NCBI RefSeq assembly: GCF_009742725.1
Contig: NZ_WPHG01000003.1
Location: 62,001 to 126,000 of the forward strand
DNA: 64,000 bases
Reading direction: 5' to 3'
From: Nitratireductor arenosus
Lineage (GTDB): Bacteria; Pseudomonadota; Alphaproteobacteria; Rhizobiales; Rhizobiaceae
The position numbers and the translations under genes were made by a program. This document shows, piece after piece, positions 1-64,000 of the stretch. The notes beneath the pieces are model-generated. The model ran no database searches and was not told where the DNA came from. It worked only from the letters and a program-made list of their open reading frames with translations. Numbering within the stretch: the stretch's first letter is position 1; every line of letters begins with the position of its first letter.

Positions 1-30
1 CTTGTCCTGCCCCGCGCCATGGGGCTGTGA
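1..30 (+). CDS. C-terminal tail of an upstream gene, possibly TRAP large permease
   Basis: Frame 1 reads LVLPRAMGL followed by a TGA stop at 28-30. The next gene is a TRAP binding protein, and the large permease (DctM) that this transporter needs is absent downstream of the small permease. The short hydrophobic tail with Leu-Pro and Met-Gly near the end fits the end of a DctM subunit. Nine residues cannot prove it; the call rests on context. Confidence 0.35.
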   Translation, partial: LVLPRAMGL

Positions 31-76
31 CGCAACAGGGCCGAACCGACAATAACGGCCAGAAAGGGAGGAGAAC

Positions 77-1057
77 ATGAAACTTCGACACTGGATCGGA
101 AGCCTCGCGCTCGCTGCCGCCGTCGCCGTCGCGCCGCCGGTACTGGCGCAGACGGTCAAGGTGGCGCTCGACAGCCCGCCGGACCTCGAGCAGTCCGGCA
201 CTTACGTGTGGGCGCACGCCTTCGCGACCTATCTCAACGAGAACGGCATCGAAGCGGAGGAGTTCCAACGCGGCGCGCTGGGCGAGGAAGCCGAGCGCCT
301 CGATCAGGTCAGCCAGGGCCTGCTTGAAGTCTCGATGTCGGACGTGAAATCGGCCGGCACGCTCGATACGCTGATCTACGGCGTCTATCTGCCTTATTTC
401 TTCGACGATCTCGGCGAAGTCGACAAGGCGCTTTACGCGGGCGGGATGCTCGAGAAGATCAATGCCGGCACGACGCCCAAGGGCGTGCGGGTGCTTGGCG
501 TTGCCCATCTCGGTCTTCCTGCCGGCATCTTCAACACCAAGAAGCCGGTTGCCGGCGTTGCCGACATGGCCGGGCTGCGCATGCGCGCGCTCGATGAAAT
601 CCAGATATCGCTGTTCGAGGCCTGGGGCTCGACCGGCACCATCGTAAGCTGGGCCGAGGTGCCGAACGCGCTCCAGACCGGGGTCGCCGACGGCTATATC
701 AATCCGCCCTTCGTGCCGCTTCTGTTTGGTCATACCGGCTTCATCAAGCATTTCACCGATGCCGGCACGTCGCCCTCGGTCCGCCTCGCGATCGCGTCCG
801 AGGACTGGTATCAGGGCCTGTCCGAGGAAGAGCGCCGGACGGTCGACGATGCCGTCAAGGCGGCCGACAAGGCCAATCGCGCCTGGCTTGAAAAGCGTTC
901 CGGCATTCTGAGCGCGCTCGAGGAAGCCGGCATCGCCGTCACCCGCCTGACGCCGGAGGCGCGCGCCGAATTCCGCGAAAAGTCCCGGGCGGTCTACACC
1001 GCCGGTCCGGTCAGCGCCGATCAGCTCGCCATCTGGTCGGCGTCGCTGGGGCGCTGA
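77..1057 (+). CDS. TRAP transporter substrate-binding protein (DctP family)
   Basis: Periplasmic solute receptor of a tripartite ATP-independent (TRAP) importer, which binds an organic acid and delivers it to the DctQ/DctM membrane pair. The 326-residue length is normal. A Sec signal peptide spans residues 1-24 (cleavage after Val-Leu-Ala). The family region with the carboxylate-binding Arg lies around LRMR at 167-170, followed by EVPNALQTGVADG at about 194-206, which matches the DctP signature. A strong GGAGGAG ribosome site sits just upstream of the ATG. It is 4 bases ahead of the small permease and heads an operon with peptidase, hydrolase and ornithine-cyclodeaminase-like genes, so the ligand may be an amino-acid or amide derivative; the ligand itself cannot be read from sequence. 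Confidence 0.92.
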   Translation: MKLRHWIGSLALAAAVAVAPPVLAQTVKVALDSPPDLEQSGTYVWAHAFATYLNENGIEAEEFQRGALGEEAERLDQVSQGLLEVSMSDVKSAGTLDTLIYGVYLPYFFDDLGEVDKALYAGGMLEKINAGTTPKGVRVLGVAHLGLPAGIFNTKKPVAGVADMAGLRMRALDEIQISLFEAWGSTGTIVSWAEVPNALQTGVADGYINPPFVPLLFGHTGFIKHFTDAGTSPSVRLAIASEDWYQGLSEEERRTVDDAVKAADKANRAWLEKRSGILSALEEAGIAVTRLTPEARAEFREKSRAVYTAGPVSADQLAIWSASLGR

Positions 1058-1061
1058 GCGC

Positions 1062-1604
1062 ATGCGGGCCGTGGCCGCCATTCTCGACCGGCTTTCGGCA
1101 TCGCTCAACGCGGCCGCGCTATGGGGCGCGGTCGCGGCGGTGGTGGTGATGGTGCTCGCGGCGAGCTGGCAGGTCGTGGCCCGCTACATCCTGGCCGCGC
1201 CGCCGATCTGGACCGAGGAACTCGCCCGCTACGCCATGGTGTGGGCCGGCATGCTGGGCGCATCCTGCGCCTTTCGCGCCCATGCCGACCCGAACCTGTT
1301 TCCCGCCATGCGCGACAAGGCCGGCCCCGTCGGCGCGTTGATGGCGCTGGCGCGGCTTGCCGGCGTGGCCGTCTTTGCCGCGCCGGTTCTGTATTATTCG
1401 CTGTTTAGCGCCTCCGGCGACCCGACGCGCGGCTATCTCGCCCGCCTGGTCGGCCGCCATTCCGAGACGCTGGGCATCTCCATGGCCTGGTTCGGCCTCG
1501 CCATTCCGATCGCCTTTGCGCTGATCTTTCTTCATCTCCTGGCCGATTTCGCCGCCCGGCTGTCGGCCTTCGATCCCGACGAACAGCAGGACAGCACGCC
1601 GTGA
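1062..1604 (+). CDS. TRAP transporter small permease (DctQ family)
   Basis: Four-helix small membrane subunit of the TRAP importer, 180 residues. Predicted membrane segments lie at about 17-40, 55-75, 93-112 and 138-165. The conserved Trp-x-Glu-Glu-x-Ala-Arg element (WTEELARYAMVW) lies just before the second helix, as in DctQ proteins. It follows the binding protein by 4 bases and overlaps the next gene by 4 bases. No large permease lies downstream; it is either just outside the left edge of the window or elsewhere in the genome. Confidence 0.88.
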   Translation: MRAVAAILDRLSASLNAAALWGAVAAVVVMVLAASWQVVARYILAAPPIWTEELARYAMVWAGMLGASCAFRAHADPNLFPAMRDKAGPVGALMALARLAGVAVFAAPVLYYSLFSASGDPTRGYLARLVGRHSETLGISMAWFGLAIPIAFALIFLHLLADFAARLSAFDPDEQQDSTP

Positions 1605-3055
1605 AAAAAATCTTTATCGCCGGCCTCGCCACCGAGACCAACACGTTTTCGCCGATTCCGACCGGTCTGGCCTCGTTCGAGGAAACCTTTCTGAGCCGTG
1701 AGGCGACGCGGGAAACGCCCAACCTGTTTTCCGCGCCGCTGCATGTGTGGCGCCGCCGCGCCGAGGAACGCGGCTGGCAGGTGGTCGAAAGCCTCGCCGC
1801 CTTCGCCCAGCCGGCTGGGCTCACCATCGGCCCGGTCTACGAGGCCTTCCGCGCCGAAATCCTCGCCGACCTGCGCAAGGCGATGCCGGTCGACATCGTG
1901 CTCTTGTCGATGCACGGCGCGATGATCGCCCAGGGCTGCGACGATTGCGAGGGCGATCTGATGGCGCATATCCGTGAGCTCGTCGGCACGGAAGCGGTGA
2001 TCGGGCTCGAGATCGACCCGCACAACCATCTCACCCCGTTGATGCTCGAATCCGCCGATCTGATCGTCTGCTACAAGGAATATCCGCACACCGATTCGCC
2101 CGACCGGGCCGAGGAACTGTTCACGCTCGCCGCCGATACCGCCGACGGCAAGATCCGGCCGGTCATGCGCGATTATGACTGCCGCATGATGGGCTCCTAC
2201 CAGACGCCGAAGGAGCCGATGCGCGGTTTTGTCGACGCGATGATCGCCCGCGAGGGAAGCGGCGGCATCCTGTCCTTGTCGCTGGCGCACGGTTTTCCCT
2301 GGGGCGACCACCCGCTGGTCGGTACGCGCATGCTGGCGATCGCCGATGGCGACGCCGATCTGGCCGCCGCCACCGCGCGCGAATTCGGCGAGAAATTGTG
2401 GTCGATCCGCGAGGGGTTGCGCTCGGACTTCCCGTCGATCGACGCGGCGCTGGACCGGGCGAGCGCGTCCAACGGCAGCCCGGTGGTGCTGGCCGACTAT
2501 GCCGACAATGCCGGCGGCGGCGCGCCCAGCGATGCCACCTTCGTCCTCCAGGAGGTGCTCAGGCGCGGGCTCAAGGACATCGTGCTCGGACTTTTCTGGG
2601 ACCCGGGCGTGGTGCGCATGTGCCAGGAGGCCGGCGAGGGCGCGGTGATGCCGATCCGCCTCGGCGGCAAGGTCGGGCCGATGTCCGGCGACCCGGTCGA
2701 CATCACCGTCACCGTCCGCAAGGCGGCCAGGAACCTGTCCCAGCCTATGGGCGAGACGCTGATGCCGATGGGCAACGTGGTCTGGCTGGAGGCCGACGGC
2801 GTGCATCTGGTCGTCAACGATCTGCGCACCCAGACCTTCCACCCCGAAGCCTTCACCCAGCTCGGCATAGATCTGGAAGCAATGCGCATCGTGGTGGTCA
2901 AGTCGTCGCAGCATTTTTACGCCGGCTTCGCCCCGATCGCCGCCGAGGTGATCCATATGGCGACCCCCGGCGCGATCGCCCCCGATTTCGCCGCCATTCC
3001 CTTCACCCGCAGAAAGGGCGATTATTGGCCCAAGGTGGAGAACCCGTTCGCATGA
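1601..3055 (+). CDS. M81 family metallopeptidase (MlrC-like)
   Basis: Homologue of MlrC, the zinc peptidase that degrades linearised microcystin; most family members have unknown substrates in amino-acid or amide catabolism. The 484-residue length and domain order fit: an N-terminal DUF1485 domain opening with GLATETNTFSP, a metal-site region EIDPHNHLTP at about residue 137, and a C-terminal MlrC domain with ADYADNAGGGAPSDATF at about 298-314. It overlaps DctQ by 4 bases and the next gene by 4, so translation is probably coupled. Its place behind a TRAP importer suggests that it cleaves the imported compound. Confidence 0.9.
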   Translation: MKKIFIAGLATETNTFSPIPTGLASFEETFLSREATRETPNLFSAPLHVWRRRAEERGWQVVESLAAFAQPAGLTIGPVYEAFRAEILADLRKAMPVDIVLLSMHGAMIAQGCDDCEGDLMAHIRELVGTEAVIGLEIDPHNHLTPLMLESADLIVCYKEYPHTDSPDRAEELFTLAADTADGKIRPVMRDYDCRMMGSYQTPKEPMRGFVDAMIAREGSGGILSLSLAHGFPWGDHPLVGTRMLAIADGDADLAAATAREFGEKLWSIREGLRSDFPSIDAALDRASASNGSPVVLADYADNAGGGAPSDATFVLQEVLRRGLKDIVLGLFWDPGVVRMCQEAGEGAVMPIRLGGKVGPMSGDPVDITVTVRKAARNLSQPMGETLMPMGNVVWLEADGVHLVVNDLRTQTFHPEAFTQLGIDLEAMRIVVVKSSQHFYAGFAPIAAEVIHMATPGAIAPDFAAIPFTRRKGDYWPKVENPFA

Positions 3056-3906
3056 CCAACCCGCTGATTGCCGACCGCGACCGTTTCGCCGCGCGCCATC
3101 CCGAACGGCGGGTGAGCCTGCGCGGCCGCGAATGGGGCGTGGTTGCGGCCGGCACCGAAGGCCCGGCTCTCGTCCTGATTCCCGGCACGCTGGGCCGCGC
3201 CGATATTTTCTGGCAGCAGATCGAGGCGCTGGCCGGTCGCGCCCGGGTGATCGCCGTCACCTATCCCGACAGCGGCGGCGTACGCGAATGGGGGGGCGAC
3301 CTGGCCGAACTCCTGCGCCAGCGCGGCGTACGGGCGGCCACAGTGCTGGGCTCCTCGCTCGGCGGTTATCTCGCGCAGTATTTCGCCGCCGTTCACCCGG
3401 AACTGGTCAAGCGGTTGCTGGCCGCCAACACGCTTGGTTCGGTGGACGAGATCAAACAGTTCCCGCCCTATAATTCCGATCTCGACCACGGTCCGATTGC
3501 CGAGCTCAGGGCCGGCTTTGGGCGCGGCTTGACCGCGTGGGAAAAAACCCATCCCGACCAGGCCGATCTGGTCGCGCTGCTGATGGCCGAGCAGGGCGGA
3601 CGCATTTCAGAACCCGAACTGCGCGCCCGGCTGAAGGCGCTGCGCGACGGACCCGATCTGCCGCCCGTTTCCCTGCCGCACGAGCGCATCGTCGCGATCG
3701 AGAGTGACGACGACCCGCTGCTGCCGCAGCCGCTGCGCGAGGCGCTGCGCGCGCGGCTCGACCCGGGCGTGTGTTACCGGTTCGCCTGGGGGGGCCATTT
3801 TCCTTACGTGGTTCGCCCGGCCGCCTATACCGGGCTTCTGGAAGAACAGCTCGATCTGGAGGTCACCGGCCAGGGTTGGGGCGAGGGGACGACGCGCCGG
3901 CAATGA
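3052..3906 (+). CDS. alpha/beta hydrolase
   Basis: Soluble alpha/beta-fold hydrolase of 284 residues. The nucleophile elbow GSSLGG puts the catalytic serine at S102; the likely acid lies in the Asp cluster at 219-221 (ESDDDP) and the likely histidine is H249 (GGHFP). The oxyanion loop follows VLIPGTLG at 41-48. The start used is the ATG that overlaps the stop of the MlrC-like gene (ATGA); the open frame runs far upstream of this but inside that gene, so a longer start is unlikely. Substrate is unknown. Co-transcription with a TRAP importer and an M81 peptidase suggests ester or amide hydrolysis of the same imported molecule. Confidence 0.85.
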   Translation: MTNPLIADRDRFAARHPERRVSLRGREWGVVAAGTEGPALVLIPGTLGRADIFWQQIEALAGRARVIAVTYPDSGGVREWGGDLAELLRQRGVRAATVLGSSLGGYLAQYFAAVHPELVKRLLAANTLGSVDEIKQFPPYNSDLDHGPIAELRAGFGRGLTAWEKTHPDQADLVALLMAEQGGRISEPELRARLKALRDGPDLPPVSLPHERIVAIESDDDPLLPQPLREALRARLDPGVCYRFAWGGHFPYVVRPAAYTGLLEEQLDLEVTGQGWGEGTTRRQ

Positions 3907-4895
3907 TCGTACTTTCCAATCTGAACGTTGCCGCCTGCCTGAAGATGGCCGATGCGATCGAGGTGGTGGAAACCGCGATGAAGGCGGTCTCCGCCGGTCA
4001 GGCCAATCTGCCGCTGCGCTCGCTCGTTAATGTCGGCGGCGACAACCGCATGGGCGTCATGCCCGGCGCGCTCCTGCCCGGCGTTGCCGGCCAGCCGGCC
4101 TGTTTCGGCATCAAGCTTCTGAGCCTTTTTCCGCAAAATCCCGATGCCGGGTATTCCTCGCACGAGGGCGCCTATGTGCTGTTTGAGGGCGAGCACGGCA
4201 CGGCGATCGCGATGATGAACGCCGGGCTGATGACGGCGATCCGCACCGCCGCGGCCAGCGCGGTCGCCACCCGTGCGCTGGCGCGGCCAGATGCGCGCGT
4301 GCTGACCATCATCGGCGCCGGCGAACAGGCCGAGCATCATCTCGAGGCGATGATGTGCGTGCGCGATATCAGCCGGGTGCGCGTCGTCGGCCGGAGGATC
4401 AGGAATCGCGACGCCTTCATCGCCCGGGCCCGGGCGCGCTACGGCGAGGTTGCCATAGAGCCGGCTGACGACGTCAGAACCGCCGTCGCCGGCGCCGACA
4501 TCGTCTGCACCGTCACCTCGTCGCCTGAGCCCGTTCTGAAGGGCGGCTGGATCGATCCCGGCACCCATCTCAACGTCGCCGGCGCGTCGGTGCCGTCGAG
4601 CCGCGAGGTTGACGAGGATATGGTCGCGCGCGCCACGCTGTTCGTCGATTACCGCGCCTCGACCTTCGCCCAGGCCGGCGAGGTCATCGCCGCGCTCGAA
4701 AGCGGCCGCATCGCCAGGGACCACGTGCGGGCCGAGATCGGCGAGGTGCTGGCCGGTGCGCATGGCGGCCGCGGCGCCGACGACGAGATCACGCTTTACC
4801 GTTCGCTCGGCGTCGCCGCGCAGGATCTGGCCGCCGCCTGGTACTGCATGGAGCGGGCGCGCGAGCGCGGTCTCGGCGTGACCGCGACGCTCTGA
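3903..4895 (+). CDS. ornithine cyclodeaminase / mu-crystallin family protein
   Basis: NAD(P)-dependent enzyme of the OCD/mu-crystallin family: ornithine cyclodeaminase, ketimine or 1-pyrroline-2-carboxylate reductase, or alanine dehydrogenase. It has 330 residues. The Rossmann motif GAGEQA lies at 138-143; the substrate-pocket Lys and Arg equivalents are K71 (GIKLLS) and R114 (TAIRTAA). The VSSSPEP-like element appears as VTSSPEPVL. It starts at an ATGA overlap with the hydrolase and closes the operon. The family often handles cyclic imino acids or opines, consistent with an operon for a modified amino acid. The exact reaction is not decidable. Confidence 0.88.
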   Translation: MIVLSNLNVAACLKMADAIEVVETAMKAVSAGQANLPLRSLVNVGGDNRMGVMPGALLPGVAGQPACFGIKLLSLFPQNPDAGYSSHEGAYVLFEGEHGTAIAMMNAGLMTAIRTAAASAVATRALARPDARVLTIIGAGEQAEHHLEAMMCVRDISRVRVVGRRIRNRDAFIARARARYGEVAIEPADDVRTAVAGADIVCTVTSSPEPVLKGGWIDPGTHLNVAGASVPSSREVDEDMVARATLFVDYRASTFAQAGEVIAALESGRIARDHVRAEIGEVLAGAHGGRGADDEITLYRSLGVAAQDLAAAWYCMERARERGLGVTATL

Positions 4896-5033
4896 CATCG
4901 TCCGGCGGCTGCGCTCCCGGTGGGCATGGCGAATGGTCGCGCTTTGCCTTCGCGCTGAAACCGATTATGAAGCGGCGCGAGGACGCCATTGTCTAATGGC
5001 GCGGTTTCGGCTGCCGACGGAGAAGTTCGCGCC

Positions 5034-6008
5034 ATGACGACGATTATATCCAACCCCAAGCGCATCACCGTGTTCGGCGGATCCGGCTTTCTCGGCCGCC
5101 ATGTCGTGCGCGCCCTCGCGCGGCGCGGCTATCTGGTACGCGTCGCCTGCCGGCGGCCCGACCTCGCCGGCCATCTGCAGCCGCTCGGCAATGTCGGTCA
5201 GATCCAAGCGGTCCAGGCCAATCTGCGCTATCGCTGGTCGGTCGACCGCGCGCTCGAGGGTTCCGACCACGCCGTCAATGCGGTCGGCATTCTGTTCGAA
5301 TCCGGTCGCCAGCGCTTTTCGGCCGTCCAGGATTTCGGCGCGCGTGCGGTGGCCGAAGCAGCTCGCGCCGCCGGCATCGGCATGACCCAGATTTCTGCGA
5401 TCGGTGCCGATCCCCAGTCCGAATCGATCTATGCCCGCTCCAAGGCGCTCGGCGAGCAGGCGGTGCGCGAGACCCTGTCCGACGCCGTTATCGTGCGTCC
5501 CTCGATCCTGTTTGGCCCCGAGGACGATTTCTTCAACCGTTTTGCCGGCATGGCCCGTTTTTCGCCGATCCTGCCCTTGGTCGGCGGCGGACACACCGGC
5601 TTCCAGCCGGTTTATGTCGCCGACGTCGCGGAAGTCGTGGCGCGTGCCGTCGACGGTAATCTGGCCGCTGGCACGACCTACGAGCTCGGCGGGCCGGAAG
5701 TGCTCAGCTTCCGCGAATGCATGGAAAAGATGCTTGAGGTGGTCGAGCGCAAGCGCATGTTCGTCGATTTGCCCTGGTCGCTGGCGCGCTTGCAGGCCTG
5801 GTTCCTCGAATTCATGCCGACCCCGCTTCTAACGCGCGACCAGATCACGCTGCTCCAGACCGACAACGTCGTTTCTGAAGCGGCGGTTGAGGACGGCCGC
5901 ACGCTGGAAGGGCTCGGCATCCGGCCGCAGGCGCTCGACACCATCCTGCCGACCTATCTGTGGCGTTTTCGCAAGACCGGACAATTCGTGACCGGCAAGG
6001 TGGCCTGA
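5034..6008 (+). CDS. complex I NDUFA9-like NAD(P)-binding protein
   Basis: Atypical SDR of the NDUFA9 type, related to the accessory subunit of mitochondrial complex I; in alphaproteobacteria it is a conserved protein presumed to act near the respiratory chain or quinones. It has 324 residues. The Rossmann motif GGSGFLG is at 15-21, and the SDR Tyr-x3-Lys appears as YARSK. ATG 5034 is chosen because GGAGAA lies about 9 bases before it; an in-frame TTG at 4989 would add 15 residues and has no clear ribosome site. TauE follows after 6 bases. Confidence 0.85.
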   Translation: MTTIISNPKRITVFGGSGFLGRHVVRALARRGYLVRVACRRPDLAGHLQPLGNVGQIQAVQANLRYRWSVDRALEGSDHAVNAVGILFESGRQRFSAVQDFGARAVAEAARAAGIGMTQISAIGADPQSESIYARSKALGEQAVRETLSDAVIVRPSILFGPEDDFFNRFAGMARFSPILPLVGGGHTGFQPVYVADVAEVVARAVDGNLAAGTTYELGGPEVLSFRECMEKMLEVVERKRMFVDLPWSLARLQAWFLEFMPTPLLTRDQITLLQTDNVVSEAAVEDGRTLEGLGIRPQALDTILPTYLWRFRKTGQFVTGKVA

Positions 6009-6014
6009 CCGGTC

Positions 6015-6782
6015 TTGGATCTGCCCTTCGCCCTGCTGCCGGACGGGTTTGGCATCGCGGCGGCGGCGATATTGGTGAGTGCCAGTTTCTTCACCTCGGC
6101 GCTGACGGCCGCTTTCGGTGTCGGCGGCGGCGTGGCCATGCTCGCGCTGATGGGCCAATTCATTCCCGTCGCCGCGCTGATACCCGTCCATGGAGCGGTT
6201 CAGCTCGGCTCCAACACCGGCCGGGCCTGGCATCAGCGGGCCAATGTGTATTGGGCAATCGCCGCCCCCTTCCTGATCGGCAGCGTGATCGGGGCGGCCG
6301 GCGGCGCCTTCTTCGTCGTGCAATTGCCCGACGCGCTGCTCAAGCTCGCACTTGGCCTGTTCATCATCGTGGTCACCTGGAGCCGCATTCCCGGCATCGG
6401 CCGGCTCGGGGCCGCCGGCTTGACGCTGGGCAGCGCGGTGCTGGCTTTCGTCACCATGTTCATGGGCGCGACCGGACCGTTGCTGTCGGCCTTCTTCGCC
6501 CAGCTTTTTCCCGACGACCGCAAGGCGCTGGTGGCCACGCACGCCGCCGGCATGACGGTCCAGCACGCGCTCAAGCTCGTCGTGTTCGGGCTCGCCGGGT
6601 TCGCCTTCTGGCGCTGGCTGCCGCTGATCGTGGCGATGATCGCCTCCGGCTATCTCGGCACGGTTTACGGCACGCGGCTGCTCGAGGCCCTGCCGGAAAA
6701 GGCGTTCCGCCAGGTCTTTCGGATTGGCATCACCCTTCTGGCGCTCGACATGATACGGCGCGGAGCGACGGCGCTTTTGTAA
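6015..6782 (+). CDS. TauE/SafE family membrane anion exporter
   Basis: Integral membrane protein of the TauE/SafE (DUF81) family, whose members export sulfite, sulfoacetate or other organosulfur anions. It has 255 residues, about eight hydrophobic segments and two repeat-like halves, each opening with a Gly-rich stretch (FGVGGGVAML at about 36-45; an MGATGPLLSAFF region at about 149-160). The start is a TTG 6 bases behind the preceding stop; no ATG start suits the N-terminus. It converges on uppP. The substrate is unknown, and no sulfur-metabolism genes lie next to it. Confidence 0.82.
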   Translation: MDLPFALLPDGFGIAAAAILVSASFFTSALTAAFGVGGGVAMLALMGQFIPVAALIPVHGAVQLGSNTGRAWHQRANVYWAIAAPFLIGSVIGAAGGAFFVVQLPDALLKLALGLFIIVVTWSRIPGIGRLGAAGLTLGSAVLAFVTMFMGATGPLLSAFFAQLFPDDRKALVATHAAGMTVQHALKLVVFGLAGFAFWRWLPLIVAMIASGYLGTVYGTRLLEALPEKAFRQVFRIGITLLALDMIRRGATALL

Positions 6783-6857
6783 ACGGCCCGAGCGCAAGCG
6801 CCGTAGCCTGAAAACGGGGCCGGATCGCGCTGTCGTCGGGTTTGCCGTGCTCGCGGT

Positions 6858-7664
6858 CTATCCCCAGACAAGAAGCGCGACCAGGCCGATGGAGCCGACG
6901 ACCAGCCGCCACCAGCCGAACAGCCGGTAGCCGTGCCTGGAGACGTAGTCGAGCAGGTAGCGCACGACGATCACCGCCATAATGAAGGCCATGACGAAGC
7001 CGACCGCTATGATCGGCAGGTCGGATGCCGACAGCACGTCGCGGTTTTTGTACAGGTCGAAGACGAAGGCGCCGGCCATGGTCGGCATCGCCAGAAAGAA
7101 GGAAAACTCCGCCGCCGAGCGCTTGTCGGCGCCCATCAGCAGCGCGCCGACAATCGTCGCGCCGGAGCGCGAGGTGCCTGGGATCATCGCCAGGCACTGG
7201 AACAGGCCGATCTTGAGGCAAAGGCCGGGCGGATAGTCCATTACGTCGGAGTAGCGCGGCTCGAGGGCCAGGCGGTCGACCCAGAGCAGGATCACGCCGC
7301 CGACGATCAGCATGATGCAGATCAGCATCGGCGTCTCGAACAGCACCGTCTTGATGAACCCGTGTGCGGCCGCGCCGACGATGGCAGCCGGCAGGAAGGC
7401 GATCAGGATGCCGGCGACGAAGCGTCTTGTGCGGGCGTCGCTTGGAAAGTCGACGAGAAGCCGCAGCAGCCGGGTGAAATAGACGCTGAGAATGGCCAAT
7501 ATGGCGCCGAGCTGGATCAGCACCTCGAACGCCTTGCCGGTCGATTCGAAGCCGAGGAAATGGCCGGCGAGCAGAATATGGCCGGTGGAGGACACCGGTA
7601 TGAACTCGGTCAGCCCTTCCAGAAGGCCGAGCATCGCCGCGTCCACAATCGTTTGCTGTGCCAT
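6858..7664 (-). CDS. uppP: undecaprenyl-diphosphatase UppP (BacA)
   Basis: Inner-membrane phosphatase that dephosphorylates undecaprenyl diphosphate to recycle the lipid carrier for peptidoglycan and polysaccharide synthesis. It has 268 residues. Both diagnostic motifs are present: the (E/Q)-rich motif [15 protein letters not shown] at 15-29 and PGTSRSG at 162-168 with the catalytic Arg 166. Multiple membrane helices are evident. It converges on tauE and its start faces a 377-base region shared with the FzlA-like gene. Confidence 0.95.
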
Positions 7665-8041
7665 GAAATTCTCCGGCTCGTCTTCCGGGCGCCGCCTTGC
7701 GCGTCCTAGTGTGTGCCCCTAAGAGACTGGCCTTTGACGCGACCTTGCCGGAGGCGCGGGAGATTTAGCGCGCCGGTCTTCAAAAGGCCATAGGCCGGGG
7801 CCAGTCGTCATGCGGGTTTTGGAGCGCGACATGAGAAATGATCTCCCAGATGCGGCATCGAGAGGGCGGAAGGGGGAGGTCCCTTCCATGCCGGCGCGCT
7901 TCCGTCATGGCCAATTGTGGCCATATCCTTGCGCAACGCGTTAGCTTTCGGCTTGCGCGCAGCCTGTCCCGGACTTGCCGGCGGCAAGTTCCGAGCTCCG
8001 AACCTAAACGTCGATTGGCCCCCTAACGCACAGTTCGAATC
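7665..8041. other. 377-base divergent intergenic region uppP / FzlA-like gene
   Basis: I see no credible gene here; the short open frames lack ribosome sites and coding character. Two small hairpins are readable: GGAAGGG/CCCTTCC at 7868-7887 with a 6-base loop, and GGACTTGCC/GGCAAGTTCC at 7971-7992 with a one-base bulge. Neither is followed by a T run, so they are not convincing terminators. The region must carry promoters for both flanking genes, but I could not place -35/-10 boxes reliably. Confidence 0.5.
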
Positions 8042-8734
8042 ATGCTGACACTGTTTCATCACCCGCTGGTCGCTTCCTGCCGCTACGTGCGCCTGTCCTG
8101 CGCCGAATATGGCGAGGAACTGCAACTGATCGACGAAAAGCCGTGGCTACGGCGCCCGGAACTGCTCGAAATGAACCCCGCCGGAACCCTGCCGGTGCTG
8201 CTCGCCGAGGGCGACACGCCGATCGTTGGCGCGGGCGTGATCGCAGAATATCTCGACGAGACGCGCGGCGCGCTGATGCGTGAGCGCCGGCTCTACGGCG
8301 ACGACCCGTTCACGCGCGCCGAGGTCCGCCGCCTGGTCGACTGGTACCTGGTCAAGACCGACAACGAGGTGACCCGCCATCTGGTGCGCGAGCGCGCCTT
8401 CAAACCGCTAATGACCAGTATGCAGGGCGGCGGCTCGCCCGATTCGGCGGCGATCCGTGCCGCGCGCGCCAATGTGAAGCCGCACATGAAATACACCAAC
8501 TGGCTGGCCGGCACGCGCGACTGGCTGGCCGGCGACCGGCTGTCCTATGCGGATCTTGCCGCCGCCGCCGCGCTGTCGGTACTGGATTATCTCGGCGAGG
8601 TGCCGTGGGAGGATTATCGCGCCGCGCGCGACTGGTACGGGCGCATCAAGTCCAGACCGTCCTTCCGTCCGCTGCTCGCCGACCGCGCGCCGGGCCTGTC
8701 GCCGGTGTCGCACTACGCCGATCTGGATTTTTGA
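8042..8734 (+). CDS. glutathione S-transferase family protein, FzlA-like
   Basis: GST-fold protein of 230 residues with a thioredoxin-like N-terminal half ([25 protein letters not shown] with the cis-Pro) and an all-helical C-terminal half. The N-terminus and the acidic-aromatic tail ending YADLDF resemble FzlA, the FtsZ-binding GST homologue needed for constriction in Caulobacter and relatives. In FzlA the C-terminal tail matters for activity (recalled, not checked). It lies 2 bases before queG, an arrangement I recall from other Rhizobiales. If it is FzlA, it acts at the divisome and not as a detoxifying transferase. Confidence 0.75.
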
Positions 8735-8736
8735 TC

Positions 8737-9909
8737 ATGGGCCAGACCGCGCGGCCGGCGAAGAGCCCCTTGCGGACCTTCCTCGATCGCGAGGCGGCAG
8801 CAGCCGGGTTCGATCTCGTGCGCGTGGTGCGGCCCGACGCCGTGCCCGAATTGCCGCAGCGGCTGCGGCAATTCGTCAAGGACGGTCATCACGCGACGAT
8901 GGGCTGGCTCGCCGAACGCATGGAGGCGCGCGCCGACCCGCGCCGGCTTTGGCCGGAGGTCCGCTCGGTAATCATGCTGGCGATGAATTACGGGCCGGAC
9001 CACAACCCGCTCGACGATCTCGCGCGGACCTCGCACGGGGTGATTTCGGTCTACGCGCAAAACCGCGACTATCACGACGTCGTCAAGGGCAAGCTCAAGC
9101 AGCTTGCCGGCAAGCTGGCCGCGCGCGCCGATGCCGACGTCAAGGTGTTCGTTGACACCGCGCCGGTGATGGAAAAGCCGCTGGCTGCCGCGGCAGGCCT
9201 CGGCTGGCAGGGCAAGCACACCAATATGGTCAGCCGCAGCCATGGCTCGTGGCTCTTCCTCGGCTCGATCTTCACCACGACCTTTCTGGAAGCCGATGCC
9301 GCAGAAAGCGATCACTGCGGACGCTGCAGCGCCTGTCTCGACATCTGCCCAACCAACGCCTTTCCCGCGCCCTACCGGCTCGATGCGGGCCGTTGCATCT
9401 CCTATCTCACAATCGAGCATCACGGTCCGATCCCGCGCGCACTGCGTCCGGCGATCGGCAACCGCATCTATGGTTGCGATGATTGTCTGGCGGTCTGTCC
9501 GTGGAACAAGTTCGCGCAGAGCGCCTCCGAAGCCAAGCTGGCCGGCCGGGCCGACCGGCGCGCGCCGGCTTTGCGCGACTTGCTGGCGCTCGACGACGCG
9601 GCCTTTCGCAGCCTGTTCTCCGGTTCGCCGGTCAAGCGCACCGGGCGCGACCGTTTCGTGCGCAACGCGCTGGTTGCGGCCGGCAATTCGGGCGACGCCG
9701 CGCTGGTGCCGGCCTGCCGACGCCTGCTCGACGACGCCGCGCCGGTGGTGCGCGGCGCCGCTGTGTGGGCGTTGTCGCGGCTTCTGCCGGCGCGGGATTT
9801 TCTCGCACTTGCCGCCGAACGCGCCGCCGATGCCGACCAAAGCGTGCGCGAGGAATGGCAGGCGGCGCGCACGGCCGCGCGCACCGGAAACGACAGGGAG
9901 TTCGCATGA
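8737..9909 (+). CDS. queG: epoxyqueuosine reductase QueG
   Basis: Cobalamin- and Fe-S-dependent enzyme that reduces epoxyqueuosine to queuosine in the tRNA wobble position, the last step of queuosine synthesis. It has 390 residues. Two ferredoxin-type cysteine clusters are visible: C194-x2-C197-x2-C200-x3-C204 and C247-x2-C250-x3-C254, with C220 between them. The catalytic Asp in [10 protein letters not shown] is D140. The C-terminal part (after about 320) is HEAT-like, as in long QueG proteins. ATG 8737 lies 2 bases after the preceding stop; the open frame extends upstream only inside that gene. Confidence 0.95.
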
Positions 9910-10790
9910 GGCTGATGATCTTCGGCGCCGGCTATTCCGGCCGCGCCATTGCACGACATATGCGCGCCGAAGCCGAGTGGATCGCCGGCACCACACGCGC
10001 GCGGGAAAATTTCGACCGGCTGCGCGCTGCCGGGATCGAGCCGCTGGTCTTCGACGGTGAAACGTCCGATCCGGAATTGCGCGAACGTCTGTCACAGGCA
10101 ACGCATCTCGTCGTTTCGATCGCGCCCAAGGGCGCGGCCGATCCGGTTCTGGCTGCGTTCGCCGACTTCGTCCGACGCGACATGCCGGAACTCGCCTGGA
10201 TCGGCTATTTGTCGACCATCGGCGTTTATGGCGACCATGACGGTGCCTGGGTCGACGAGGACACCGCGCCACGGCCGGTTTCGCCGCGTTCGGTCGCGCG
10301 CGTGGCGGCGGAAGAGGCCTGGCTGGCGCTCGGCCGCGAACGGAGCGTCCCGGCCGCCATATTGCGGCTTTCGGGGATTTACGGTCCCGGCCGCAACGCG
10401 CTCTTGAACCTGTCGAAAGGCACGGCCCGGCGCCTGGTCAAGCGCGGCCAGGTCTTCAACCGCATCCATGTCGCCGACATCGCCGGCGCCACCGCCCATC
10501 TCGCGCGCGGCGCCCGGGACGGCCTCTTCAACATCACCGACGACGAGCCGGCGCCGCCGCAGGACGTGGTGGAATTCGCGGCCGAGATAATGGGCGTGGC
10601 GCCGCCGCCGGAAATCCCGTTCGCGGAAGCCGAACTGACGCCGATGGCGCGTTCCTTCTGGGCCGAGACCAAGCGGGTGTCGAACGCGCGCATCAAGGCG
10701 ACGGGCTATCGCTTTGCCTATCCCGATTACCGCGCCGCGTTGACGGGGCTGTGGCGGGACGGAGCTTGGGATATCGAACCGGGCGCCTGA
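9906..10790 (+). CDS. SDR family oxidoreductase (atypical, YeeZ-like)
   Basis: NAD(P)-binding Rossmann protein of 294 residues. The N-terminus [13 protein letters not shown] carries the GxGxxG motif at about 7-12. An extended SDR-like fold follows ([21 protein letters not shown]), but the canonical Tyr-x3-Lys is not evident: [12 protein letters not shown] occupies that place, so catalysis is uncertain. It begins at an ATGA overlap with queG and is probably co-transcribed. Function is not known; such genes commonly follow queG in Rhizobiales. Confidence 0.8.
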
Positions 10791-10861
10791 GCGGCGGCGT
10801 CGCGTCGCCACCGACGCCATGCTATGATTCGCGCAATATCGGGCGGCGATACCGGGAGCGC

Positions 10862-11872
10862 ATGATGACTTTGACGGCTTTTTTCCGCGCCAGCGCGGCG
10901 GCGGCCCTTGTCGCCGCCGTGGCGACGACGCCAGGACAGGCCGCCGAACCGCTGGCCAAGGAGCTGTTCGGCGCCAAGCGCCTGCCCGCCGCGACCGCGC
11001 CCAAAACCTGGGGCTTCTATTCCAAGGGCTGTTTTTCCGGCGGCGTCGCGATCGCCGTCGACGGTCCCAACTGGCAGGCCATGCGCGTGTCGCGCAACCG
11101 TCGCTGGGGCCATCCGCAGATGATCCGGCTGATCGAAAGACTGTCGCGCGAGGCGGCGGCCGATGGCTGGCCCGGCCTTCTGGTCGGCGACATCTCGCAG
11201 CCGCGCGGCGGCCCGATGCTGACCGGCCACGCCTCGCATCAGATGGGGCTCGACGCCGATATCTGGCTGACGCCGATGCCTGATCGGCGCCTTACCGCCA
11301 GCGAGCGCGAAAATATGAGCGCGACCTCGGTGCTGAAGAAGGGCTCGCTCTACGTCGACGACCGCATCTGGACGCCGGCCCATGCGGCTTTGCTCGAGCG
11401 GGCCGCAAGCTACCGGGAGGTCGAGCGCATTCTGGTTCATCCCGGCATCAAGAAGAAGCTCTGCGACACGGTGACCGGCAACCGCGCATGGCTGTCCAAG
11501 ATCAGACCGTTCTGGGGCCATCATTATCATTTCCATGTCCGTATCGGCTGTCCCGACGGCTCGACCGGCTGCCGCAGCCAGAAGCCACCGCCGGCGAGCG
11601 ATGGCTGTGACAAATCGCTGGCCTGGTGGTTCACGGAGGAGCCGTGGCGCCCGGCCAAGGGCCCGGCCAAACCCAAGGCGCGCGACGTTATGGTAATGAA
11701 GGACCTGCCGGCCGCGTGTCGCCATGTGCTGGAGGCGCCGGCGCCGGTGTCCGAGGCCGCCGTGACTATCGGCGGAAGCGATGCCGTCACGGCGCCGCCG
11801 ATCGCCGCCAGCGCCTTCGCCGCTACGCCGCGCCGCGAAATTCCCCTGCCCGAGCCGCGCCCGCGCCGCTGA
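10862..11872 (+). CDS. mepA: penicillin-insensitive murein endopeptidase MepA
   Basis: Periplasmic zinc endopeptidase of the LAS family that cuts cross-linked peptides of peptidoglycan. It has 336 residues with a signal peptide (cleavage near Gly-Gln-Ala-Ala, residue 28). Metal and catalytic residues are clear: GHASHQMGLDAD gives H126 and D133 as zinc ligands, and GHHYHFHVRIGCP gives H223/H225. A low-complexity, Pro/Arg-rich tail extends after about residue 270, longer than in E. coli. Two ATGs, 10862 and 10865, are adjacent; either could start. The gene stands alone, 71 bases after the SDR gene. Confidence 0.93.
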   Translation: MMTLTAFFRASAAAALVAAVATTPGQAAEPLAKELFGAKRLPAATAPKTWGFYSKGCFSGGVAIAVDGPNWQAMRVSRNRRWGHPQMIRLIERLSREAAADGWPGLLVGDISQPRGGPMLTGHASHQMGLDADIWLTPMPDRRLTASERENMSATSVLKKGSLYVDDRIWTPAHAALLERAASYREVERILVHPGIKKKLCDTVTGNRAWLSKIRPFWGHHYHFHVRIGCPDGSTGCRSQKPPPASDGCDKSLAWWFTEEPWRPAKGPAKPKARDVMVMKDLPAACRHVLEAPAPVSEAAVTIGGSDAVTAPPIAASAFAATPRREIPLPEPRPRR

Positions 11873-11920
11873 GCCAGGTAATACGCGGCTTTTCAACGAC
11901 CAGGGCTTGTCCTAAACTTT

Positions 11921-11934
11921 TTAAACCGGTTTAA
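11921..11934. promoter_or_regulatory. LacI-family-type operator upstream of mgsA-glk
   Basis: The sequence TTAAACCGGTTTAA is a perfect 14-base palindrome with the central CCGG/AAACCGGTTT core typical of operators bound by LacI-family sugar regulators in Rhizobiales. It ends 34 bases before the GTG start of mgsA, a position suited to repression or carbon-source control of the mgsA-glk operon. No LacI regulator gene lies in the window. That it is bound is inference. Confidence 0.6.
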
Positions 11935-11968
11935 GGAACCGAACGGACCGGCGGGAAGGAATCCAGAC

Positions 11969-12388
11969 GTGTCTGACAGGCTGCGTCTTGCGCTGATCGC
12001 GCATGACAAAAAGAAGGATGAGCTGGTTGCATTTGCGCGCCGGCACCGCGCGCGGCTTGCCGCCTGCGAGCTTTACGCCACCGGAACCACCGGAGGGCGG
12101 ATCGTCGAGGCCTGCCCGGCGCTGTCCGTCACGCGCGTGAAGAGCGGTCCGCTCGGCGGCGACCAGCAGATCGCCGCGCTGATCGCGGAAGGCGGCATCG
12201 ACGCGCTGGTGTTTTTCGTCGATCCGCTGACGGCGATGCCGCACGATGTCGACGTCAAGGCGCTGATGCGGCTCGCGATCGTCTATGATATTCCCATGGC
12301 GCTCAACCGGTCGACCGCCGAAGCGGTTCTCGGCCGGCCGCGGGCACCCGGTAGCGATGATCCAGCTTCGGAAACGGACGGCAGGTAG
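11969..12388 (+). CDS. mgsA: methylglyoxal synthase
   Basis: Converts dihydroxyacetone phosphate to methylglyoxal and phosphate, a bypass that relieves sugar-phosphate excess. It has 139 residues. The family core is intact: ATGTTG (phosphate loop) at 37-42, SGPLGGDQQ with catalytic D65, and [19 protein letters not shown] with H92. The start is GTG 11969 (gtg-tct-gac), with GGAAGGA about 10 bases upstream. It sits 6 bases before glk, so methylglyoxal production and glucose phosphorylation are probably expressed together, under the palindrome at 11921. Confidence 0.95.
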
Positions 12389-12394
12389 GACGAC

Positions 12395-13423
12395 ATGCCC
12401 ATTGCGGAGGATGCCGATACGGTTCTCAAATTCCCGATCCTGATCGGCGACATCGGCGGCACCAATGCCCGCTTCGCTATCCTGATCGATTCCTATGCCG
12501 AGCCGAAGCAGTTCCCGATCGTGCAGACGGCCGATTTCGCCACGATCGACGAAGCCATCCAGGCTTCGATCCTGGACCGCACCTCGATCATTCCACGCTC
12601 GGCCGTGCTGGCCGTCGCCGGTCCGATCGACGGCGACGAGATTGCACTGACCAATTGCGACTGGGTGGTGCGGCCGAAGGCGATGGCGGCCGCGCTCGGT
12701 CTCGAGGATATCGTGCTGCTGAACGATTTTGAGGCTCAGGCGCTTGCCGTGATTGCGCTTGGCGAGGAGCATATGGTCAAGATCGGCGGGGGTGAGGTCG
12801 AGCCCAATGCCGGCCGGATCGTGCTCGGCCCTGGCACCGGCCTCGGTGTCGCCGGCCTGGTCCATGCCTGCCATACCTGGATCCCGGTGCCTGGAGAGGG
12901 TGGGCATGTCGACATGGGCCCGCGCACCGCGCGCGATCTCGAGGTCTATCCGCATCTGGAGCCGATCGAGGGGCGAATCTCGGCCGAACAGCTTTTGTGC
13001 GGCCGCGGCCTCGTCAATCTCTACGGAGCGGTCGCGGCGGCGGACGGCAAACAGGCGCAACTCGCTACTCCGGCGGAGATCACGGCCGCCGCGCTCGACA
13101 AAAGCGATCCCGTCGCCGAGGAGGCGCTGTCGATGTTCGTGGTTGGCCTCGGTCGGCTCGCGGGCGATCTGGCGCTTGTCTTCATGAGCCGCGGCGGTGT
13201 CTATCTGACCGGCGGAATTGCCCAGAAGATCGTTCCGGCGCTGAAGGAGCCGGCGTTTCGTGCGGCCTTCGAGGACAAGGCGCCGCACAGTGAGTTGCTT
13301 GGGCAGATCCCGGTTTTCGTCATCACCCATCCGCTGGCCGCGCTCACCGGTCTGGCCGCCTATGCGCGCACGCCCGCCCGGTTCGGGGTCGAGATCGACA
13401 GCCGCCACTGGCATATCCAGTAA
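12395..13423 (+). CDS. glk: glucokinase
   Basis: ATP-dependent phosphorylation of glucose to glucose 6-phosphate in the cytosol. It has 342 residues, typical of the proteobacterial Glk family (ASKHA fold). Evident elements are the phosphate-1 loop [13 protein letters not shown] at about 17-29, the sugar-binding LLNDFEAQA at about 108-116, and the adenosine/phosphate-2 loop [11 protein letters not shown] at about 147-157. It follows mgsA by 6 bases; the mgsA-glk-ABC exporter order is one I recall from Mesorhizobium-type genomes. Confidence 0.95.
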
Positions 13424-13619
13424 GGTCGCGGCGGCGCCGGCTTGACGCCGGTGTTGCAGCGAAGGCATAGGCATTGTCCGGCGATGACGCTAAGAGGGGC
13501 GCTCCCCGTCGGCAGGCGGGTTGCGCCTCCGTCGACCGCGATCCCGCGGCCGGCCGGCGGCGCGCTTAACTCCCGGACGGCCAACGGCCTTCCACCCGCC
13601 GCAACGATCGGAACCGCAC

Positions 13620-15469
<1,850 letters not shown>

Positions 15470-15473
<4 letters not shown>

Positions 15474-16285
15474 GCGCGATGAAACTGGTCGTTGTCGGCG
15501 CCGCCGGCCGCATGGGGCAGACCCTGATCCGGGTCATTCGCCAGACCGAGGGGGTCCGGCTTTCCGGCGCGGTGGAAAGGGCGGGCTCGCCCTTCATCGG
15601 CCGCGACGCGGGCGAACTGGCCGGTATCGGTATGCTCAATGTCGCGATCCGCGACGACCCGCTGCCGGTATTTGCCGAGGCGGACGGTGTCCTCGACTTC
15701 ACCGTGCCGGCGGCCACTGTCGAGTTCGCAGGTTATGCCGCGCAGGCCCGCATCGCCCACATCATCGGCACGACGGGCTGCGCGCCCGACGATGAGGCCG
15801 CGATCGCTGCCGCCGCCCGCCACGCCACGATCGTCAAATCGGGCAATATGAGCCTGGGCGTCAATCTGCTAGGCGTGTTGGTGCGCCAGGCAGCCGCGGC
15901 GCTGGACGAGGATTTCGACATCGAGATCGTCGAGATGCATCACCGTCACAAAGTGGACGCGCCTTCGGGCACGGCGTTGCTGCTCGGCGAGGAGGCCGCC
16001 TCGGGGCGCGGCATCGCGCTGGACGAGCACAGCGTGCGGGTGCGTGACGGCCATACCGGTCCGCGCCCGAACGGCGCGATCGGTTTCGCGACCTTGCGCG
16101 GTGGTTCCGTGGTCGGCGAACACCAGGTGATACTGGCCGGCGAGGGCGAGCGGATCGCGCTGTCGCATCTGGCCGAAGACCGTACCATCTTCGCCCGTGG
16201 CGCGGTCAAGGCGGCGCTCTGGGCGCATCGCCGCAAACCTGGCCTCTATTCCATGCTCGATGTTCTGGGGCTCGAGGGGCGATGA
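15470..16285 (+). CDS. dapB: 4-hydroxy-tetrahydrodipicolinate reductase
   Basis: NAD(P)H-dependent step of the diaminopimelate/lysine pathway. It has 271 residues. The nucleotide motif GAAGRMG is at 10-16, GTTG is at 100-103, and the catalytic stretch is [15 protein letters not shown] with H157/H158 and K161. The GTG at 15470 overlaps the preceding stop; an ATG three codons later (15479) is an alternative. lysA, the last gene of the same pathway, lies at 28.8 kb but in a different operon. Confidence 0.96.
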
Positions 16286-16731
16286 GCTCGCACTGGATCG
16301 GCACGGCTGCGGCGGTGCATGTGCGCATTGCGGTCGAAGGCGGGTTCGCGATGTTCTCGCATGGCGAAAAGGCGGCTGTCGCCAGGACCCTGCCCGGCGA
16401 CTGGATCGCCTATTATTCGCCGCGCGAAGGGTACAGGGAAGGGGCCGAGTTGCGCGCCTTCACCGCCATCGGTCAGGTCCTGCCCGGCGATCCGGGCGAG
16501 CGCGAGATGGTAGCCGGCCATATCGGCTGGTACCGCCCGGCGCGCTGGCTCGCGCAGGCGCAACCGGCCGATATCTATCCGCTCCTCGACCGGTTCTCCT
16601 TCGTCAGAAACCGTCGGCACTGGGGCATGTATTTCCGCAAATCGCTGTTTTCGATCGACGCGGCCGATTTCGCGCAAATCGCCGTGGCAATGCGTGTCGG
16701 CGATCAGTTTTCGCAATCGGCAAGCCAATAG
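16282..16731 (+). CDS. EVE domain-containing protein
   Basis: Small cytosolic protein (149 residues) of the EVE/PUA-like family, thought from structure to bind modified bases or RNA. The pattern [10 protein letters not shown] at the N-terminus, [12 protein letters not shown] at about 33-44 and a C-terminal FRKSLFSID fits the UPF0310 branch. It overlaps dapB by 4 bases (ATGA) and precedes gpmA by 9, so it is embedded in a housekeeping operon. Its cellular role is not known. Confidence 0.82.
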
Positions 16732-16740
16732 GGAGACCCC

Positions 16741-17358
16741 ATGTCAGGCACACTCGTCCTCGTTCGCCACGGCCAGAGCGAATGGAATCTCAAAAACCTT
16801 TTCACCGGCTGGCGCGACGTCGACCTGACCGAAAAAGGCCATGGCGAGGCCAAGGCGGCCGGCGCGCTCTTGAAGGCGCGCGGCACGACGTTCGACATCG
16901 CCTTCACCTCGGTGCTGATGCGGGCGCAGAAGACCTGCCAGCATATCCTCGATGCCGTCGGCCAGGGCGAGCTAAAGACCGAGCGTGACCTGGCGCTCAA
17001 TGAGCGCGACTATGGCGACCTGGCCGGGCTCAACAAGGATGACGCGCGCGCCAAATGGGGCGAGGAGCAGGTGCATATCTGGCGCCGGTCCTATGACGTT
17101 CAGCCGCCCGGCGGTGAAAGCCTGCGCGACACCGGCGCCCGTGTATGGCCGTATTACATGCACGTCATCCAGCCGCATGTGCTGCGCGGCGAAACCGTTC
17201 TGGTTGCCGCGCACGGCAACTCGCTGCGTGCCCTGATCATGGCGCTCGACGGGCTGAAGCCGGAGGAGGTGGTGAAGCTGGAACTTGGCACCGGCGTTCC
17301 TATCGTCTACCGGCTGAATGCCGATTCGACCGTGGCGTCGAAGGAGATTCTTGAATAG
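16741..17358 (+). CDS. gpmA: 2,3-bisphosphoglycerate-dependent phosphoglycerate mutase
   Basis: Interconverts 3- and 2-phosphoglycerate in glycolysis. It has 205 residues, the short alphaproteobacterial form. The phosphohistidine motif [10 protein letters not shown] places the nucleophile at H10; [13 protein letters not shown] and the second His in [11 protein letters not shown] complete the active site. A GGGAG-type ribosome site precedes the ATG. It is last in the dapB-EVE-gpmA group and faces a convergent GNAT gene 65 bases away. Confidence 0.96.
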
Positions 17359-17423
17359 CGCCGGCGACCGGCTGATACGCTGCCGGCCTGGCGCGATCCG
17401 AGGCCCTTTGACATCGCGCGCGC

Positions 17424-18116
17424 TCAGCGCAGCGCGCGCATGGCCTTGCTGGCACCGGCGGCTCCGTCGGGACGCACGCCGCCCATAGCTGCGAACTGGA
17501 AATCGAGAACGGCCTTCGTCAGGCCAGAAAACGCCGCCGCGAGATCGGGTTCCGCCGCCGAGGCGGCTACAGGCGCGGGCCTGGCTGGCGGACGCGGCAG
17601 CGCGCGCGCTTTGCGGCCTTGCGCCGGCCGCTGGGTAAGATCGATCATGCCGGCCGCTTCCAGGTTTTCGAACCGCAGCCCGGCGTTGAACTTGCGCGCC
17701 AGCGCCTTCATCGCCTGGTTCTGGGGGTGGGTGGTCACGTACAGACTGACATGGCCGAGCGCGACCGCGCGCTCGATGAGGCGCTCGAACAGTCGGCTGC
17801 CGATGCCGCGATGCTGCAGCGAGCGTTCGACGCTGAACGCGATCTCGGCCGATTTTTTGGGCGCGTCGGCGCGTTCGTGCAGTTCGGCCGCGCCGCGCAT
17901 GGTTCCGCCCGCGAAATAGCCGATCACCAGCGCCCGCTTGTCAAAACAGCGGGCGGCATAGGACATCACGAAGCGGTCGTCGGTCACCCCGTTGAAGCGA
18001 TCGCGCCGGCTCGATGCGTCGAGGCGCAGCAGATGCTCACGGAAAAGGGGTAGATCGCGCGGCGAAAGCACGCGGATCGTGCCGGCCGGAGACGGAAGCG
18101 GGTGGCGCCTGGCCAT
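17424..18116 (-). CDS. GNAT family N-acetyltransferase
   Basis: Acetyl-CoA-dependent acyltransferase of 230 residues. The GNAT fold spans roughly residues 12-165, with the pyrophosphate loop QHRGIGSRLFERLIERA at about 101-117. The last 65 residues are Ala/Pro/Arg-rich and look disordered, an extension not needed for the fold. The protein resembles acid-tolerance-type GNATs that lead with a 'charged tail plus GNAT' pattern, but the acceptor is unknown. Confidence 0.85.
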   Translation of the reverse strand: MARRHPLPSPAGTIRVLSPRDLPLFREHLLRLDASSRRDRFNGVTDDRFVMSYAARCFDKRALVIGYFAGGTMRGAAELHERADAPKKSAEIAFSVERSLQHRGIGSRLFERLIERAVALGHVSLYVTTHPQNQAMKALARKFNAGLRFENLEAAGMIDLTQRPAQGRKARALPRPPARPAPVAASAAEPDLAAAFSGLTKAVLDFQFAAMGGVRPDGAAGASKAMRALR

Positions 18117-18302
18117 GTGTCAAACATCCTCGCGGTATTCCTCCCCGAGTCGTCGACTCTTTGCATGGCACGCATATTGTGCGCCGCACACAAAAGAACA
18201 AGGCGCCGGCGCCGTTTCAGCCACCCGTTCGCGAATTTCTGATGCCTGCATGATGCATGGCTCGCGCCGCCCGCGAACTGGTTGCCTGCCGCCGTGTCGA
18301 TG

Positions 18303-18890
18303 TCAGAATTTGTAGCCGATCCGCGCGGTCACCGTATCGAGGCGCGCGTCGATCAGCGTGTTGTCGAATTCCTCGAAATCGAAATGCGTATATTGCAGGC
18401 CGAGCAGGATATTGTTCGTCAGCGCGTAATCCACATTGGCGCCGAGGGTCCAGCCCCAATCCTGCAACCTGATATTGGTCGTGGCATAGACGGCGCCGCC
18501 ATGGGCCGACACGAGCAGCCTGTCCATCGCATAGCCGGCGCGCAGCTTGGCCGCTACCGCGTCGTTGGCGTAGATTTTGAACGGCGCGCGCTCGAAGCGG
18601 ATGTCGAGATTGGTGTATTCGACCTCCGCGCCCACCACCACGGAGCCGAACTGATGCAAATAGCCGGCATGGGCGCCGACGACCCAGTCCTCGCCATGGT
18701 CGGGGAAGGGCGGGACGAAGGATCTGTCGACATCGTTCATCCATGAATAGCCGACGCTGGCGCCGACATAGGCGCCCGTCCATCCGAAACGCTCGGGATT
18801 GATCTCGGGGGCCTCGATGATATCGAGATCGGCCGCCGAAGCGGCGCCGACGGTCGCGAGCAGAAAAAGGCAAGAAAAGGCCTTGCGCAT
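18303..18890 (-). CDS. outer membrane beta-barrel protein (RopB/Omp25-like)
   Basis: Small eight-strand-type outer-membrane protein, 195 residues, with a signal peptide (cleavage after Ala-Ser-Ala-Ala near residue 20) and a terminal aromatic residue (RIGYKF) as required for barrel assembly. The start WTGAYVGASVGYSW after the signal and the GAEVEYTNLD pattern are typical of rhizobial Omp25/RopB proteins. The in-frame extension upstream (10 residues from 18920) has no ribosome site, so 18890 is taken. It is divergent from the hybrid kinase gene; a seven-base inverted repeat lies between them. Confidence 0.85.
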   Translation of the reverse strand: MRKAFSCLFLLATVGAASAADLDIIEAPEINPERFGWTGAYVGASVGYSWMNDVDRSFVPPFPDHGEDWVVGAHAGYLHQFGSVVVGAEVEYTNLDIRFERAPFKIYANDAVAAKLRAGYAMDRLLVSAHGGAVYATTNIRLQDWGWTLGANVDYALTNNILLGLQYTHFDFEEFDNTLIDARLDTVTARIGYKF

Positions 18891-18913
18891 GGAAAGGCTC
18901 CCTAACGATCCAT

Positions 18914-18947
18914 AAACCATGTTTGGAAAGATACGTGCTTATGGTTT
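18914..18947. promoter_or_regulatory. inverted repeat between porin and hybrid kinase genes
   Basis: AAACCAT at 18914-18920 and ATGGTTT at 18941-18947 form a perfect 7-base inverted repeat with a 20-base spacer, in an A/T-richer stretch of the 157-base divergent region. It could be an operator serving either promoter. No regulator can be assigned. Confidence 0.35.
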
Positions 18948-19047
18948 CCGATTGCTTAACGGCCAACGGCGCGCGTGAAGCCTTGTTTACGTTCTCTCAA
19001 AACTTGCGGCGCAAAATTGCCTGTCAATCGGGGACGAGGGTCGACAA

Positions 19048-20916
19048 ATGGAAATTCTGCGCAGACTCGACGCGCTGCTGGAGTGGCTGACGCCACCGCA
19101 ATACCGCAACGACCTGCACGTGCAGAAGCGCGTGCGCATGTTTCTGATCAGCCATATGTTCGGGCCGATCCTGGGCGCGCCGATCCCGGCCTTTCTCTAC
19201 ATCGCCGACCCCAGCCCATGGCCGCACGTGCCTCTGCTCGCTGCCTCGATCACGGCGTTCTGGTTATTTCCCATCGCGCTGAAACTGCTGCCGAACCATT
19301 ATACGGGGCTGGCGCTCTTGTCGGTCTTCAACCTAAATTTCGCGATCCTGTGGGGGTCGTACCACTATGGCGGGGCGAGTTCGCCCTTCCTGATGTGGCT
19401 GCTAGTCATGCCTTTGCTGGCGTTTTTCTACCTCGGCTCGAACATGAACACCCGCATCATCATCTTCGCGCAGATCGCGTTCGGGCTCGCCTCCTTCTAT
19501 GCCGCCTTCCTGCTCGAGAACTCCTTCCCCTCGCATATCCCCGTCCAGGACATGGTCGAGATCGGCGTCATCTCCGCGTTCTGCGCCGCGACCTACGTCT
19601 TCTTCATGGCGAGCTACTATTCGCGGGTGGTCGATTCCCAGTCCGAACTCCTGAAGGAAATCGATCGACATCAGGACACGATGAAGATGCTGCGGGCCTC
19701 CAAGGAGGAGGCCGAGCGCGCCAACGGCGCGAAGTCGGAATTCCTGGCCAAGATGAGCCACGAGCTGCGCACGCCGCTTAACGCGGTGCTCGGCTATTCG
19801 GAGATTCTGCTTGAAGACGCCGAGCTTGAGGGGCGCGGCGAGGACATCGCCGACCTGCAGAAGATCAGCGCCGCCGGCAAGCATCTTCTCGCCATGGTCA
19901 ACGACATCCTCGACATCTCCAAGATCGAGGCGGGCAAGATGGAACTCAATATCGAACCTATCGATCTTCCCGACCTCATTGACGAAATCGAGGCGACGGG
20001 CCGGCCGCTCGCCGCCAAGAACACCAATGCCTTCATCGTCGATCGTGCAGCGGATCTGGGCGCCATGAACGCCGACGCCACCAAACTGCGCCAGACGATC
20101 TTCAACCTTTTGAGCAATGCGGCCAAATTCACCCAGAATGGCGAGATCACGTTCTCGGCCCGCCGCGAGCGCCGTGGCGGAGCCGACTGGCTGGTGATCA
20201 GCGTCAAGGACACCGGCGCGGGTATCGCGCGCGAGCAACAGGCCAATCTGTTCTCCAATTTCGCCCAGGCCAATCCGGCGATCACGGCGAAATATGGCGG
20301 CACCGGTCTCGGCCTGTCGCTGAGCCAGAATTTGTGCCGCCTGATGGGCGGCTGGATCTCTGTCGAAAGCGAGCTCGGCAAAGGCTCCTGCTTCACCATC
20401 CACCTCCCCGCAGGCACGGAGGCGCAAGCCGACGCTGGCGAGCAGGAGATGCTTGCCGATGCGGTCGCTGGAACCCGCGAGCGCAAGGCGGGCTTTGCTG
20501 GTTTGTCGAGCGCCGAGGGCGCAGCGCGGCAGAAGATCCTGATCGTCGACGACGATGTGGTGTTCCTGGAACTTGCCGAGCGTATGCTCGTCAAGGAGGG
20601 CTTCAGCCCGGTCTGCACCGACGCCCCGGAATCGGTCCTGCAGATCGCGCGCACGGTCATGCCGGCAGCCATCCTGATCGACATCCAGATGCCGGGACTC
20701 AATGGGTGGGACGTGCTCGACACGCTGCGTTCCGACCCGGTCACCACGTCGATCCCGGTCTTCATGCTGTCGATCTACGAGGAGCGTCACAAAGCGCGTG
20801 AAAACGGCGCCTCGGGCCTGATCTCCAAGCCGCTCGACATCAACAAGCTGAAATCCGCGATGCGCTCCGCGCACGAGCAGCAAGCCGACGCCGCGCCCGC
20901 CCGCGCGACGGGCTAG
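19048..20916 (+). CDS. six-TM hybrid sensor histidine kinase with receiver domain
   Basis: Membrane sensor kinase of 622 residues. Six predicted membrane helices lie at about 31-52, 61-80, 86-102, 113-130, 134-157 and 170-192, with very short loops and no large periplasmic domain, suggesting a membrane-permeable or membrane-embedded signal. A coiled linker (195-228) leads to the HisKA domain with phosphoacceptor H238 (SHELRTPLN), then HATPase with N353/N357, DTGAGI at 388-393 and GGTGLGLSL at 417-425. A C-terminal receiver (about 495-610) has acceptor D545 and K594. The architecture parallels CqsS. It is followed after 16 bases by a response regulator, and an alpha-oxoamine synthase lies 1 kb downstream. 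Confidence 0.88.
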   Translation: MEILRRLDALLEWLTPPQYRNDLHVQKRVRMFLISHMFGPILGAPIPAFLYIADPSPWPHVPLLAASITAFWLFPIALKLLPNHYTGLALLSVFNLNFAILWGSYHYGGASSPFLMWLLVMPLLAFFYLGSNMNTRIIIFAQIAFGLASFYAAFLLENSFPSHIPVQDMVEIGVISAFCAATYVFFMASYYSRVVDSQSELLKEIDRHQDTMKMLRASKEEAERANGAKSEFLAKMSHELRTPLNAVLGYSEILLEDAELEGRGEDIADLQKISAAGKHLLAMVNDILDISKIEAGKMELNIEPIDLPDLIDEIEATGRPLAAKNTNAFIVDRAADLGAMNADATKLRQTIFNLLSNAAKFTQNGEITFSARRERRGGADWLVISVKDTGAGIAREQQANLFSNFAQANPAITAKYGGTGLGLSLSQNLCRLMGGWISVESELGKGSCFTIHLPAGTEAQADAGEQEMLADAVAGTRERKAGFAGLSSAEGAARQKILIVDDDVVFLELAERMLVKEGFSPVCTDAPESVLQIARTVMPAAILIDIQMPGLNGWDVLDTLRSDPVTTSIPVFMLSIYEERHKARENGASGLISKPLDINKLKSAMRSAHEQQADAAPARATG

Positions 20917-20932
20917 CCAAATAGAGGCGATC

Positions 20933-21331
20933 ATGACCCTGATTCTCATTGTCGAAGACAATCCCATCAATCGCGATGTTCTCGGCCGCCGGCTCGAACG
21001 ACGCGGCTACAACATACGCTTCGCCGAGGATGGCCCGGCCGGCGTCCAGGCGGCGGGAGACGTGATGCCCGACGTCATCTTGATGGATATCGGCCTCGGC
21101 GAGATGGATGGCTGGGAGGCGACGCGGCGCATCAAGGCCGATCCGCGCACCGAAGCCATCCCCATCATCGCGCTGACGGCGAGTGCATTCGAATCCGACC
21201 GTGTCAAAAGTCTTGAGGCCGGCTGTTGCGATTTCGACACCAAGCCCGTTGACCTGCCGCGGCTGCTGGGAAAGATCGAAGGCAGTCTGCAGGCCCGCGC
21301 GCGCTCGCGCGCAGCCGACAGCGCAGCCTGA
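20933..21331 (+). CDS. single-domain response regulator (DivK-like)
   Basis: Stand-alone receiver, 132 residues: acidic pocket E8-D9, phosphoacceptor D52 (ILMDIGLGEMDG), Thr at about 82 (ALTAS) and K104 (DTKPVD). There is no output domain. It sits 16 bases after the hybrid kinase and is most likely its phosphotransfer partner or an allosteric regulator. DivK-type receivers of this shape are common in alphaproteobacterial phosphorelays. Confidence 0.9.
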   Translation: MTLILIVEDNPINRDVLGRRLERRGYNIRFAEDGPAGVQAAGDVMPDVILMDIGLGEMDGWEATRRIKADPRTEAIPIIALTASAFESDRVKSLEAGCCDFDTKPVDLPRLLGKIEGSLQARARSRAADSAA

Positions 21332-21494
21332 CTGACCGGGCCCGCTGTCGCTCACATCAACCGGTCGCCTGCCCTCCGCCCCGCATCCAGCGTCATGGCG
21401 GAAGCGCTTCGATCAGCGGCTCCAGGCAAGCTCTGTTTCGAAATCCGCGTCCAGCCTTGCGGCGCAATACGCCAACGGCCGAAGTCGCGGGCGG

Positions 21495-21899
21495 TCAGGC
21501 GGCGGCTACAACCTCCCGCGACAACAGCATGGCGCGCAATTTCTGGAAATCGAGCGGTTTCTGTTGCACGTAGGGTACTTTGAGGCCAAGCGCCTCGGCT
21601 CTGGCCTGGGTCTGCAGGAGGACATCCTCCTGCTCGCCGCTGACTATCAGGATGCTGCCTGTGAACCCGGCCTGCGAAAGCAGGCGCATCAGGTCGAGCG
21701 CGTCCAGGTTCGGCATGTTGATGTCGAGCGCCATGATGTCGGGCGACAGCGCTCGCGCGATGTTCAACACACCGCGCGAGTCGGAGGTTGCGAAGGCTTC
21801 ATAGCCGCAACGCTCGGCCACGCGCACGATGAGTTCGGCCGAGGCCGCGTCGTCGTCGACGGCGAGCAGACGCAGGGAGTGCGTAGGACGGCGGTTCAT
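21495..21899 (-). CDS. response regulator receiver protein
   Basis: Stand-alone receiver of 134 residues: acidic D15-D17, phosphoacceptor D59 (MALDINMPNLD), Ser at about 87 and K114 (QQKPLD). ATG 21899 is chosen because it falls 11 bases after the stop of the upstream gene; a longer frame to 21971 would overlap that gene by about 60 bases. It is transcribed together with the alpha-oxoamine-synthase-like enzyme on the minus strand and converges on the kinase/receiver pair, giving a compact signalling locus. Confidence 0.85.
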   Translation of the reverse strand: MNRRPTHSLRLLAVDDDAASAELIVRVAERCGYEAFATSDSRGVLNIARALSPDIMALDINMPNLDALDLMRLLSQAGFTGSILIVSGEQEDVLLQTQARAEALGLKVPYVQQKPLDFQKLRAMLLSREVVAAA

Positions 21900-21909
21900 G
21901 CCCTGGGCC

Positions 21910-23280
21910 TCATGCCGCGTGCGAGGCGGCTTCCCAGCCGCGAACCGCCCCCGGCGAGGGGTCGTTTTCACGATAGGAGCGGAATTCGAGGTCGGCGTGG
22001 CGCATGGCGTCGCGCATCAGCCGAACCAGTATGTCGACGTCCTCGGCCGAGTGATCGGCCATCACTTGCACCCTGAACCGCGCCCCGCCCTGCGGCACCG
22101 CGGGATATTCGACCAGATTGGCGATCGCGCCCACCGAAGCCAGCTCGCGCGAGGCGATCCGCGCCAGGCCTTCCGCCCCGACGCGCACGGGCACAATGGG
22201 GGACGGGTCGCCCAGCGTTTCCATGCCGGCCTTGGTCATTTCGTTGCGCATGTAGAGGATGTTGTTCATCAGACTGCGGCGGCGCTGGCGGCCCTCTTGC
22301 GAGCGTATGATATCGAAGGCGGCAAGCACGGTTGCCGCCTGGACTGGCGACAGCGCGTTGGAAAAGGTCTGGGTTGCGCTGTAATATTTCAGATATTCGG
22401 CCGTGGCGCGGCTCTTGACGGCGACGAAGCCGCCATTCGAGGCGAAGGTCTTGGAAAAGCTGCCGATGATGATGTCGACATTGTCGATCATGTTCTGCAG
22501 CCCGAGATGGCCGAGGCCGTCATCGCCGATGCAACCGAAATCATGCGCGCAGTCGACGAGCAGCGTCGCGCCGTACTCGTCGCATGTCGCTCGCAGTGCG
22601 GCGATGTCGGGTGTGTCGGAATGCATTGAAAACAGGCTCTCGGTAACGACGAGTATGCCGTTTTCCTTGTCCGAGTTGCGGATGCGCTGAAGTCGCCGCG
22701 CCAGCCCTTCGACGTTGAGATGACCGTGAAAATGAATGTTCTGCGTCGCCGCCCGGGCGCCTTCCTGGAGACAGGAATGGGCCAAGACGTCGAGAACCAC
22801 ATGGTCGTTGGGCCGGACTAGGCCCTGCACCGACGCGAAACCCGCCGACCATCCCGTCGGGTAAAGCACGATTTCGCGCTCGTTCAGATAGTCGGAGATC
22901 GTCCGCTCCAATTGCAGCGAATGGCGGGTGTTACCCAGAAGCGCGGCCGAACCGGCACTGTGAACGCCATATTCCTCGATTGCCTCGATCGCCGCCTGCT
23001 TGATCTGCGGATGCGAGGCGAGGCTCAGATAGTCCTGCGAGGCGAAATTGACTCCGGAGATTTCCTCACCGCAATCGGTGCGGGCCGAACAATGTGTTTT
23101 CGGTGCCGAAGCGGTTGACTTTGCGTAGGGCCACAGCCCGTACTCGCGGCGTTTGCCCTGCCAGGCGAAAAAGCCGTCCCCGCGCCTGATCAGGTCGGCG
23201 CCCGCCGGTTGGCGATAGTCGCGCAGGCTGCCTTTCAGCGCTGCTTCCGGGATAACCGTGCCTTTTTCATGTGCATTCAT
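21910..23280 (-). CDS. PLP-dependent alpha-oxoamine synthase family enzyme (AONS/SPT/CqsA-LqsA type)
   Basis: Fold-type-I PLP enzyme of 456 residues in the family that condenses an acyl-CoA with an amino acid. Visible marks are NFASQDYLSLASHP at 78-91, GSAALLGNTRHSLQLE at 110-125, VDCAHDFG with PLP-ring D243 and H246, and the Schiff-base lysine K277 in GSFSKTFASNGGF, closest in wording to serine palmitoyltransferases and other non-biotin members. An N-terminal extension of about 75 residues is unusual. No biotin or sphingolipid gene is nearby; neighbours are a six-TM hybrid kinase, two receivers and a GGDEF/EAL protein, which suggests a signal-synthase role like CqsA/LqsA. Start 23280 has a GGGGACGG ribosome site. 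Confidence 0.82.
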   Translation of the reverse strand: MNAHEKGTVIPEAALKGSLRDYRQPAGADLIRRGDGFFAWQGKRREYGLWPYAKSTASAPKTHCSARTDCGEEISGVNFASQDYLSLASHPQIKQAAIEAIEEYGVHSAGSAALLGNTRHSLQLERTISDYLNEREIVLYPTGWSAGFASVQGLVRPNDHVVLDVLAHSCLQEGARAATQNIHFHGHLNVEGLARRLQRIRNSDKENGILVVTESLFSMHSDTPDIAALRATCDEYGATLLVDCAHDFGCIGDDGLGHLGLQNMIDNVDIIIGSFSKTFASNGGFVAVKSRATAEYLKYYSATQTFSNALSPVQAATVLAAFDIIRSQEGRQRRRSLMNNILYMRNEMTKAGMETLGDPSPIVPVRVGAEGLARIASRELASVGAIANLVEYPAVPQGGARFRVQVMADHSAEDVDILVRLMRDAMRHADLEFRSYRENDPSPGAVRGWEAASHAA

Positions 23281-23338
23281 GATACCGTCCCCTGTCCCAT
23301 GGTCGCATTTGTTTCCACGAGACAATAGGCAGGAACAC

Positions 23339-23580
23339 TTCAATGTCGAATTAAGACGAATGGTTTATTTTGAATTTATGCGTTATCTAGAAGTATAGAG
23401 CAAATATCAGACGGACGTTATGAAAAATTAGTATATATAAGCTCGATGTAATTTATGTTAAATTTGAACTGCCAAATCCTGGTATGATTAAATATTTGTT
23501 ATGTTGCCAGGATGACGAAAATCTACATCCGGCTTATCAATTTCATTTTGGCGTGGAAACAGAAACTTAAGTGGATCGCT
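23339..23580. promoter_or_regulatory. A/T-rich divergent regulatory region
   Basis: The 322-base gap between the oxoamine synthase and the GGDEF/EAL gene is strikingly A/T-rich: by hand count 54 of the 180 bases at 23341-23520 are G or C (30%), while the coding regions on both sides are far more GC-rich. It holds an inverted repeat TCCTGG/CCAGGA at 23477-23482 and 23507-23512. I see no gene in it. It probably carries divergent promoters and could be a target for a nucleoid protein such as MucR or Ros; a promoter cannot be placed with certainty. Confidence 0.55.
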
Positions 23581-23602
23581 CTAGTGTCGGCGAACGCAGA
23601 CC

Positions 23603-26005
23603 GTGGGGGTTGAGTTGTCGATATTGGGGGTAATGCGCCGGTTAGGCGCCAGGTTCGAGCGTGTGGTGGGGGCGAAAGAGCTTGGTCCGTCTATCCGCGC
23701 GGGTTTGTACAATCAGCAGATCAAGGCGGTTGCGGAAATCCTGCCGACCGCCGCTGCCGGAGCGCTCGTCGCCGCCCTTTCCCTTATATGGGTTGCGGTG
23801 GGGACGCCGGCGTTTCCGGCGATCCTGATCTGGGCCGCAGCGCTTCTGGTTTCGTTGCGCCGCAGCCTGACATTGTGGCGTGGAACCGTACGCGAGGACG
23901 CGATAGGCGACCGGACGCTACGCGCGATCGTTACCGACACATTGGTCACCGGAACGCTGTGGGGGCTCGTACCGGTCTTGCTGATAAGGCAGGATCTGCC
24001 AACCGTAACCCTGATCACGACGGTGACTATCGCCGGCATGTTGAGCGCCGGTGGGCTGATCCTGGTCACCCTTCCGCAGGCGGCCGTGGCGTTTTTGCTA
24101 CCGGTTTTCCTTGGTTCGCTCATCGCGCTCACCCAGATGCGGGACCACGCCGCCGCGCTGGTGCTGGCCATGCTTCTGGTTTGCTTCATGGTGGTTATCA
24201 CGCTCGCCAGTCTGCGCCATGTCCGCGACTTCGTTGCGCACCGCGTGTCGGAAATGAAGATCCGGGAGCAGAATGAGATCATTTCCCTGCTTCTCAAGGA
24301 GTTCGAGGAAAATTCCTCCGACTGGCTGTGGGAATTCGATCGCGATGGGCGCATCGACCGGGTTTCGGAGCGATTCGAGGCCGCCGCGGGCCGCGGGCGG
24401 GCGGCGCTGGTCGGCGTCGATTTCCTCGCCTTCCTGCGCAGCCTGGGCAGCGGCAACGACCCGGTCATCCGAAGCATCGAGGTCGCGATCGCCGAGGGCG
24501 CCCCGTTTTCCGATGTTGAGATCCGGATTGACGACGGTTCCCGCGAGACGTGGTGGCGTATGACCGGCAAGCCGGCGCGCGACGAATTCGAAGCCTATCG
24601 CGGTTATATCGGTACCGCGTCCGATGTAACCGCCGAAAAGAAGGCCGAGCGGCGGATCAGCTTCCTGGCCCACAACGACGCTTTGACCGGGCTGGTCAAC
24701 CGCGCCCGCTTCACCGAGCTCCTGAAGCAGAACGTCGCCAGGCTGGAGCGTTATGGTTCGCCGTTCGCGGTGCTTTATCTCGATCTCGACCAGTTCAAGG
24801 CCGTCAATGACAGCATGGGCCACATGGTCGGCGACAAGCTGCTTGAAATGGTTTCGCGGCGCATCAAGAAGGTCGTGCGCGAGACCGACATCGCCGCGCG
24901 GTTGGGCGGCGATGAATTCGCCCTGATTTTGGCCAATGAATGCGAGACGGCGACGGTTGCCGACCTGGCGGCGCGGCTGGTCGAGGACCTGTCCAGCCCC
25001 TACCAGATCGAGGGCGATTTCGCCTCGATCGGCGTCAGCATCGGCATCGCCATCGCACCGGTCAACGGCATTCGTCCCGACCAGATCCTACGCAACGCCG
25101 ACCTTGCGCTTTATCGCGCCAAGGCCGAGGGGCGCGGTGCCTATCGCTTTTTCGAATCGCAGATGGATTCGGATGTGCGCGAACGCCGGATGCTGGAGGC
25201 GGAACTGCGTCAGGCGATCGCGGAGAACGAACTCGTCCTACACTATCAGCCGCTGGTCTCGGCCGAGGACAACCGGCCCAGCGGCTTCGAGGCGCTGGTG
25301 CGCTGGAACCACCCAATCCGCGGTCTCGTACCGCCGTCGGAATTCATCCCGCTTGCCGAACAATCGGGGCTGATCAAGCAGATCGGCGACTGGACGATCG
25401 AGGCGGCCTGCAAGGCCGCCACCTTGTGGCCGGGCGACTTCAACGTCGCGGTCAATCTGTCGGCGCGGCATTTCCAGCTTTCCGACATAGTTTCCGTCGT
25501 CAGCGACGCGCTGGCGAAAACCGGGCTGCCGCCCCAACGGCTGGAGCTCGAGATCACCGAGAGCCTGTTGATCGAAAACCCGGACGAGGTCATCGAAAGG
25601 CTCAACCGCATTCAAGCTTTGGGTGTCACGGTCGCCATGGATGATTTCGGCACCGGCTATTCCAGCCTCGCCTATCTGCTGAAATTCCCGTTCGACAAGA
25701 TCAAGATCGACAAGTCGTTCGTGACGGCTTCGTCGGAAGACGCGGTGGCGCGTGATATTCTGCGCTCGATCGCATCGCTGGGCCGCACGCTCAAGATCCA
25801 CATCACCGCCGAGGGGGTCGAAACCCTCGAACAGGTCGAGTTCCTGCGCGAGATCGCCTGCAACCAGTTGCAGGGGTTCTACTTCGCCAGGCCGCTGGAG
25901 GAACTGGATCTGGCCGGATACGTCCTGGCCAACGCGGCCCCGCGGCTCGAAGCGCGCGCGACCCCGCCTGGTCCGCCGCAGCGCAAGTCCGAAGCGGCAG
26001 GCTGA
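23603..26005 (+). CDS. membrane PAS-GGDEF-EAL cyclic-di-GMP protein
   Basis: Bifunctional c-di-GMP enzyme of 800 residues. Six membrane helices lie at about 46-66, 71-85, 110-128, 134-155, 159-177 and 183-203, then a short coiled linker, a PAS domain (about 236-350), GGDEF (352-520) with an intact GGDEF at 435-439 and an inhibitory RxxD at 426-429, and EAL (535-785) with EAL at 563-565 and DDFGTG at 680-685. Both cyclase and phosphodiesterase residues look intact, so either activity is possible. The start is uncertain: GTG 23603, TTG 23615 or ATG 23633 are all in frame. It is divergent from the oxoamine synthase. Confidence 0.9.
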   Translation: MGVELSILGVMRRLGARFERVVGAKELGPSIRAGLYNQQIKAVAEILPTAAAGALVAALSLIWVAVGTPAFPAILIWAAALLVSLRRSLTLWRGTVREDAIGDRTLRAIVTDTLVTGTLWGLVPVLLIRQDLPTVTLITTVTIAGMLSAGGLILVTLPQAAVAFLLPVFLGSLIALTQMRDHAAALVLAMLLVCFMVVITLASLRHVRDFVAHRVSEMKIREQNEIISLLLKEFEENSSDWLWEFDRDGRIDRVSERFEAAAGRGRAALVGVDFLAFLRSLGSGNDPVIRSIEVAIAEGAPFSDVEIRIDDGSRETWWRMTGKPARDEFEAYRGYIGTASDVTAEKKAERRISFLAHNDALTGLVNRARFTELLKQNVARLERYGSPFAVLYLDLDQFKAVNDSMGHMVGDKLLEMVSRRIKKVVRETDIAARLGGDEFALILANECETATVADLAARLVEDLSSPYQIEGDFASIGVSIGIAIAPVNGIRPDQILRNADLALYRAKAEGRGAYRFFESQMDSDVRERRMLEAELRQAIAENELVLHYQPLVSAEDNRPSGFEALVRWNHPIRGLVPPSEFIPLAEQSGLIKQIGDWTIEAACKAATLWPGDFNVAVNLSARHFQLSDIVSVVSDALAKTGLPPQRLELEITESLLIENPDEVIERLNRIQALGVTVAMDDFGTGYSSLAYLLKFPFDKIKIDKSFVTASSEDAVARDILRSIASLGRTLKIHITAEGVETLEQVEFLREIACNQLQGFYFARPLEELDLAGYVLANAAPRLEARATPPGPPQRKSEAAG

Positions 26006-26059
26006 TCATGCCGTGAAAGGAAAACGACCGATGATGGCGAACCGTCAAACCACCACAAT

Positions 26060-26088
26060 TTTCTAGAATTCGAAGTCTAGAACTCGAA
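26060..26088. repeat. short direct and inverted repeat
   Basis: TTCTAGA and TCTAGAA form a 7-base inverted repeat around ATTCGAAG, and the same stretch reads as two imperfect 14-base direct copies (TCTAGAATTCGAAG and TCTAGAACTCGAAT). It lies in an A/T-richer gap just after the GGDEF/EAL gene and overlaps the end of a small minus-strand frame. It may be an operator, a weak terminator or a chance repeat. Confidence 0.35.
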
Positions 26089-26289
26089 TTTCTGACGGCT
26101 GTCGCCGAACAGATCCCGGAAAGGATCGTGCGGATGCGCCGAATGCGGGACCCCGTTGAACGGAGATGCCTGCTCCTGCGATGAGTCTGCGACATCCCGC
26201 AATACAGATTCACTGCCAGAACGGTCGCCGTGAGGCTGCTGTTTGTCTTCCCCGACCATAGTCCCCTCGATCACGCTACGCGTTGCCAC
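26077..26289 (-). CDS. possible small hypothetical protein
   Basis: A 70-residue open frame in the 383-base gap between the GGDEF/EAL gene and tlpA. It is hydrophilic, rich in Ser, Asp, His and Gln, with HPHDPFRDLFGDSRQKFEF near the end and no signal peptide or membrane segment. It is on the same strand as tlpA and 99 bases downstream of it. Not recognised; it could be a real small gene or a chance frame. The rest of the gap (26290-26388) shows nothing else. Confidence 0.3.
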   Translation of the reverse strand: MATRSVIEGTMVGEDKQQPHGDRSGSESVLRDVADSSQEQASPFNGVPHSAHPHDPFRDLFGDSRQKFEF

Positions 26290-26388
26290 AAAATCAGATC
26301 TGCCCCGGAAGTGCGTCTGTATACGCCAAAACCGACCGCGACGCTGTCACAAATCCTTACGGCGTGTTACCTAATTGTGGCCTATTCC

Positions 26389-27060
26389 CTAATCGTTATC
26401 CTGGACGGCGCGGATGAGCGCCTTTGCTTCCTCGGCGTGCCATTCGGCCGGGCCGTTCATATGCGCCAGCAGGCAGCCCTCCTCGTCGATCAGCAGCGTT
26501 ACCGGCAAGCCGAGAGCGAGCGAGCGTTTTTTCAGCTCGTTGAACAGGCCAAGCGTGTTGTCGCGGTAGAAGCCCAGCGCCTCGACGCCGATCTCGTCCA
26601 GGAATTTCAGCGGCTTCTCGTCGCTGCCGGTATCGACATTGACCGCCACCACTTCGAAATCCGGACCGCCAATCTCCTGTTGCAAGGCGTCGAGCGCCGG
26701 CATTTCGGCCCGGCACGGCGCGCACCAGGTCGCCCACAAATTCATCAATACCGTCTTGCCGGAAAGCGCGGCGAGCGTGATCGGCTTGCCATCCGGGTCG
26801 TTGAAGGCGAGATCGGCCAGCGATTGCGGTGGGTCGGCGGCCAGCATCGCCGCGACCGCGCCCTTTGCGGCCGCGCCGGCGGCGGCGGCGTTGGCCGTCT
26901 TGGCCTCGCAGCTTGCCGCGGCAACCTCGGCACCCGGGGTGCCATTGTTGCCATCTGGAGCCGACCTCACGTATACGGCGATCGCGCCGGCCAGAATTCC
27001 GGCGACCGCGGCGGCCAGGATCAGGCGTGTGGCGGGCATGTTCAGCTTCTTCCAGTCCAT
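26389..27060 (-). CDS. tlpA: TlpA family thiol:disulfide interchange protein
   Basis: Membrane-anchored periplasmic thioredoxin of 223 residues. One N-terminal membrane helix (about 11-30) is followed by an Ala-rich linker and a TlpA/ResA-type thioredoxin domain with the active site WCAPC (C113, C116). In Bradyrhizobium TlpA reduces copper-site proteins during cytochrome oxidase assembly; a similar role is likely. ATG 27060 is used because a 300-residue frame reaching 27291 would run through argH. Only 30 bases separate its start from the divergent argH start, so promoters overlap. Confidence 0.88.
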   Translation of the reverse strand: MDWKKLNMPATRLILAAAVAGILAGAIAVYVRSAPDGNNGTPGAEVAAASCEAKTANAAAAGAAAKGAVAAMLAADPPQSLADLAFNDPDGKPITLAALSGKTVLMNLWATWCAPCRAEMPALDALQQEIGGPDFEVVAVNVDTGSDEKPLKFLDEIGVEALGFYRDNTLGLFNELKKRSLALGLPVTLLIDEEGCLLAHMNGPAEWHAEEAKALIRAVQDND

Positions 27061-27090
27061 AGGGCCTAACTCCGGCGTCCGGTTAGCATC

Positions 27091-28491
27091 ATGAGCAACA
27101 AAAAGACCAGCAACGAAATGTGGGGCGGACGTTTTGCCTCGGGGCCGGCGGCCGTCATGGAGGCGATCAACGCATCCATCGGCTTCGACCGCAAGCTTTA
27201 CGCCCAGGACATTCGCGGCTCGCTCGCCCATAGCGAAATGCTCGCCGAAACAGGCATAATCTCGGCGGAGGATCAAAACCGTATCGCTCACGGCCTGAAC
27301 ACGATCCTGCGAGAAATTGAGGCGGGCGAGTTCGTCTTTTCAGCCGCGCGCGAGGATATCCATATGAATATCGAGGCCCGCCTGGCCGAATTGATCGGGC
27401 CGGCGGCCGGGCGTCTGCATACCGCGCGCTCGCGCAACGACCAGGTCGCCGTCGATTTCCGGCTGTGGGTGAAGGAGGAGCTTACCCGCACCGCCGAGGC
27501 ACTCAAGGCACTGATCGGCGCCTTTCTGGCGCGCGCCGACGAACACGCCGCAACCATCATGCCGGGTTTCACCCATCTGCAGTCGGCCCAGCCCGTGACC
27601 TTCGGACATCATTGCATGGCCTATGTGGAGATGTTCGGCCGCGATCTGTCACGGGTGCGCGACGCGTTGGAGCGTCTTGACGAAAGCCCGCTCGGCGCCG
27701 CCGCGCTCGCCGGCACCGGCTTTCCGATCGACCGCGCCATGACCGCAAGGGCGCTCGGTTTCCGCGGCCCGACCCGCAATTCGATCGACAGCGTGTCGGA
27801 TCGCGACTTCGCGCTCGAATTCCTGTCGACGGCGGCGATCTGCGCCACGCATTTGTCGCGCCTGGCCGAGGAGATCGTCATCTGGTCGACGCCGCAATTC
27901 GGCTTCGTGCGCCTGTCGGATTCCTTTTCGACCGGCTCCTCGATCATGCCGCAGAAGAAGAACCCCGACGCCGCCGAACTCGTCCGCGCCAAGACCGGGC
28001 GCATCAATGGCGACCTGCTTGCCTTGCTGACGGTGATGAAGGGCCTGCCGCTCGCCTATTCCAAGGACATGCAGGAAGACAAGGAGGCGGTGTTCGATGC
28101 CGCCGAAGCACTGGAGCTCATGCTGGCGGCGATGACCGGCATGGTCGCCGACCTTGCGGTCGACAAGACCGCCATGCGCAAGGCGGCCGGCGCCGGCTAT
28201 TCGACCGCGACCGATCTCGCCGACTGGCTGGTACGGGTGGCCGGTCTGCCGTTCCGCGAGGCGCACCATGTTACCGGCCGCGCCGTGGCGCTGGCCGAAA
28301 GCAGGAAAACCGCGCTCGAAAAACTGACCCTAGCCGAATTGCAGGCAATCCATGCCAGTATCACCGAGGACGTTTATTCGGTTCTGTCGGTGCGCAATTC
28401 GGTACGCAGCCGCACTTCCTTCGGCGGCACCGCGCCTGGCGAGGTGCGCCGCCAGATTCGCTCCTGGAAAAAACGGCTGGCGCGGGCCTGA
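27091..28491 (+). CDS. argH: argininosuccinate lyase
   Basis: Last step of arginine synthesis: argininosuccinate to arginine and fumarate. It has 466 residues. The fumarase/aspartase superfamily signature [12 protein letters not shown] begins at residue 282 and contains the catalytic serine (283/284); TARSRNDQ at about 111-118 and the HLQSAQP loop (about 160) complete the active site. It is divergent from tlpA and followed by lptM and lysA, an order I recall as conserved in Rhizobiales. Confidence 0.97.
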
Positions 28492-28550
28492 CGCCGCGTT
28501 CCAAAAGGGGTGCATCGCAAAACGATCTCCGCTAAACACAGTGCATCGTC

Positions 28551-28775
28551 ATGACGAGGATTGCCATGAGCCTCCGCCGAACCGCCCTGCTGTTTGCCCT
28601 GCTGGCCGTCGCTGGCTCCCTGGCTGCATGCGGGCGTCGCGGTCCGCCGATCACGCCTTACGAGGCCGCGCTGGAAAAACGCGCCGAGGCCGAGAAGAGG
28701 GGCGAGGAACTGCCGCCGGCGCCCGAGCCGCCGCAAGCTGACAAACCCTTCATCCTCGACGGCCTGATCGACTAA
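28551..28775 (+). CDS. lptM: LptM-like small lipoprotein
   Basis: Short lipoprotein (74 residues from 28551, 69 from ATG 28566). A signal peptide with lipobox S-L-A-A-C is followed directly by CGRRGPP, the pattern of LptM (YifL), the lipoprotein that assists LptD disulfide maturation in the outer membrane. The rest is Glu/Ala/Pro-rich and ends in a hydrophobic ILDGLID. Its place between argH and lysA matches the usual position of this small gene in alphaproteobacteria. Confidence 0.82.
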   Translation: MTRIAMSLRRTALLFALLAVAGSLAACGRRGPPITPYEAALEKRAEAEKRGEELPPAPEPPQADKPFILDGLID

Positions 28776-28838
28776 TGCGCGGCGCTGTCCGGCGCCCTCG
28801 CGCCGACCCGCCGGAAATTTCTCTTTGCTGGACATGAC

Positions 28839-30104
28839 GTGAACCATTTCGACTATCGCGACGGCGTCCTGTTCGCCGAAGACGTGCCGGTGCCGCGGGT
28901 CGCGGCCGCCGTCGGCACCCCGTTCTATTGCTATTCGACCGCCACTCTGAGCCGGCACTACACAGTGTTTTCGGACGCCTTCGCCGATCTCGACGCACTG
29001 GTGTGTTACGCGATGAAGGCGAATTCAAACCAGGCGGTACTGAAAACGCTCGCCGGCCTCGGCGCCGGCGCCGACGTGGTCTCGGAGGGCGAGTTGCGCC
29101 GCGCGCTGGCGGCTGGCATCGCACCGGGAAAAATCCTGTTTTCGGGCGTCGGCAAGACCGCCGCCGAGATGGACTTCGCGCTCCAGGCCGGCATTTTCTG
29201 CTTCAACGTGGAATCCGAGCCCGAACTGGAGCTGTTGTCGGCGCGCGCAGTCGCGGCCGGGCGGGTCGCGCCGATCTCGCTGCGCATCAACCCGGACGTC
29301 GATGCCAGGACGCACCGCAAGATTTCCACCGGCAAGGCTGAAAACAAGTTCGGCATCGCCTGGCAGCATGCGCGCGACGCCTATCGTCGCGCCGCCGCCC
29401 TGCCGGGGCTGCGCGTCGCCGGCGTCGACATGCATATCGGCAGCCAGATCACCGAGTTGCAGCCTTTCGACGACGCCTTCGCTCTGCTGACGGAATTGAC
29501 GCAGGCGCTGCGAGCCGACGGCCACGCCATCGAGCATGTCGATCTTGGCGGTGGGCTCGGCATTCCCTACCGTTTCGACGACGATCCGCCGCCCTTGCCG
29601 GATGCTTATGCGGCTATCGTACGCAAGCGCATGGCCGGGCTGGGCGTCAAGGTGATCTTCGAGCCGGGGCGCATGATCGTCGGCAATGCCGGCATCCTGG
29701 TGTCGAGCGTCATCTTTGTGAAGGAAGGCGATGCCCGTAACTTCCTGATCGTCGACGCGGCCATGAACGATTTGATCCGCCCGACGCTCTACGACGCCTA
29801 TCACGACATCCGCCCGGTCGTGCAGCCGGGTCCCGACACGCAGCATCTGACGGTCGATGTGGTCGGGCCGGTGTGCGAGACCGGCGACTATCTCGGACTG
29901 GAACGGTCCCTGCCCCGGATGGAGCCGGGCAACCTGATCGCGGTTGGTACGGCCGGTGCTTATGGCGCGGTGCAGTCGGGCACCTACAACACCCGCCTGC
30001 TGGTGCCCGAGGTGCTGGTCAACGGCGATCGGTATCATGTCGTGCGCCCGCGTCCGACCTATGACGCGCTGATCGGCCTGGATTCGGTTCCCGACTGGCT
30101 TTAG
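28839..30104 (+). CDS. lysA: diaminopimelate decarboxylase
   Basis: PLP enzyme that decarboxylates meso-diaminopimelate to lysine. It has 421 residues from GTG 28839. The PLP lysine is K60 (CYAMKANSNQ), the substrate loop HIGSQIT is at about 203-209, the phosphate site GGGLGIPY at about 236-243, and the GPVCETGDYL motif carries the active-site Cys of the dimer partner. It lies 63 bases after the lipoprotein gene. Confidence 0.97.
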   Translation: MNHFDYRDGVLFAEDVPVPRVAAAVGTPFYCYSTATLSRHYTVFSDAFADLDALVCYAMKANSNQAVLKTLAGLGAGADVVSEGELRRALAAGIAPGKILFSGVGKTAAEMDFALQAGIFCFNVESEPELELLSARAVAAGRVAPISLRINPDVDARTHRKISTGKAENKFGIAWQHARDAYRRAAALPGLRVAGVDMHIGSQITELQPFDDAFALLTELTQALRADGHAIEHVDLGGGLGIPYRFDDDPPPLPDAYAAIVRKRMAGLGVKVIFEPGRMIVGNAGILVSSVIFVKEGDARNFLIVDAAMNDLIRPTLYDAYHDIRPVVQPGPDTQHLTVDVVGPVCETGDYLGLERSLPRMEPGNLIAVGTAGAYGAVQSGTYNTRLLVPEVLVNGDRYHVVRPRPTYDALIGLDSVPDWL

Positions 30105-30247
30105 CGCGGGGAAAGCGCGCCTGATGATCCCCGAATGGCCGCACGATCACGATTGCGGGAATTGCCTCGTCTTCGCCGTCATTTGAGATATCTTGTGAGT
30201 CGTGACGCGGTGTCGATCGGCGGCCGCGAGCGGAACAGGACGACGCA

Positions 30248-32809
30248 ATGGCGACAGACCCCGCGGGCCGCGCCGGCGGAAACGGCTCCCTGAAGATCGG
30301 CCGAACGCGGTTTTCGGCCGGGCTGGCGATGCTTGCCGAGCGTGGTTGGCCGCTTGTCCTGCCGCTGTTGTTGGTGGCGGGGCTTTTCCTCGCGGCCTCA
30401 TGGTTCGGCCTGTTCCGTCTCTTCCCCGACTGGGCGCGCATCGCCGCGGTGATCGCCTTCGGCCTGGCGGCGCTTGCCGCGCTCTATCCCTTGCATGCCT
30501 TCCGCTGGCCGTCGGCGACGGAGATCGACCGGCGCATCGAGTTGGCCAACAGGCTTCGGCATCGCCCGGTCACAACCCAGACGGACCGGCCCGCCGGATC
30601 GGCTGACGATTTTTCCGACGCGCTGTGGCGCGAGCACCAGCGCCGCCTCGCCGAAGGTCTCGGAGCGCTTTCGGGCGATCTGCCGCGCCCGCGCGTGCCC
30701 GAACGCGATCCCTGGGCCCTGCGTGCCCTGGTTCCGCTGCTGCTCGTTGTCGGTTTCGCCTTTTCGACCAGCCCCTATGGCGGGCGCGTCGGCGACGCGT
30801 TTCGTCCGCATGCGGCGACCGGCGCGGTGCCGGCGCGCATCGACGCCTGGGTGACGCCGCCATCCTATACCGGTAAGCCGCCGATTTTCCTGACTGCCGA
30901 AACCAATCGCGGGCAGGAGGGCTTCGAGGTGCCGGCCGGAAGCGAGGTGTCGCTGCGCGTTACCGGCGGTTCGGGTGAGGAATCGCTTTCTTTCCGCGCG
31001 GCCGCCGCGCCCGAGGGGGCCGATATGACGGCCACGGCCGATGGCGAAGCGGCCCGGCCCGGGGTCTCGCAGTTTGTCTACCGCCTGCGCGAGGACGGCA
31101 CGCTCTCCCTGATGACGGGCATGCGCGAACTCGACCGGTGGGCCTTCACCGTGATCCCGGACCAGCCGCCGCGGATCGCTTTCGTGGAGGAGCCGAAACG
31201 CGCGGTCAACGGCACGCTTGAACTCGTCTACGAGATCGAGGACGATTACGGCGCGGCCTCGGCGCGCGCGATCATCAAACAGCGGGCTTCGCCGCCGGAG
31301 AATGCCCGGCCCCTTTACGAGGCGCCGGACCTGCCGCTTTCGCTGCCGCGCCGCGGCGCGGACGAAAACCGTGCCAAGACCTCCCGCGACCTGACCGAAC
31401 ATCCCTGGGCGGGTGTCGAGGTCGGCATGCGGTTGGCTGCGGTCGACGATGCCGGCCAGGAGGCAACGAGCGAGGACAAGACGCTCGTCCTGCCCGAGCG
31501 GCCCTTTACCAATCCGCTGGCGCGCGCGGTGATCGAGCAGCGCCGGCTTCTGGCGCTCGACGCCAACCGCAAGGCACGGGTGCTGGCGCTGATGGACGCC
31601 GTCACGTTGAGACCCGAGGATACGTTCGACGCCATGGCGCATTATCTGGCCCTGGTGAGCGCGCGCGAGCGTCTGGCGCTGGCCGGCGACGACGATGCGC
31701 TGCGCGGCGTGGTCGACTATCTGTGGGAGATCGCCCTCGGTATCGAGGACGGCGACCTGACGGCGGCCGAAAAACGCCTGCGTGCCGCCCAGCAGGCCCT
31801 GCGCGACGCGCTGGAAAACGGCGCGTCGGACGAGGAGATCGAGCAGTTGATGGCCGAACTGCGCGAGGCTATGCAGGAGTTCCTGCGCGAATTCGCCGAG
31901 CGTGCCGCGCGCGACCCCAACATGGCCATGCAGATGCCGCAGAACGGCGAGGAACTGCGCCGCAACGACATCGACCGGATGCTCGACCAGATCGAGGATC
32001 TCGCGCGTTCGGGCGCCCGCGACAAAGCCCAGGAACTCCTGTCGCAACTGCAGAATATGATGAACAATCTCCAGGCCGGTCGCCACCAGCGCCAGCAGGG
32101 CGACGGCCAGCAGAGCGAGATGCGCCAGCAGATGGACAAGCTTGGCGAGATCATGCGTCGCCAGCAGGAAATGATGAACGAGACTCACCGGCTCGACCAG
32201 ATGCGGCGCGGCCAGCAAGGTCAGGATCCCGGTGAGCGGCGCGGCCAGAACGGCGGGCAACGCGGCGACAATGGCGAGCAGGGGCAAAACGGCCAGGGCG
32301 GCATGAGCGCGGAGGAATTCGCCGAAGCGTTGCGCCAATTGCAGCAAGGCCAGGGCCAGCTGCGCGGCGAACTGGGTGAATTGACCAATCGCCTCGAAGG
32401 CATGGGCATTCAACCCGGCCAGGGCTTCGGCGAAGCCGGCGAGGCGATGGGCGAGGCCGGCGAGGCGCTCGGTGAGGGCCAGGGCGATCGCGCCGTCGGC
32501 GAGCAGGGCCGCGCGCTCGAAGCACTGCGCCGCGGCGCGCAGGATATGATGCAGCAGATGCGCCAGGCCATGCAGGGCGAGCAGGGTGGTTCGGAGGAAG
32601 GCGGGCGCCAGCAGAACGCCGACCGCGATCCACTCGGCCGGCCGCGCGCCACGACCGGCCCCGATTTCGGCGATTCGGTCGAGGTGCCCGACGAGATCGA
32701 CGTTCAGCGCGCGCGGCGCATTCTCGAAGCGATCCGCCGCCGGCTCGGCGATGCGCTGAGCCCCGAGCTGGAAAAGGACTATCTCGAACGCCTGTTGCAG
32801 CTCGAATAG
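30248..32809 (+). CDS. TIGR02302 / DUF4175 family membrane protein
   Basis: Large protein of 853 residues characteristic of Rhizobiales, function unknown. Two membrane helices near the N-terminus (about 36-57 and 62-82) and a third around 157-175 are followed by a periplasmic-like region, a helical Glu/Ala-rich middle, and a very Gln/Gly-rich, low-complexity part (about 610-800) with many GQ, QGQ and MGEAGEA repeats. A short helical domain ends the protein. It follows lysA after 143 bases. The Gln/Gly stretch has an unbroken mirror frame on the other strand, which I treat as a shadow. Confidence 0.85.
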
Positions 32810-32922
32810 GCGCTGCGCCCGCGCCAGGTCCTGTGGCTCGAAATGCCCGACCACATCCGGGCGGGACTGGCGAGACCGCGCGCAAATACCCATCTCACGA
32901 CCGACAGGATCTGGAGCGGACC

Positions 32923-33393
32923 ATGACCGGCAAGACGTACCGAAAGACCCGTGAGGCGCTCGAGCGGCTGAGCGCGGAGCAGTTTCGTGTCACCCAGCAA
33001 AACGGCACCGAGCGGCCGTTTTCGGGCGCCTATGTCGATAACAAGGATGCGGGCCTCTATGTCGACATCGTCAGCGGTGAGCCGCTTTTTGCGTCGACCG
33101 ACAAGTTCGAGTCCGGCTGCGGCTGGCCGAGCTTCACCCGCCCGCTAGCAGCCGCCGAGATTGTCGAGAACCTGGATGAGAGCCACGGTATGCGACGCAT
33201 CGAGGTGCGCTCGGGCCATGCCGACAGTCATCTTGGCCATGTCTTCGAGGACGGGCCGCGCGAGGCCACCGGCCTGCGCTATTGTATCAACTCCGCCGCC
33301 TTGCGCTTCGTTCCCGCCGCGGAAATGGAGGCTGAGGGCTATGGTGAGTTTCTGCACCTGTTCGCCGAGAAGGAGAAGACCGATGAGCGCTGA
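32923..33393 (+). CDS. msrB: peptide-methionine (R)-S-oxide reductase MsrB
   Basis: Repairs methionine-R-sulfoxide in proteins. It has 156 residues. The catalytic cysteine is C121 in [12 protein letters not shown] and the likely resolving residue is C66 in SGCGWPSF. The CxxC zinc pairs of the E. coli-type enzyme are missing ([13 protein letters not shown] stands where the first pair would be), so this is the zinc-free form. ATG 32923 has CTGGAGCGG upstream. It overlaps msrA by 11 bases. Confidence 0.94.
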
Positions 33394-33913
33394 CATCGAA
33401 CGCGCCGTGCTTGCGGGGGGCTGTTTCTGGGGCATGCAGGATCTGCTGCGCCGGCTCCCGGGTGTGGTCGCAACCCGCGTCGGCTATACGGGCGGAGATA
33501 CAGACCGGCCGGTCTACGAGACCGTGAAGAAGGGAACGACCGGCCATGCCGAGGCGATCGAGATCGAATTCGATCCCGGCAAGACCACCTATCGGGCGGT
33601 CCTGGAGCTGTTTTTCCAGATCCACGATCCCACGACCCTGGACCGCCAGGGCAACGATGTCGGCAGCCAGTACCGCTCGGCGATTTTCTACACCACCGAC
33701 GAGCAGCACCGCATTGCCGAGGACACGATCGCCGATGTCGAGGCGTCGGGCCTGTGGCCAGGCAGGGTGGTAACCGAAATCGTGCCGGCCGGTGCGTTCT
33801 GGGAAGCAGAGCCCGCTCATCAGGACTATCTGGAAAAATATCCGAACGGCTACACCTGCCACTTCCCGCGCCCGGGCTGGACGCTGCCGGTTCGAAATAC
33901 GCTGACGGCCTGA
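33383..33913 (+). CDS. msrA: peptide-methionine (S)-S-oxide reductase MsrA
   Basis: Repairs methionine-S-sulfoxide, complementing MsrB. It has 176 residues. The active site GGCFWG puts the nucleophile at C14; the substrate-binding [12 protein letters not shown] and YRSAIFYT elements are present. The resolving Cys may be C166 (GYTCHFP). The start at 33383 lies inside the msrB end with AAGGAGAAG upstream, so the pair is translationally coupled. The 265 bases after it (33914-34178) show no gene or clear terminator. Confidence 0.95.
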
Positions 33914-34178
33914 TCACCGCGCACTGTCGGCCGCAGGCAGCGGCACGGATCGGATCTGGACGCGTACGCTCGCTTCCGGCCCGGCCAGCATAGCGCGACG
34001 GCCACCCGCCGCCCTATGCTGGTTGTGTGGTGCCATCACGATACTTTCTGTAATACCCTTTGTCATGGCCGCGCGGCAGCGAGTCGCGCCGCGCCGGAAA
34101 CCCGGTCATCCGCTCTATGGGTCACGACGCACCTGAGGCAGACGTCCGGGCGCGCGTAACCGCCTGACAGGAGGGGCG

Positions 34179-35426
34179 ATGTCGTCGGAACTGGTTGTCG
34201 GACTGTTGTTCCTGGTGGCCGCCTACGCCTTGCTGTCGCGCGTGCTGGAAGTCCGCCTGATCACCTTGCCGATGGTATTCACCGCAACAGGGCTCGTCGT
34301 CGGGCTCGCCGGCGCGGAAATCGTGCCGATGCATGGCGGGCGCGAAGTCGTGCATATGGTCGCCGAGGTGACGCTGGTGCTGGTGCTGTTTTCCGATGCC
34401 TCGCGTATCAGCCTGCGCGCGCTGTCGGGCGGTTTCGCTATTCCCGTGCGTATGCTTTTAATCGGCATGCCGCTGACGGTGCTGTTCGGCACGCTGATCG
34501 CCAAATGGGTCTCGCCCGACCAATCCTGGGCGCTCGCCATGCTGGTCGCCGCCATTCTCACCCCCACCGACGCAGCGCTCAGCCAGCCGGTGGTCACCAG
34601 CGATGCGGTGCCGGGGCCGATCCGCCGCGGCATCAATGTCGAAAGCGGGCTCAATGACGGTCTGGCCCTGCCGATCGTTCTTATCGCGGCCACGCTTGCC
34701 GCCGGCGCCGGCACCATCGATGCAGCCCAGCAGCCTGGCGGGCTCGCCGCCTTCGCGCTGAAGCAGGTCGTGCTCGGCCCGCTGGTCGGCGTGGCGATCG
34801 GTTTCGGCGCCGCGCGCCTGCTCGATGTCGCCATCCGGGTCGGGACGTTGAGCGAGGTCTATCAGGGTATCTTTTTCCTCAGCATCGCCTTCATCGCCTA
34901 TTTCGGGGCCGAACTGGTCGGCGGCAACGGCTTTATTGCCGCCTTCACCGGCGGGCTCGCCTTCGGCAACAGCCTGCGCGCTTCCGCGCGCTTCATCGAG
35001 GAGTTCATGGAAGGGGAGGGTCGGTTGCTGACCATGCTGACCTTCCTGATCTTCGGCGCGGTGCTGGCGCCGCTCGGCTTCCAGCATGCCAGCCTGAAGA
35101 CCGTGGCGCTCGCGATCCTGTTCCTGACCGTCGTGCGCATGTTGCCGATCTGGCTGTCATTGGCGGGGTCGGGGCTGGGCAATTACGAAAAGCTGTTTCT
35201 GGGCTGGTTCGGGCCGCGCGGCCTGGCCTCGATCCTATTCGTGCTTTACGTACTCGAACAGTTCAACGTGCCGGGGCGCGACGAACTGATCGCCTGCGTG
35301 GTGCTGACCGTGCTGATCAGCATCGTTGCCCACGGGCTGACCGCAAGCCCGCTGGCCGCCCGCTTCGCCGGCCGAACCGAGGCCGGCAGGGGCGAACCGG
35401 CGGAAAAAGTGCCCGGCGATCATTGA
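34179..35426 (+). CDS. cation:proton antiporter (CPA1/NhaP type)
   Basis: Membrane antiporter of 415 residues with about 12 hydrophobic segments and the Na+/H+ exchanger core. ATLTPTDAALSQPVV-type wording (AAILTPTDAALSQ, about 126-138) and the following GINVESGLNDGLALPI (about 152-167) contain the conserved Thr-Asp and Asn-Asp ion-site pair of CPA1 proteins. It has no long cytosolic tail. It probably exchanges Na+ or K+ for protons in pH or salt homeostasis. A terminator-like hairpin begins within its last codons. Confidence 0.87.
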   Translation: MSSELVVGLLFLVAAYALLSRVLEVRLITLPMVFTATGLVVGLAGAEIVPMHGGREVVHMVAEVTLVLVLFSDASRISLRALSGGFAIPVRMLLIGMPLTVLFGTLIAKWVSPDQSWALAMLVAAILTPTDAALSQPVVTSDAVPGPIRRGINVESGLNDGLALPIVLIAATLAAGAGTIDAAQQPGGLAAFALKQVVLGPLVGVAIGFGAARLLDVAIRVGTLSEVYQGIFFLSIAFIAYFGAELVGGNGFIAAFTGGLAFGNSLRASARFIEEFMEGEGRLLTMLTFLIFGAVLAPLGFQHASLKTVALAILFLTVVRMLPIWLSLAGSGLGNYEKLFLGWFGPRGLASILFVLYVLEQFNVPGRDELIACVVLTVLISIVAHGLTASPLAARFAGRTEAGRGEPAEKVPGDH

Positions 35427-35447
35427 CCGCCGGGCATCCGACTTTTT
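35410..35447 (+). terminator. hairpin terminator after the antiporter gene
   Basis: TGCCCGGCG (35410-35418) and CGCCGGGCA (35428-35436) form a perfect 9-base stem; the antiporter stop codon (35424-35426) lies in the loop. A run of five T (35443-35447) follows after six bases. It probably ends transcription of the antiporter and shields the convergent M28-like gene. Confidence 0.6.
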
Positions 35448-35502
35448 GACCCTCCGGCCGGCGCCTCGGCGCCGGGCTCCACGGTGCGCTCGCGGCGGAC
35501 GA

Positions 35503-37230
35503 TCAGCCGGCGACGAGCGCGATGTGGCGCTGGGCCTGGCGCAGCGCCGAGATCAGGCGGTTTTGTCCACGCACGAGCTGGGTCCTCGCGAAACCGAGCG
35601 TGGTGTCGTCGAACCGGTCGAGTTCGGCGGCAGCCGCTATCGACGGCAGCGGCGGAATGGTCAGGGCCGGATCGTGACGGAACCGGTTGACGCGGGTGAA
35701 GTTGATAGGCACCAGGATGCGCGCCAGGTCCTGGATCACCCGGTTGGCCTTGCCGGCGTCGACCGCTTTTGACGCGACACGGCCATAGAAATCCTCGAGC
35801 GCAGCCCTGAGGTCCCTGACCGCCTTCGTGGACGGTGTGAGGTCGAAACGGTCTCCGGCCTTGGCCTGGTACTCCGCCACCGTCTCGGCGAATTCCTTCG
35901 CCGTCGCGCGCCAGTCGAACGGCAGGATCTCGGCGTTGGCGTTGCGCAGCACGGCGAGCAAATAGACCTTGATGTCGCGCAGCAGGATGTCCTTGTCGGC
36001 GATCTCCAGCGTGTCGTTTTCGGTGTGCCAGGCGATGTTGCCGCCGCAGCCGCCGACCGTGTAGTACTCCTTCTCCTCGCGCAGCACGTCAGGCATGGTC
36101 GACGACAGCATCAGATAGCTGGAAATGCCGATATTGTTGAAGGAATAGTCGCCCGCCCGGTGCGGCCGCTCACCCTCGATCGCCTTGCCGGCGACCTCTT
36201 CGATCACCCCGGCCAGAAAATCCTCGGTTTCGCTCATCCGGGTCAGGTTGATGAACTCGGTGGCCCAGCGGCAGCCGGGACTGTCGCAATTGACCTGGGC
36301 GACGCAATTATCCTCCAGGTCGAGCGCGAAGGCGTCTGAAAACCAAGTCGAGCCGGCATAGCGGCCGGTCGAATGGCCCGGCCACCAGCAGATCCGCACC
36401 GAACGTTTCAACGCGCCGCGATTGGCCCACAGAACGCGCGCGATCTCCAGCATCGTCGCGTCGCCGGTGGCGTTGTCGCCCACGCCGACGTCCCAACTGT
36501 CGAGATGGCCGTGCAGGAAGACATATTTGTCGGGCTCTTCGCTGCCCTTGATGAAAACCTCCAGCAGCTTGGAGCTGTACCAGCCTTCCTCCATCTCGGC
36601 GAACAGCGTCACGCTGCCGCCTTGATCGGCGATGGCGGCCAGCTCTTCCCCGTCCGGCTTGTTGACCGCGACGGCCGGGATTGTCGGCTTGCGCGGCAGA
36701 TCGTCGAGATCTGGCGTGCCCCAGATCGTGGTGCAGATGCCCCAATGGACATCGACGCCGGGATTGATGCCGATCACGCCGATCGCGCCGATCTCCTCGA
36801 ACTGCGCGACCAGACCGGGGCTCGCGAAGCCTTCCGACATCACGATCTTACCACGCACCCGCTCGGCGAGTTCCTTGGTGGTGTCGATCTTCTGCTCGAA
36901 CATGTCGGTGATCATGGCGTTGTGTCGCGCGCCGACATAAACGAGCGTTCCCGAAAGCCCGCTGCGCGCATCGACGCAATAGGCCGGCGGCTTTGCACGG
37001 TAGCTCTTGCCGTTCGCCTCTACGCGGGCGGCGCCCGGCAGGCTAAGATAGAGGCTCGGCTCGTGCACCGTCACCTCGACGCCATGCTTGCGCAGCCGCG
37101 AGACGACCTCGTCCATGCCGCGGTTCACGTCGTCCGGGTGTTCGCGCTTGAAGCTCGCGAAGCTCTCCACCAGCCCCCAGGGCTCGTCCAGCGTCACCGC
37201 ATCGAGGATCGCGGATTCGGTCTCGTTCAT
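35503..37230 (-). CDS. M28 family peptidase-like protein with PA domain, non-canonical catalytic site
   Basis: 575 residues. A PA-like insert (about 85-210) precedes an M28 metallopeptidase fold: FLHGHLDSWDVGVGDNATG at 238-256 provides H242, D244 and D252 as metal-site residues. In canonical M28 enzymes the next strand reads G-E-E-x-G-L-x-G-S with the catalytic Glu; here it reads WWPGHSTGRYAGSTWF (about 284-299), with His-Ser in place of Glu-Glu. A 120-residue C-terminal extension follows the peptidase core. No signal peptide is visible, so it is cytosolic. A strong AAAGGAGTG site precedes ATG 37230. An operator-like palindrome at 37260 links it to the IclR gene and the racemase/ABC operon. 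Confidence 0.82.
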   Translation of the reverse strand: MNETESAILDAVTLDEPWGLVESFASFKREHPDDVNRGMDEVVSRLRKHGVEVTVHEPSLYLSLPGAARVEANGKSYRAKPPAYCVDARSGLSGTLVYVGARHNAMITDMFEQKIDTTKELAERVRGKIVMSEGFASPGLVAQFEEIGAIGVIGINPGVDVHWGICTTIWGTPDLDDLPRKPTIPAVAVNKPDGEELAAIADQGGSVTLFAEMEEGWYSSKLLEVFIKGSEEPDKYVFLHGHLDSWDVGVGDNATGDATMLEIARVLWANRGALKRSVRICWWPGHSTGRYAGSTWFSDAFALDLEDNCVAQVNCDSPGCRWATEFINLTRMSETEDFLAGVIEEVAGKAIEGERPHRAGDYSFNNIGISSYLMLSSTMPDVLREEKEYYTVGGCGGNIAWHTENDTLEIADKDILLRDIKVYLLAVLRNANAEILPFDWRATAKEFAETVAEYQAKAGDRFDLTPSTKAVRDLRAALEDFYGRVASKAVDAGKANRVIQDLARILVPINFTRVNRFRHDPALTIPPLPSIAAAAELDRFDDTTLGFARTQLVRGQNRLISALRQAQRHIALVAG

Positions 37231-37259
37231 GCGAACACTCCTTTCTCGTTTTATCTATC

Positions 37260-37272
37260 GAAACAATGTTTT
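37260..37272. promoter_or_regulatory. IclR-type operator upstream of the M28-like gene
   Basis: GAAACAATGTTTT is a 6-1-6 palindrome with one mismatch, 30 bases upstream of the M28-like start. It matches the perfect copy (GAAACATTGTTTC) at 38342 upstream of the racemase operon. A degraded further half-site GAGAC lies at 37282. Form and spacing resemble GAAA-N5-TTTC operators of IclR-family regulators such as KdgR. Confidence 0.6.
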
Positions 37273-37451
37273 ATAATTATCGAGACGCTAACAGAGCTTC
37301 CGTGCCGCCGCAAGCCTTAGGGCCAGGGCACGGCGCGGTGCGAATTGGGTGCATCATCACGGTCGGCGCCGGTGGTGGTGCGTCGGCGGGCCATCGGGCT
37401 GGTGGGGGGCGTGGGCGGTTGGGAAAGGGCGCCTTAACGCGTGCCGCCTGC

Positions 37452-38258
37452 TCAGGCGCTCGATTTCACCGGCGCCGGCAGATGATCGCCGGACGGATGG
37501 ATCGACAGTTTCGACGAGATCGCCGCGGCGGCGTCGCGTACCGCCTTGAGGTGGATTTCGCGCTTTTCCTCGTTGTAGCGCGCCACCGCGCCGGCGACCG
37601 AGATCGCCGCGATGACCTCGCCGTCGATGCCATGGATCGGCGCGGCGATTGAAAAGGCGCCCTCATCGAGGTCATTGAGCGCGATATTGTAACCGTTGGC
37701 GCGGATGCGTTCGAGCGTTTCGCGCAATTTCTCCCGGTCTGTGATCGTGTAGGGGGTGAACGCTTCCAGCGGTTCGGCCAGCACGGCGTCGATGACGCTG
37801 GCGTCGGCATAGGCCAGAACCAGCAGCGAGCCGCCGCCGGCGTGCAACGGGCCGTTGCGTCCGGCCTGCGCGAACAAGCGGATCGAGTGATGGCCAGGTC
37901 GGGTGGCCAGCACCAGCGAACGGTGGCCTTCGCGCACGACCAGATTGACGTTTTCCAGCGTCCGGTCGCGCAGCGCGTCCATTACCGGCCGCGCCGCGAA
38001 AAGCAGGCTGCCGTCGCGCCCGACCCGCTCGCCGAGCACGCCCACCCGATAGCCGAGCGAATAGACCGCTCGTTCGGGGTCGCGGAACACGAAACCGCGA
38101 TCCTCCAGTGTCTGCAGCAACCTGAAGACGATCGTCTTGGTCATGCCCAGCGATTTCGCCAGCGCTGTGACGCCTTGGTCGGGCTGGTCGGCCAGCGCTT
38201 CCAGGACGGAGAGCGCACGATCGACCGCGGCGATCTTGTAGTTCTTCGTGCCGTTCAT
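37452..38258 (-). CDS. IclR family transcriptional regulator
   Basis: 268 residues: an N-terminal winged helix-turn-helix (about 12-65; KSLGMTKTIVFRLLQTLEDRGFV) and a C-terminal effector-binding IclR domain (about 85-255; the GPLHAGGGS and ISVAGA elements are typical). ATG 38258 is chosen; the frame to 38438 crosses the A/T-rich divergent promoter region and has no coding look. It sits between the M28-like gene and the divergent racemase/ABC operon, both with matching operators, so it very probably controls them and responds to their substrate. Confidence 0.9.
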   Translation of the reverse strand: MNGTKNYKIAAVDRALSVLEALADQPDQGVTALAKSLGMTKTIVFRLLQTLEDRGFVFRDPERAVYSLGYRVGVLGERVGRDGSLLFAARPVMDALRDRTLENVNLVVREGHRSLVLATRPGHHSIRLFAQAGRNGPLHAGGGSLLVLAYADASVIDAVLAEPLEAFTPYTITDREKLRETLERIRANGYNIALNDLDEGAFSIAAPIHGIDGEVIAAISVAGAVARYNEEKREIHLKAVRDAAAAISSKLSIHPSGDHLPAPVKSSA

Positions 38259-38341
38259 CGCGAAAGCTCCCTTTGGACCGATTATGGTCGGTTGAACGGT
38301 TCTTGCAATATTGCAGAAATATGGTTTACTCAACAAAATAA

Positions 38342-38368
38342 GAAACATTGTTTCGACCAATGAAACAA
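38342..38368. promoter_or_regulatory. IclR-type operator upstream of the racemase/ABC operon
   Basis: GAAACATTGTTTC at 38342-38354 is a perfect 6-1-6 palindrome; a third half-site GAAACA at 38362-38367 lies exactly 20 bases from the first, two helical turns, giving a second inverted pair TTGTTTC/GAAACAA (38348-38368). It sits just before the racemase start (38384) in the 125-base region divergent from the IclR gene. Confidence 0.65.
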
Positions 38369-38383
38369 ATATGAGGGGCGGAT

Positions 38384-39139
38384 ATGCGAATTGCCTATGT
38401 CGTGCCGGGCCCGATGTCGAAGGGACCGATGGGAGCAAGCGAGATGCGCCGGCGTGAGGCGCTTCTCAACGGCTGGGCCTTCGCCGGGACCGAGGTCGTC
38501 GTCGTCGATGTGCCCGACGGTCCGGCCTCCATTGAATCGGCCTATGAAGAGGCGATGTCGGTGCCGGCCACGGTCGAGCGCATCATGGCTTGCCAGCGTG
38601 ACGGTTTCGACGCCGCCATCATCGGCTGTTTCGGCGATCCGGGCCTGGAGGCCGCGCGTGAGCTGGCTACCATTCCGGTCATCGGACCGTGCGAAGCCTC
38701 GCTGCTGCTTGCCGCCGGCCTCGGCCACAAATTCAGCGTGCTGACCATCTTCGATAGCCTGATCGCGGGCCAGGAGATGCTCGCCGTTCGCGCTGGCGTG
38801 CGCGACAAGCTGGCATCGGTGCGTGCGACCAACATTCCCGTGCTCGATCTGATGAAAGACCCCGGCGCGACGAAAAAACGCCTTGTCGACGTGGCGCGCG
38901 CCTGCGTGGAGGAGGACCGGGCTGACGCCTTCTTGTTCGGCTGCATGACCATGTCCTTCCTCGACATGGGCGACGAGGTTTCAGCTGCGGTCGGCGCTCC
39001 GGCCGTCAACGCCGGACGAGCCGCGCTCAAACATGCCGAAATGCTGGTTTCAATGGGGCTTAGCCATTCCAAGAAAGCCTATCCCCTGCCGCCGAAAATG
39101 GCGGCCGGACAGTCCTTCGAGACCTTGCGGGTCGCCTGA
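38384..39139 (+). CDS. Asp/Glu/hydantoin racemase family protein
   Basis: Cofactor-independent racemase of 251 residues. The two catalytic cysteines of the family are C82 (IIGCFGDPGL) and C187 (FGCMTMSF). The GCFGDPGL wording is that of hydantoin racemases (HyuE) and related allantoin racemases more than of aspartate racemases. It is the first gene of the operon controlled by the IclR operator; with hydantoinase genes HyuB/HyuA downstream, racemisation of a 5-substituted hydantoin or related compound is likely. Confidence 0.85.
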   Translation: MRIAYVVPGPMSKGPMGASEMRRREALLNGWAFAGTEVVVVDVPDGPASIESAYEEAMSVPATVERIMACQRDGFDAAIIGCFGDPGLEAARELATIPVIGPCEASLLLAAGLGHKFSVLTIFDSLIAGQEMLAVRAGVRDKLASVRATNIPVLDLMKDPGATKKRLVDVARACVEEDRADAFLFGCMTMSFLDMGDEVSAAVGAPAVNAGRAALKHAEMLVSMGLSHSKKAYPLPPKMAAGQSFETLRVA

Positions 39140-39187
39140 GGCGTTCCGCCAATAATGATAACGATCCCGTTCCAGAGGAGAAAAGCG

Positions 39188-40843
39188 ATGAAGTTGATCC
39201 ACAAGGCGGCGCTGGCGACTGCGCTTGCCACGCTGTTTGCATCGGCCCCGGCGCTGGCGGGCGACCCGATCCGCACCATAGACCTGTTCACCCGTCCGCA
39301 GGCCGCGCAGCCGCAGGAATTCCAGTCCGTCCAGCTGATCGCGCAGGAATGGCGCAAGCTGGGGCTCGACGTCAATGTACGGGTCATGCCGTGGGAGCAG
39401 ATGGCCGATATCGTCTGGTATCAGCGCGACAAGTGGGACGTGACCGCCTGGCAGATGGTCGGCCGCCCCGAGCGCTCCGATCCGGACGAGATCGTCTACA
39501 ATCTGTTCCATTCCTCGACCGCCGAGAAAGGCTATAATTTCATCGGCTACAGCAATCCCGAGTTCGACGCTGTCGCCGAGGCGCAACGCGTGGAGATCGA
39601 CGAGGCCAAGCGCAAGCAACTGGTCTACAAGGCGCAGGAAATCCTCGCCGCCGACCAGCCCAACATGATGCTGGTGCATCCCAAGTCGACCTTCGCCTAT
39701 GACAAGACGGTGTGGAAGCCGGACTCGGTCGTCAACCAGAGCGGCATCGGCATCCGCAACACCTGGACCTTTATGTCGCTGGAGCCGCTGGGCGATCAGC
39801 GCGACATCATCGTCAATTCCGGCGACAACGTGCAGGCCGTCAACCCGCTCTACATTTCGGGCGGCGTCGACAGCTGGGTAACCGAGCTGCTCTACGACCG
39901 GCTGGCGCGCGTCGGGCCGGACGGCCTGCCCAAGCCGTGGGCGGCCGAAAGCTACGAGTGGAAAGACGACAAGACGATCGAGGTCAAGCTGCGCGCCGGC
40001 ATGACCTGGCATGACGGCAAGCCGGTAACGGTCGAGGACGTCAAGTTCTCCTTCGATGCCGTCGTCAGCGGCGAGGCGCCGATGTACAAGCCGTTCGCCA
40101 CCAATGTCGCCGGCATCGACATCGTCGACGACCGCACCTTGGTCTTCCATCTCAACAATCCCGCCGCGTCCTTTGTCACCTCGAGCCTGGCCAAGATCAA
40201 CCTGATTCCCAAACATGTGTGGGAGCCGGTGCTTGAGGACCTCAAGACCAAGGAGGAAAACGCCGAGAGCTATCAGGAAGACACCCCGATCGGCTCGGGC
40301 CCCTTCAGGTTCGAGCGCTGGCTGACCAACGAGGAGATCGTTCTGTCGGCCAACAAGGATCACTTCAACGCGCCGAAGGCCGACCGCTGGATCCTGCGCA
40401 TCGTTCCCAATGTCGAGGCCGCGCTCGGTATGCTGCGCTCCGGCGAGATCAACTTCATTGGCGAGTTCTCCGGTGATCCGCAGGTGTTGATCGACGCCGC
40501 CGAGGCCGATGGCGACCTGAACGTGGTGTCGACCGTCGATATCGGCTTCCGCTATCTCGCCTTCAACGAGCGGCGCGCGCCCTTCAACGACGCGGCGTTC
40601 CGCCGCGCTCTGTCGGCCGCGGTCGACCGGCGGCTGATCGTCAAGGCGGCCTTTAAGGGCTTCGCCGAAGCCTCGAACTCGGTCGTATCGCCGGCGCTCG
40701 AATTCTGGCACGACGCCGCCGTGGTCGAGAATTTCAAGGCGGGCCAGGACGTGGCCAAGAAAATCCTCGAAGACGCCGGCTACACGCTCGAGGGCGACCG
40801 CTTGCACTATCCGGGCGACCAGAAGGAAGAATACGCCCAGTAG
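39188..40843 (+). CDS. ABC transporter substrate-binding protein, family 5, apparently circularly permuted
   Basis: Periplasmic dipeptide/oligopeptide/nickel-type receptor, 551 residues with a signal peptide (cleavage after Pro-Ala-Leu-Ala, residue 24). The order of segments is unusual. Residues about 28-195 match what is normally the C-terminal end of SBP_bac_5 proteins (QLIAQEWRKLGLDVNVRVM, then NLFHSS, GYSNPEFDA, AQEILAADQP). Residues about 206-545 match the normal N-terminal and middle part (LYDRLARVGPDG, WHDGKPVTVEDVKFSFDAV at 274-292, then the FNDAAFRRALSAAVDR helix at 466-481), ending at AGYTLEGDRLHYP where normal proteins continue. Length is that of one full domain, so this is a permutation and not a fusion. 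It feeds the permease/ATPase genes downstream. Confidence 0.9.
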   Translation: MKLIHKAALATALATLFASAPALAGDPIRTIDLFTRPQAAQPQEFQSVQLIAQEWRKLGLDVNVRVMPWEQMADIVWYQRDKWDVTAWQMVGRPERSDPDEIVYNLFHSSTAEKGYNFIGYSNPEFDAVAEAQRVEIDEAKRKQLVYKAQEILAADQPNMMLVHPKSTFAYDKTVWKPDSVVNQSGIGIRNTWTFMSLEPLGDQRDIIVNSGDNVQAVNPLYISGGVDSWVTELLYDRLARVGPDGLPKPWAAESYEWKDDKTIEVKLRAGMTWHDGKPVTVEDVKFSFDAVVSGEAPMYKPFATNVAGIDIVDDRTLVFHLNNPAASFVTSSLAKINLIPKHVWEPVLEDLKTKEENAESYQEDTPIGSGPFRFERWLTNEEIVLSANKDHFNAPKADRWILRIVPNVEAALGMLRSGEINFIGEFSGDPQVLIDAAEADGDLNVVSTVDIGFRYLAFNERRAPFNDAAFRRALSAAVDRRLIVKAAFKGFAEASNSVVSPALEFWHDAAVVENFKAGQDVAKKILEDAGYTLEGDRLHYPGDQKEEYAQ

Positions 40844-40853
40844 AGACCGAAGA

Positions 40854-40880
40854 GCCGTGCCGGTCCCGTTCCGGCACGGC
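40854..40880 (+). terminator. intercistronic hairpin between binding protein and permease genes
   Basis: GCCGTGCCGG (40854-40863) and CCGGCACGGC (40871-40880) form a perfect 10-base stem with a 7-base loop, 10 bases after the binding-protein stop and without a T run. Such hairpins commonly stabilise the 5' part of the transcript or cause partial termination, so that binding protein is made in excess of permease. Confidence 0.6.
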
Positions 40881-40927
40881 CTTGCTCGACAGGGCCGTTC
40901 TGACGCCACCACGGGAGTGCTCGGGGA

Positions 40928-41905
40928 ATGTTTCAGCTAAAGGCGGCGGTCGGCCGGATCCTGCAGCTCGGTCTCGTGCTGTGGGCGGTCGTGACAATCT
41001 TGTTCCTGATGTTCCGCCTGATGCCCGGCAATCCGATGGCGGCCTATATCGATCCAACCTTCACCGAAGAGCAGCAGCTCGCTCTGATGGCCCAGTTCGG
41101 CCTCGACAAGCCTTTGTGGGAGCAATATTTCATCTATCTCGCCAATCTGGTGCAGGGCGAACTCGGCCAGAGTTTCCGCTACCGCGAGCCGGTCGCCGAA
41201 CGCATCCTGGCCCTGTTGCCCAACACGCTCATCCTCACCTTCACCTCGCTGATCATCGCCTATGTGTTTGGGGTTTTGGCCGGCGCCTATCTCGCCTGGC
41301 GGCGCGGCAGCGCGGTCGAACAGGCAGCGATCCCGGTCGTCCTGACGACGCGCGCCATGCCCGAATTCTGGCTCGGCATGGTTCTTCTGGCGATCTTTTC
41401 GTTCTGGCTCGGCTGGTTTCCCGCCGGTGGCACGCGCTCGGCCGGCACCGATCATGGCAACCTTCTGGGACTTTACACCTCCGCCGATTTCCTGTCGCAT
41501 CTGGCCCTGCCGGCGCTGACGCTGGCCATCTACAGTCAGGGCCTGCCGCTGCTTTTGATGCGCTCCAATATGCTCGACGTGATGAAGGAGGACTTCGTCA
41601 CCATGGCGCGCATCAAGGGCCTGTCTAACTGGACCGTGGTTGTGCGCCATGCCGCGCGCAACGCGCTGTTGCCGGTGATGACCTCCTTTGCGATCGCCGT
41701 CGGTTACCAGCTTCAGGGCAATGTCGTGGTCGAATCGGTGTTTTCCTGGCCGGGGCTGGGGCGCGAACTGGTCAATGCGGTGTCGGCCTCGGACTACCCG
41801 CTCGCCCAGGGTGCGTTCTTGATGATCGCGATCGTGGTCATCCTGATGAATTTGATTGCCGACCTGCTCTATGCGCTGCTTGATCCGAGGGTGACGCATG
41901 TCTGA
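40928..41905 (+). CDS. ABC transporter permease (DppB type)
   Basis: Inner-membrane subunit of a dipeptide/nickel-type importer, 325 residues, with about six membrane helices and the coupling-helix EAA-like segment MARIKGLSNWTVVVRHAARNALLPV (about 227-251). The signature RLMPGNP near residue 30 is typical of DppB. It overlaps the next permease gene by 8 bases. Confidence 0.92.
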   Translation: MFQLKAAVGRILQLGLVLWAVVTILFLMFRLMPGNPMAAYIDPTFTEEQQLALMAQFGLDKPLWEQYFIYLANLVQGELGQSFRYREPVAERILALLPNTLILTFTSLIIAYVFGVLAGAYLAWRRGSAVEQAAIPVVLTTRAMPEFWLGMVLLAIFSFWLGWFPAGGTRSAGTDHGNLLGLYTSADFLSHLALPALTLAIYSQGLPLLLMRSNMLDVMKEDFVTMARIKGLSNWTVVVRHAARNALLPVMTSFAIAVGYQLQGNVVVESVFSWPGLGRELVNAVSASDYPLAQGAFLMIAIVVILMNLIADLLYALLDPRVTHV

Positions 41906-42790
41906 AACCGTCATCGCCCGCCCCGCCCTCGTCTCGCGCCTGTTCGGCGCGCTGCGCTTGCCCATCAACGATCCGTTCGCCGTCGCCGGGCTTGTGATCT
42001 ACGCCGTTTTCGTGTTGACCGCGATCTTCGCCGACCAGATCGCGCCCTACGATCCGACCGAGATCCTCTACACCGAGGAGTTCGATCTCGCCGCCGATCT
42101 GAGACCCGGCGAGCAGGGCTTCGTGCTTGGCACCACCAGTCTCGGCCGGGACATCTTTTCGCAGATCGTCCACGGCAGCCGCTCGGCGCTGCTGATCGGC
42201 GTCACGGCGGCCTTCATGGTGGCGCTGATCGGCTCGATCGTCGGCCTCGTCTCGGGCTACTTCGGCGGCTGGATCGACGCGCTTTTGATGCGGCTGGCCG
42301 ACATCGCCTTCGGTATTCCGTTCCTGCCCTTCGTCATCGTTCTGGCGGCCTTTCTGGAGCCGTCGATCTGGAACGTGGTTTTCGCCATGGCGCTGGTCTT
42401 GTGGCGTGACACCGGCCGCGTCATTCGCAGCCAGGTTCTGACCCTGCGCTCGCGCGGTTATGTCGAGGCGGCGCGCGTGGCCGGTTCCTCCAACCTCAAG
42501 ATCATTACGCGCCACATCGCGCCCAACATCCTGCCGCTCTCCTTCCTCTACGGCTCGATCGCTATCGGCTGGGCGATCCTGACCGAAGCCTCGATCAGCT
42601 TTCTCGGCTTCGGCGATCCGAGCCAAATCAGCTGGGGCTACATGCTGCAGGACGCCTTCGCCAGCCAGGCGCTCGCCAAGCAGGCCTATTACTGGTTCGT
42701 GCCGCCGGGCATCTGCATCATCCTTGTCGTCAGCGCGGGCTTCTTCATCACCCGCGGTTACGAAAACATCCTGTTTCCGAAGTTGGGCAG

Positions 42791-42794
<4 letters not shown>
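41898..42794 (+). CDS. ABC transporter permease (DppC type)
   Basis: Second permease subunit, 298 residues, with the DppC N-terminal helix (about 30-50), the GTTSLGRDIFSQIVHGSRSAL element (about 75-95) and the EAA loop YVEAARVAGSSNLKIITRHIAPN (about 191-213). It overlaps the neighbours on both sides (8 and 4 bases), so the transporter genes are translationally coupled. Confidence 0.92.
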
Positions 42795-43791
<997 letters not shown>

Positions 43792-43807
<16 letters not shown>

Positions 43808-44832
43808 CGACGGCCGGCAAGCACAGGCATGAGGTGTTCGTGTCCGCGCGCGATGCGCAGCTCCATTTTCGCGCCGGCGGCGCGTTGGCCGCGATGCGCG
43901 GCAAGTCCCGCCTGATCAAGGCCGTCGACGGCGTCAGCTTCGACATTTGCCGCGGCGAAAGCGTTGGCCTGCTCGGCGAATCCGGCTGCGGCAAGACCTC
44001 CATGGGCCGGATGCTGCTCAAGCTGGAGGAGGCGACCGGCGGCGCCGTCACCTTCGACGGGGCCGATCTCAACACGTTGCGCGGCGAAGCGCTCAGAGCC
44101 TTCCGCACCCGCGCGCAACTGATCTTCCAGAACCCGTTCGACGCGGTCAATCCGCGCTTCACCATTCGCGCCACGCTGGCCGAACCGCTGGAGAACGCGG
44201 GCGTGCCCCCGGCCGAGCGCGAACAGCGCATCATCGCCGCGTTGGAACTGGTGCGCCTGCCCAATCCGGCCGAATTCCTCGACCGCCATCCACATCAGCT
44301 TTCCGGCGGCCAGCTCCAGCGCGTGGTGATGGCGCGCGCACTCATTCTCCAGCCGGATTTCGTGGTGGCCGACGAGCCGGTCTCGATGCTTGACGTGTCG
44401 GTGCGCGCCGGCGTTTTGAACGTGTTTCGCGACGTGCGCGACCGGCTGAACCTGACGGCGATCTATATCAGTCACGACCTGGCGCTGGTGCGTTATGTCT
44501 GCGAGCGCACCATCGTCATGTATCTCGGCCGCATCATGGAGGACGGTCCGACAGAGGACATCGTCCGCGAGCCGCTGCATCCCTATACCAGGGCGCTGGT
44601 CGCCGCCGTGCCGGTGCCCCATCCCGACCAGGACCACGCGCCATTGCCGATCGGCCGCGGCGCTCCCGACCCGCTCAACCCGCCATCGGGTTGCGTGTTC
44701 CGCGATCGCTGCCCGAAGGCGCACGCACGTTGCGCCGCCGAAATCCCGGTGCCGCGCCAGGTCGGCACGCGCCGCGTCGCGTGTCATCTCTATGACGAGG
44801 CCGGGGCGGCCGCGCCGGGGAAGACGGCCTGA
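43792..44832 (+). CDS. ABC transporter ATP-binding protein (DppF type)
   Basis: Second ATPase, 346 residues from ATG 43792 or 342 from ATG 43804, which overlaps the preceding stop as ATGA. Walker A GESGCGKTS is at about 62-70, signature LSGGQLQRV at about 168-176, Walker B FVVADEPVSMLD at about 189-200, and a C-terminal CVFRDRCPKAHARC cysteine cluster. Together with DppD it energises import of the ligand captured by the permuted binding protein. Confidence 0.93.
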
Positions 44833-45827
44833 TGCGCGCCGCCTTCTACACCCGCACCGGCCCGGCCGCCGACGTGCTCGAAATCGGCGAACGCCCCGAT
44901 CCGGTCGCCGGACCCGGCGAGGTGTTGGTGCGCGTGCGCGCTTCCGGCATCAACCCGGCCGACGTCAAGCGCCGCGCCGGCTGGCGCGGCATGGCGATGG
45001 AGCATCCGCTCGTCATCCCCCATACCGACGGCGCCGGCGAGATCGTCGATGTCGGGCAGGGCGTCGATCGGGTGCGGATCGGCGAACGGGTGTGGCTGTG
45101 GAACGCGCAGGGCGGGTATGGCGAGGCCGGTCGCCCCTTCGGCAGCGCCGCCGAGCTGATCGCGCTTCCCGCCGCGCAGGCGGTCCACCTGCCCGATGAA
45201 TTCGACTTTGCGGCCGGCGCCTGTCTCGGCGTGCCGGCGATGACGGCGCATCGCGCCGTCCATGCCGACGGGCCGGTCGCGGGCCTGACGATCCTCGTCA
45301 ATGGGGCCGCCGGCGCCGTCGGCCACATTGCGGTGCAGATCGCCGTCGCCGGCGGCGCCAACGTCATCGGCACGGCCGGCAGCCCAGCGGCGGCGGCGCA
45401 CGCCCGCGCCGCCGGCGCGGCTGAAGTGATCGATCGCCGTCGCGAGGATGTCGCCGCGCGGGTGATGGAACTGACCGGCGGGACCGGCGTCGACCGGGTG
45501 GTGGAGGTCGATTTCGGCGCCAACCACCACACCGACATCGCCGTGCTGAAGGCGAACGGCACGATTGCGTCTTATTCGTCGACGAGCGCGCCGGAGCCGA
45601 TGCTGCCCTACTACGCCTTTGCCAACAAGGGCGCCAATCTGCGCTTCATCCAGGGGTTCGCCATTCCCACGGCCGCGCGCCGGGCCGGCGAACGGCGCCT
45701 GGCCGAACTCGCGGCGGCCGGCCGGCTGACGGTCGCGATCGCCGAGACCTATCCGCTCACCGAAATCGCCGCCGCCCACGCGCATGTCGAAAAAGGCGCC
45801 ATCGGCAATGTCGTCGTCACGATCTGA
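44832..45827 (+). CDS. zinc-independent alcohol dehydrogenase / quinone reductase (MDR) family
   Basis: Medium-chain reductase of 331 residues. A GroES-like N-terminal half (VRVRASGINPADVKRR at about 35-50) precedes a Rossmann half with GAAGAVGHIAVQIA at about 158-171. The four-cysteine structural zinc loop is absent, as in quinone oxidoreductases (QOR). The start overlaps the ATPase stop by one base. The reaction is unknown; it may act on an unsaturated carbonyl intermediate of the pathway or on a quinone. Confidence 0.87.
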   Translation: MRAAFYTRTGPAADVLEIGERPDPVAGPGEVLVRVRASGINPADVKRRAGWRGMAMEHPLVIPHTDGAGEIVDVGQGVDRVRIGERVWLWNAQGGYGEAGRPFGSAAELIALPAAQAVHLPDEFDFAAGACLGVPAMTAHRAVHADGPVAGLTILVNGAAGAVGHIAVQIAVAGGANVIGTAGSPAAAAHARAAGAAEVIDRRREDVAARVMELTGGTGVDRVVEVDFGANHHTDIAVLKANGTIASYSSTSAPEPMLPYYAFANKGANLRFIQGFAIPTAARRAGERRLAELAAAGRLTVAIAETYPLTEIAAAHAHVEKGAIGNVVVTI

Positions 45828-45875
45828 GTTGAGCCGGGCGCGGACCGCGCCCGCAGATGATCTTCGAGGAAGGAA

Positions 45876-47705
45876 ATGATGCTTCAATCCGTTGAACAGC
45901 ACAAGCCGGGCGCGGAGGCCGGCCGGACTTGCGATCCGGTGTCGCTCGAGATTATCCGCGGCGCCATCGCAGCGGCCCAGTCGGAGATGGAGGCGCTGCT
46001 CGAACGCACCGCGATCTCGGCCTTCATCCGCGAGAAGAAGGATTTTTATACCGCCTTGTTCGATGCCGATGGCGTCATGGCGGTCGGCTCGATGGTGCCG
46101 ATCTTCGGCGACATGACGGGCCCCGTGCTGGAGGCATTTCCCGCCGACACGATGAAGCCCGGCGATCTCTACTGGTACAATGATTGCTACGGCTCGCGCG
46201 GCGCGGTTTCGCATTCCAACGATCAGGTGCTGCTGGCGCCGGTGTTCCAAGACGGCAGGCGTTGCGCCTTCGTGATGAGCTGGGCGCATTTTGCCGATAT
46301 CGGCGGCATCCGCCCGGGCTCGATCAGCCCCGACGCGACCGAAATCTTCCAGGAAGGCATCATCATCCCCGTCACCAAGCTGATCGACGGTGGCGTGACC
46401 AACGAGGCCACGCTGTCGATCTTCCACCGCAATTCGCGGTTCCCCGAGCAGAGCGTCGGCGACATGCGCGCCCTGATGGCGAGTGTGGAGCTGGGTGTCA
46501 GACGTGTTGCCGAAATCGTCGACAGGTTCAGTCCGGACGTGTTTTCCGACGCGCTCGCCCAGTTGCTGGCCCGCACCCGGCGCCTGGTGCGCGAGAGGCT
46601 CGCCGAGACCTTCGATTATGGCACCCACCGCTTCACCGACGCCATTGACGGCGACGGCCACGGCAACGGACCGTTCAAGATCCGGTTCGCCCTGACCCGG
46701 GAAAAGGGCGGGGACGGCGAGGATCGTTTCGTCTTCGATGCCGGCGAAACCGACGACCAGGCGCCGGGTCCGGTGAACTACATCATGAATCGCGGCGTGC
46801 CCGGCATGGCGCTCGGGCTTTATTATCTCGGCGGCGATGCGGGCCAGGTGTGCAATGCGGGCGGGCCGGACGCGATCGACGAGGTGCGCCTGCGCGAGGG
46901 CTCGCTTCTGATGCCGCGCTTTCCGGCCCCGCTCGGCATGCGCGGCCTGACCACGATGCGCGTCCTGTCGGCCATGAACGGTCTCGTCAATGTCGCCGGC
47001 GGCGGCGCGCCGGCCGCCAATTCGGCCTATGTGATTTCCATCATGCGCGGCAATTTCCGCACCGAGGCCGGCCAGTTGGAGCGTTTTCTGCTCGCCGACG
47101 GTATCGGTGTCGGCTATGGCGCCAGACCCAACGCCGACGGCATCGACGCCGTCTATTTCGTCGCCCAGGAGAACTATCCCGTCGAGTTCCTCGAACTCGG
47201 CTATCCGGTGCGGCTCCTGCGCTACGGCGTCGTGCCCGATTCCGGCGGACCCGGCCGCTACCGAGGCGGCTGTGGAATCGTGCGCGAATACGAGATCCTC
47301 GCCGAGGATGCCGTGCTCGCCGTGCGCATCGACAGCGTCAAGAACCCGCCCTGGGGCATCGATGGCGGGATGGGCGGTGGCGTCGGACGCGCCACGGTCA
47401 ATCCCGGCACCGAGCGCGAGCGGGTTCTTGCGCCGTTGTCGGACGGCAACCGTCTGGTGCGCGGCGACATTCTGCGCATGGAGACCGGCGGCGGCGGCGG
47501 CCACGGTCACCCCTTCGACCGGCCGGCCGAGCGTGTGCTGGACGACGTGCTCGGCGGCTATGTCGGCGTCGACGCCGCGCGCGACAACTATGGCGTCGTC
47601 ATCGCCGATGGCGAGATCGACAGGCAGGCAACGACCGCCCTGCGCAAGAAAAGGCCGGCCACGCGCCGCTTCCACCGTCAGGAGTATGTCGATGCCCTCG
47701 TCTGA
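45876..47705 (+). CDS. hydantoinase B / oxoprolinase family protein (HyuB)
   Basis: Subunit of an ATP-dependent cyclic-amide hydrolase (N-methylhydantoinase, 5-oxoprolinase or acetone/acetophenone carboxylase type), 609 residues. Family marks are CDPVSLEIIRGAIAAAQSEME near the start and YWYNDCYGSRGAVSHSNDQVLLAPVF at about 95-120, where metal and substrate residues lie; GGGGHGHPFDRPAERVLDDV is near the C-terminus (about 540). GAGGAAGG precedes ATG 45876. It overlaps HyuA by 14 bases. Confidence 0.92.
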   Translation: MMLQSVEQHKPGAEAGRTCDPVSLEIIRGAIAAAQSEMEALLERTAISAFIREKKDFYTALFDADGVMAVGSMVPIFGDMTGPVLEAFPADTMKPGDLYWYNDCYGSRGAVSHSNDQVLLAPVFQDGRRCAFVMSWAHFADIGGIRPGSISPDATEIFQEGIIIPVTKLIDGGVTNEATLSIFHRNSRFPEQSVGDMRALMASVELGVRRVAEIVDRFSPDVFSDALAQLLARTRRLVRERLAETFDYGTHRFTDAIDGDGHGNGPFKIRFALTREKGGDGEDRFVFDAGETDDQAPGPVNYIMNRGVPGMALGLYYLGGDAGQVCNAGGPDAIDEVRLREGSLLMPRFPAPLGMRGLTTMRVLSAMNGLVNVAGGGAPAANSAYVISIMRGNFRTEAGQLERFLLADGIGVGYGARPNADGIDAVYFVAQENYPVEFLELGYPVRLLRYGVVPDSGGPGRYRGGCGIVREYEILAEDAVLAVRIDSVKNPPWGIDGGMGGGVGRATVNPGTERERVLAPLSDGNRLVRGDILRMETGGGGGHGHPFDRPAERVLDDVLGGYVGVDAARDNYGVVIADGEIDRQATTALRKKRPATRRFHRQEYVDALV

Positions 47706-49731
47706 GCAGTTCGCGATTGCCGTCGACATCGGCGGCACCTTCACCGACATCTCCTTGCTCGAGCGCGGGACCGGCAAGGTCTGGCGTGCCAAGACGCCGA
47801 GCGTGCCGTCCGATCCCTCACAAGCCTTCCTGACCGGCATAAGGCTGGCGCTCGGTGATGCCGGCCGCGACGCGTCGACCCTGGCCCAGGTGCTGCACGG
47901 CACCACCGTGGCGACCAACATGATCCTGGAAAACAAGGGCGCGCGCGCCGCGCTGGTCACGACGCAGGGCTTTCGCCATGTGCTGGCCATCGGCCGCCAG
48001 GACATCCCACGCAAGGCCAACCTCTACAATTGGGTGAAGCCGGAACGGCCAGTGCCGGCCTCGCGCATCGTTGAGGTCGACGAGCGGGTTGCCGCCGGCG
48101 GCACCGTGCTGCGCGAACTCGACGAAGCGAGCGTTCTTGCCGCCGCCGAAAAGCTGAAGGCGATGGATATCGAGGCCGTCGGCGTCTGTCTGCTGCACGC
48201 CTTCGCCAATCCCGTCCACGAACGGCGGGTCGCGGACATGCTGCGCCAGGCGCTGCCGGACATTGCGGTCACCACCTCCACCGACGTGCTGCCGGTGGTG
48301 CGCGAATATGAGCGCTCCCTGACCACCGTGCTCAACGCCACCGTCATGCCCGGCGTGACGAACTATGTCGGCCGGCTCGAACAGCGTCTCCAAAGCGAGA
48401 ACGTCGCCGCGCCGCTGCTTTTGATGCAGTCGAATGGCGGCGTAGCCGGCGCTGCGGCGATCCGCCAGGCGCCGGCGCTGACCGCGCTTTCCGGCCCGGC
48501 CGCCGGTGTTGTCGGCGCGCGCGCGATCGCCGCTGCCTGCGGCATCGACGACCTGATCACTGTCGATATCGGAGGCACCAGCGCCGATATCTGCCTGATC
48601 AAGGACGGCAAGATCGGGCTCACCCAACACGGCAAGGTCGGCGAATGGCCGCTGCCGCTGCCGATGGTCGACATGGTCACGATCGGCGCCGGCGGCGGCT
48701 CGATCGCCGCAGTTGGGGACGACACGCTCACGGTCGGGCCGCGCAGCGCCGGCGCCATGCCGGGGCCCGCCGCCTACGGCCATGGCGGCGAAGACGCCAC
48801 CGTCACCGACGCCCACGTCGTGCTCGGCCATCTGCCGGCCAGGCTGCTGGGCGGAAAGATGGCGCTCGACGCCGAGGCCGCCCGCGCGGTGATCGACAGA
48901 AACGTCGCCGGGCCGCTCGGCCTGACGGTCGAGGAGGCCGCGCGCGGCATTCTGGCTATCGTCGACAACCACATGATCGGCGCCGTGCGGGTGGTGTCGG
49001 TCGAGCGTGGCCACGACCCGCGCGACTTCACGCTGGTGCCGTTCGGCGGCGCCGGGCCGCTGCATGGCTGCGCGCTCGCCGACCTGCTCGGCATCGCCCG
49101 CGTGCTGATCCCGCCGGCGCCGGGCGTGCTGTGCGCCGACGGCCTGCTTGCCGCCGACCTCAAGGCCGAGTTCAGCCGGACCCTGCCCAAAGCCGGCCCG
49201 GTCGACGTTGCTGCGGCCGCGACGATCTTCGCCGATCTGGAGACACAGGCCAGGCGCTGGCTGGAAAGCGAGAATGTCGCGGCGCAAAACCGGCGCATCG
49301 CGCGGGTCGCCCTGCTGCGCTATCACGGCCAGGGCGGCGAGATCGCCGTCGCCTGGGGCGAGACTGCCGACGAGATCGAACGCAGCTTCACCGCCGAACA
49401 CCAGGCGCTCTATGGTTTCACGCTCGACGCCGCGATCGAACTGATCACGCTCAGGGTCGAGGCGACCGGCCTGACCGCACCCACGGTACCGGAGACGCTG
49501 GCTCCGGGTGATTCCATCGAGCCTTACGATCATGTGCCGGTCCATCTCGGCGCCGAAAGAGCGAAAGTTCCCGTGGTCGATCGCGCCGGGCTCGGCGCGG
49601 GGGCGCGTTTTGCCGGGCCGATGGTGCTCACCCAGCTCGACACCACCACCCTGGTGCCGCCGGGCTGGAACGCAATCGTTCACCCGACCGGCGCCCTGAT
49701 CCTAACCCGCAGCGAGGACGACAAGGCGTGA
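47692..49731 (+). CDS. hydantoinase A / oxoprolinase family protein (HyuA)
   Basis: ATP-binding partner of HyuB, 679 residues, ASKHA-like. The nucleotide loop VDIGGTFTDI is at about 10-19, a second such motif VDIGGTSADI at about 288-297, and LSGPAAGVVGA at about 267-277. ATG 47692 is chosen for its GGAG at 47681-47684; the frame open from 47107 lies inside hyuB. The HyuA/HyuB pair opens cyclic amides with ATP hydrolysis. It overlaps the M20 gene by 4 bases. Confidence 0.92.
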   Translation: MPSSEQFAIAVDIGGTFTDISLLERGTGKVWRAKTPSVPSDPSQAFLTGIRLALGDAGRDASTLAQVLHGTTVATNMILENKGARAALVTTQGFRHVLAIGRQDIPRKANLYNWVKPERPVPASRIVEVDERVAAGGTVLRELDEASVLAAAEKLKAMDIEAVGVCLLHAFANPVHERRVADMLRQALPDIAVTTSTDVLPVVREYERSLTTVLNATVMPGVTNYVGRLEQRLQSENVAAPLLLMQSNGGVAGAAAIRQAPALTALSGPAAGVVGARAIAAACGIDDLITVDIGGTSADICLIKDGKIGLTQHGKVGEWPLPLPMVDMVTIGAGGGSIAAVGDDTLTVGPRSAGAMPGPAAYGHGGEDATVTDAHVVLGHLPARLLGGKMALDAEAARAVIDRNVAGPLGLTVEEAARGILAIVDNHMIGAVRVVSVERGHDPRDFTLVPFGGAGPLHGCALADLLGIARVLIPPAPGVLCADGLLAADLKAEFSRTLPKAGPVDVAAAATIFADLETQARRWLESENVAAQNRRIARVALLRYHGQGGEIAVAWGETADEIERSFTAEHQALYGFTLDAAIELITLRVEATGLTAPTVPETLAPGDSIEPYDHVPVHLGAERAKVPVVDRAGLGAGARFAGPMVLTQLDTTTLVPPGWNAIVHPTGALILTRSEDDKA

Positions 49732-51101
49732 CCGAGATTGCTTCGCCGCTTGCCGGCATTTTCGACCATATCGAGGCCAACCGGGACGCGTTCGTCACGC
49801 GGCTGATGGACTATGTCCGCCATCCGAGCATCAGCGCCCACAATCAGGGCATCGGCGAGGTCGCCGGGATGCTCGTGGGCTTCCTGCGGAAGCTCGGCAT
49901 GGAGGCAGAGACGGTGCCGACCAGCGGCCACCCGATGGTGCTTGGCCGCCGCGATGTCTCGCCCGACAAGCCGACCGTGCTGCTTTATGGCCATTATGAC
50001 GTGCAGCCGCCGGACCCGCTGGAGCTGTGGACCAGCCCGCCCTTCGAGCCGACAATCCGCGACGGGCGCATCTATGCGCGAGGCATCGGCGACAACAAGG
50101 GCCAGCATTTCGCGCAACTGCTGGCGCTCGAATCGCATCTCGCCGTCACCGGCGACCTGCCCTGCAACGTCTTGTTCCTGCTTGAGGGCGAAGAGGAGAT
50201 CGGCAGCCCGCATATCGCCGAGTTCGTGCGCGCCCATGCCGACAGGCTGAGGGCCGATCTGGTCGTGACCTCCGACGGGCCGCTGCACGAAAGCGGCGCG
50301 CCCGTCGTCACCTTCGGCGTGCGCGGCGTCGCCGCCTTCGAACTCAGGGCCAAGACGGCCTCGCGCGACGTCCATTCCGGCAATTTCGGCGGCGTGGTGC
50401 CCAATGCCGTGTGGACGCTGGTTCATCTGCTCGCCACGATGAAGGACGAGGACGGCGAAATCACCATCGAGGGGCTGACCGAGCCGGTGATCCCGCCGAC
50501 CAATCTGGAGCGCGACGCGGTCGAGCGCCTGCCGCTCGATCTCGAGGCTATTAAGGCCGAACTCGGCCTGTCGCGTCTCGATGCGCCGGCCGGACGAGGT
50601 TATTTCGACCGGCTGATGTTTCATCCCACACTCACCGTCAACGGTTTTCATGGCGGTTATGGCGGGCCGGGCATGAAGACGGTCTTGCCGTGCGAGGCGT
50701 TCGTCAAATGCGACATTCGCCTGGTCGAGCCGCTGACCCCGGACTATGTGTTCGACAAGGTGCGCGCCCATGTGCAAAAACACGCGCCGGAGGTCGAGTT
50801 CGTGCCGCTCAACGGCATGTTGCCGTCGAAGACCCCGATGGACTCGCCCTTTGCCGAACCGATCCGCCGCGCGGTGGTTGCCGCGCGCGGCGTCGAGCCG
50901 CTGCTCTACCCGACCGTCGGCGGCAGTCTGCCCGACTATGTCTTCACCAAGATCCTCGGCCTGCCGGCCTTCGTCATTCCCTACGCCAATGCCGACGAGG
51001 CCAATCATGCGCCGAACGAGAATTTGAAGATCGCGTGTTTCATCGACGGCATCAAGACGGGCGCCGCGCTGCTTGCGGAACTGGGCGCGCTGCGGCGCTG
51101 A
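49728..51101 (+). CDS. M20 family metallopeptidase (CNDP dipeptidase-like)
   Basis: Di-zinc amidohydrolase/peptidase of 457 residues. Metal-site motifs are LLYGHYDVQP (about 85-94), ARGIGDNKGQ (about 117-126) and LEGEEEIGSP (about 151-160) with the catalytic Glu. Wording is closest to the CNDP/dipeptidase branch of ArgE/DapE/CPG2 enzymes; N-carbamoyl-amino-acid hydrolases (HyuC) of hydantoin pathways are also M20 proteins, so it may fill that step. The start is GTG 49728, overlapping HyuA. A terminator-like hairpin follows. Confidence 0.9.
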   Translation: MTEIASPLAGIFDHIEANRDAFVTRLMDYVRHPSISAHNQGIGEVAGMLVGFLRKLGMEAETVPTSGHPMVLGRRDVSPDKPTVLLYGHYDVQPPDPLELWTSPPFEPTIRDGRIYARGIGDNKGQHFAQLLALESHLAVTGDLPCNVLFLLEGEEEIGSPHIAEFVRAHADRLRADLVVTSDGPLHESGAPVVTFGVRGVAAFELRAKTASRDVHSGNFGGVVPNAVWTLVHLLATMKDEDGEITIEGLTEPVIPPTNLERDAVERLPLDLEAIKAELGLSRLDAPAGRGYFDRLMFHPTLTVNGFHGGYGGPGMKTVLPCEAFVKCDIRLVEPLTPDYVFDKVRAHVQKHAPEVEFVPLNGMLPSKTPMDSPFAEPIRRAVVAARGVEPLLYPTVGGSLPDYVFTKILGLPAFVIPYANADEANHAPNENLKIACFIDGIKTGAALLAELGALRR

Positions 51102-51190
51102 CGCCCCGCGTCGCGTTGCCTCGGCCCAAACCGTTGCAGCGCGGCCGGGGCCTTGCCAAGCGGCCGGCCTATCGCCGATGATCGGCACGA

Positions 51191-51236
51191 GCCGGCGCGG
51201 TGGACGGACAATCTCCCGTCCGCGCCGGCCCGTTTT
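51191..51236 (+). terminator. hairpin terminator after the M20 peptidase gene
   Basis: GCCGGCGCGG (51191-51200) pairs with CCGCGCCGGC (51220-51229), with inner ACGG/CCGT pairs after a 3-base bulge, and a TTTT run at 51233-51236 follows. It lies 90 bases after the M20 stop and 57 before the glycerate kinase start, so it probably ends the long racemase-M20 operon. Confidence 0.65.
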
Positions 51237-51292
51237 CGTCACGGCGGCGCGCTGCCCGCCCCTCTGTTCGGTCTCGACACGGTGATGCCAGG

Positions 51293-52570
51293 ATGACGCC
51301 GCCTCTTGCCGATCCGCGCGGGTTTCTCGCCGGCCTGTTTGCGACCGCCGTCGAGGCCGCCGATCCGCTGGCGGCGCTGCGCAACCACCTTCCGCAACGC
51401 CCAGCCGGCCGCACCGTCGTGGTCGGCGCCGGCAAGGCGGCGAGCCAGATGGCGGCCGCCTTCGAGCGCCTGTGGGACGCAGAGCTCACCGGGGTCGTAG
51501 TCGCGCGCGCCGGCCCGGTTGAGGCCTGCGAGCGGATCGAAGTGCTGCAGGCGTCCCACCCCGTGCCAGACGAGAACGGGCTTGCCGCCTCGGCGCGGCT
51601 GCTTGAAACGGTCGGCGGGCTGACCGGCGACGATCTGGTCGTGGCGCTTATCTCGGGCGGCGGGTCGGCCCTGCTCGCCGCGCCGGCCGAAGGCCTGACG
51701 CTTGCCGATGAGATTGCGGTCAACCGCGCGCTGCTTTCCTCGGGCGCGCCGATTTCGGTCATGAACGTGGTGCGCAAGCACATCTCGCGCATCAAGGGCG
51801 GGCGGCTGGCCGCCGCAGCAGCGCCGGCGCGGGTAGCAAGCCTGATCGTTTCGGACGTGCCGGGCGACGATCCGGCGCTGGTCGCCTCCGGGCCGACCGT
51901 TCCCGACTCCGCCACCGCCGAGGAAGCGCTTGCGATCGTGCGCGACTATCGCATCGAGCTGCCCGAGCGCGTTCTCGCCCATATCCGCTCCGCCGGGTCG
52001 AGAGCGCCGTCGCCCACAGATCCCGCCTTCCGCGACAATGTGGTCGAGGTGGTCGCCTCGGCGCGGCTGTCGCTCGACCGCGCGGCCAGGGCGGCGCGCG
52101 CGGCCGGCGTGGAAACCACGATCCTGTCCGACCGCATCGAGGGCGAGGCGCGCGAGATCGGCCGCATGCATGCCGCGCTTGCGCTCGAGCGCGCGCGTCA
52201 AGGCAGCACCGATGGTCGGCCGGTGCTGCTGCTTTCGGGCGGCGAGACCACCGTCACCATCGGCGACGGCACGTATGGCAAGGGCGGCCGCAACACGGAA
52301 TTTTTGCTTTCCTTCGCGCTCGACATTGACGGGGTCGAGAACGTTCACGCGCTCAGCGCTGACACGGACGGCATTGACGGCTCGCAAGACAATGCCGGCG
52401 CATTTTGCGACGGTACGACGGCGGCCCGCATCCGCGCGGCGGGCGGCGACCCGCGCCGTTTGCTGCTCGCCCACGATGCCTGGTCGGCCTTCGATCTTGC
52501 AGGGGATCTGTTCGTGCCGGGGCCGACCGGCACAAACGTCAACGATTTCCGCGCCATTCTCGTCAGGTGA
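51293..52570 (+). CDS. glycerate 2-kinase (DUF4147/MOFRL, GckA/TtuD type)
   Basis: Phosphorylates D-glycerate at the 2-position to give 2-phosphoglycerate, feeding glycolysis. It has 425 residues. An N-terminal DUF4147 domain with GAGKAASQMA (about 45-54) and ALISGGGSALL (about 116-126) is followed by a C-terminal MOFRL domain with LLSGGETTVTIGDG (about 312-325), GKGGRNTEF (328-336) and DTDGIDGSQDNAGA. ATG 51293 is used; the frame upstream to 51200 spans the terminator. It may serve a downstream product of the operon or be unrelated to it. Confidence 0.92.
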   Translation: MTPPLADPRGFLAGLFATAVEAADPLAALRNHLPQRPAGRTVVVGAGKAASQMAAAFERLWDAELTGVVVARAGPVEACERIEVLQASHPVPDENGLAASARLLETVGGLTGDDLVVALISGGGSALLAAPAEGLTLADEIAVNRALLSSGAPISVMNVVRKHISRIKGGRLAAAAAPARVASLIVSDVPGDDPALVASGPTVPDSATAEEALAIVRDYRIELPERVLAHIRSAGSRAPSPTDPAFRDNVVEVVASARLSLDRAARAARAAGVETTILSDRIEGEAREIGRMHAALALERARQGSTDGRPVLLLSGGETTVTIGDGTYGKGGRNTEFLLSFALDIDGVENVHALSADTDGIDGSQDNAGAFCDGTTAARIRAAGGDPRRLLLAHDAWSAFDLAGDLFVPGPTGTNVNDFRAILVR

Positions 52571-52652
52571 GAGCGGCAGCCTCGCGTCTTAGAGCGCTTC
52601 CACGCGAACCGCCTACCTCTCCGCCTGAAAACGCGCGAATGGCGGTGCGGCT

Positions 52653-53417
52653 CTATTCGCGCCAGGACGGATCGCGGGCGTCGAGGGTCGATTTCAGGTA
52701 GTCGAAATGGCGTTGCCCCATGCCGCGATAGGCGGCCCAGCCCGCCGCGGTCGCGCGCGCAACGTCATCCGACAGCACCGAAAGCGACTGGCCGGTGGAG
52801 CGCGCCAGCACCAGCGTTTGGGCGGCCTTTTCAAAAAAATACAGATCCTCGAACGCGTCGGCGACCGTCTCGCCGGCGATCGACACGCCGTGATTGGCCA
52901 TGACGAGCACGGTATTGCCCTTCATCGCCTCGGCCAGGCGCAGGCCTTCCTCGGCCGCATCGGCAATGCCGCCGAAGGCGAGGTCGTACCCGATGCGCCC
53001 GAAGAACCGGGCGGTGTTGTTGTCGAGGGGCAACAGCGTCGGGTCCTTCAGACAGGCCAGCGCCACGGCATGGGGCGCGTGGCAATGCAGGATCACCCGC
53101 GCCTGCGGCAGCATCCGGTGCATGGCGCCGTGGATGGTCCAGGCCGACGGGTCGGGTGCGTCGGGCCGTTCCATCACGCCCGGATCGTCGGCGTCGAGCA
53201 GGATGAGGTCGCTGGCCCTGATCGTGGCGAAATGCTGCCAGCGCGGATTGAGCAGGAAGCGCCGCCCGTCCGGCGACACGGCGGCGCTGAAATGATTGCC
53301 CACCGATTCGCTCCATCCGAAATGGTGGCAAAGCCGGAAGGCGGCGGCCATGTCGCGGCGCAGGGCGACGACCTCGTCGGTTGGGTCCGGAACGGCTTTC
53401 AGGCCGCGTGTCATCAT
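52653..53417 (-). CDS. class II aldolase/adducin family protein
   Basis: Zinc-dependent aldolase or related lyase/epimerase of 254 residues. Metal-ligand histidines are in ILHCHAPHAVAL (about 108-119) and VMANHGVSIAG (about 169-179); an N-terminal GNHFSAAV at about 41-48 is the phosphate/substrate loop. ATG 53417 overlaps the dioxygenase stop as ATGATGA, so it is second gene of a two-gene operon. Sugar-phosphate-specific features are not evident; the adducin-like bacterial branch has mostly unknown substrates. Confidence 0.88.
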   Translation of the reverse strand: MMTRGLKAVPDPTDEVVALRRDMAAAFRLCHHFGWSESVGNHFSAAVSPDGRRFLLNPRWQHFATIRASDLILLDADDPGVMERPDAPDPSAWTIHGAMHRMLPQARVILHCHAPHAVALACLKDPTLLPLDNNTARFFGRIGYDLAFGGIADAAEEGLRLAEAMKGNTVLVMANHGVSIAGETVADAFEDLYFFEKAAQTLVLARSTGQSLSVLSDDVARATAAGWAAYRGMGQRHFDYLKSTLDARDPSWRE

Positions 53418-54553
53418 GTCTTGAACCGTCCTTCGCCGACCAGCGCGCGATAGGTCGAGCGCATCTCGGCGCGGTCGGTGTAGCAGCCGCGCAAATAACG
53501 CTCGCCGCTGGTTGCCGAATAGGCGGCGCGGCCATGCACGATGCGGTGATTGTCGAAGGTGATGCATTCGCCCGGCTTGATCCGGAAATTCATCACGTAG
53601 CGTGGGTCCTGCAGCATTTTCCCGAACCGGCAGAAGGCCGGATAATAGTCGTCGAGCAGGCCTTGCGGCAGGTCGAACATGTCGGCTAGGTGCTGGCTGA
53701 TCGTCAGGCCGCTGACCTCGTTTTTGTCGTCCAGCTCGATCACCCTTTGGCGCGCGCGCATGTCGTAGCCGTCATGTTCGCAGTAAAACGGGATATCGAT
53801 ACTGGACAGGAGGCGGAAGCCTTCGGGATCGATCGCGCGAAAGTCATTGGCCACCGCCACGCCGTCGGCGAACAGGTTGCCGCCGCCTTCGACAGAATTG
53901 GCGCGGCAATGCAGGAACTGGACCCCTGGCGCGACCTCCTCGGCCGGCGTATCGGTGTGCAGTTCCAACGCCTTGGCCGTATAGGCAAGGTTCGTCGGCT
54001 TTATATGGGTGCGCACGTCGAAATAGCTGCCCCAGAAGGTCGGGCGAACCTGACCGATCAGTTGGGCGGTCTCGGTCAGTCCCGCGTCGCTGTCCGGCAT
54101 GTCGGCGACCAGCGCGACCCCATCCACGATCATCGCCTCGATCCAGGCGGACACTTTTCCACGGTCGGCAAGCAGCTCGGGTTGCGAGAAACGCGCCATC
54201 CGCGGGTAGTGGTCGGCGTACCAGGCCTGCCGCGGCAGGTCGGCCGGATCGGGGCGCCGGTTCCCGTCCGCGTAAAGGGCGAGCGTCGCCACCGGCATCC
54301 GCGTCACATGGTCCTCGCCCTGCCAGCGCACCATCAGCGCATCGCCGTCGAATGCGGCCGTTTCGGCGCGCGGCGGCTGGTCGAGATGGAAGATGTCGAA
54401 CACCCGCTCGCGCGTTGCCGGATCGAACGATGTGGGGCAATTGTCGCGCAGCCAGTAATAGTTGAAATAGGCTTGCTGGCCGTCGGCAAGGATGACATGC
54501 AGCCCCTTTTCCGACAGGCTGACGGCTGGGGTCGCGGTCTGCATGACGTTCAT
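53414..54553 (-). CDS. gamma-butyrobetaine/trimethyllysine hydroxylase-like Fe(II)/2-oxoglutarate dioxygenase
   Basis: 379 residues: an N-terminal GBBH-like domain (about 10-100) with YWLRDNCPTSFDP, then a TauD/TfdA jelly roll (about 115-375). Iron ligands are H199 and D201 in LELHTDTP and H340 in RIVHGRAAY. The 2-oxoglutarate Arg is probably R353 (ERYLRGC lies at 351-357). The N-terminal zinc cysteines of animal BBOX are incomplete (only C39). Hydroxylates an amino-acid or betaine-like substrate. It is co-transcribed with the class II aldolase and divergent from a LysR gene. Confidence 0.88.
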   Translation of the reverse strand: MNVMQTATPAVSLSEKGLHVILADGQQAYFNYYWLRDNCPTSFDPATRERVFDIFHLDQPPRAETAAFDGDALMVRWQGEDHVTRMPVATLALYADGNRRPDPADLPRQAWYADHYPRMARFSQPELLADRGKVSAWIEAMIVDGVALVADMPDSDAGLTETAQLIGQVRPTFWGSYFDVRTHIKPTNLAYTAKALELHTDTPAEEVAPGVQFLHCRANSVEGGGNLFADGVAVANDFRAIDPEGFRLLSSIDIPFYCEHDGYDMRARQRVIELDDKNEVSGLTISQHLADMFDLPQGLLDDYYPAFCRFGKMLQDPRYVMNFRIKPGECITFDNHRIVHGRAAYSATSGERYLRGCYTDRAEMRSTYRALVGEGRFKT

Positions 54554-54565
54554 CGCATTGTCCTT

Positions 54566-54655
54566 AACTTAAGAACGGTGTTGGCTTGTGGTAACGCCAG
54601 CATCGCTCTACTCTCTCGGCAAAGAAAAGGCGGATAAAACTGATCTCAACTTAAG
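54566..54655. promoter_or_regulatory. paired AACTTAAG motifs in the dioxygenase/LysR divergent region
   Basis: AACTTAAG occurs twice in the 116-base gap, at 54566-54573 near the dioxygenase start and at 54648-54655 near the LysR start, with a further TTAAG at 54663-54667. Each contains a CTTAAG palindrome. Their position at both promoters suggests operators for the LysR regulator, acting on itself and the dioxygenase/aldolase genes. Confidence 0.45.
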
Positions 54656-54669
54656 TCGGGTATTAAGTC

Positions 54670-55617
54670 ATGTATCGCTTGCCGCCGCTTCGTCTGCTGA
54701 CGGCCTTCGACCTCGTCGCCCGGCTCGGCTCGATGCGCCATGCGGCAGCGCGGCTCAACGTGTCGCAGCCGGCCGTCACCCAGGCGCTGAAGGCGCTCGA
54801 GGACCATGTCGGAACCGCGTTGCTGGATCGGGGCACCCGCCCGGCGCGCCTGACGGAGGCGGGCCAGCAACTCGCCCGCGCAACCGGCGAAGGGCTCGGC
54901 ATGATTGCCGCCGCCATCGCCGATCTCCGCGCCTCCGCCGATATCCAGCACCAGCGGATTACCGTCGCCTGCACGCTCGGCATGGCGACCTACTGGCTGA
55001 TGCCGCGGCTGCCGGATTTTTATGCGGCTCATCCCGAGCTGCTGGTCAACGTGCAGGCGCCGCCGACCGATCTCCCGGCGGTCTCCGCAGGCATCGATGT
55101 CGCGCTGCGCTACGGCTGGGGCGGGTGGACGGACGGAGAGACGCAAAAACTGTTCGACGAACTCGTCTGCCCGGTCGGCCATCCCGTGCTCATGAAGCGG
55201 CTGCTGGGGTCCGGCACCGGCCTGGAGGGCGCGCCGCTCATCCACGTGCGCAACGCCGAGACGCGGCATTGGGCCGACTGGCCGGACTATCTGGCGCGGC
55301 GCGGCGCCGGCCGGCATACCGGTTCCAGCCAGATCTTCGACAATTACGTCCAGGCCGTGCAGGCTGCCGTTGGCGGCAGCGGTCTGGTGCTCGGCTGGCG
55401 CTCGATCACCCAGGGACTGGTCGACGAGGGGGCGCTTGTCGCCTGGCCCGACGCCGGCGTTGACCTTGGCTCGGGCTATTACGCCACGCTGTCGCCGGGC
55501 GGTGCTGCCAAGCCGGCCGCGCGCGTTTTCGCCGCCTGGCTCAGGACGGTCCACGCGCGGGAGGCTTCGAGGGAGGTCGCGCGCGCCGTCCTCGATCGCA
55601 GCGGCAAACACAGCTGA
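54670..55617 (+). CDS. LysR family transcriptional regulator (GcvA-like)
   Basis: 315 residues: an N-terminal helix-turn-helix (about 5-62; LRLLTAFDLVARLGSMRHAA) and a type 2 periplasmic-binding effector domain (about 92-300). The start PPLRLLTAF is typical of the GcvA branch. It is divergent from the dioxygenase/aldolase pair and most likely activates it in the presence of the substrate. A strong terminator follows at once. Confidence 0.92.
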   Translation: MYRLPPLRLLTAFDLVARLGSMRHAAARLNVSQPAVTQALKALEDHVGTALLDRGTRPARLTEAGQQLARATGEGLGMIAAAIADLRASADIQHQRITVACTLGMATYWLMPRLPDFYAAHPELLVNVQAPPTDLPAVSAGIDVALRYGWGGWTDGETQKLFDELVCPVGHPVLMKRLLGSGTGLEGAPLIHVRNAETRHWADWPDYLARRGAGRHTGSSQIFDNYVQAVQAAVGGSGLVLGWRSITQGLVDEGALVAWPDAGVDLGSGYYATLSPGGAAKPAARVFAAWLRTVHAREASREVARAVLDRSGKHS

Positions 55618-55654
55618 GCCCGCCCTCCCGCTTTGTTGCCGCGGGAGGGCGGGC
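55618..55654 (+). terminator. strong hairpin after the LysR gene
   Basis: GCCCGCCCTCCCGC (55618-55631) and GCGGGAGGGCGGGC (55641-55654) form a perfect 14-base, all but one G:C stem with a 9-base loop, starting right after the LysR stop. No T run follows. It lies between convergent genes and could act in both directions. Confidence 0.75.
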
Positions 55655-55700
55655 CCGGTTGGTCGTCACCGGCCCGGCCGGCGGCGTTCAGCCATCGGTA

Positions 55701-56843
55701 TTAAAGCTTGCAGTCCTTGGCGTAAGCGTCCTGGTGATCCTCGAAGGCGACGCCGACCACCTCGTTGGTGAGGTCGCCGTCATCCGACTTGACGACCTTG
55801 CGCACATAGATGTCCTGGATCGGATGATTGTTCGACCCGAACCGGAAATCGCCCCGCGTGGAGGCGAAATCGGCCGCCTTCAGGGCCGCGCGGAACGCAT
55901 CCTTGTCCTTCACGTCCGCCTTGGCCGCCGCCGACAGGATCAGCTTGGCGGTGTCGTAGCCCTGGCTGGCGAAGATCGAGGGAATGCGGCCATATTTGGC
56001 CTTGAAGGCCTCCACGAACGCCTTGTTGGCGTCGTTGTCGAGATCCGGCGACCATTGCGCGGTGTTGAACACGCCGAGTGCGGACTCGCCGATCGCGCCC
56101 AGCACGTCCTGGTCCATCGCGAAACCCGGCGCCATCACGGGAATGTCGACCGCCGACTGGGCGTATTGCTTCATGAAGGCAATCCCCATGCCGCCCGGCA
56201 GGAAGAAATAGACCGCGTCGGCGCCCGAGGCCCGGATCTGGGCGATCTCGGAGGCGTAGTCGCTCTGGCCGAGCTTGGTGTAGAGCTCACCCGCCAGTTC
56301 GCCCTCGTAGAAGCGCTTGAAGCCGGTCAGCGCATCGGTGCCGGCCGGATAGTTCGGCGCCAGGATGAAGGTCTTTTTGTAGCCCGACGTGTTGGCGTGC
56401 TTGCCCATTGCCTCGTGCAGGTTGTCGTTCTGCCAGGCGGCGTTGAAATAGTTCTCGTTGCACAGCTTGCCGGCCAGCGCCGAGGGGCCGGCATTGAGCG
56501 AGACGTAAAACAGGCCCTGATTGACCGCGCCCGGCACGACGGCCATCGCGAGGTTCGACCAGATGATGCCGGTCAAAACGTCGACCTTGTCGCTCTGGAT
56601 CATCTTGTCGGCGATCTGCACGGCAAGGTCGGGCTTCATGGCGTCGTCCTCGATGACGACCTCGATGTCCTTGTTGCCGGTTTCCTCGATCGCCAGCATG
56701 AAGCCGTCGCGGGCGCCGATTCCGAGGCCGGAGCCGCCGCCCGACAAGGTAGTGATCATGCCGATCTTGAGCGGCTCGGCAAAGGCCGCCGTACTTGCCA
56801 GTGAGACGCCCAGAAGCGCCGCGATTGCAGTGATCTTCTTCAT
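55701..56843 (-). CDS. ABC transporter substrate-binding protein (LIV/aromatic-acid type, Peripla_BP_6)
   Basis: Periplasmic receptor of the branched-chain amino-acid (HAAT) class, 380 residues with a signal peptide (cleavage after Ala-Phe-Ala, residue 22). KIGMITTLSGGGSGLG at the mature N-terminus and the Gly/Asn-rich hinge are typical. No permease or ATPase genes lie near it, so it is an orphan receptor in this window. Its neighbours handle aromatic-CoA compounds; related receptors bind benzoate-like acids, which suggests but does not show an aromatic ligand. It follows a MarR gene by 52 bases. Confidence 0.9.
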   Translation of the reverse strand: MKKITAIAALLGVSLASTAAFAEPLKIGMITTLSGGGSGLGIGARDGFMLAIEETGNKDIEVVIEDDAMKPDLAVQIADKMIQSDKVDVLTGIIWSNLAMAVVPGAVNQGLFYVSLNAGPSALAGKLCNENYFNAAWQNDNLHEAMGKHANTSGYKKTFILAPNYPAGTDALTGFKRFYEGELAGELYTKLGQSDYASEIAQIRASGADAVYFFLPGGMGIAFMKQYAQSAVDIPVMAPGFAMDQDVLGAIGESALGVFNTAQWSPDLDNDANKAFVEAFKAKYGRIPSIFASQGYDTAKLILSAAAKADVKDKDAFRAALKAADFASTRGDFRFGSNNHPIQDIYVRKVVKSDDGDLTNEVVGVAFEDHQDAYAKDCKL

Positions 56844-56895
56844 GCCATTCCTCCCAAAAATGGTGTGTGGTCATCATTGCCGGCCGCGCCGGGGG

Positions 56896-57432
56896 TCAGT
56901 CCTCGTGTCGTTGCGCCGACATCAGCCTGCTGCCGTGGTCGTAGACCCCGGTCAGCAGTCCGAGCGCCCTGGTCAAGGCTTCGAGATGTTGGTCGCCGTC
57001 GCTGAGTTCGCCCACCGAAGCGGTCAGATATTCGCGCCGCATGGCGACCAGCCGGGCCGAGATGCGCGCGCCCTCGGCGGTGACCTCGTAGGCCGTGCCG
57101 CGCTTCGAGGCGCCCCGGACCTGGCGCGCGAGACCCGCCTTCATCAGCTTGCGCAGCGAATATTGGACGTTGGAGGCGTCGTCGCGATTGGCGAAGCGCA
57201 GCAGGTCGCCGACCTTGCGCGGCGAACCTGCGACCACGAGCTGCTGCAGGATGACGCAATCCTGGCCGGTGAGATTGTTGTCGCGCGCCGCTGGGCCGAG
57301 CAACGAACTGGCAAAACGATAAAACGCCTCGGCCGCGCAGATCAGCGCTTGTTCGAAGGCGGTGATGGCCGCCTCGCGGCTCGTCGCAGACAAATGCGGC
57401 GCGATCCGAAGCGCTGACGCGCCCTCGGTCAT
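56896..57432 (-). CDS. MarR family winged-helix regulator
   Basis: 178 residues from ATG 57432; a TTG at 57468 with GGTGA upstream would add 12. The winged helix covers about 60-120 (RKVGDLLRFANRDDASNVQYSLRKLMKAGLARQV in pieces) with long dimerisation helices at both ends. It precedes the orphan binding protein on the same strand and is divergent from a GST gene; an A/T-rich inverted repeat lies at 57472. It probably represses both and is relieved by an aromatic effector. Confidence 0.85.
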   Translation of the reverse strand: MTEGASALRIAPHLSATSREAAITAFEQALICAAEAFYRFASSLLGPAARDNNLTGQDCVILQQLVVAGSPRKVGDLLRFANRDDASNVQYSLRKLMKAGLARQVRGASKRGTAYEVTAEGARISARLVAMRREYLTASVGELSDGDQHLEALTRALGLLTGVYDHGSRLMSAQRHED

Positions 57433-57471
57433 GTGAGGATTATCACTGGATTTGACCGATGGTTTCAATGT

Positions 57472-57488
57472 AATTTCACCATTAAATT
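57472..57488. promoter_or_regulatory. inverted repeat between MarR and GST genes
   Basis: AATTT (57472-57476) and AAATT (57484-57488) with a 7-base spacer, overlapping TAAT/ATTA (57471-57484), form a small A/T-rich palindrome in a GC-rich background, between the divergent MarR and GST starts. MarR operators are of this size. Confidence 0.4.
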
Positions 57489-57523
57489 CACGATTGATTA
57501 TGCCGATCGCGCAGGAAAGGTCA

Positions 57524-58237
57524 ATGGCGATGTCGATGGTTCTCTACGAACTCGTGGGCCGGGACGGTCTGCGATACAGCCAATTCTCCTGGCGCTCGCG
57601 TCTCGCCTTGGCGCATAAGGGGCTGGACGCTTCTTTCTGCCCGGTCGCCGTCAGCGACAAGGCCGCGCTCGCTTTCAGCGGCCAGGACAAGGTGCCGGTC
57701 CTGGTCGACGGCGCGCGCGTCGTCCCCGATTCCTGGGCGATCGCCACCTATCTCGAAGAGCACTATCCCGACCGGCCGTCGCTGTTCGGCGACGCGACCG
57801 CGCGGGCGTTGGCGGCGTTCGCTGCGCAATGGGTCGACCGGCAGGTCGTGCCGGTGCTGGTGCCGCTGCTGGCGATCGATGTGGTCGCGTGCCTGGACGC
57901 GGCGGATGCCGCCCATCTGCGCGGCCAGTTCGAGCGCGCTTTCGGCGCCACGCTCGAAGAGCTCGCCGCCGATCGCGAGCGGCGTATCAAGAGCTTCCGG
58001 CGGACGATCGCGCCGGCGCGCGCGGTGCTGCGCGCGACGCCGTTCCTGTCGGGCGCGCGGCCGGCTTACGCCGACTATGCGCTGTTCAGCATCTTTCAGT
58101 GGGCCAGGCTGGTCAGTCCGTTCGAGCCGCTCGAAGACGGCGATCCGGTCGGCGTGTGGCGCGAGGCGATGCTGGACCTGTTCGACGGTCTCGCCCGCTC
58201 CCATCCGTCGTGGCGGGAGCGGGCTGAAGCGGACTGA
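57524..58237 (+). CDS. glutathione S-transferase family protein
   Basis: 237 residues. The N-terminal thioredoxin-like half has KVPVLVD (cis-Pro) and the Glu/Ser glutathione motif PDSWAIATYLEEHYP (about 67-81); the C-terminal half is helical. ATG 57524 is chosen for its AGGAAAGG site; the frame to 57452 would overlap the MarR promoter. In aromatic-acid clusters GSTs can act as maleylpyruvate isomerases or ring-opening helpers, a possible role here. It ends 17 bases from a convergent gene. Confidence 0.85.
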   Translation: MAMSMVLYELVGRDGLRYSQFSWRSRLALAHKGLDASFCPVAVSDKAALAFSGQDKVPVLVDGARVVPDSWAIATYLEEHYPDRPSLFGDATARALAAFAAQWVDRQVVPVLVPLLAIDVVACLDAADAAHLRGQFERAFGATLEELAADRERRIKSFRRTIAPARAVLRATPFLSGARPAYADYALFSIFQWARLVSPFEPLEDGDPVGVWREAMLDLFDGLARSHPSWRERAEAD

Positions 58238-58253
58238 AGGCTGGGGCCGCGCC

Positions 58254-58814
58254 TCACACCCGATCGTTGCCGTCCCAGGCCATGCGCGACAGGAAGTCGT
58301 CAAGCGGCGTTTCGGCCAGCCGCGAGAAATAGTTGGACAGCGTCTTCATGGCCAGGCCGACCAGCAGTTCGGCCGCCTGTTGCTGGGTGAAGCCCGCATC
58401 GAGAAAGGCCTCGATCTCCGCCTTGTCGGCCTTGCCGCGCCGTTCCAGCATATGTTCGGTGAAGCTGCGCAGCGCCTGCAGGCGGGTATCGTTAGCCGGC
58501 GAACCGGCTCGTACCGCCTCGATCGCCTCCTTGTCGAGCTTGGCCATGCGCCCGCCCGACGAATGCGCCGCCACGCAGTAGCGGCAGCCGTTGCGGGTGC
58601 TTGCCGTCAGCAGTACGAGCTGCTGCTCGGCCGGCGTGAAGGAGGTCCGGGACAGGATCTCCGTTAGCGTCAGATAAGCTTCCAGCACGACCGGCGCGCC
58701 GGCCATCTGGCGGTAGAGATTGGGCAGCAGCCCGCCCATCTTCTCCTGCACGCCCGAAAGCTGCGCACCGGCATTGCCCGGCGCGGATGCGGGCTCGAAA
58801 AGTTCGTATTGCAT
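58254..58814 (-). CDS. carboxymuconolactone decarboxylase family protein (AhpD-like)
   Basis: 186 residues with the AhpD-type CxxC active site NGCRYCVAAH (C77, C80, H84). The family has thiol peroxidase-linked reductases and gamma-carboxymuconolactone decarboxylases; the CxxC points to the redox branch. It is 4 bases from the CoA ligase gene and on the same strand, last in the aromatic-CoA operon. Its role in that operon is unclear. Confidence 0.87.
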   Translation of the reverse strand: MQYELFEPASAPGNAGAQLSGVQEKMGGLLPNLYRQMAGAPVVLEAYLTLTEILSRTSFTPAEQQLVLLTASTRNGCRYCVAAHSSGGRMAKLDKEAIEAVRAGSPANDTRLQALRSFTEHMLERRGKADKAEIEAFLDAGFTQQQAAELLVGLAMKTLSNYFSRLAETPLDDFLSRMAWDGNDRV

Positions 58815-58817
58815 TGT

Positions 58818-60386
58818 CTATCCTTGTTGGGTTTTGGGAGTGATCAGCATTGCCGCCAGCGCGCCGCGCATGACCTTGCGGGTCGGCGTCATCGGCAGAT
58901 TGGGAAGGATCTCCAGCCTCTCGGGCCATTTATATTTGGCGACGCCGCGCGCCTCGAGCAGCGTGCGGATATCGTCGAGCGTGATCGCCTGGCCGGGCCT
59001 TGCTTCCACGCACAGACAGGCGCGCTCGCCCAGGACGGCGTCCGGATAGGCAACCACGGCGCAGTGCAGCACGGCCTGGTGCGTGATCGCGATCAGTTCG
59101 ACCTCGACGGGGTTGTATTTGACGCCGCCGCGATTGATCAGCTCCTTGGTCCGACCGGTGAGCGTCAGATAGCCGGCCTGGTCGATGCGCGCCAGATCGC
59201 CGCTGCGGAACCAGCCATCCGGGGTGAAAGCGCGTTCGGTTTCGGCCGGGTTGTTCAGATAGCCAGCAAAAACCGACGGACCGCGTACTTCGAGTTCCCC
59301 TTCCACGCCGGCTGGCGCCGTTTCGCCGGTCTCCGCCACGATCCGCAATTCGGTGCGCGGCGAAACCCGGCCAGCCGTGGCGATACGCGTTTCGAGCGGG
59401 TCTTGCGGACGGCCGAACGTGCCGGCCTGCAATTCGCTCATCCCCCAAAGCTGGATGACCGCGCCGTCGTCAAGCAGCGCGTCGACCGCCGCGGCGAGCG
59501 GCGGCGGAACGGTCGTGCCCGAAAGGCAAAGCACTTCCACCGAACGCAGATGCGCCTCCGTCAGCGCGCTCTCGGCGACCAGCGGGGCGAAATGCGCCGG
59601 CGCGGCAAACACATGGGTCGGCGCGAGCGCCTCCAAGTCCTGGGCGAACGAGGCCGGCTGGAACGCCGGCAGCAGCGTGATCGTCGCCCCGGCAGCCAGC
59701 GCCAGGTGGACGGTGAACAGCCCGTAGAGATGCGACAGCGCCGCGACCGACAGGACGCGCGAGTCCGGCCCGATCTCCAGTTCGGCGACGGAGCGGAACG
59801 CGTTGCCCAGAAAGGCGCGCGCGCTGTGCGGGACACCTTTCGGCTCGGCCGTGGTGCCGGAGGTGTAAAGCACAAGATAGGTGTCATCGGGGCCGGCCGC
59901 GGTTTCGACCCTGAGGGGCTCTGAACGCAGCAGCGCCGCGTAGGACAGTGTCCCGTCGACAGCCCCGCCGACGCCGACGACATGCTCGAGTGTCGGCAGC
60001 TCGGCCTTCAGCGCCAGGATGTCGCTTGCCGGCGAGGCCCCGCCGGCGGCCGCGAGCGCAAACACCGCCTTGGCACCGGCATGGCCGATGAGATAGCGCA
60101 GTTCCTTGCTGCGATAGGGCATGTGCAGGGTCTGGAAGATTGCCCCGAGCGCTGCCGTGGCCAGGAACGCCGTCACGAATGCCCGGCCATTGGGCAGTTG
60201 CGCGGCCACGACGTCGTTCTTGCCGATGCCTGAAGCCGCCAGGCCCGCGGCAAGCCTGGCGACGTCGTCGGCCAGCTCGGCGTAGCTGACGTCGGCGCCG
60301 TCGCCGCTGATCGCGACGGCGTCCGGGCGTTCGCGCCGGTGGACCTCCAGCCAGTCCGGCAGCGTCGCCAATTCGGTTGTCGGCAT
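58818..60386 (-). CDS. AMP-dependent acyl/aryl-CoA ligase
   Basis: Adenylates a carboxylic acid and joins it to CoA; 522 residues. Core motifs are VLYTSGTTAEPKGVPHS (about 171-187), the aromatic/acid-site region (WGMSELQAG, about 313-321), FRSGDLARI (about 393-401) and the C-terminal lysine in TPTRKVMRG (about 500-508). It lies 30 bases after the fused monooxygenase/reductase gene on the same strand, so it probably makes the CoA ester that enzyme uses, for example salicylyl-, 2-aminobenzoyl- or another aryl-CoA. Confidence 0.88.
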   Translation of the reverse strand: MPTTELATLPDWLEVHRRERPDAVAISGDGADVSYAELADDVARLAAGLAASGIGKNDVVAAQLPNGRAFVTAFLATAALGAIFQTLHMPYRSKELRYLIGHAGAKAVFALAAAGGASPASDILALKAELPTLEHVVGVGGAVDGTLSYAALLRSEPLRVETAAGPDDTYLVLYTSGTTAEPKGVPHSARAFLGNAFRSVAELEIGPDSRVLSVAALSHLYGLFTVHLALAAGATITLLPAFQPASFAQDLEALAPTHVFAAPAHFAPLVAESALTEAHLRSVEVLCLSGTTVPPPLAAAVDALLDDGAVIQLWGMSELQAGTFGRPQDPLETRIATAGRVSPRTELRIVAETGETAPAGVEGELEVRGPSVFAGYLNNPAETERAFTPDGWFRSGDLARIDQAGYLTLTGRTKELINRGGVKYNPVEVELIAITHQAVLHCAVVAYPDAVLGERACLCVEARPGQAITLDDIRTLLEARGVAKYKWPERLEILPNLPMTPTRKVMRGALAAMLITPKTQQG

Positions 60387-60416
60387 TGATGGACCTCCCT
60401 CCTCGTGAACTCGCGG

Positions 60417-62765
60417 TCAGGCGAGATTGTGCCGTCCGGGCGCGGCCTTCTTTTGCAGGTCGACGAGTTTTTCACGCGTCTTTTCCTGCTCACGGAAGGC
60501 CTGCATGGCGCCGGAAAGATATTGTTTCGGCCACATCGCCTCATTACGGGTCCCGTACCAGGCGGCGGCCTGATGGGTGAAGAACGGGTTCCACAGATGC
60601 GGCCGCGCCAGCGCGACCAGATCGGCGCGCCTGGTGTGCAGGATGGTGTTGATCTGCGCCGGTTCGGTGATCGCCCCGACCGCCATCGTGGCGATCTTGG
60701 GCACGTTGCGGACGGCTTCGGCCAGATGGGTCTGGAACATGCGTCCATAAACGGGCTCCTGATCGGCGACCGTTTGGCCGGCCGACACGTCGATCAGGTC
60801 GCAGCCGGCCTCGTGAAAGGCCGTCGCGATGGCGAGAAGATCCGCCTCCGACAGGCCGCCCTCCTTCCAGTCGGTGCCGGACACGCGCACCGACATCGGC
60901 CGTTCGGACGGCCAGGCCTCCCGCATGGCCGAAAACACCTCCAGCGGCCAGCGCAGCCGGTTTTCGATCGGCCCGCCATAGGCGTCGCTGCGCGTGTTGG
61001 TCAGCGGCGACAGGAAGCTGGCCAGCAGATAGCCGTGCGCGCAATGCAATTCGAGCATGTCGAAACCCGCGCGCGCGGCGCGCCGCGTCGCCGCCACGAA
61101 CTGGTCGCGGATGCGCTCCATGCCGGTCCGGTCCAATTCGGCCGGCACCGCGTTGACGCCGTCGACGAACGGGATCGGCGAGGCGGAGACGAGCGGCCAG
61201 TTGCGGCTTTCCTCGGCGATCGGCACGTCGGCCTTTTGCCAGCCGAGCTGGGTCGAGCCCTTGCGGCCGGCATGGCCGAGCTGCATGCAGATCCTGGCCC
61301 CCGAATGGGCATGCACGAAATCGACGATCTCACGCCAGCGTCGCTCGTGTTCGTCGCTCCACAGGCCGGTGCAGCCCTCGGTGATGCGCGCATCCGGCGA
61401 CGGGCAGGTCATCTCGGTGACGATCAGCCCCATGCCGCCCATCGCGTGCGATCCGTAATGCACCTTGTGCCAGTCGGTCGGGTTGCCCTGGTCGTCGGCG
61501 CTGTACTGCGCCATCGCGCTCATCACCACCCGGTTGGACAGTTCCATCTCGCGCAGGCGAAAGCGGGTGAACATCGGCGTCGGCCGGTTGTCGCGCACGT
61601 CCTCGCCGGTCTCGCGCCAATGGCGCTCGTACCAGGCGTCGTCGGCGCGCTGCACGAAGCCGGGGTCGCGCAGCAGGAGATTGTCGTAGGTCACCGATTT
61701 CGCGCGACACATCACCACCATGGCGAATTGCAGCGGATCGAGATCCCACGACCGGTCCATGTGCTCGAACCAGGCAAGCGAGACGTCGGCATTGTGCTGG
61801 GTGATCTGGCAGGGCGTGCGGCGTTCGCGGTCATAGGCCTCGAAGGCGGCCTCGACGCCGTCCCGTTCATGCGCCACCAGCGCGTCCGACAGGGCGATGG
61901 CGCATTCCATCGCCAGCTTGGTGCCCGAGCCGATGGAAAAATGCGCCGACGCCTTGGCGTCGCCCAGGATAGCAATCTTGCCGGACCGCCAGGTCTCGCA
62001 GAACACGCGCGGAAAGCGGCGCCAGAACGAGCGGTTGAGCAGCAGGGGATGTCCCTCGAGCTCCTCGGCGAAGATGGATTCGAGGCGGCGCCGTGAATCC
62101 TCCTCGTCGAACTCGGAAAATCCGTGCCCCTGCCAGCACGCCTCGTCCATCTCGAACACCCAGGTCGAGCGGTCGGGCTGGTACTGGTAGCAATGCGCGC
62201 AGATGATGCCGTGTTCGGTCTCGCGGAAGAAATAGTTGAACGCGTCCATCGGGCGCGACGAACCCATCCAGCAGAAGCGGTTCTGCTTGAGCTCGGTCTT
62301 TGGCCGGAAATCCTCGGCAAAAGCCTCGCGAATACGCGAATTGATCCCGTCGCTGGCCACGATCACGTCGCTGTCGGCGAAACGTTCGGCGATCGTGTCG
62401 GGGTCGATCGTCGTCCCGAAGCTCAGCGCGACGCCCAGTTGCGCGCAGCGTTCCTGCAGGATGCTCAGCAATGTCTGGCGCGACACGCCGCAAAAGCCGT
62501 TGCCGCCGATGCGGATTTCCTCGCCTTTGAAATGAATGGCGACGTCCTGCCAGTAGGCGAGTTCCTCGCGCATGCGCTCGAAGACCGGCTTGTCGCGGCT
62601 CAGGAATTCGTCGAGCGTCTCGTCGGAAAAGACGACGCCGAAGCCGAACGTGTCGTCGGCCTGGTTCTGCTCGAACACTTCCACCGTCCAGTCCGGACGG
62701 GCCTTTTTGGTCAAGAGCGCGAGATAGAGGCCCCCCGGGCCGCCTCCGACGACGGTGATCTTCAT
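60417..62765 (-). CDS. bifunctional salicylyl-CoA 5-hydroxylase-type FAD monooxygenase / Old Yellow Enzyme fusion
   Basis: 782 residues in two enzymes. Residues 1-385: FAD monooxygenase with VVGGGPGGLYLALL at 4-17, a DG motif VIVASDGINSRI (about 139-150) and a GD motif ILGDAKASAHF (about 276-286). Residues about 395-770: an Old-Yellow-Enzyme barrel with MGLIVTEMT and ELHCAHGYLL (about 575-584). The same layout is known in salicylyl-CoA 5-hydroxylases and in 2-aminobenzoyl-CoA monooxygenase/reductase. It acts on a CoA-bound aromatic acid, with dearomatisation possible in the second case. Start 62765 is used; the frame to 62831 spans the operator. No ring-cleavage gene is in view. Confidence 0.9.
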   Translation of the reverse strand: MKITVVGGGPGGLYLALLTKKARPDWTVEVFEQNQADDTFGFGVVFSDETLDEFLSRDKPVFERMREELAYWQDVAIHFKGEEIRIGGNGFCGVSRQTLLSILQERCAQLGVALSFGTTIDPDTIAERFADSDVIVASDGINSRIREAFAEDFRPKTELKQNRFCWMGSSRPMDAFNYFFRETEHGIICAHCYQYQPDRSTWVFEMDEACWQGHGFSEFDEEDSRRRLESIFAEELEGHPLLLNRSFWRRFPRVFCETWRSGKIAILGDAKASAHFSIGSGTKLAMECAIALSDALVAHERDGVEAAFEAYDRERRTPCQITQHNADVSLAWFEHMDRSWDLDPLQFAMVVMCRAKSVTYDNLLLRDPGFVQRADDAWYERHWRETGEDVRDNRPTPMFTRFRLREMELSNRVVMSAMAQYSADDQGNPTDWHKVHYGSHAMGGMGLIVTEMTCPSPDARITEGCTGLWSDEHERRWREIVDFVHAHSGARICMQLGHAGRKGSTQLGWQKADVPIAEESRNWPLVSASPIPFVDGVNAVPAELDRTGMERIRDQFVAATRRAARAGFDMLELHCAHGYLLASFLSPLTNTRSDAYGGPIENRLRWPLEVFSAMREAWPSERPMSVRVSGTDWKEGGLSEADLLAIATAFHEAGCDLIDVSAGQTVADQEPVYGRMFQTHLAEAVRNVPKIATMAVGAITEPAQINTILHTRRADLVALARPHLWNPFFTHQAAAWYGTRNEAMWPKQYLSGAMQAFREQEKTREKLVDLQKKAAPGRHNLA

Positions 62766-62792
62766 GAACGGCGCTCCAGGGCGGTCAGTGTT

Positions 62793-62825
62793 ATTATGTG
62801 GGAAAGCACATATCATACACATAAT
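62793..62825. promoter_or_regulatory. MarR-type operator cluster
   Basis: TATGTG (62795-62800) and CACATA (62807-62812) form a perfect 6-6-6 palindrome, and ATTATGTG (62793-62800) with CACATAAT (62818-62825) a perfect 8-base repeat with a 17-base spacer. The three half-sites lie between the divergent monooxygenase and MarR starts in an A/T-rich island, as expected for autoregulated MarR repressors. Confidence 0.65.
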
Positions 62826-62889
62826 TGCCAATCAAGACGTCGCCGTGGTAACTGGCGTTTGGCGTGGACAGCCGGAAGGGAAACGGGCC

Positions 62890-63378
62890 TTGGCGACGGA
62901 CGAGATGGTGGAGACCGATGGCGATGCGCGCGTGCCGCGCCCCGACGAGCCGCTGGTCGACGCGCCGGAATATCTGATCTCCTTCCTGCAACGCCTCAAT
63001 CGCGATCAGATGGAGACCGCGCTCAGGGCTTCGGGGCTGAAGCTCACCGGCTGGCGCATCCTGTCGTGCCTGGACGAGCGCGGCCCGATGTCGCTGCTGG
63101 ACCTGGCCGAGCTTTCGGTGATCGAGCGCACGGTAACGAGCCGTCTTGTCGATCGCCTGATCGCCGACGGCCTGGTCAGCAAACAGGCGTTCTCGCACGA
63201 CAAGCGCATTTCGATCGTGGCGATAACCGGCAAGGGGCGGGACCTGCTGCGGGCGAGCAATCTCGGCGTGCGCAATCTGCGCGCCCAATTGTTCAGGGAT
63301 TTTTCCGACGACGAATACCGTCAGCTGTGCCGGCTCCTGCAGCGCTTGAAGGCGAACGCGCAGTCGCTGCGGCGCTGA
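62890..63378 (+). CDS. MarR family transcriptional regulator
   Basis: 162 residues from TTG 62890, which has GGAAGGG 9 bases upstream; ATG 62905 is an alternative and the frame to 62755 crosses the operator. The winged helix (about 45-120) has LDLAELSVIERTVTSRLVDRL as recognition region and KQAFSHDKRISIVAITGKG as wing. It is divergent from the monooxygenase gene and probably represses it until an aromatic acid or its CoA ester binds. Confidence 0.9.
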   Translation: MATDEMVETDGDARVPRPDEPLVDAPEYLISFLQRLNRDQMETALRASGLKLTGWRILSCLDERGPMSLLDLAELSVIERTVTSRLVDRLIADGLVSKQAFSHDKRISIVAITGKGRDLLRASNLGVRNLRAQLFRDFSDDEYRQLCRLLQRLKANAQSLRR

Positions 63379-63531
63379 CCGGGAACATTGTCCCGAAACA
63401 CTGGCCGAAACCATGAAAACGGAGCCGTCCGACGTGGGCGAAGCTCGGTTCTCGGTGTTATGGGATTGCTGCAAAGACCGTAGGCGCTGAACGTCACCAA
63501 GCGAGGGAAATTCCTACCGCATCCTGGCGAT

Positions 63532-64000
63532 CTACTTGCGCACCCAGCCGGACCCGATCTCGGCCAACAGCATCAGGCCGACGATCACCAGCAGGATCGC
63601 CGCGACCCGCGTGCTTTCCAACTGCTGCGTCGTCCCCTTGAGATACCACCCCATGCCGCCGCCGCCGAAGAAGCCGACCACGGTCGCCGCGCGGAAGGCG
63701 ACGTCCCAAGTGTAGATGGCGATGCCGGTAAAGGCGACGCGCACCTGCGGCAGAACCGCGTATTGGAATACTTGCTGCGGGGCTGGCGCCCGCGGAGCGC
63801 ATGGCCTCCACTGGCCCCCTGTCAATCGGCTCGAGGTCGCCGGAAAACAGCTTGCCGGCGAAGCCGATGCAAAACACGGTCAGAGCCAGCGTTCCAGCAA
63901 GCATGCCGAAACCAAGCAACCTCACGAACAGGATTGTCCAGATCGTCTCGTGGATCGAGCGGCTGCCTATGATGGCGAATCGGCTGAGCGGATAGGCGAT
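63532..64000 (-). pseudogene. phnE: phosphonate ABC transporter permease PhnE, 3' part, with a one-base frameshift
   Basis: From the right edge inward the minus strand reads IAYPLSRFAIIGSR, then the PhnE-like core ending at VEAMRSAGAS; from there the reading must shift by one base to continue QQVFQYAVLPQVRVAF, then the C-terminus TTQQLESTRVAAIL and a stop at 63532. The shift lies at a run of four G (63779-63782 on the plus strand); three would keep the frame. The EAA-type coupling loop sits exactly at the break. Either the gene is freshly broken or the base is a sequencing error. The N-terminus lies outside the window. Confidence 0.8.

Follow-up and report, generated by a model that had tools for sequence, protein, structure and literature searches.

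A family-5 substrate-binding protein of Nitratireductor arenosus that is very likely a natural circular permutant, and its permuted relatives in bacteria and archaea

Can the chain of a family-5 (cluster C, SBP_bac_5) substrate-binding protein (SBP) be circularly permuted in nature and still serve as the receptor of an ABC importer? The question is raised by a gene of Nitratireductor arenosus (39188-40843, + strand), for which an earlier note had claimed exactly such a permutation. The gene lies in what we call the window, i.e. the whole stretch of 64,000 nucleotides that was analysed (contig NZ_WPHG01000003.1, positions 62,001-126,000, forward strand); protein coordinates are given within the window. 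We consider it very likely (probability about 0.93) that the product of this gene is a naturally occurring circular permutant of a family-5 SBP and serves as receptor for the dpp-type ABC importer whose genes follow directly downstream, where the fold is predicted by a model and the stimulation of the transporter and the binding of a ligand are inferred.

Order of the segments and predicted fold

The open reading frame encodes a protein of 551 residues. An alternative in-frame ATG is present upstream at 39155; the start at 39188 is preceded by a Shine-Dalgarno-like AGAGGAG, and a signal peptide of normal appearance (judged by eye) begins there. The protein covers the Pfam profile PF00496 (SBP_bac_5) nearly completely, yet in two stretches of which the order is swapped: residues 248-538 match profile positions 2-284 and residues 36-112 match positions 293-366 of 368. 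When the pieces were tested apart, the N-terminal 202 residues matched only the end of the profile and the C-terminal 349 residues only its start and middle, as the earlier note had predicted. With a score of 242.8 bits against a curated cut-off of 32.4, membership of family 5 by descent is met. The same swap was found with the NCBIfam DppA model (residues 231-532 on 56-368, and the N-terminal piece 30-166 on 373-507) and, as a sequence match, with AppA in the PDB (1xoc; residues 205-537 on 22-350 and residues 50-171 on 379-495). A collinear match across the whole protein was absent among the listed Pfam, NCBIfam and PDB matches.

A profile of 31 permuted relatives gave a comparable picture, in that residues 200-540 (approximately) fell on the first parts of solved chains and that no whole-length collinear match was present in the 60 of 102 solved-chain matches that were inspected. 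A profile of the moved segment matched the C-terminal parts of 50 distinct solved sequences, the best being 8efz (342-486, E 1.4e-14). As an unbiased check of the order, the mature chain was rotated to every possible starting residue and each version was compared with E. coli DppA. In linear form it scored 251 (local) and 238 (semi-global), versus 332 for the best rotation in both, and the twelve top rotations of each scan start within residues 165-205. The source genome holds 18 family-5 loci in total, with 19 matches to PF00496: one in each of 17 other loci and two, swapped, in the permuted locus. The protein thus fails the test for a canonical cluster C member (collinear order, termini in domain I), the order being swapped in both the profile and the PDB matches. 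By descent it is a family-5 binding protein and by topology a permuted variant rather than a canonical member; the swapped order is shown by sequence.

From the new N-terminus onwards, the protein consists of a signal peptide (residues 1-24, ending ALA/G; 39188-39259, +; cleavage site by eye, pLDDT 47-48 over residues 1-20), the canonical C-terminal segment (residues 26-195, DppA ~372-535; 39263-39772, +; supported by Pfam, NCBIfam DppA, the moved-segment profile and the DppA alignment), a linker from the old C-terminus to the old N-terminus (residues 196-204; 39773-39799, +; DppA 535 corresponds to residue 195 and DppA 29 to residue 205), the canonical N-terminal segment (residues 205-533, DppA ~29-369; 39800-40786, +; supported by Pfam, the structure match to 1dpp and the DppA alignment) and a new C-terminal tail that, judged from the sequence and the DppA alignment, is mostly without DppA counterpart (residues 534-551; 40787-40840, +; stop codon 40841-40843). 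In the DppA alignment itself, DppA 29 to ~369 correspond to residues 205-533 and DppA ~372-535 to residues 29-195. The cut in the canonical chain therefore lies in the loop that connects the AKxLLxxAGY helix to the strand after it (profile ~285-292, DppA ~369-372), which in this protein follows AKKILEDAGY, and the old C- and N-termini have been joined by about nine residues, with a signal peptide on the new N-terminus; all of this is shown by sequence.

In canonical members the two termini are close neighbours within domain I (PMC10924461), which should make joining the old ends easy. According to published lobe boundaries, lobe 2 is a single continuous middle block that is inserted into lobe 1 (YejA 287-539, PMC10924461; domain III, 297-582, of the Ami-system receptor of PMC11192437, which by context we take to be AliD). 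From these boundaries we infer that the cut at DppA ~370 falls inside lobe 2 and that the permuted protein has lobe 1 as its continuous insert, with both of its ends on lobe 2. A lipobox-like motif was found at the new N-terminus of 10 of 74 permuted proteins, eight of them haloarchaeal, and the lipid anchor of those members should by the same inference sit on lobe 2.

An AlphaFold2 model built with 31 window and locus sequences had a mean pLDDT of 91.8 and a pTM of 0.87. Its top solved match in Foldseek was AppA (E 2.8e-19), and VIA aligned residues 199-549 to AppA 18-363 (Z 25.5, rmsd 5.3, 338 aligned), residues 197-547 to OppA 1-362 (Z 22.8, rmsd 5.1, 328 aligned) and residues 205-542 to DppA (1dpp) 1-346 (Z 22.3, rmsd 5.0, 320 aligned). 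In the 50 structural matches that were inspected it was mainly residues 199-549 (in a few cases starting from 177-179) that aligned, and they did so to the start of solved family-5 proteins. The moved segment had block-mean pLDDT values of 85-98 within the whole model and a pLDDT of 63 when modelled alone, as would be the case for a segment that relies on the remainder of its lobe. With this fragment alone Foldseek returned nothing at E<=0.001 (best 2.0e-3, a family-5 protein), and VIA returned weak family-5 matches (Z 4.2-5.6) that were tied with unrelated folds; the family-5 ones fall on the C-terminal part, for instance of NikA (1uiv, 337-497) and of 8vdx (368-529). Retention of the two-lobed family-5 fold, with the additional domain typical of cluster C, is thus a model prediction, resting on the strong collinear match of residues 199-549 and the weak match of the fragment, the rest being supplied by sequence.

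Most of what the earlier note had claimed about the protein was confirmed. The permutation of an SBP_bac_5 protein at this locus held against Pfam, NCBIfam, PDB and the DppA rotation scan, the motifs it had quoted were all found, in the given order, and the signal peptide on the new N-terminus was found as well. Neither of the two results that it had named as refutations, a profile match collinear over the whole protein and a normal-order topology of the predicted structure, was found in the listed matches and in the model, respectively.

Permuted relatives and their trees

Full-length permuted relatives were found in 16 of 297 genomes of the same family (E<=1e-80). In the GTDB genome-contig collection we identified 43 permuted loci, ranging from Rhizobiaceae to Chloroflexota, Limnochordia, Halanaerobiales, Armatimonadota and SAR324 MAGs. 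Two of these (L065 and L066) are broken, being split between reading frames in draft assemblies, with which both sequencing error and real decay are compatible. Plasmid records added 36 matches at E<=1e-35; in 35 of these the match extends over 80% or more of the query, and 22 of the 36 are haloarchaeal (counted from names). Matches spanning the full profile (a single match from profile position <=60 to >=500, genomes counted from tables) were present in at least 13 of 385 genomes of the class of the window organism, at least 20 of 249 of the phylum of the Limnochordia MAG and at least 20 of 43 of the phylum of the Armatimonadota MAG (in both cases including group B, described below) and at least 6 of 52 of the phylum of the SAR324 MAG. 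At E<=1e-60, relatives were found in 19 of 59 genomes of the class of the Halanaerobiales MAG and 2 of 201 of the phylum of the Chloroflexota MAG. The genome searches mostly scored only the best few candidates per genome, and the counts are therefore lower bounds. In an even sample of the phylum of the window organism only the source genome itself (1 of 349) was found at E<=1e-45, indicating that the arrangement is patchy.

The open reading frames of the fetched loci were classified with two canonical-order profiles (core and tail), counting as distinct those with distinct last 200 residues. This yielded 119 distinct permuted ORFs (including group B and two of the T2 type described below) and 34 of normal order, the permuted ones being hosted by alphaproteobacteria, Chloroflexota, Bacillota, Armatimonadota, SAR324 and haloarchaea. 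Because these loci had been selected for their similarity to the window protein, the ratio of 119 to 34 is uninformative on the family at large, and recruitment by likeness to the permuted order will mostly have missed permutations at other sites. The spread of full-length relatives supports the conclusion that the permuted arrangement is old, widespread and patchy. The suggestion of the earlier note that it might be one rearranged allele fixed with its transporter is consequently too narrow; the search for homologues with the same order that it had proposed led to many bacteria and archaea and to further permuted groups.

The permuted group that contains the window protein will be referred to as group A. 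All trees are quick searches with SH-aLRT support and without bootstrap, and near-identical rows were thinned in both the first and the wider set. For the first tree, with 43 permuted (rotated) and 30 normal-order proteins, L066, L065, L110, the second ORF of L109 and the partial L032 had been dropped as broken or poorly matched. A single branch separated the 43 permuted rows from the others, whether the tree was built from all segments (SH-aLRT 98), from the core only, which spans no junction (96), or from the moved segment only (98). In the wider tree (35 group A, 6 group B, 4 T2 and 28 normal rows, with the normal-order L103, L104 and L107-L110 left out) a single branch again set group A apart when all segments (90) or only the core (94) were used, whereas the tail by itself, which has few columns, requires two changes. 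The quick trees hence support group A as one clade, with the tail alone failing in the wider sample. As a side observation, two very divergent group A members from alphaproteobacteria (L176 and L177) are lengthened at both ends, by a long extension ahead of the moved segment at the N-terminus and by a long tail at the C-terminus.

Group B (L146-149, L162-165, L167, L170-175, L178 and L179) came from distant full-length matches in the phyla of the Limnochordia and Armatimonadota MAGs; only six rows are in the trees and the remaining loci were assigned by likeness of their ends. Its members share their cut loop with the window protein, with the readable ORF ends stopping a few residues past AGY/AGF, and in L163 Pfam positions 290-365 precede 1-279. 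Group B joins L085, a normal-order protein from the genome of the SAR324 MAG (SH-aLRT 96). Forcing A and B together lowered the log-likelihood by 91 units for the concatenated segments (AU p 0.0017), and by 42 units (p 0.084) and 21 units (p 0.187) for the core and the tail alone, i.e. in the same direction but not significantly. Group B is therefore likely to be a separate permutation, albeit with significance for the concatenated segments only.

Group T2 (L180, at 6490-8199 on the + strand of that locus, L181, L182 and L183) has a signal peptide followed by a third segment order, which in L180 runs from Pfam 136-285 via 289-363 to 4-146. The chain is opened at about position 140, which by inference from published boundaries should be in lobe 1. 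Homologues of both permeases and both ATPases follow the gene in L180, L181 and L182 (some permease matches in L180 and L182 being in pieces), and L183 is without adjacent transporter set. Proteins with the T2 order were found in 24 of 348 genomes of one sampled phylum (E<=1e-70). Same-strand neighbouring T2 matches, apparently tandem duplicates, were observed at G1580:C70:1572-5399, G1581:C101:8445-12110 and G1627:C125:3916-8149; duplicates of this kind can supply the material for a permutation. A clade of A and T2 was not rejected (p 0.78) and the held tree was 14.3 units better than the free one, and T2 may accordingly be a re-cut relative of A. That two cut sites exist in family 5 is shown; that at least two permutation events took place is likely, a single origin with later re-cutting not being excluded.

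Neighbouring transporter genes and putative ligand

Directly downstream of the permuted gene, all on the + strand, are genes for a permease of the DppB/OppB type (40928-41905; PF00528 5.3e-43, PF19300), a permease of the DppC/OppC type (41898-42794; PF00528 3.6e-23, PF12911 OppC_N) and two ABC ATPases with an oligo_HPY C-terminal region (both PF00005 and PF08352), of the DppD (42791-43807) and DppF type (43792-44832). An export signal (by eye), two permeases and two oligo_HPY ATPases are thus present, as tested for a receptor of a Dpp/Opp-type importer. To count conserved neighbours we used the 36 of 43 genome-contig loci that are longer than 13 kb, scoring a homologue anywhere in the locus. 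Homologues of both permeases and both ATPases were found in all 36. Other associations were with an Asp/Glu/hydantoin racemase family gene just upstream (38384-39139, +; PF01177 3.4e-34; 23 of 36 loci), an IclR-family regulator (37452-38258, -; PF01614 2e-35; 31 of 36), an M28-family peptidase-like gene (35503-37230, -; PF04389 1.5e-15; 32 of 36), a zinc-binding dehydrogenase (quinone-oxidoreductase-like; 44832-45827, +; PF00107, PF08240 and PF13602; 30 of 36) and a hydantoinase B/oxoprolinase family gene (45876-47705, +; PF02538 3.8e-126; 20 of 36).

In the annotated plasmid regions the permuted gene adjoins ABC transporter genes in 11 of 11 cases, and a gene for an M20, M28 or M81 peptidase, a creatininase or a hydantoinase is nearby in six. 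Some variation was observed on haloarchaeal replicons. Two plasmid loci (L127 and L129) have two permeases and a single annotated ATPase gene of ~2.1 kb, as if two had been fused, followed by a 'hemolysin family' gene, and three haloarchaeal permuted loci (L126, L128 and L090) adjoin genes for TldD-type peptidases, with aspartoacylase or M20/M28/M81 genes near. We found no change peculiar to permuted systems in the scoop stretch of the partner permeases. E41/R42 of E. coli DppB are missing in the partners of the permuted proteins; the aligned permeases of nearly all other loci lack them too, and a permutation-specific scoop motif was therefore rejected.

A two-arginine motif, GRPERSDPDE (residues 92-101; 39461-39490, +), lies in the presumed ligand region and aligns around DppA D436, the residue that together with R383 makes salt bridges to the dipeptide (PMC12136057). 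D436 itself aligns with residue 95, inside the GRPER stretch. R96 is present in 39 and R93 in 33 of the 43 permuted rows, and each in at most 2 of 31 normal-order rows. In the Ami-system receptor an aspartate, by our own equivalence the counterpart of D436, binds the amino end of the peptide (PMC11192437). The two conserved arginines at the position of D436, together with the racemase, hydantoinase B and peptidase-like genes that travel with the locus, lead us to the tentative idea that the ligand is a small anionic amide-type compound (e.g. an N-carbamoyl or N-acyl amino acid or a hydantoin product) and not a free dipeptide. This inference is weak, is without binding or transport data, is rather less likely than not to hold, and is limited to group A members near the window protein. 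The motif is not universal and hence cannot define a single ligand for all.

Origin of the permutation and relation to known systems

Permutations usually arise by tandem duplication, after which the outer part is lost on either side. In the mechanism that we propose, which is inferred, a family-5 gene would have been duplicated in tandem and both outer parts lost, leaving the permuted order; the new termini would open in the loop of lobe 2 and the old ends would be sealed by the linker of about nine residues. Since the fold is retained in the model, the flytrap cleft and the docking face should be preserved as well, and the mechanism would be unchanged. In the members that are lipoproteins the lipid anchor would hang on lobe 2 with both chain ends. 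Two-domain tandem intermediates were not found among the long ORFs of L004/L099 and L084, which (looking at these ORFs alone) show the matches of one binding-protein domain only. The origin that the earlier note had put forward, duplication with loss of both ends, thus remains an inference, and its suggestion that the moved termini alter ligand release remains speculation, without data.

Of the alternatives, a single permutation behind A, B and T2, with later re-cutting or loss scattering the tree, survives best and remains possible. In its favour, A and B share one cut loop, their union is not rejected by the core or the tail alone, and that of A and T2 is not rejected and even improves the tree; against it, the concatenated segments do reject A and B as one group and B groups with the normal-order L085. 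A second alternative, a fusion of pieces from two paralogues (by fission and fusion or by recombination) instead of duplication and end loss of one gene, seems unlikely. The end product would look identical, paralogues are common (as the 18 family-5 loci of the source genome illustrate) and the tail-only tree of the wider sample splits group A. However, the core and the moved segment each unite the 43 permuted rows, although the event is old and these trees are consequently silent on the source gene of each piece. An assembly error, chimeric contig or degraded gene, with an order that is an accident of one genome, is all but excluded, since despite the broken drafts L065 and L066 intact full-length copies occur in many genomes and on complete plasmids, 119 distinct ORFs are permuted and the surroundings are conserved.

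The natural permutant described above remains our preferred reading. A bolder reading, to which as one joint claim we give only a slight preference, is that family 5 has been permuted repeatedly in nature (A being old and present in bacteria and haloarchaea, B being cut in the same loop and nested among normal-order proteins, and T2 being cut elsewhere, probably in lobe 1), with each a working receptor. The loop in lobe 2 would then be a natural hot spot at which new termini arise, and many extracellular receptors would carry their lipid anchor on the lobe opposite to that of the textbook case.

Nutrient receptors of family 5 are widely used, and the profiles for them assume a fixed chain order; annotation by profile or by order-bound structure comparison fails to flag permuted proteins. 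A branch common to archaea and several bacterial phyla implies that the receptor tolerates changes in the position of its termini, in the order of its synthesis and in its membrane anchor. The natural matched sets (normal, cut in lobe 2 and cut in lobe 1) could be used to probe the effects of termini and anchoring on flytrap motion and docking, and the permuted receptors are ready scaffolds for sensors.

The earlier note knew of no description of such a permutation for the family, and this held within the literature searched: we found no description of a natural family-5 permutation in open-access full text, where subscription journals and preprints were outside the scope and absence is unproven. 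'Just how versatile are domains?' uses the words, yet its relevant sections contain no report of a natural permutation in family 5. OpuAC versus ProX, a possible precedent for permutation among binding proteins, was not found as such in the relevant sections of the paper that was checked.

Compared with the canonical family-5 proteins DppA, OppA and AppA (cluster C, PF00496), the window protein shows homology along nearly all of the mature chain, a similar size, a like predicted fold and the same type of adjoining transporter genes. It differs in that the canonical C-terminal third comes first and in that its termini are by inference on lobe 2, whereas the canonical ones are in domain I of lobe 1. 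The nearest parallel is Tp0684 (TpMglB-2) of Treponema pallidum, a natural circular permutant that binds glucose and changes conformation, for which the authors proposed 'Type Ic / Cluster Bc' (PMC4990184). Both are naturally permuted SBPs whose chain order recurs in relatives from other bacteria (for Tp0684, PMC4990184), but Tp0684 is a Type I, cluster B, glucose-binding protein with an unrelated cut, found in spirochaetes and mainly Gram-positive bacteria, and its permutation is an event independent of the one in family 5. The window protein fails the test for cluster Bc, PF00496 being the sole Pfam family that matches the whole protein at E<=1. In engineered circular permutants of periplasmic binding proteins new termini have likewise been tried, but these were made in the laboratory, unlike the natural and old permutation described here. 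Within the open-access literature searched, a permuted SBP was thus known already in cluster B, and what is new here is natural circular permutation in family 5.
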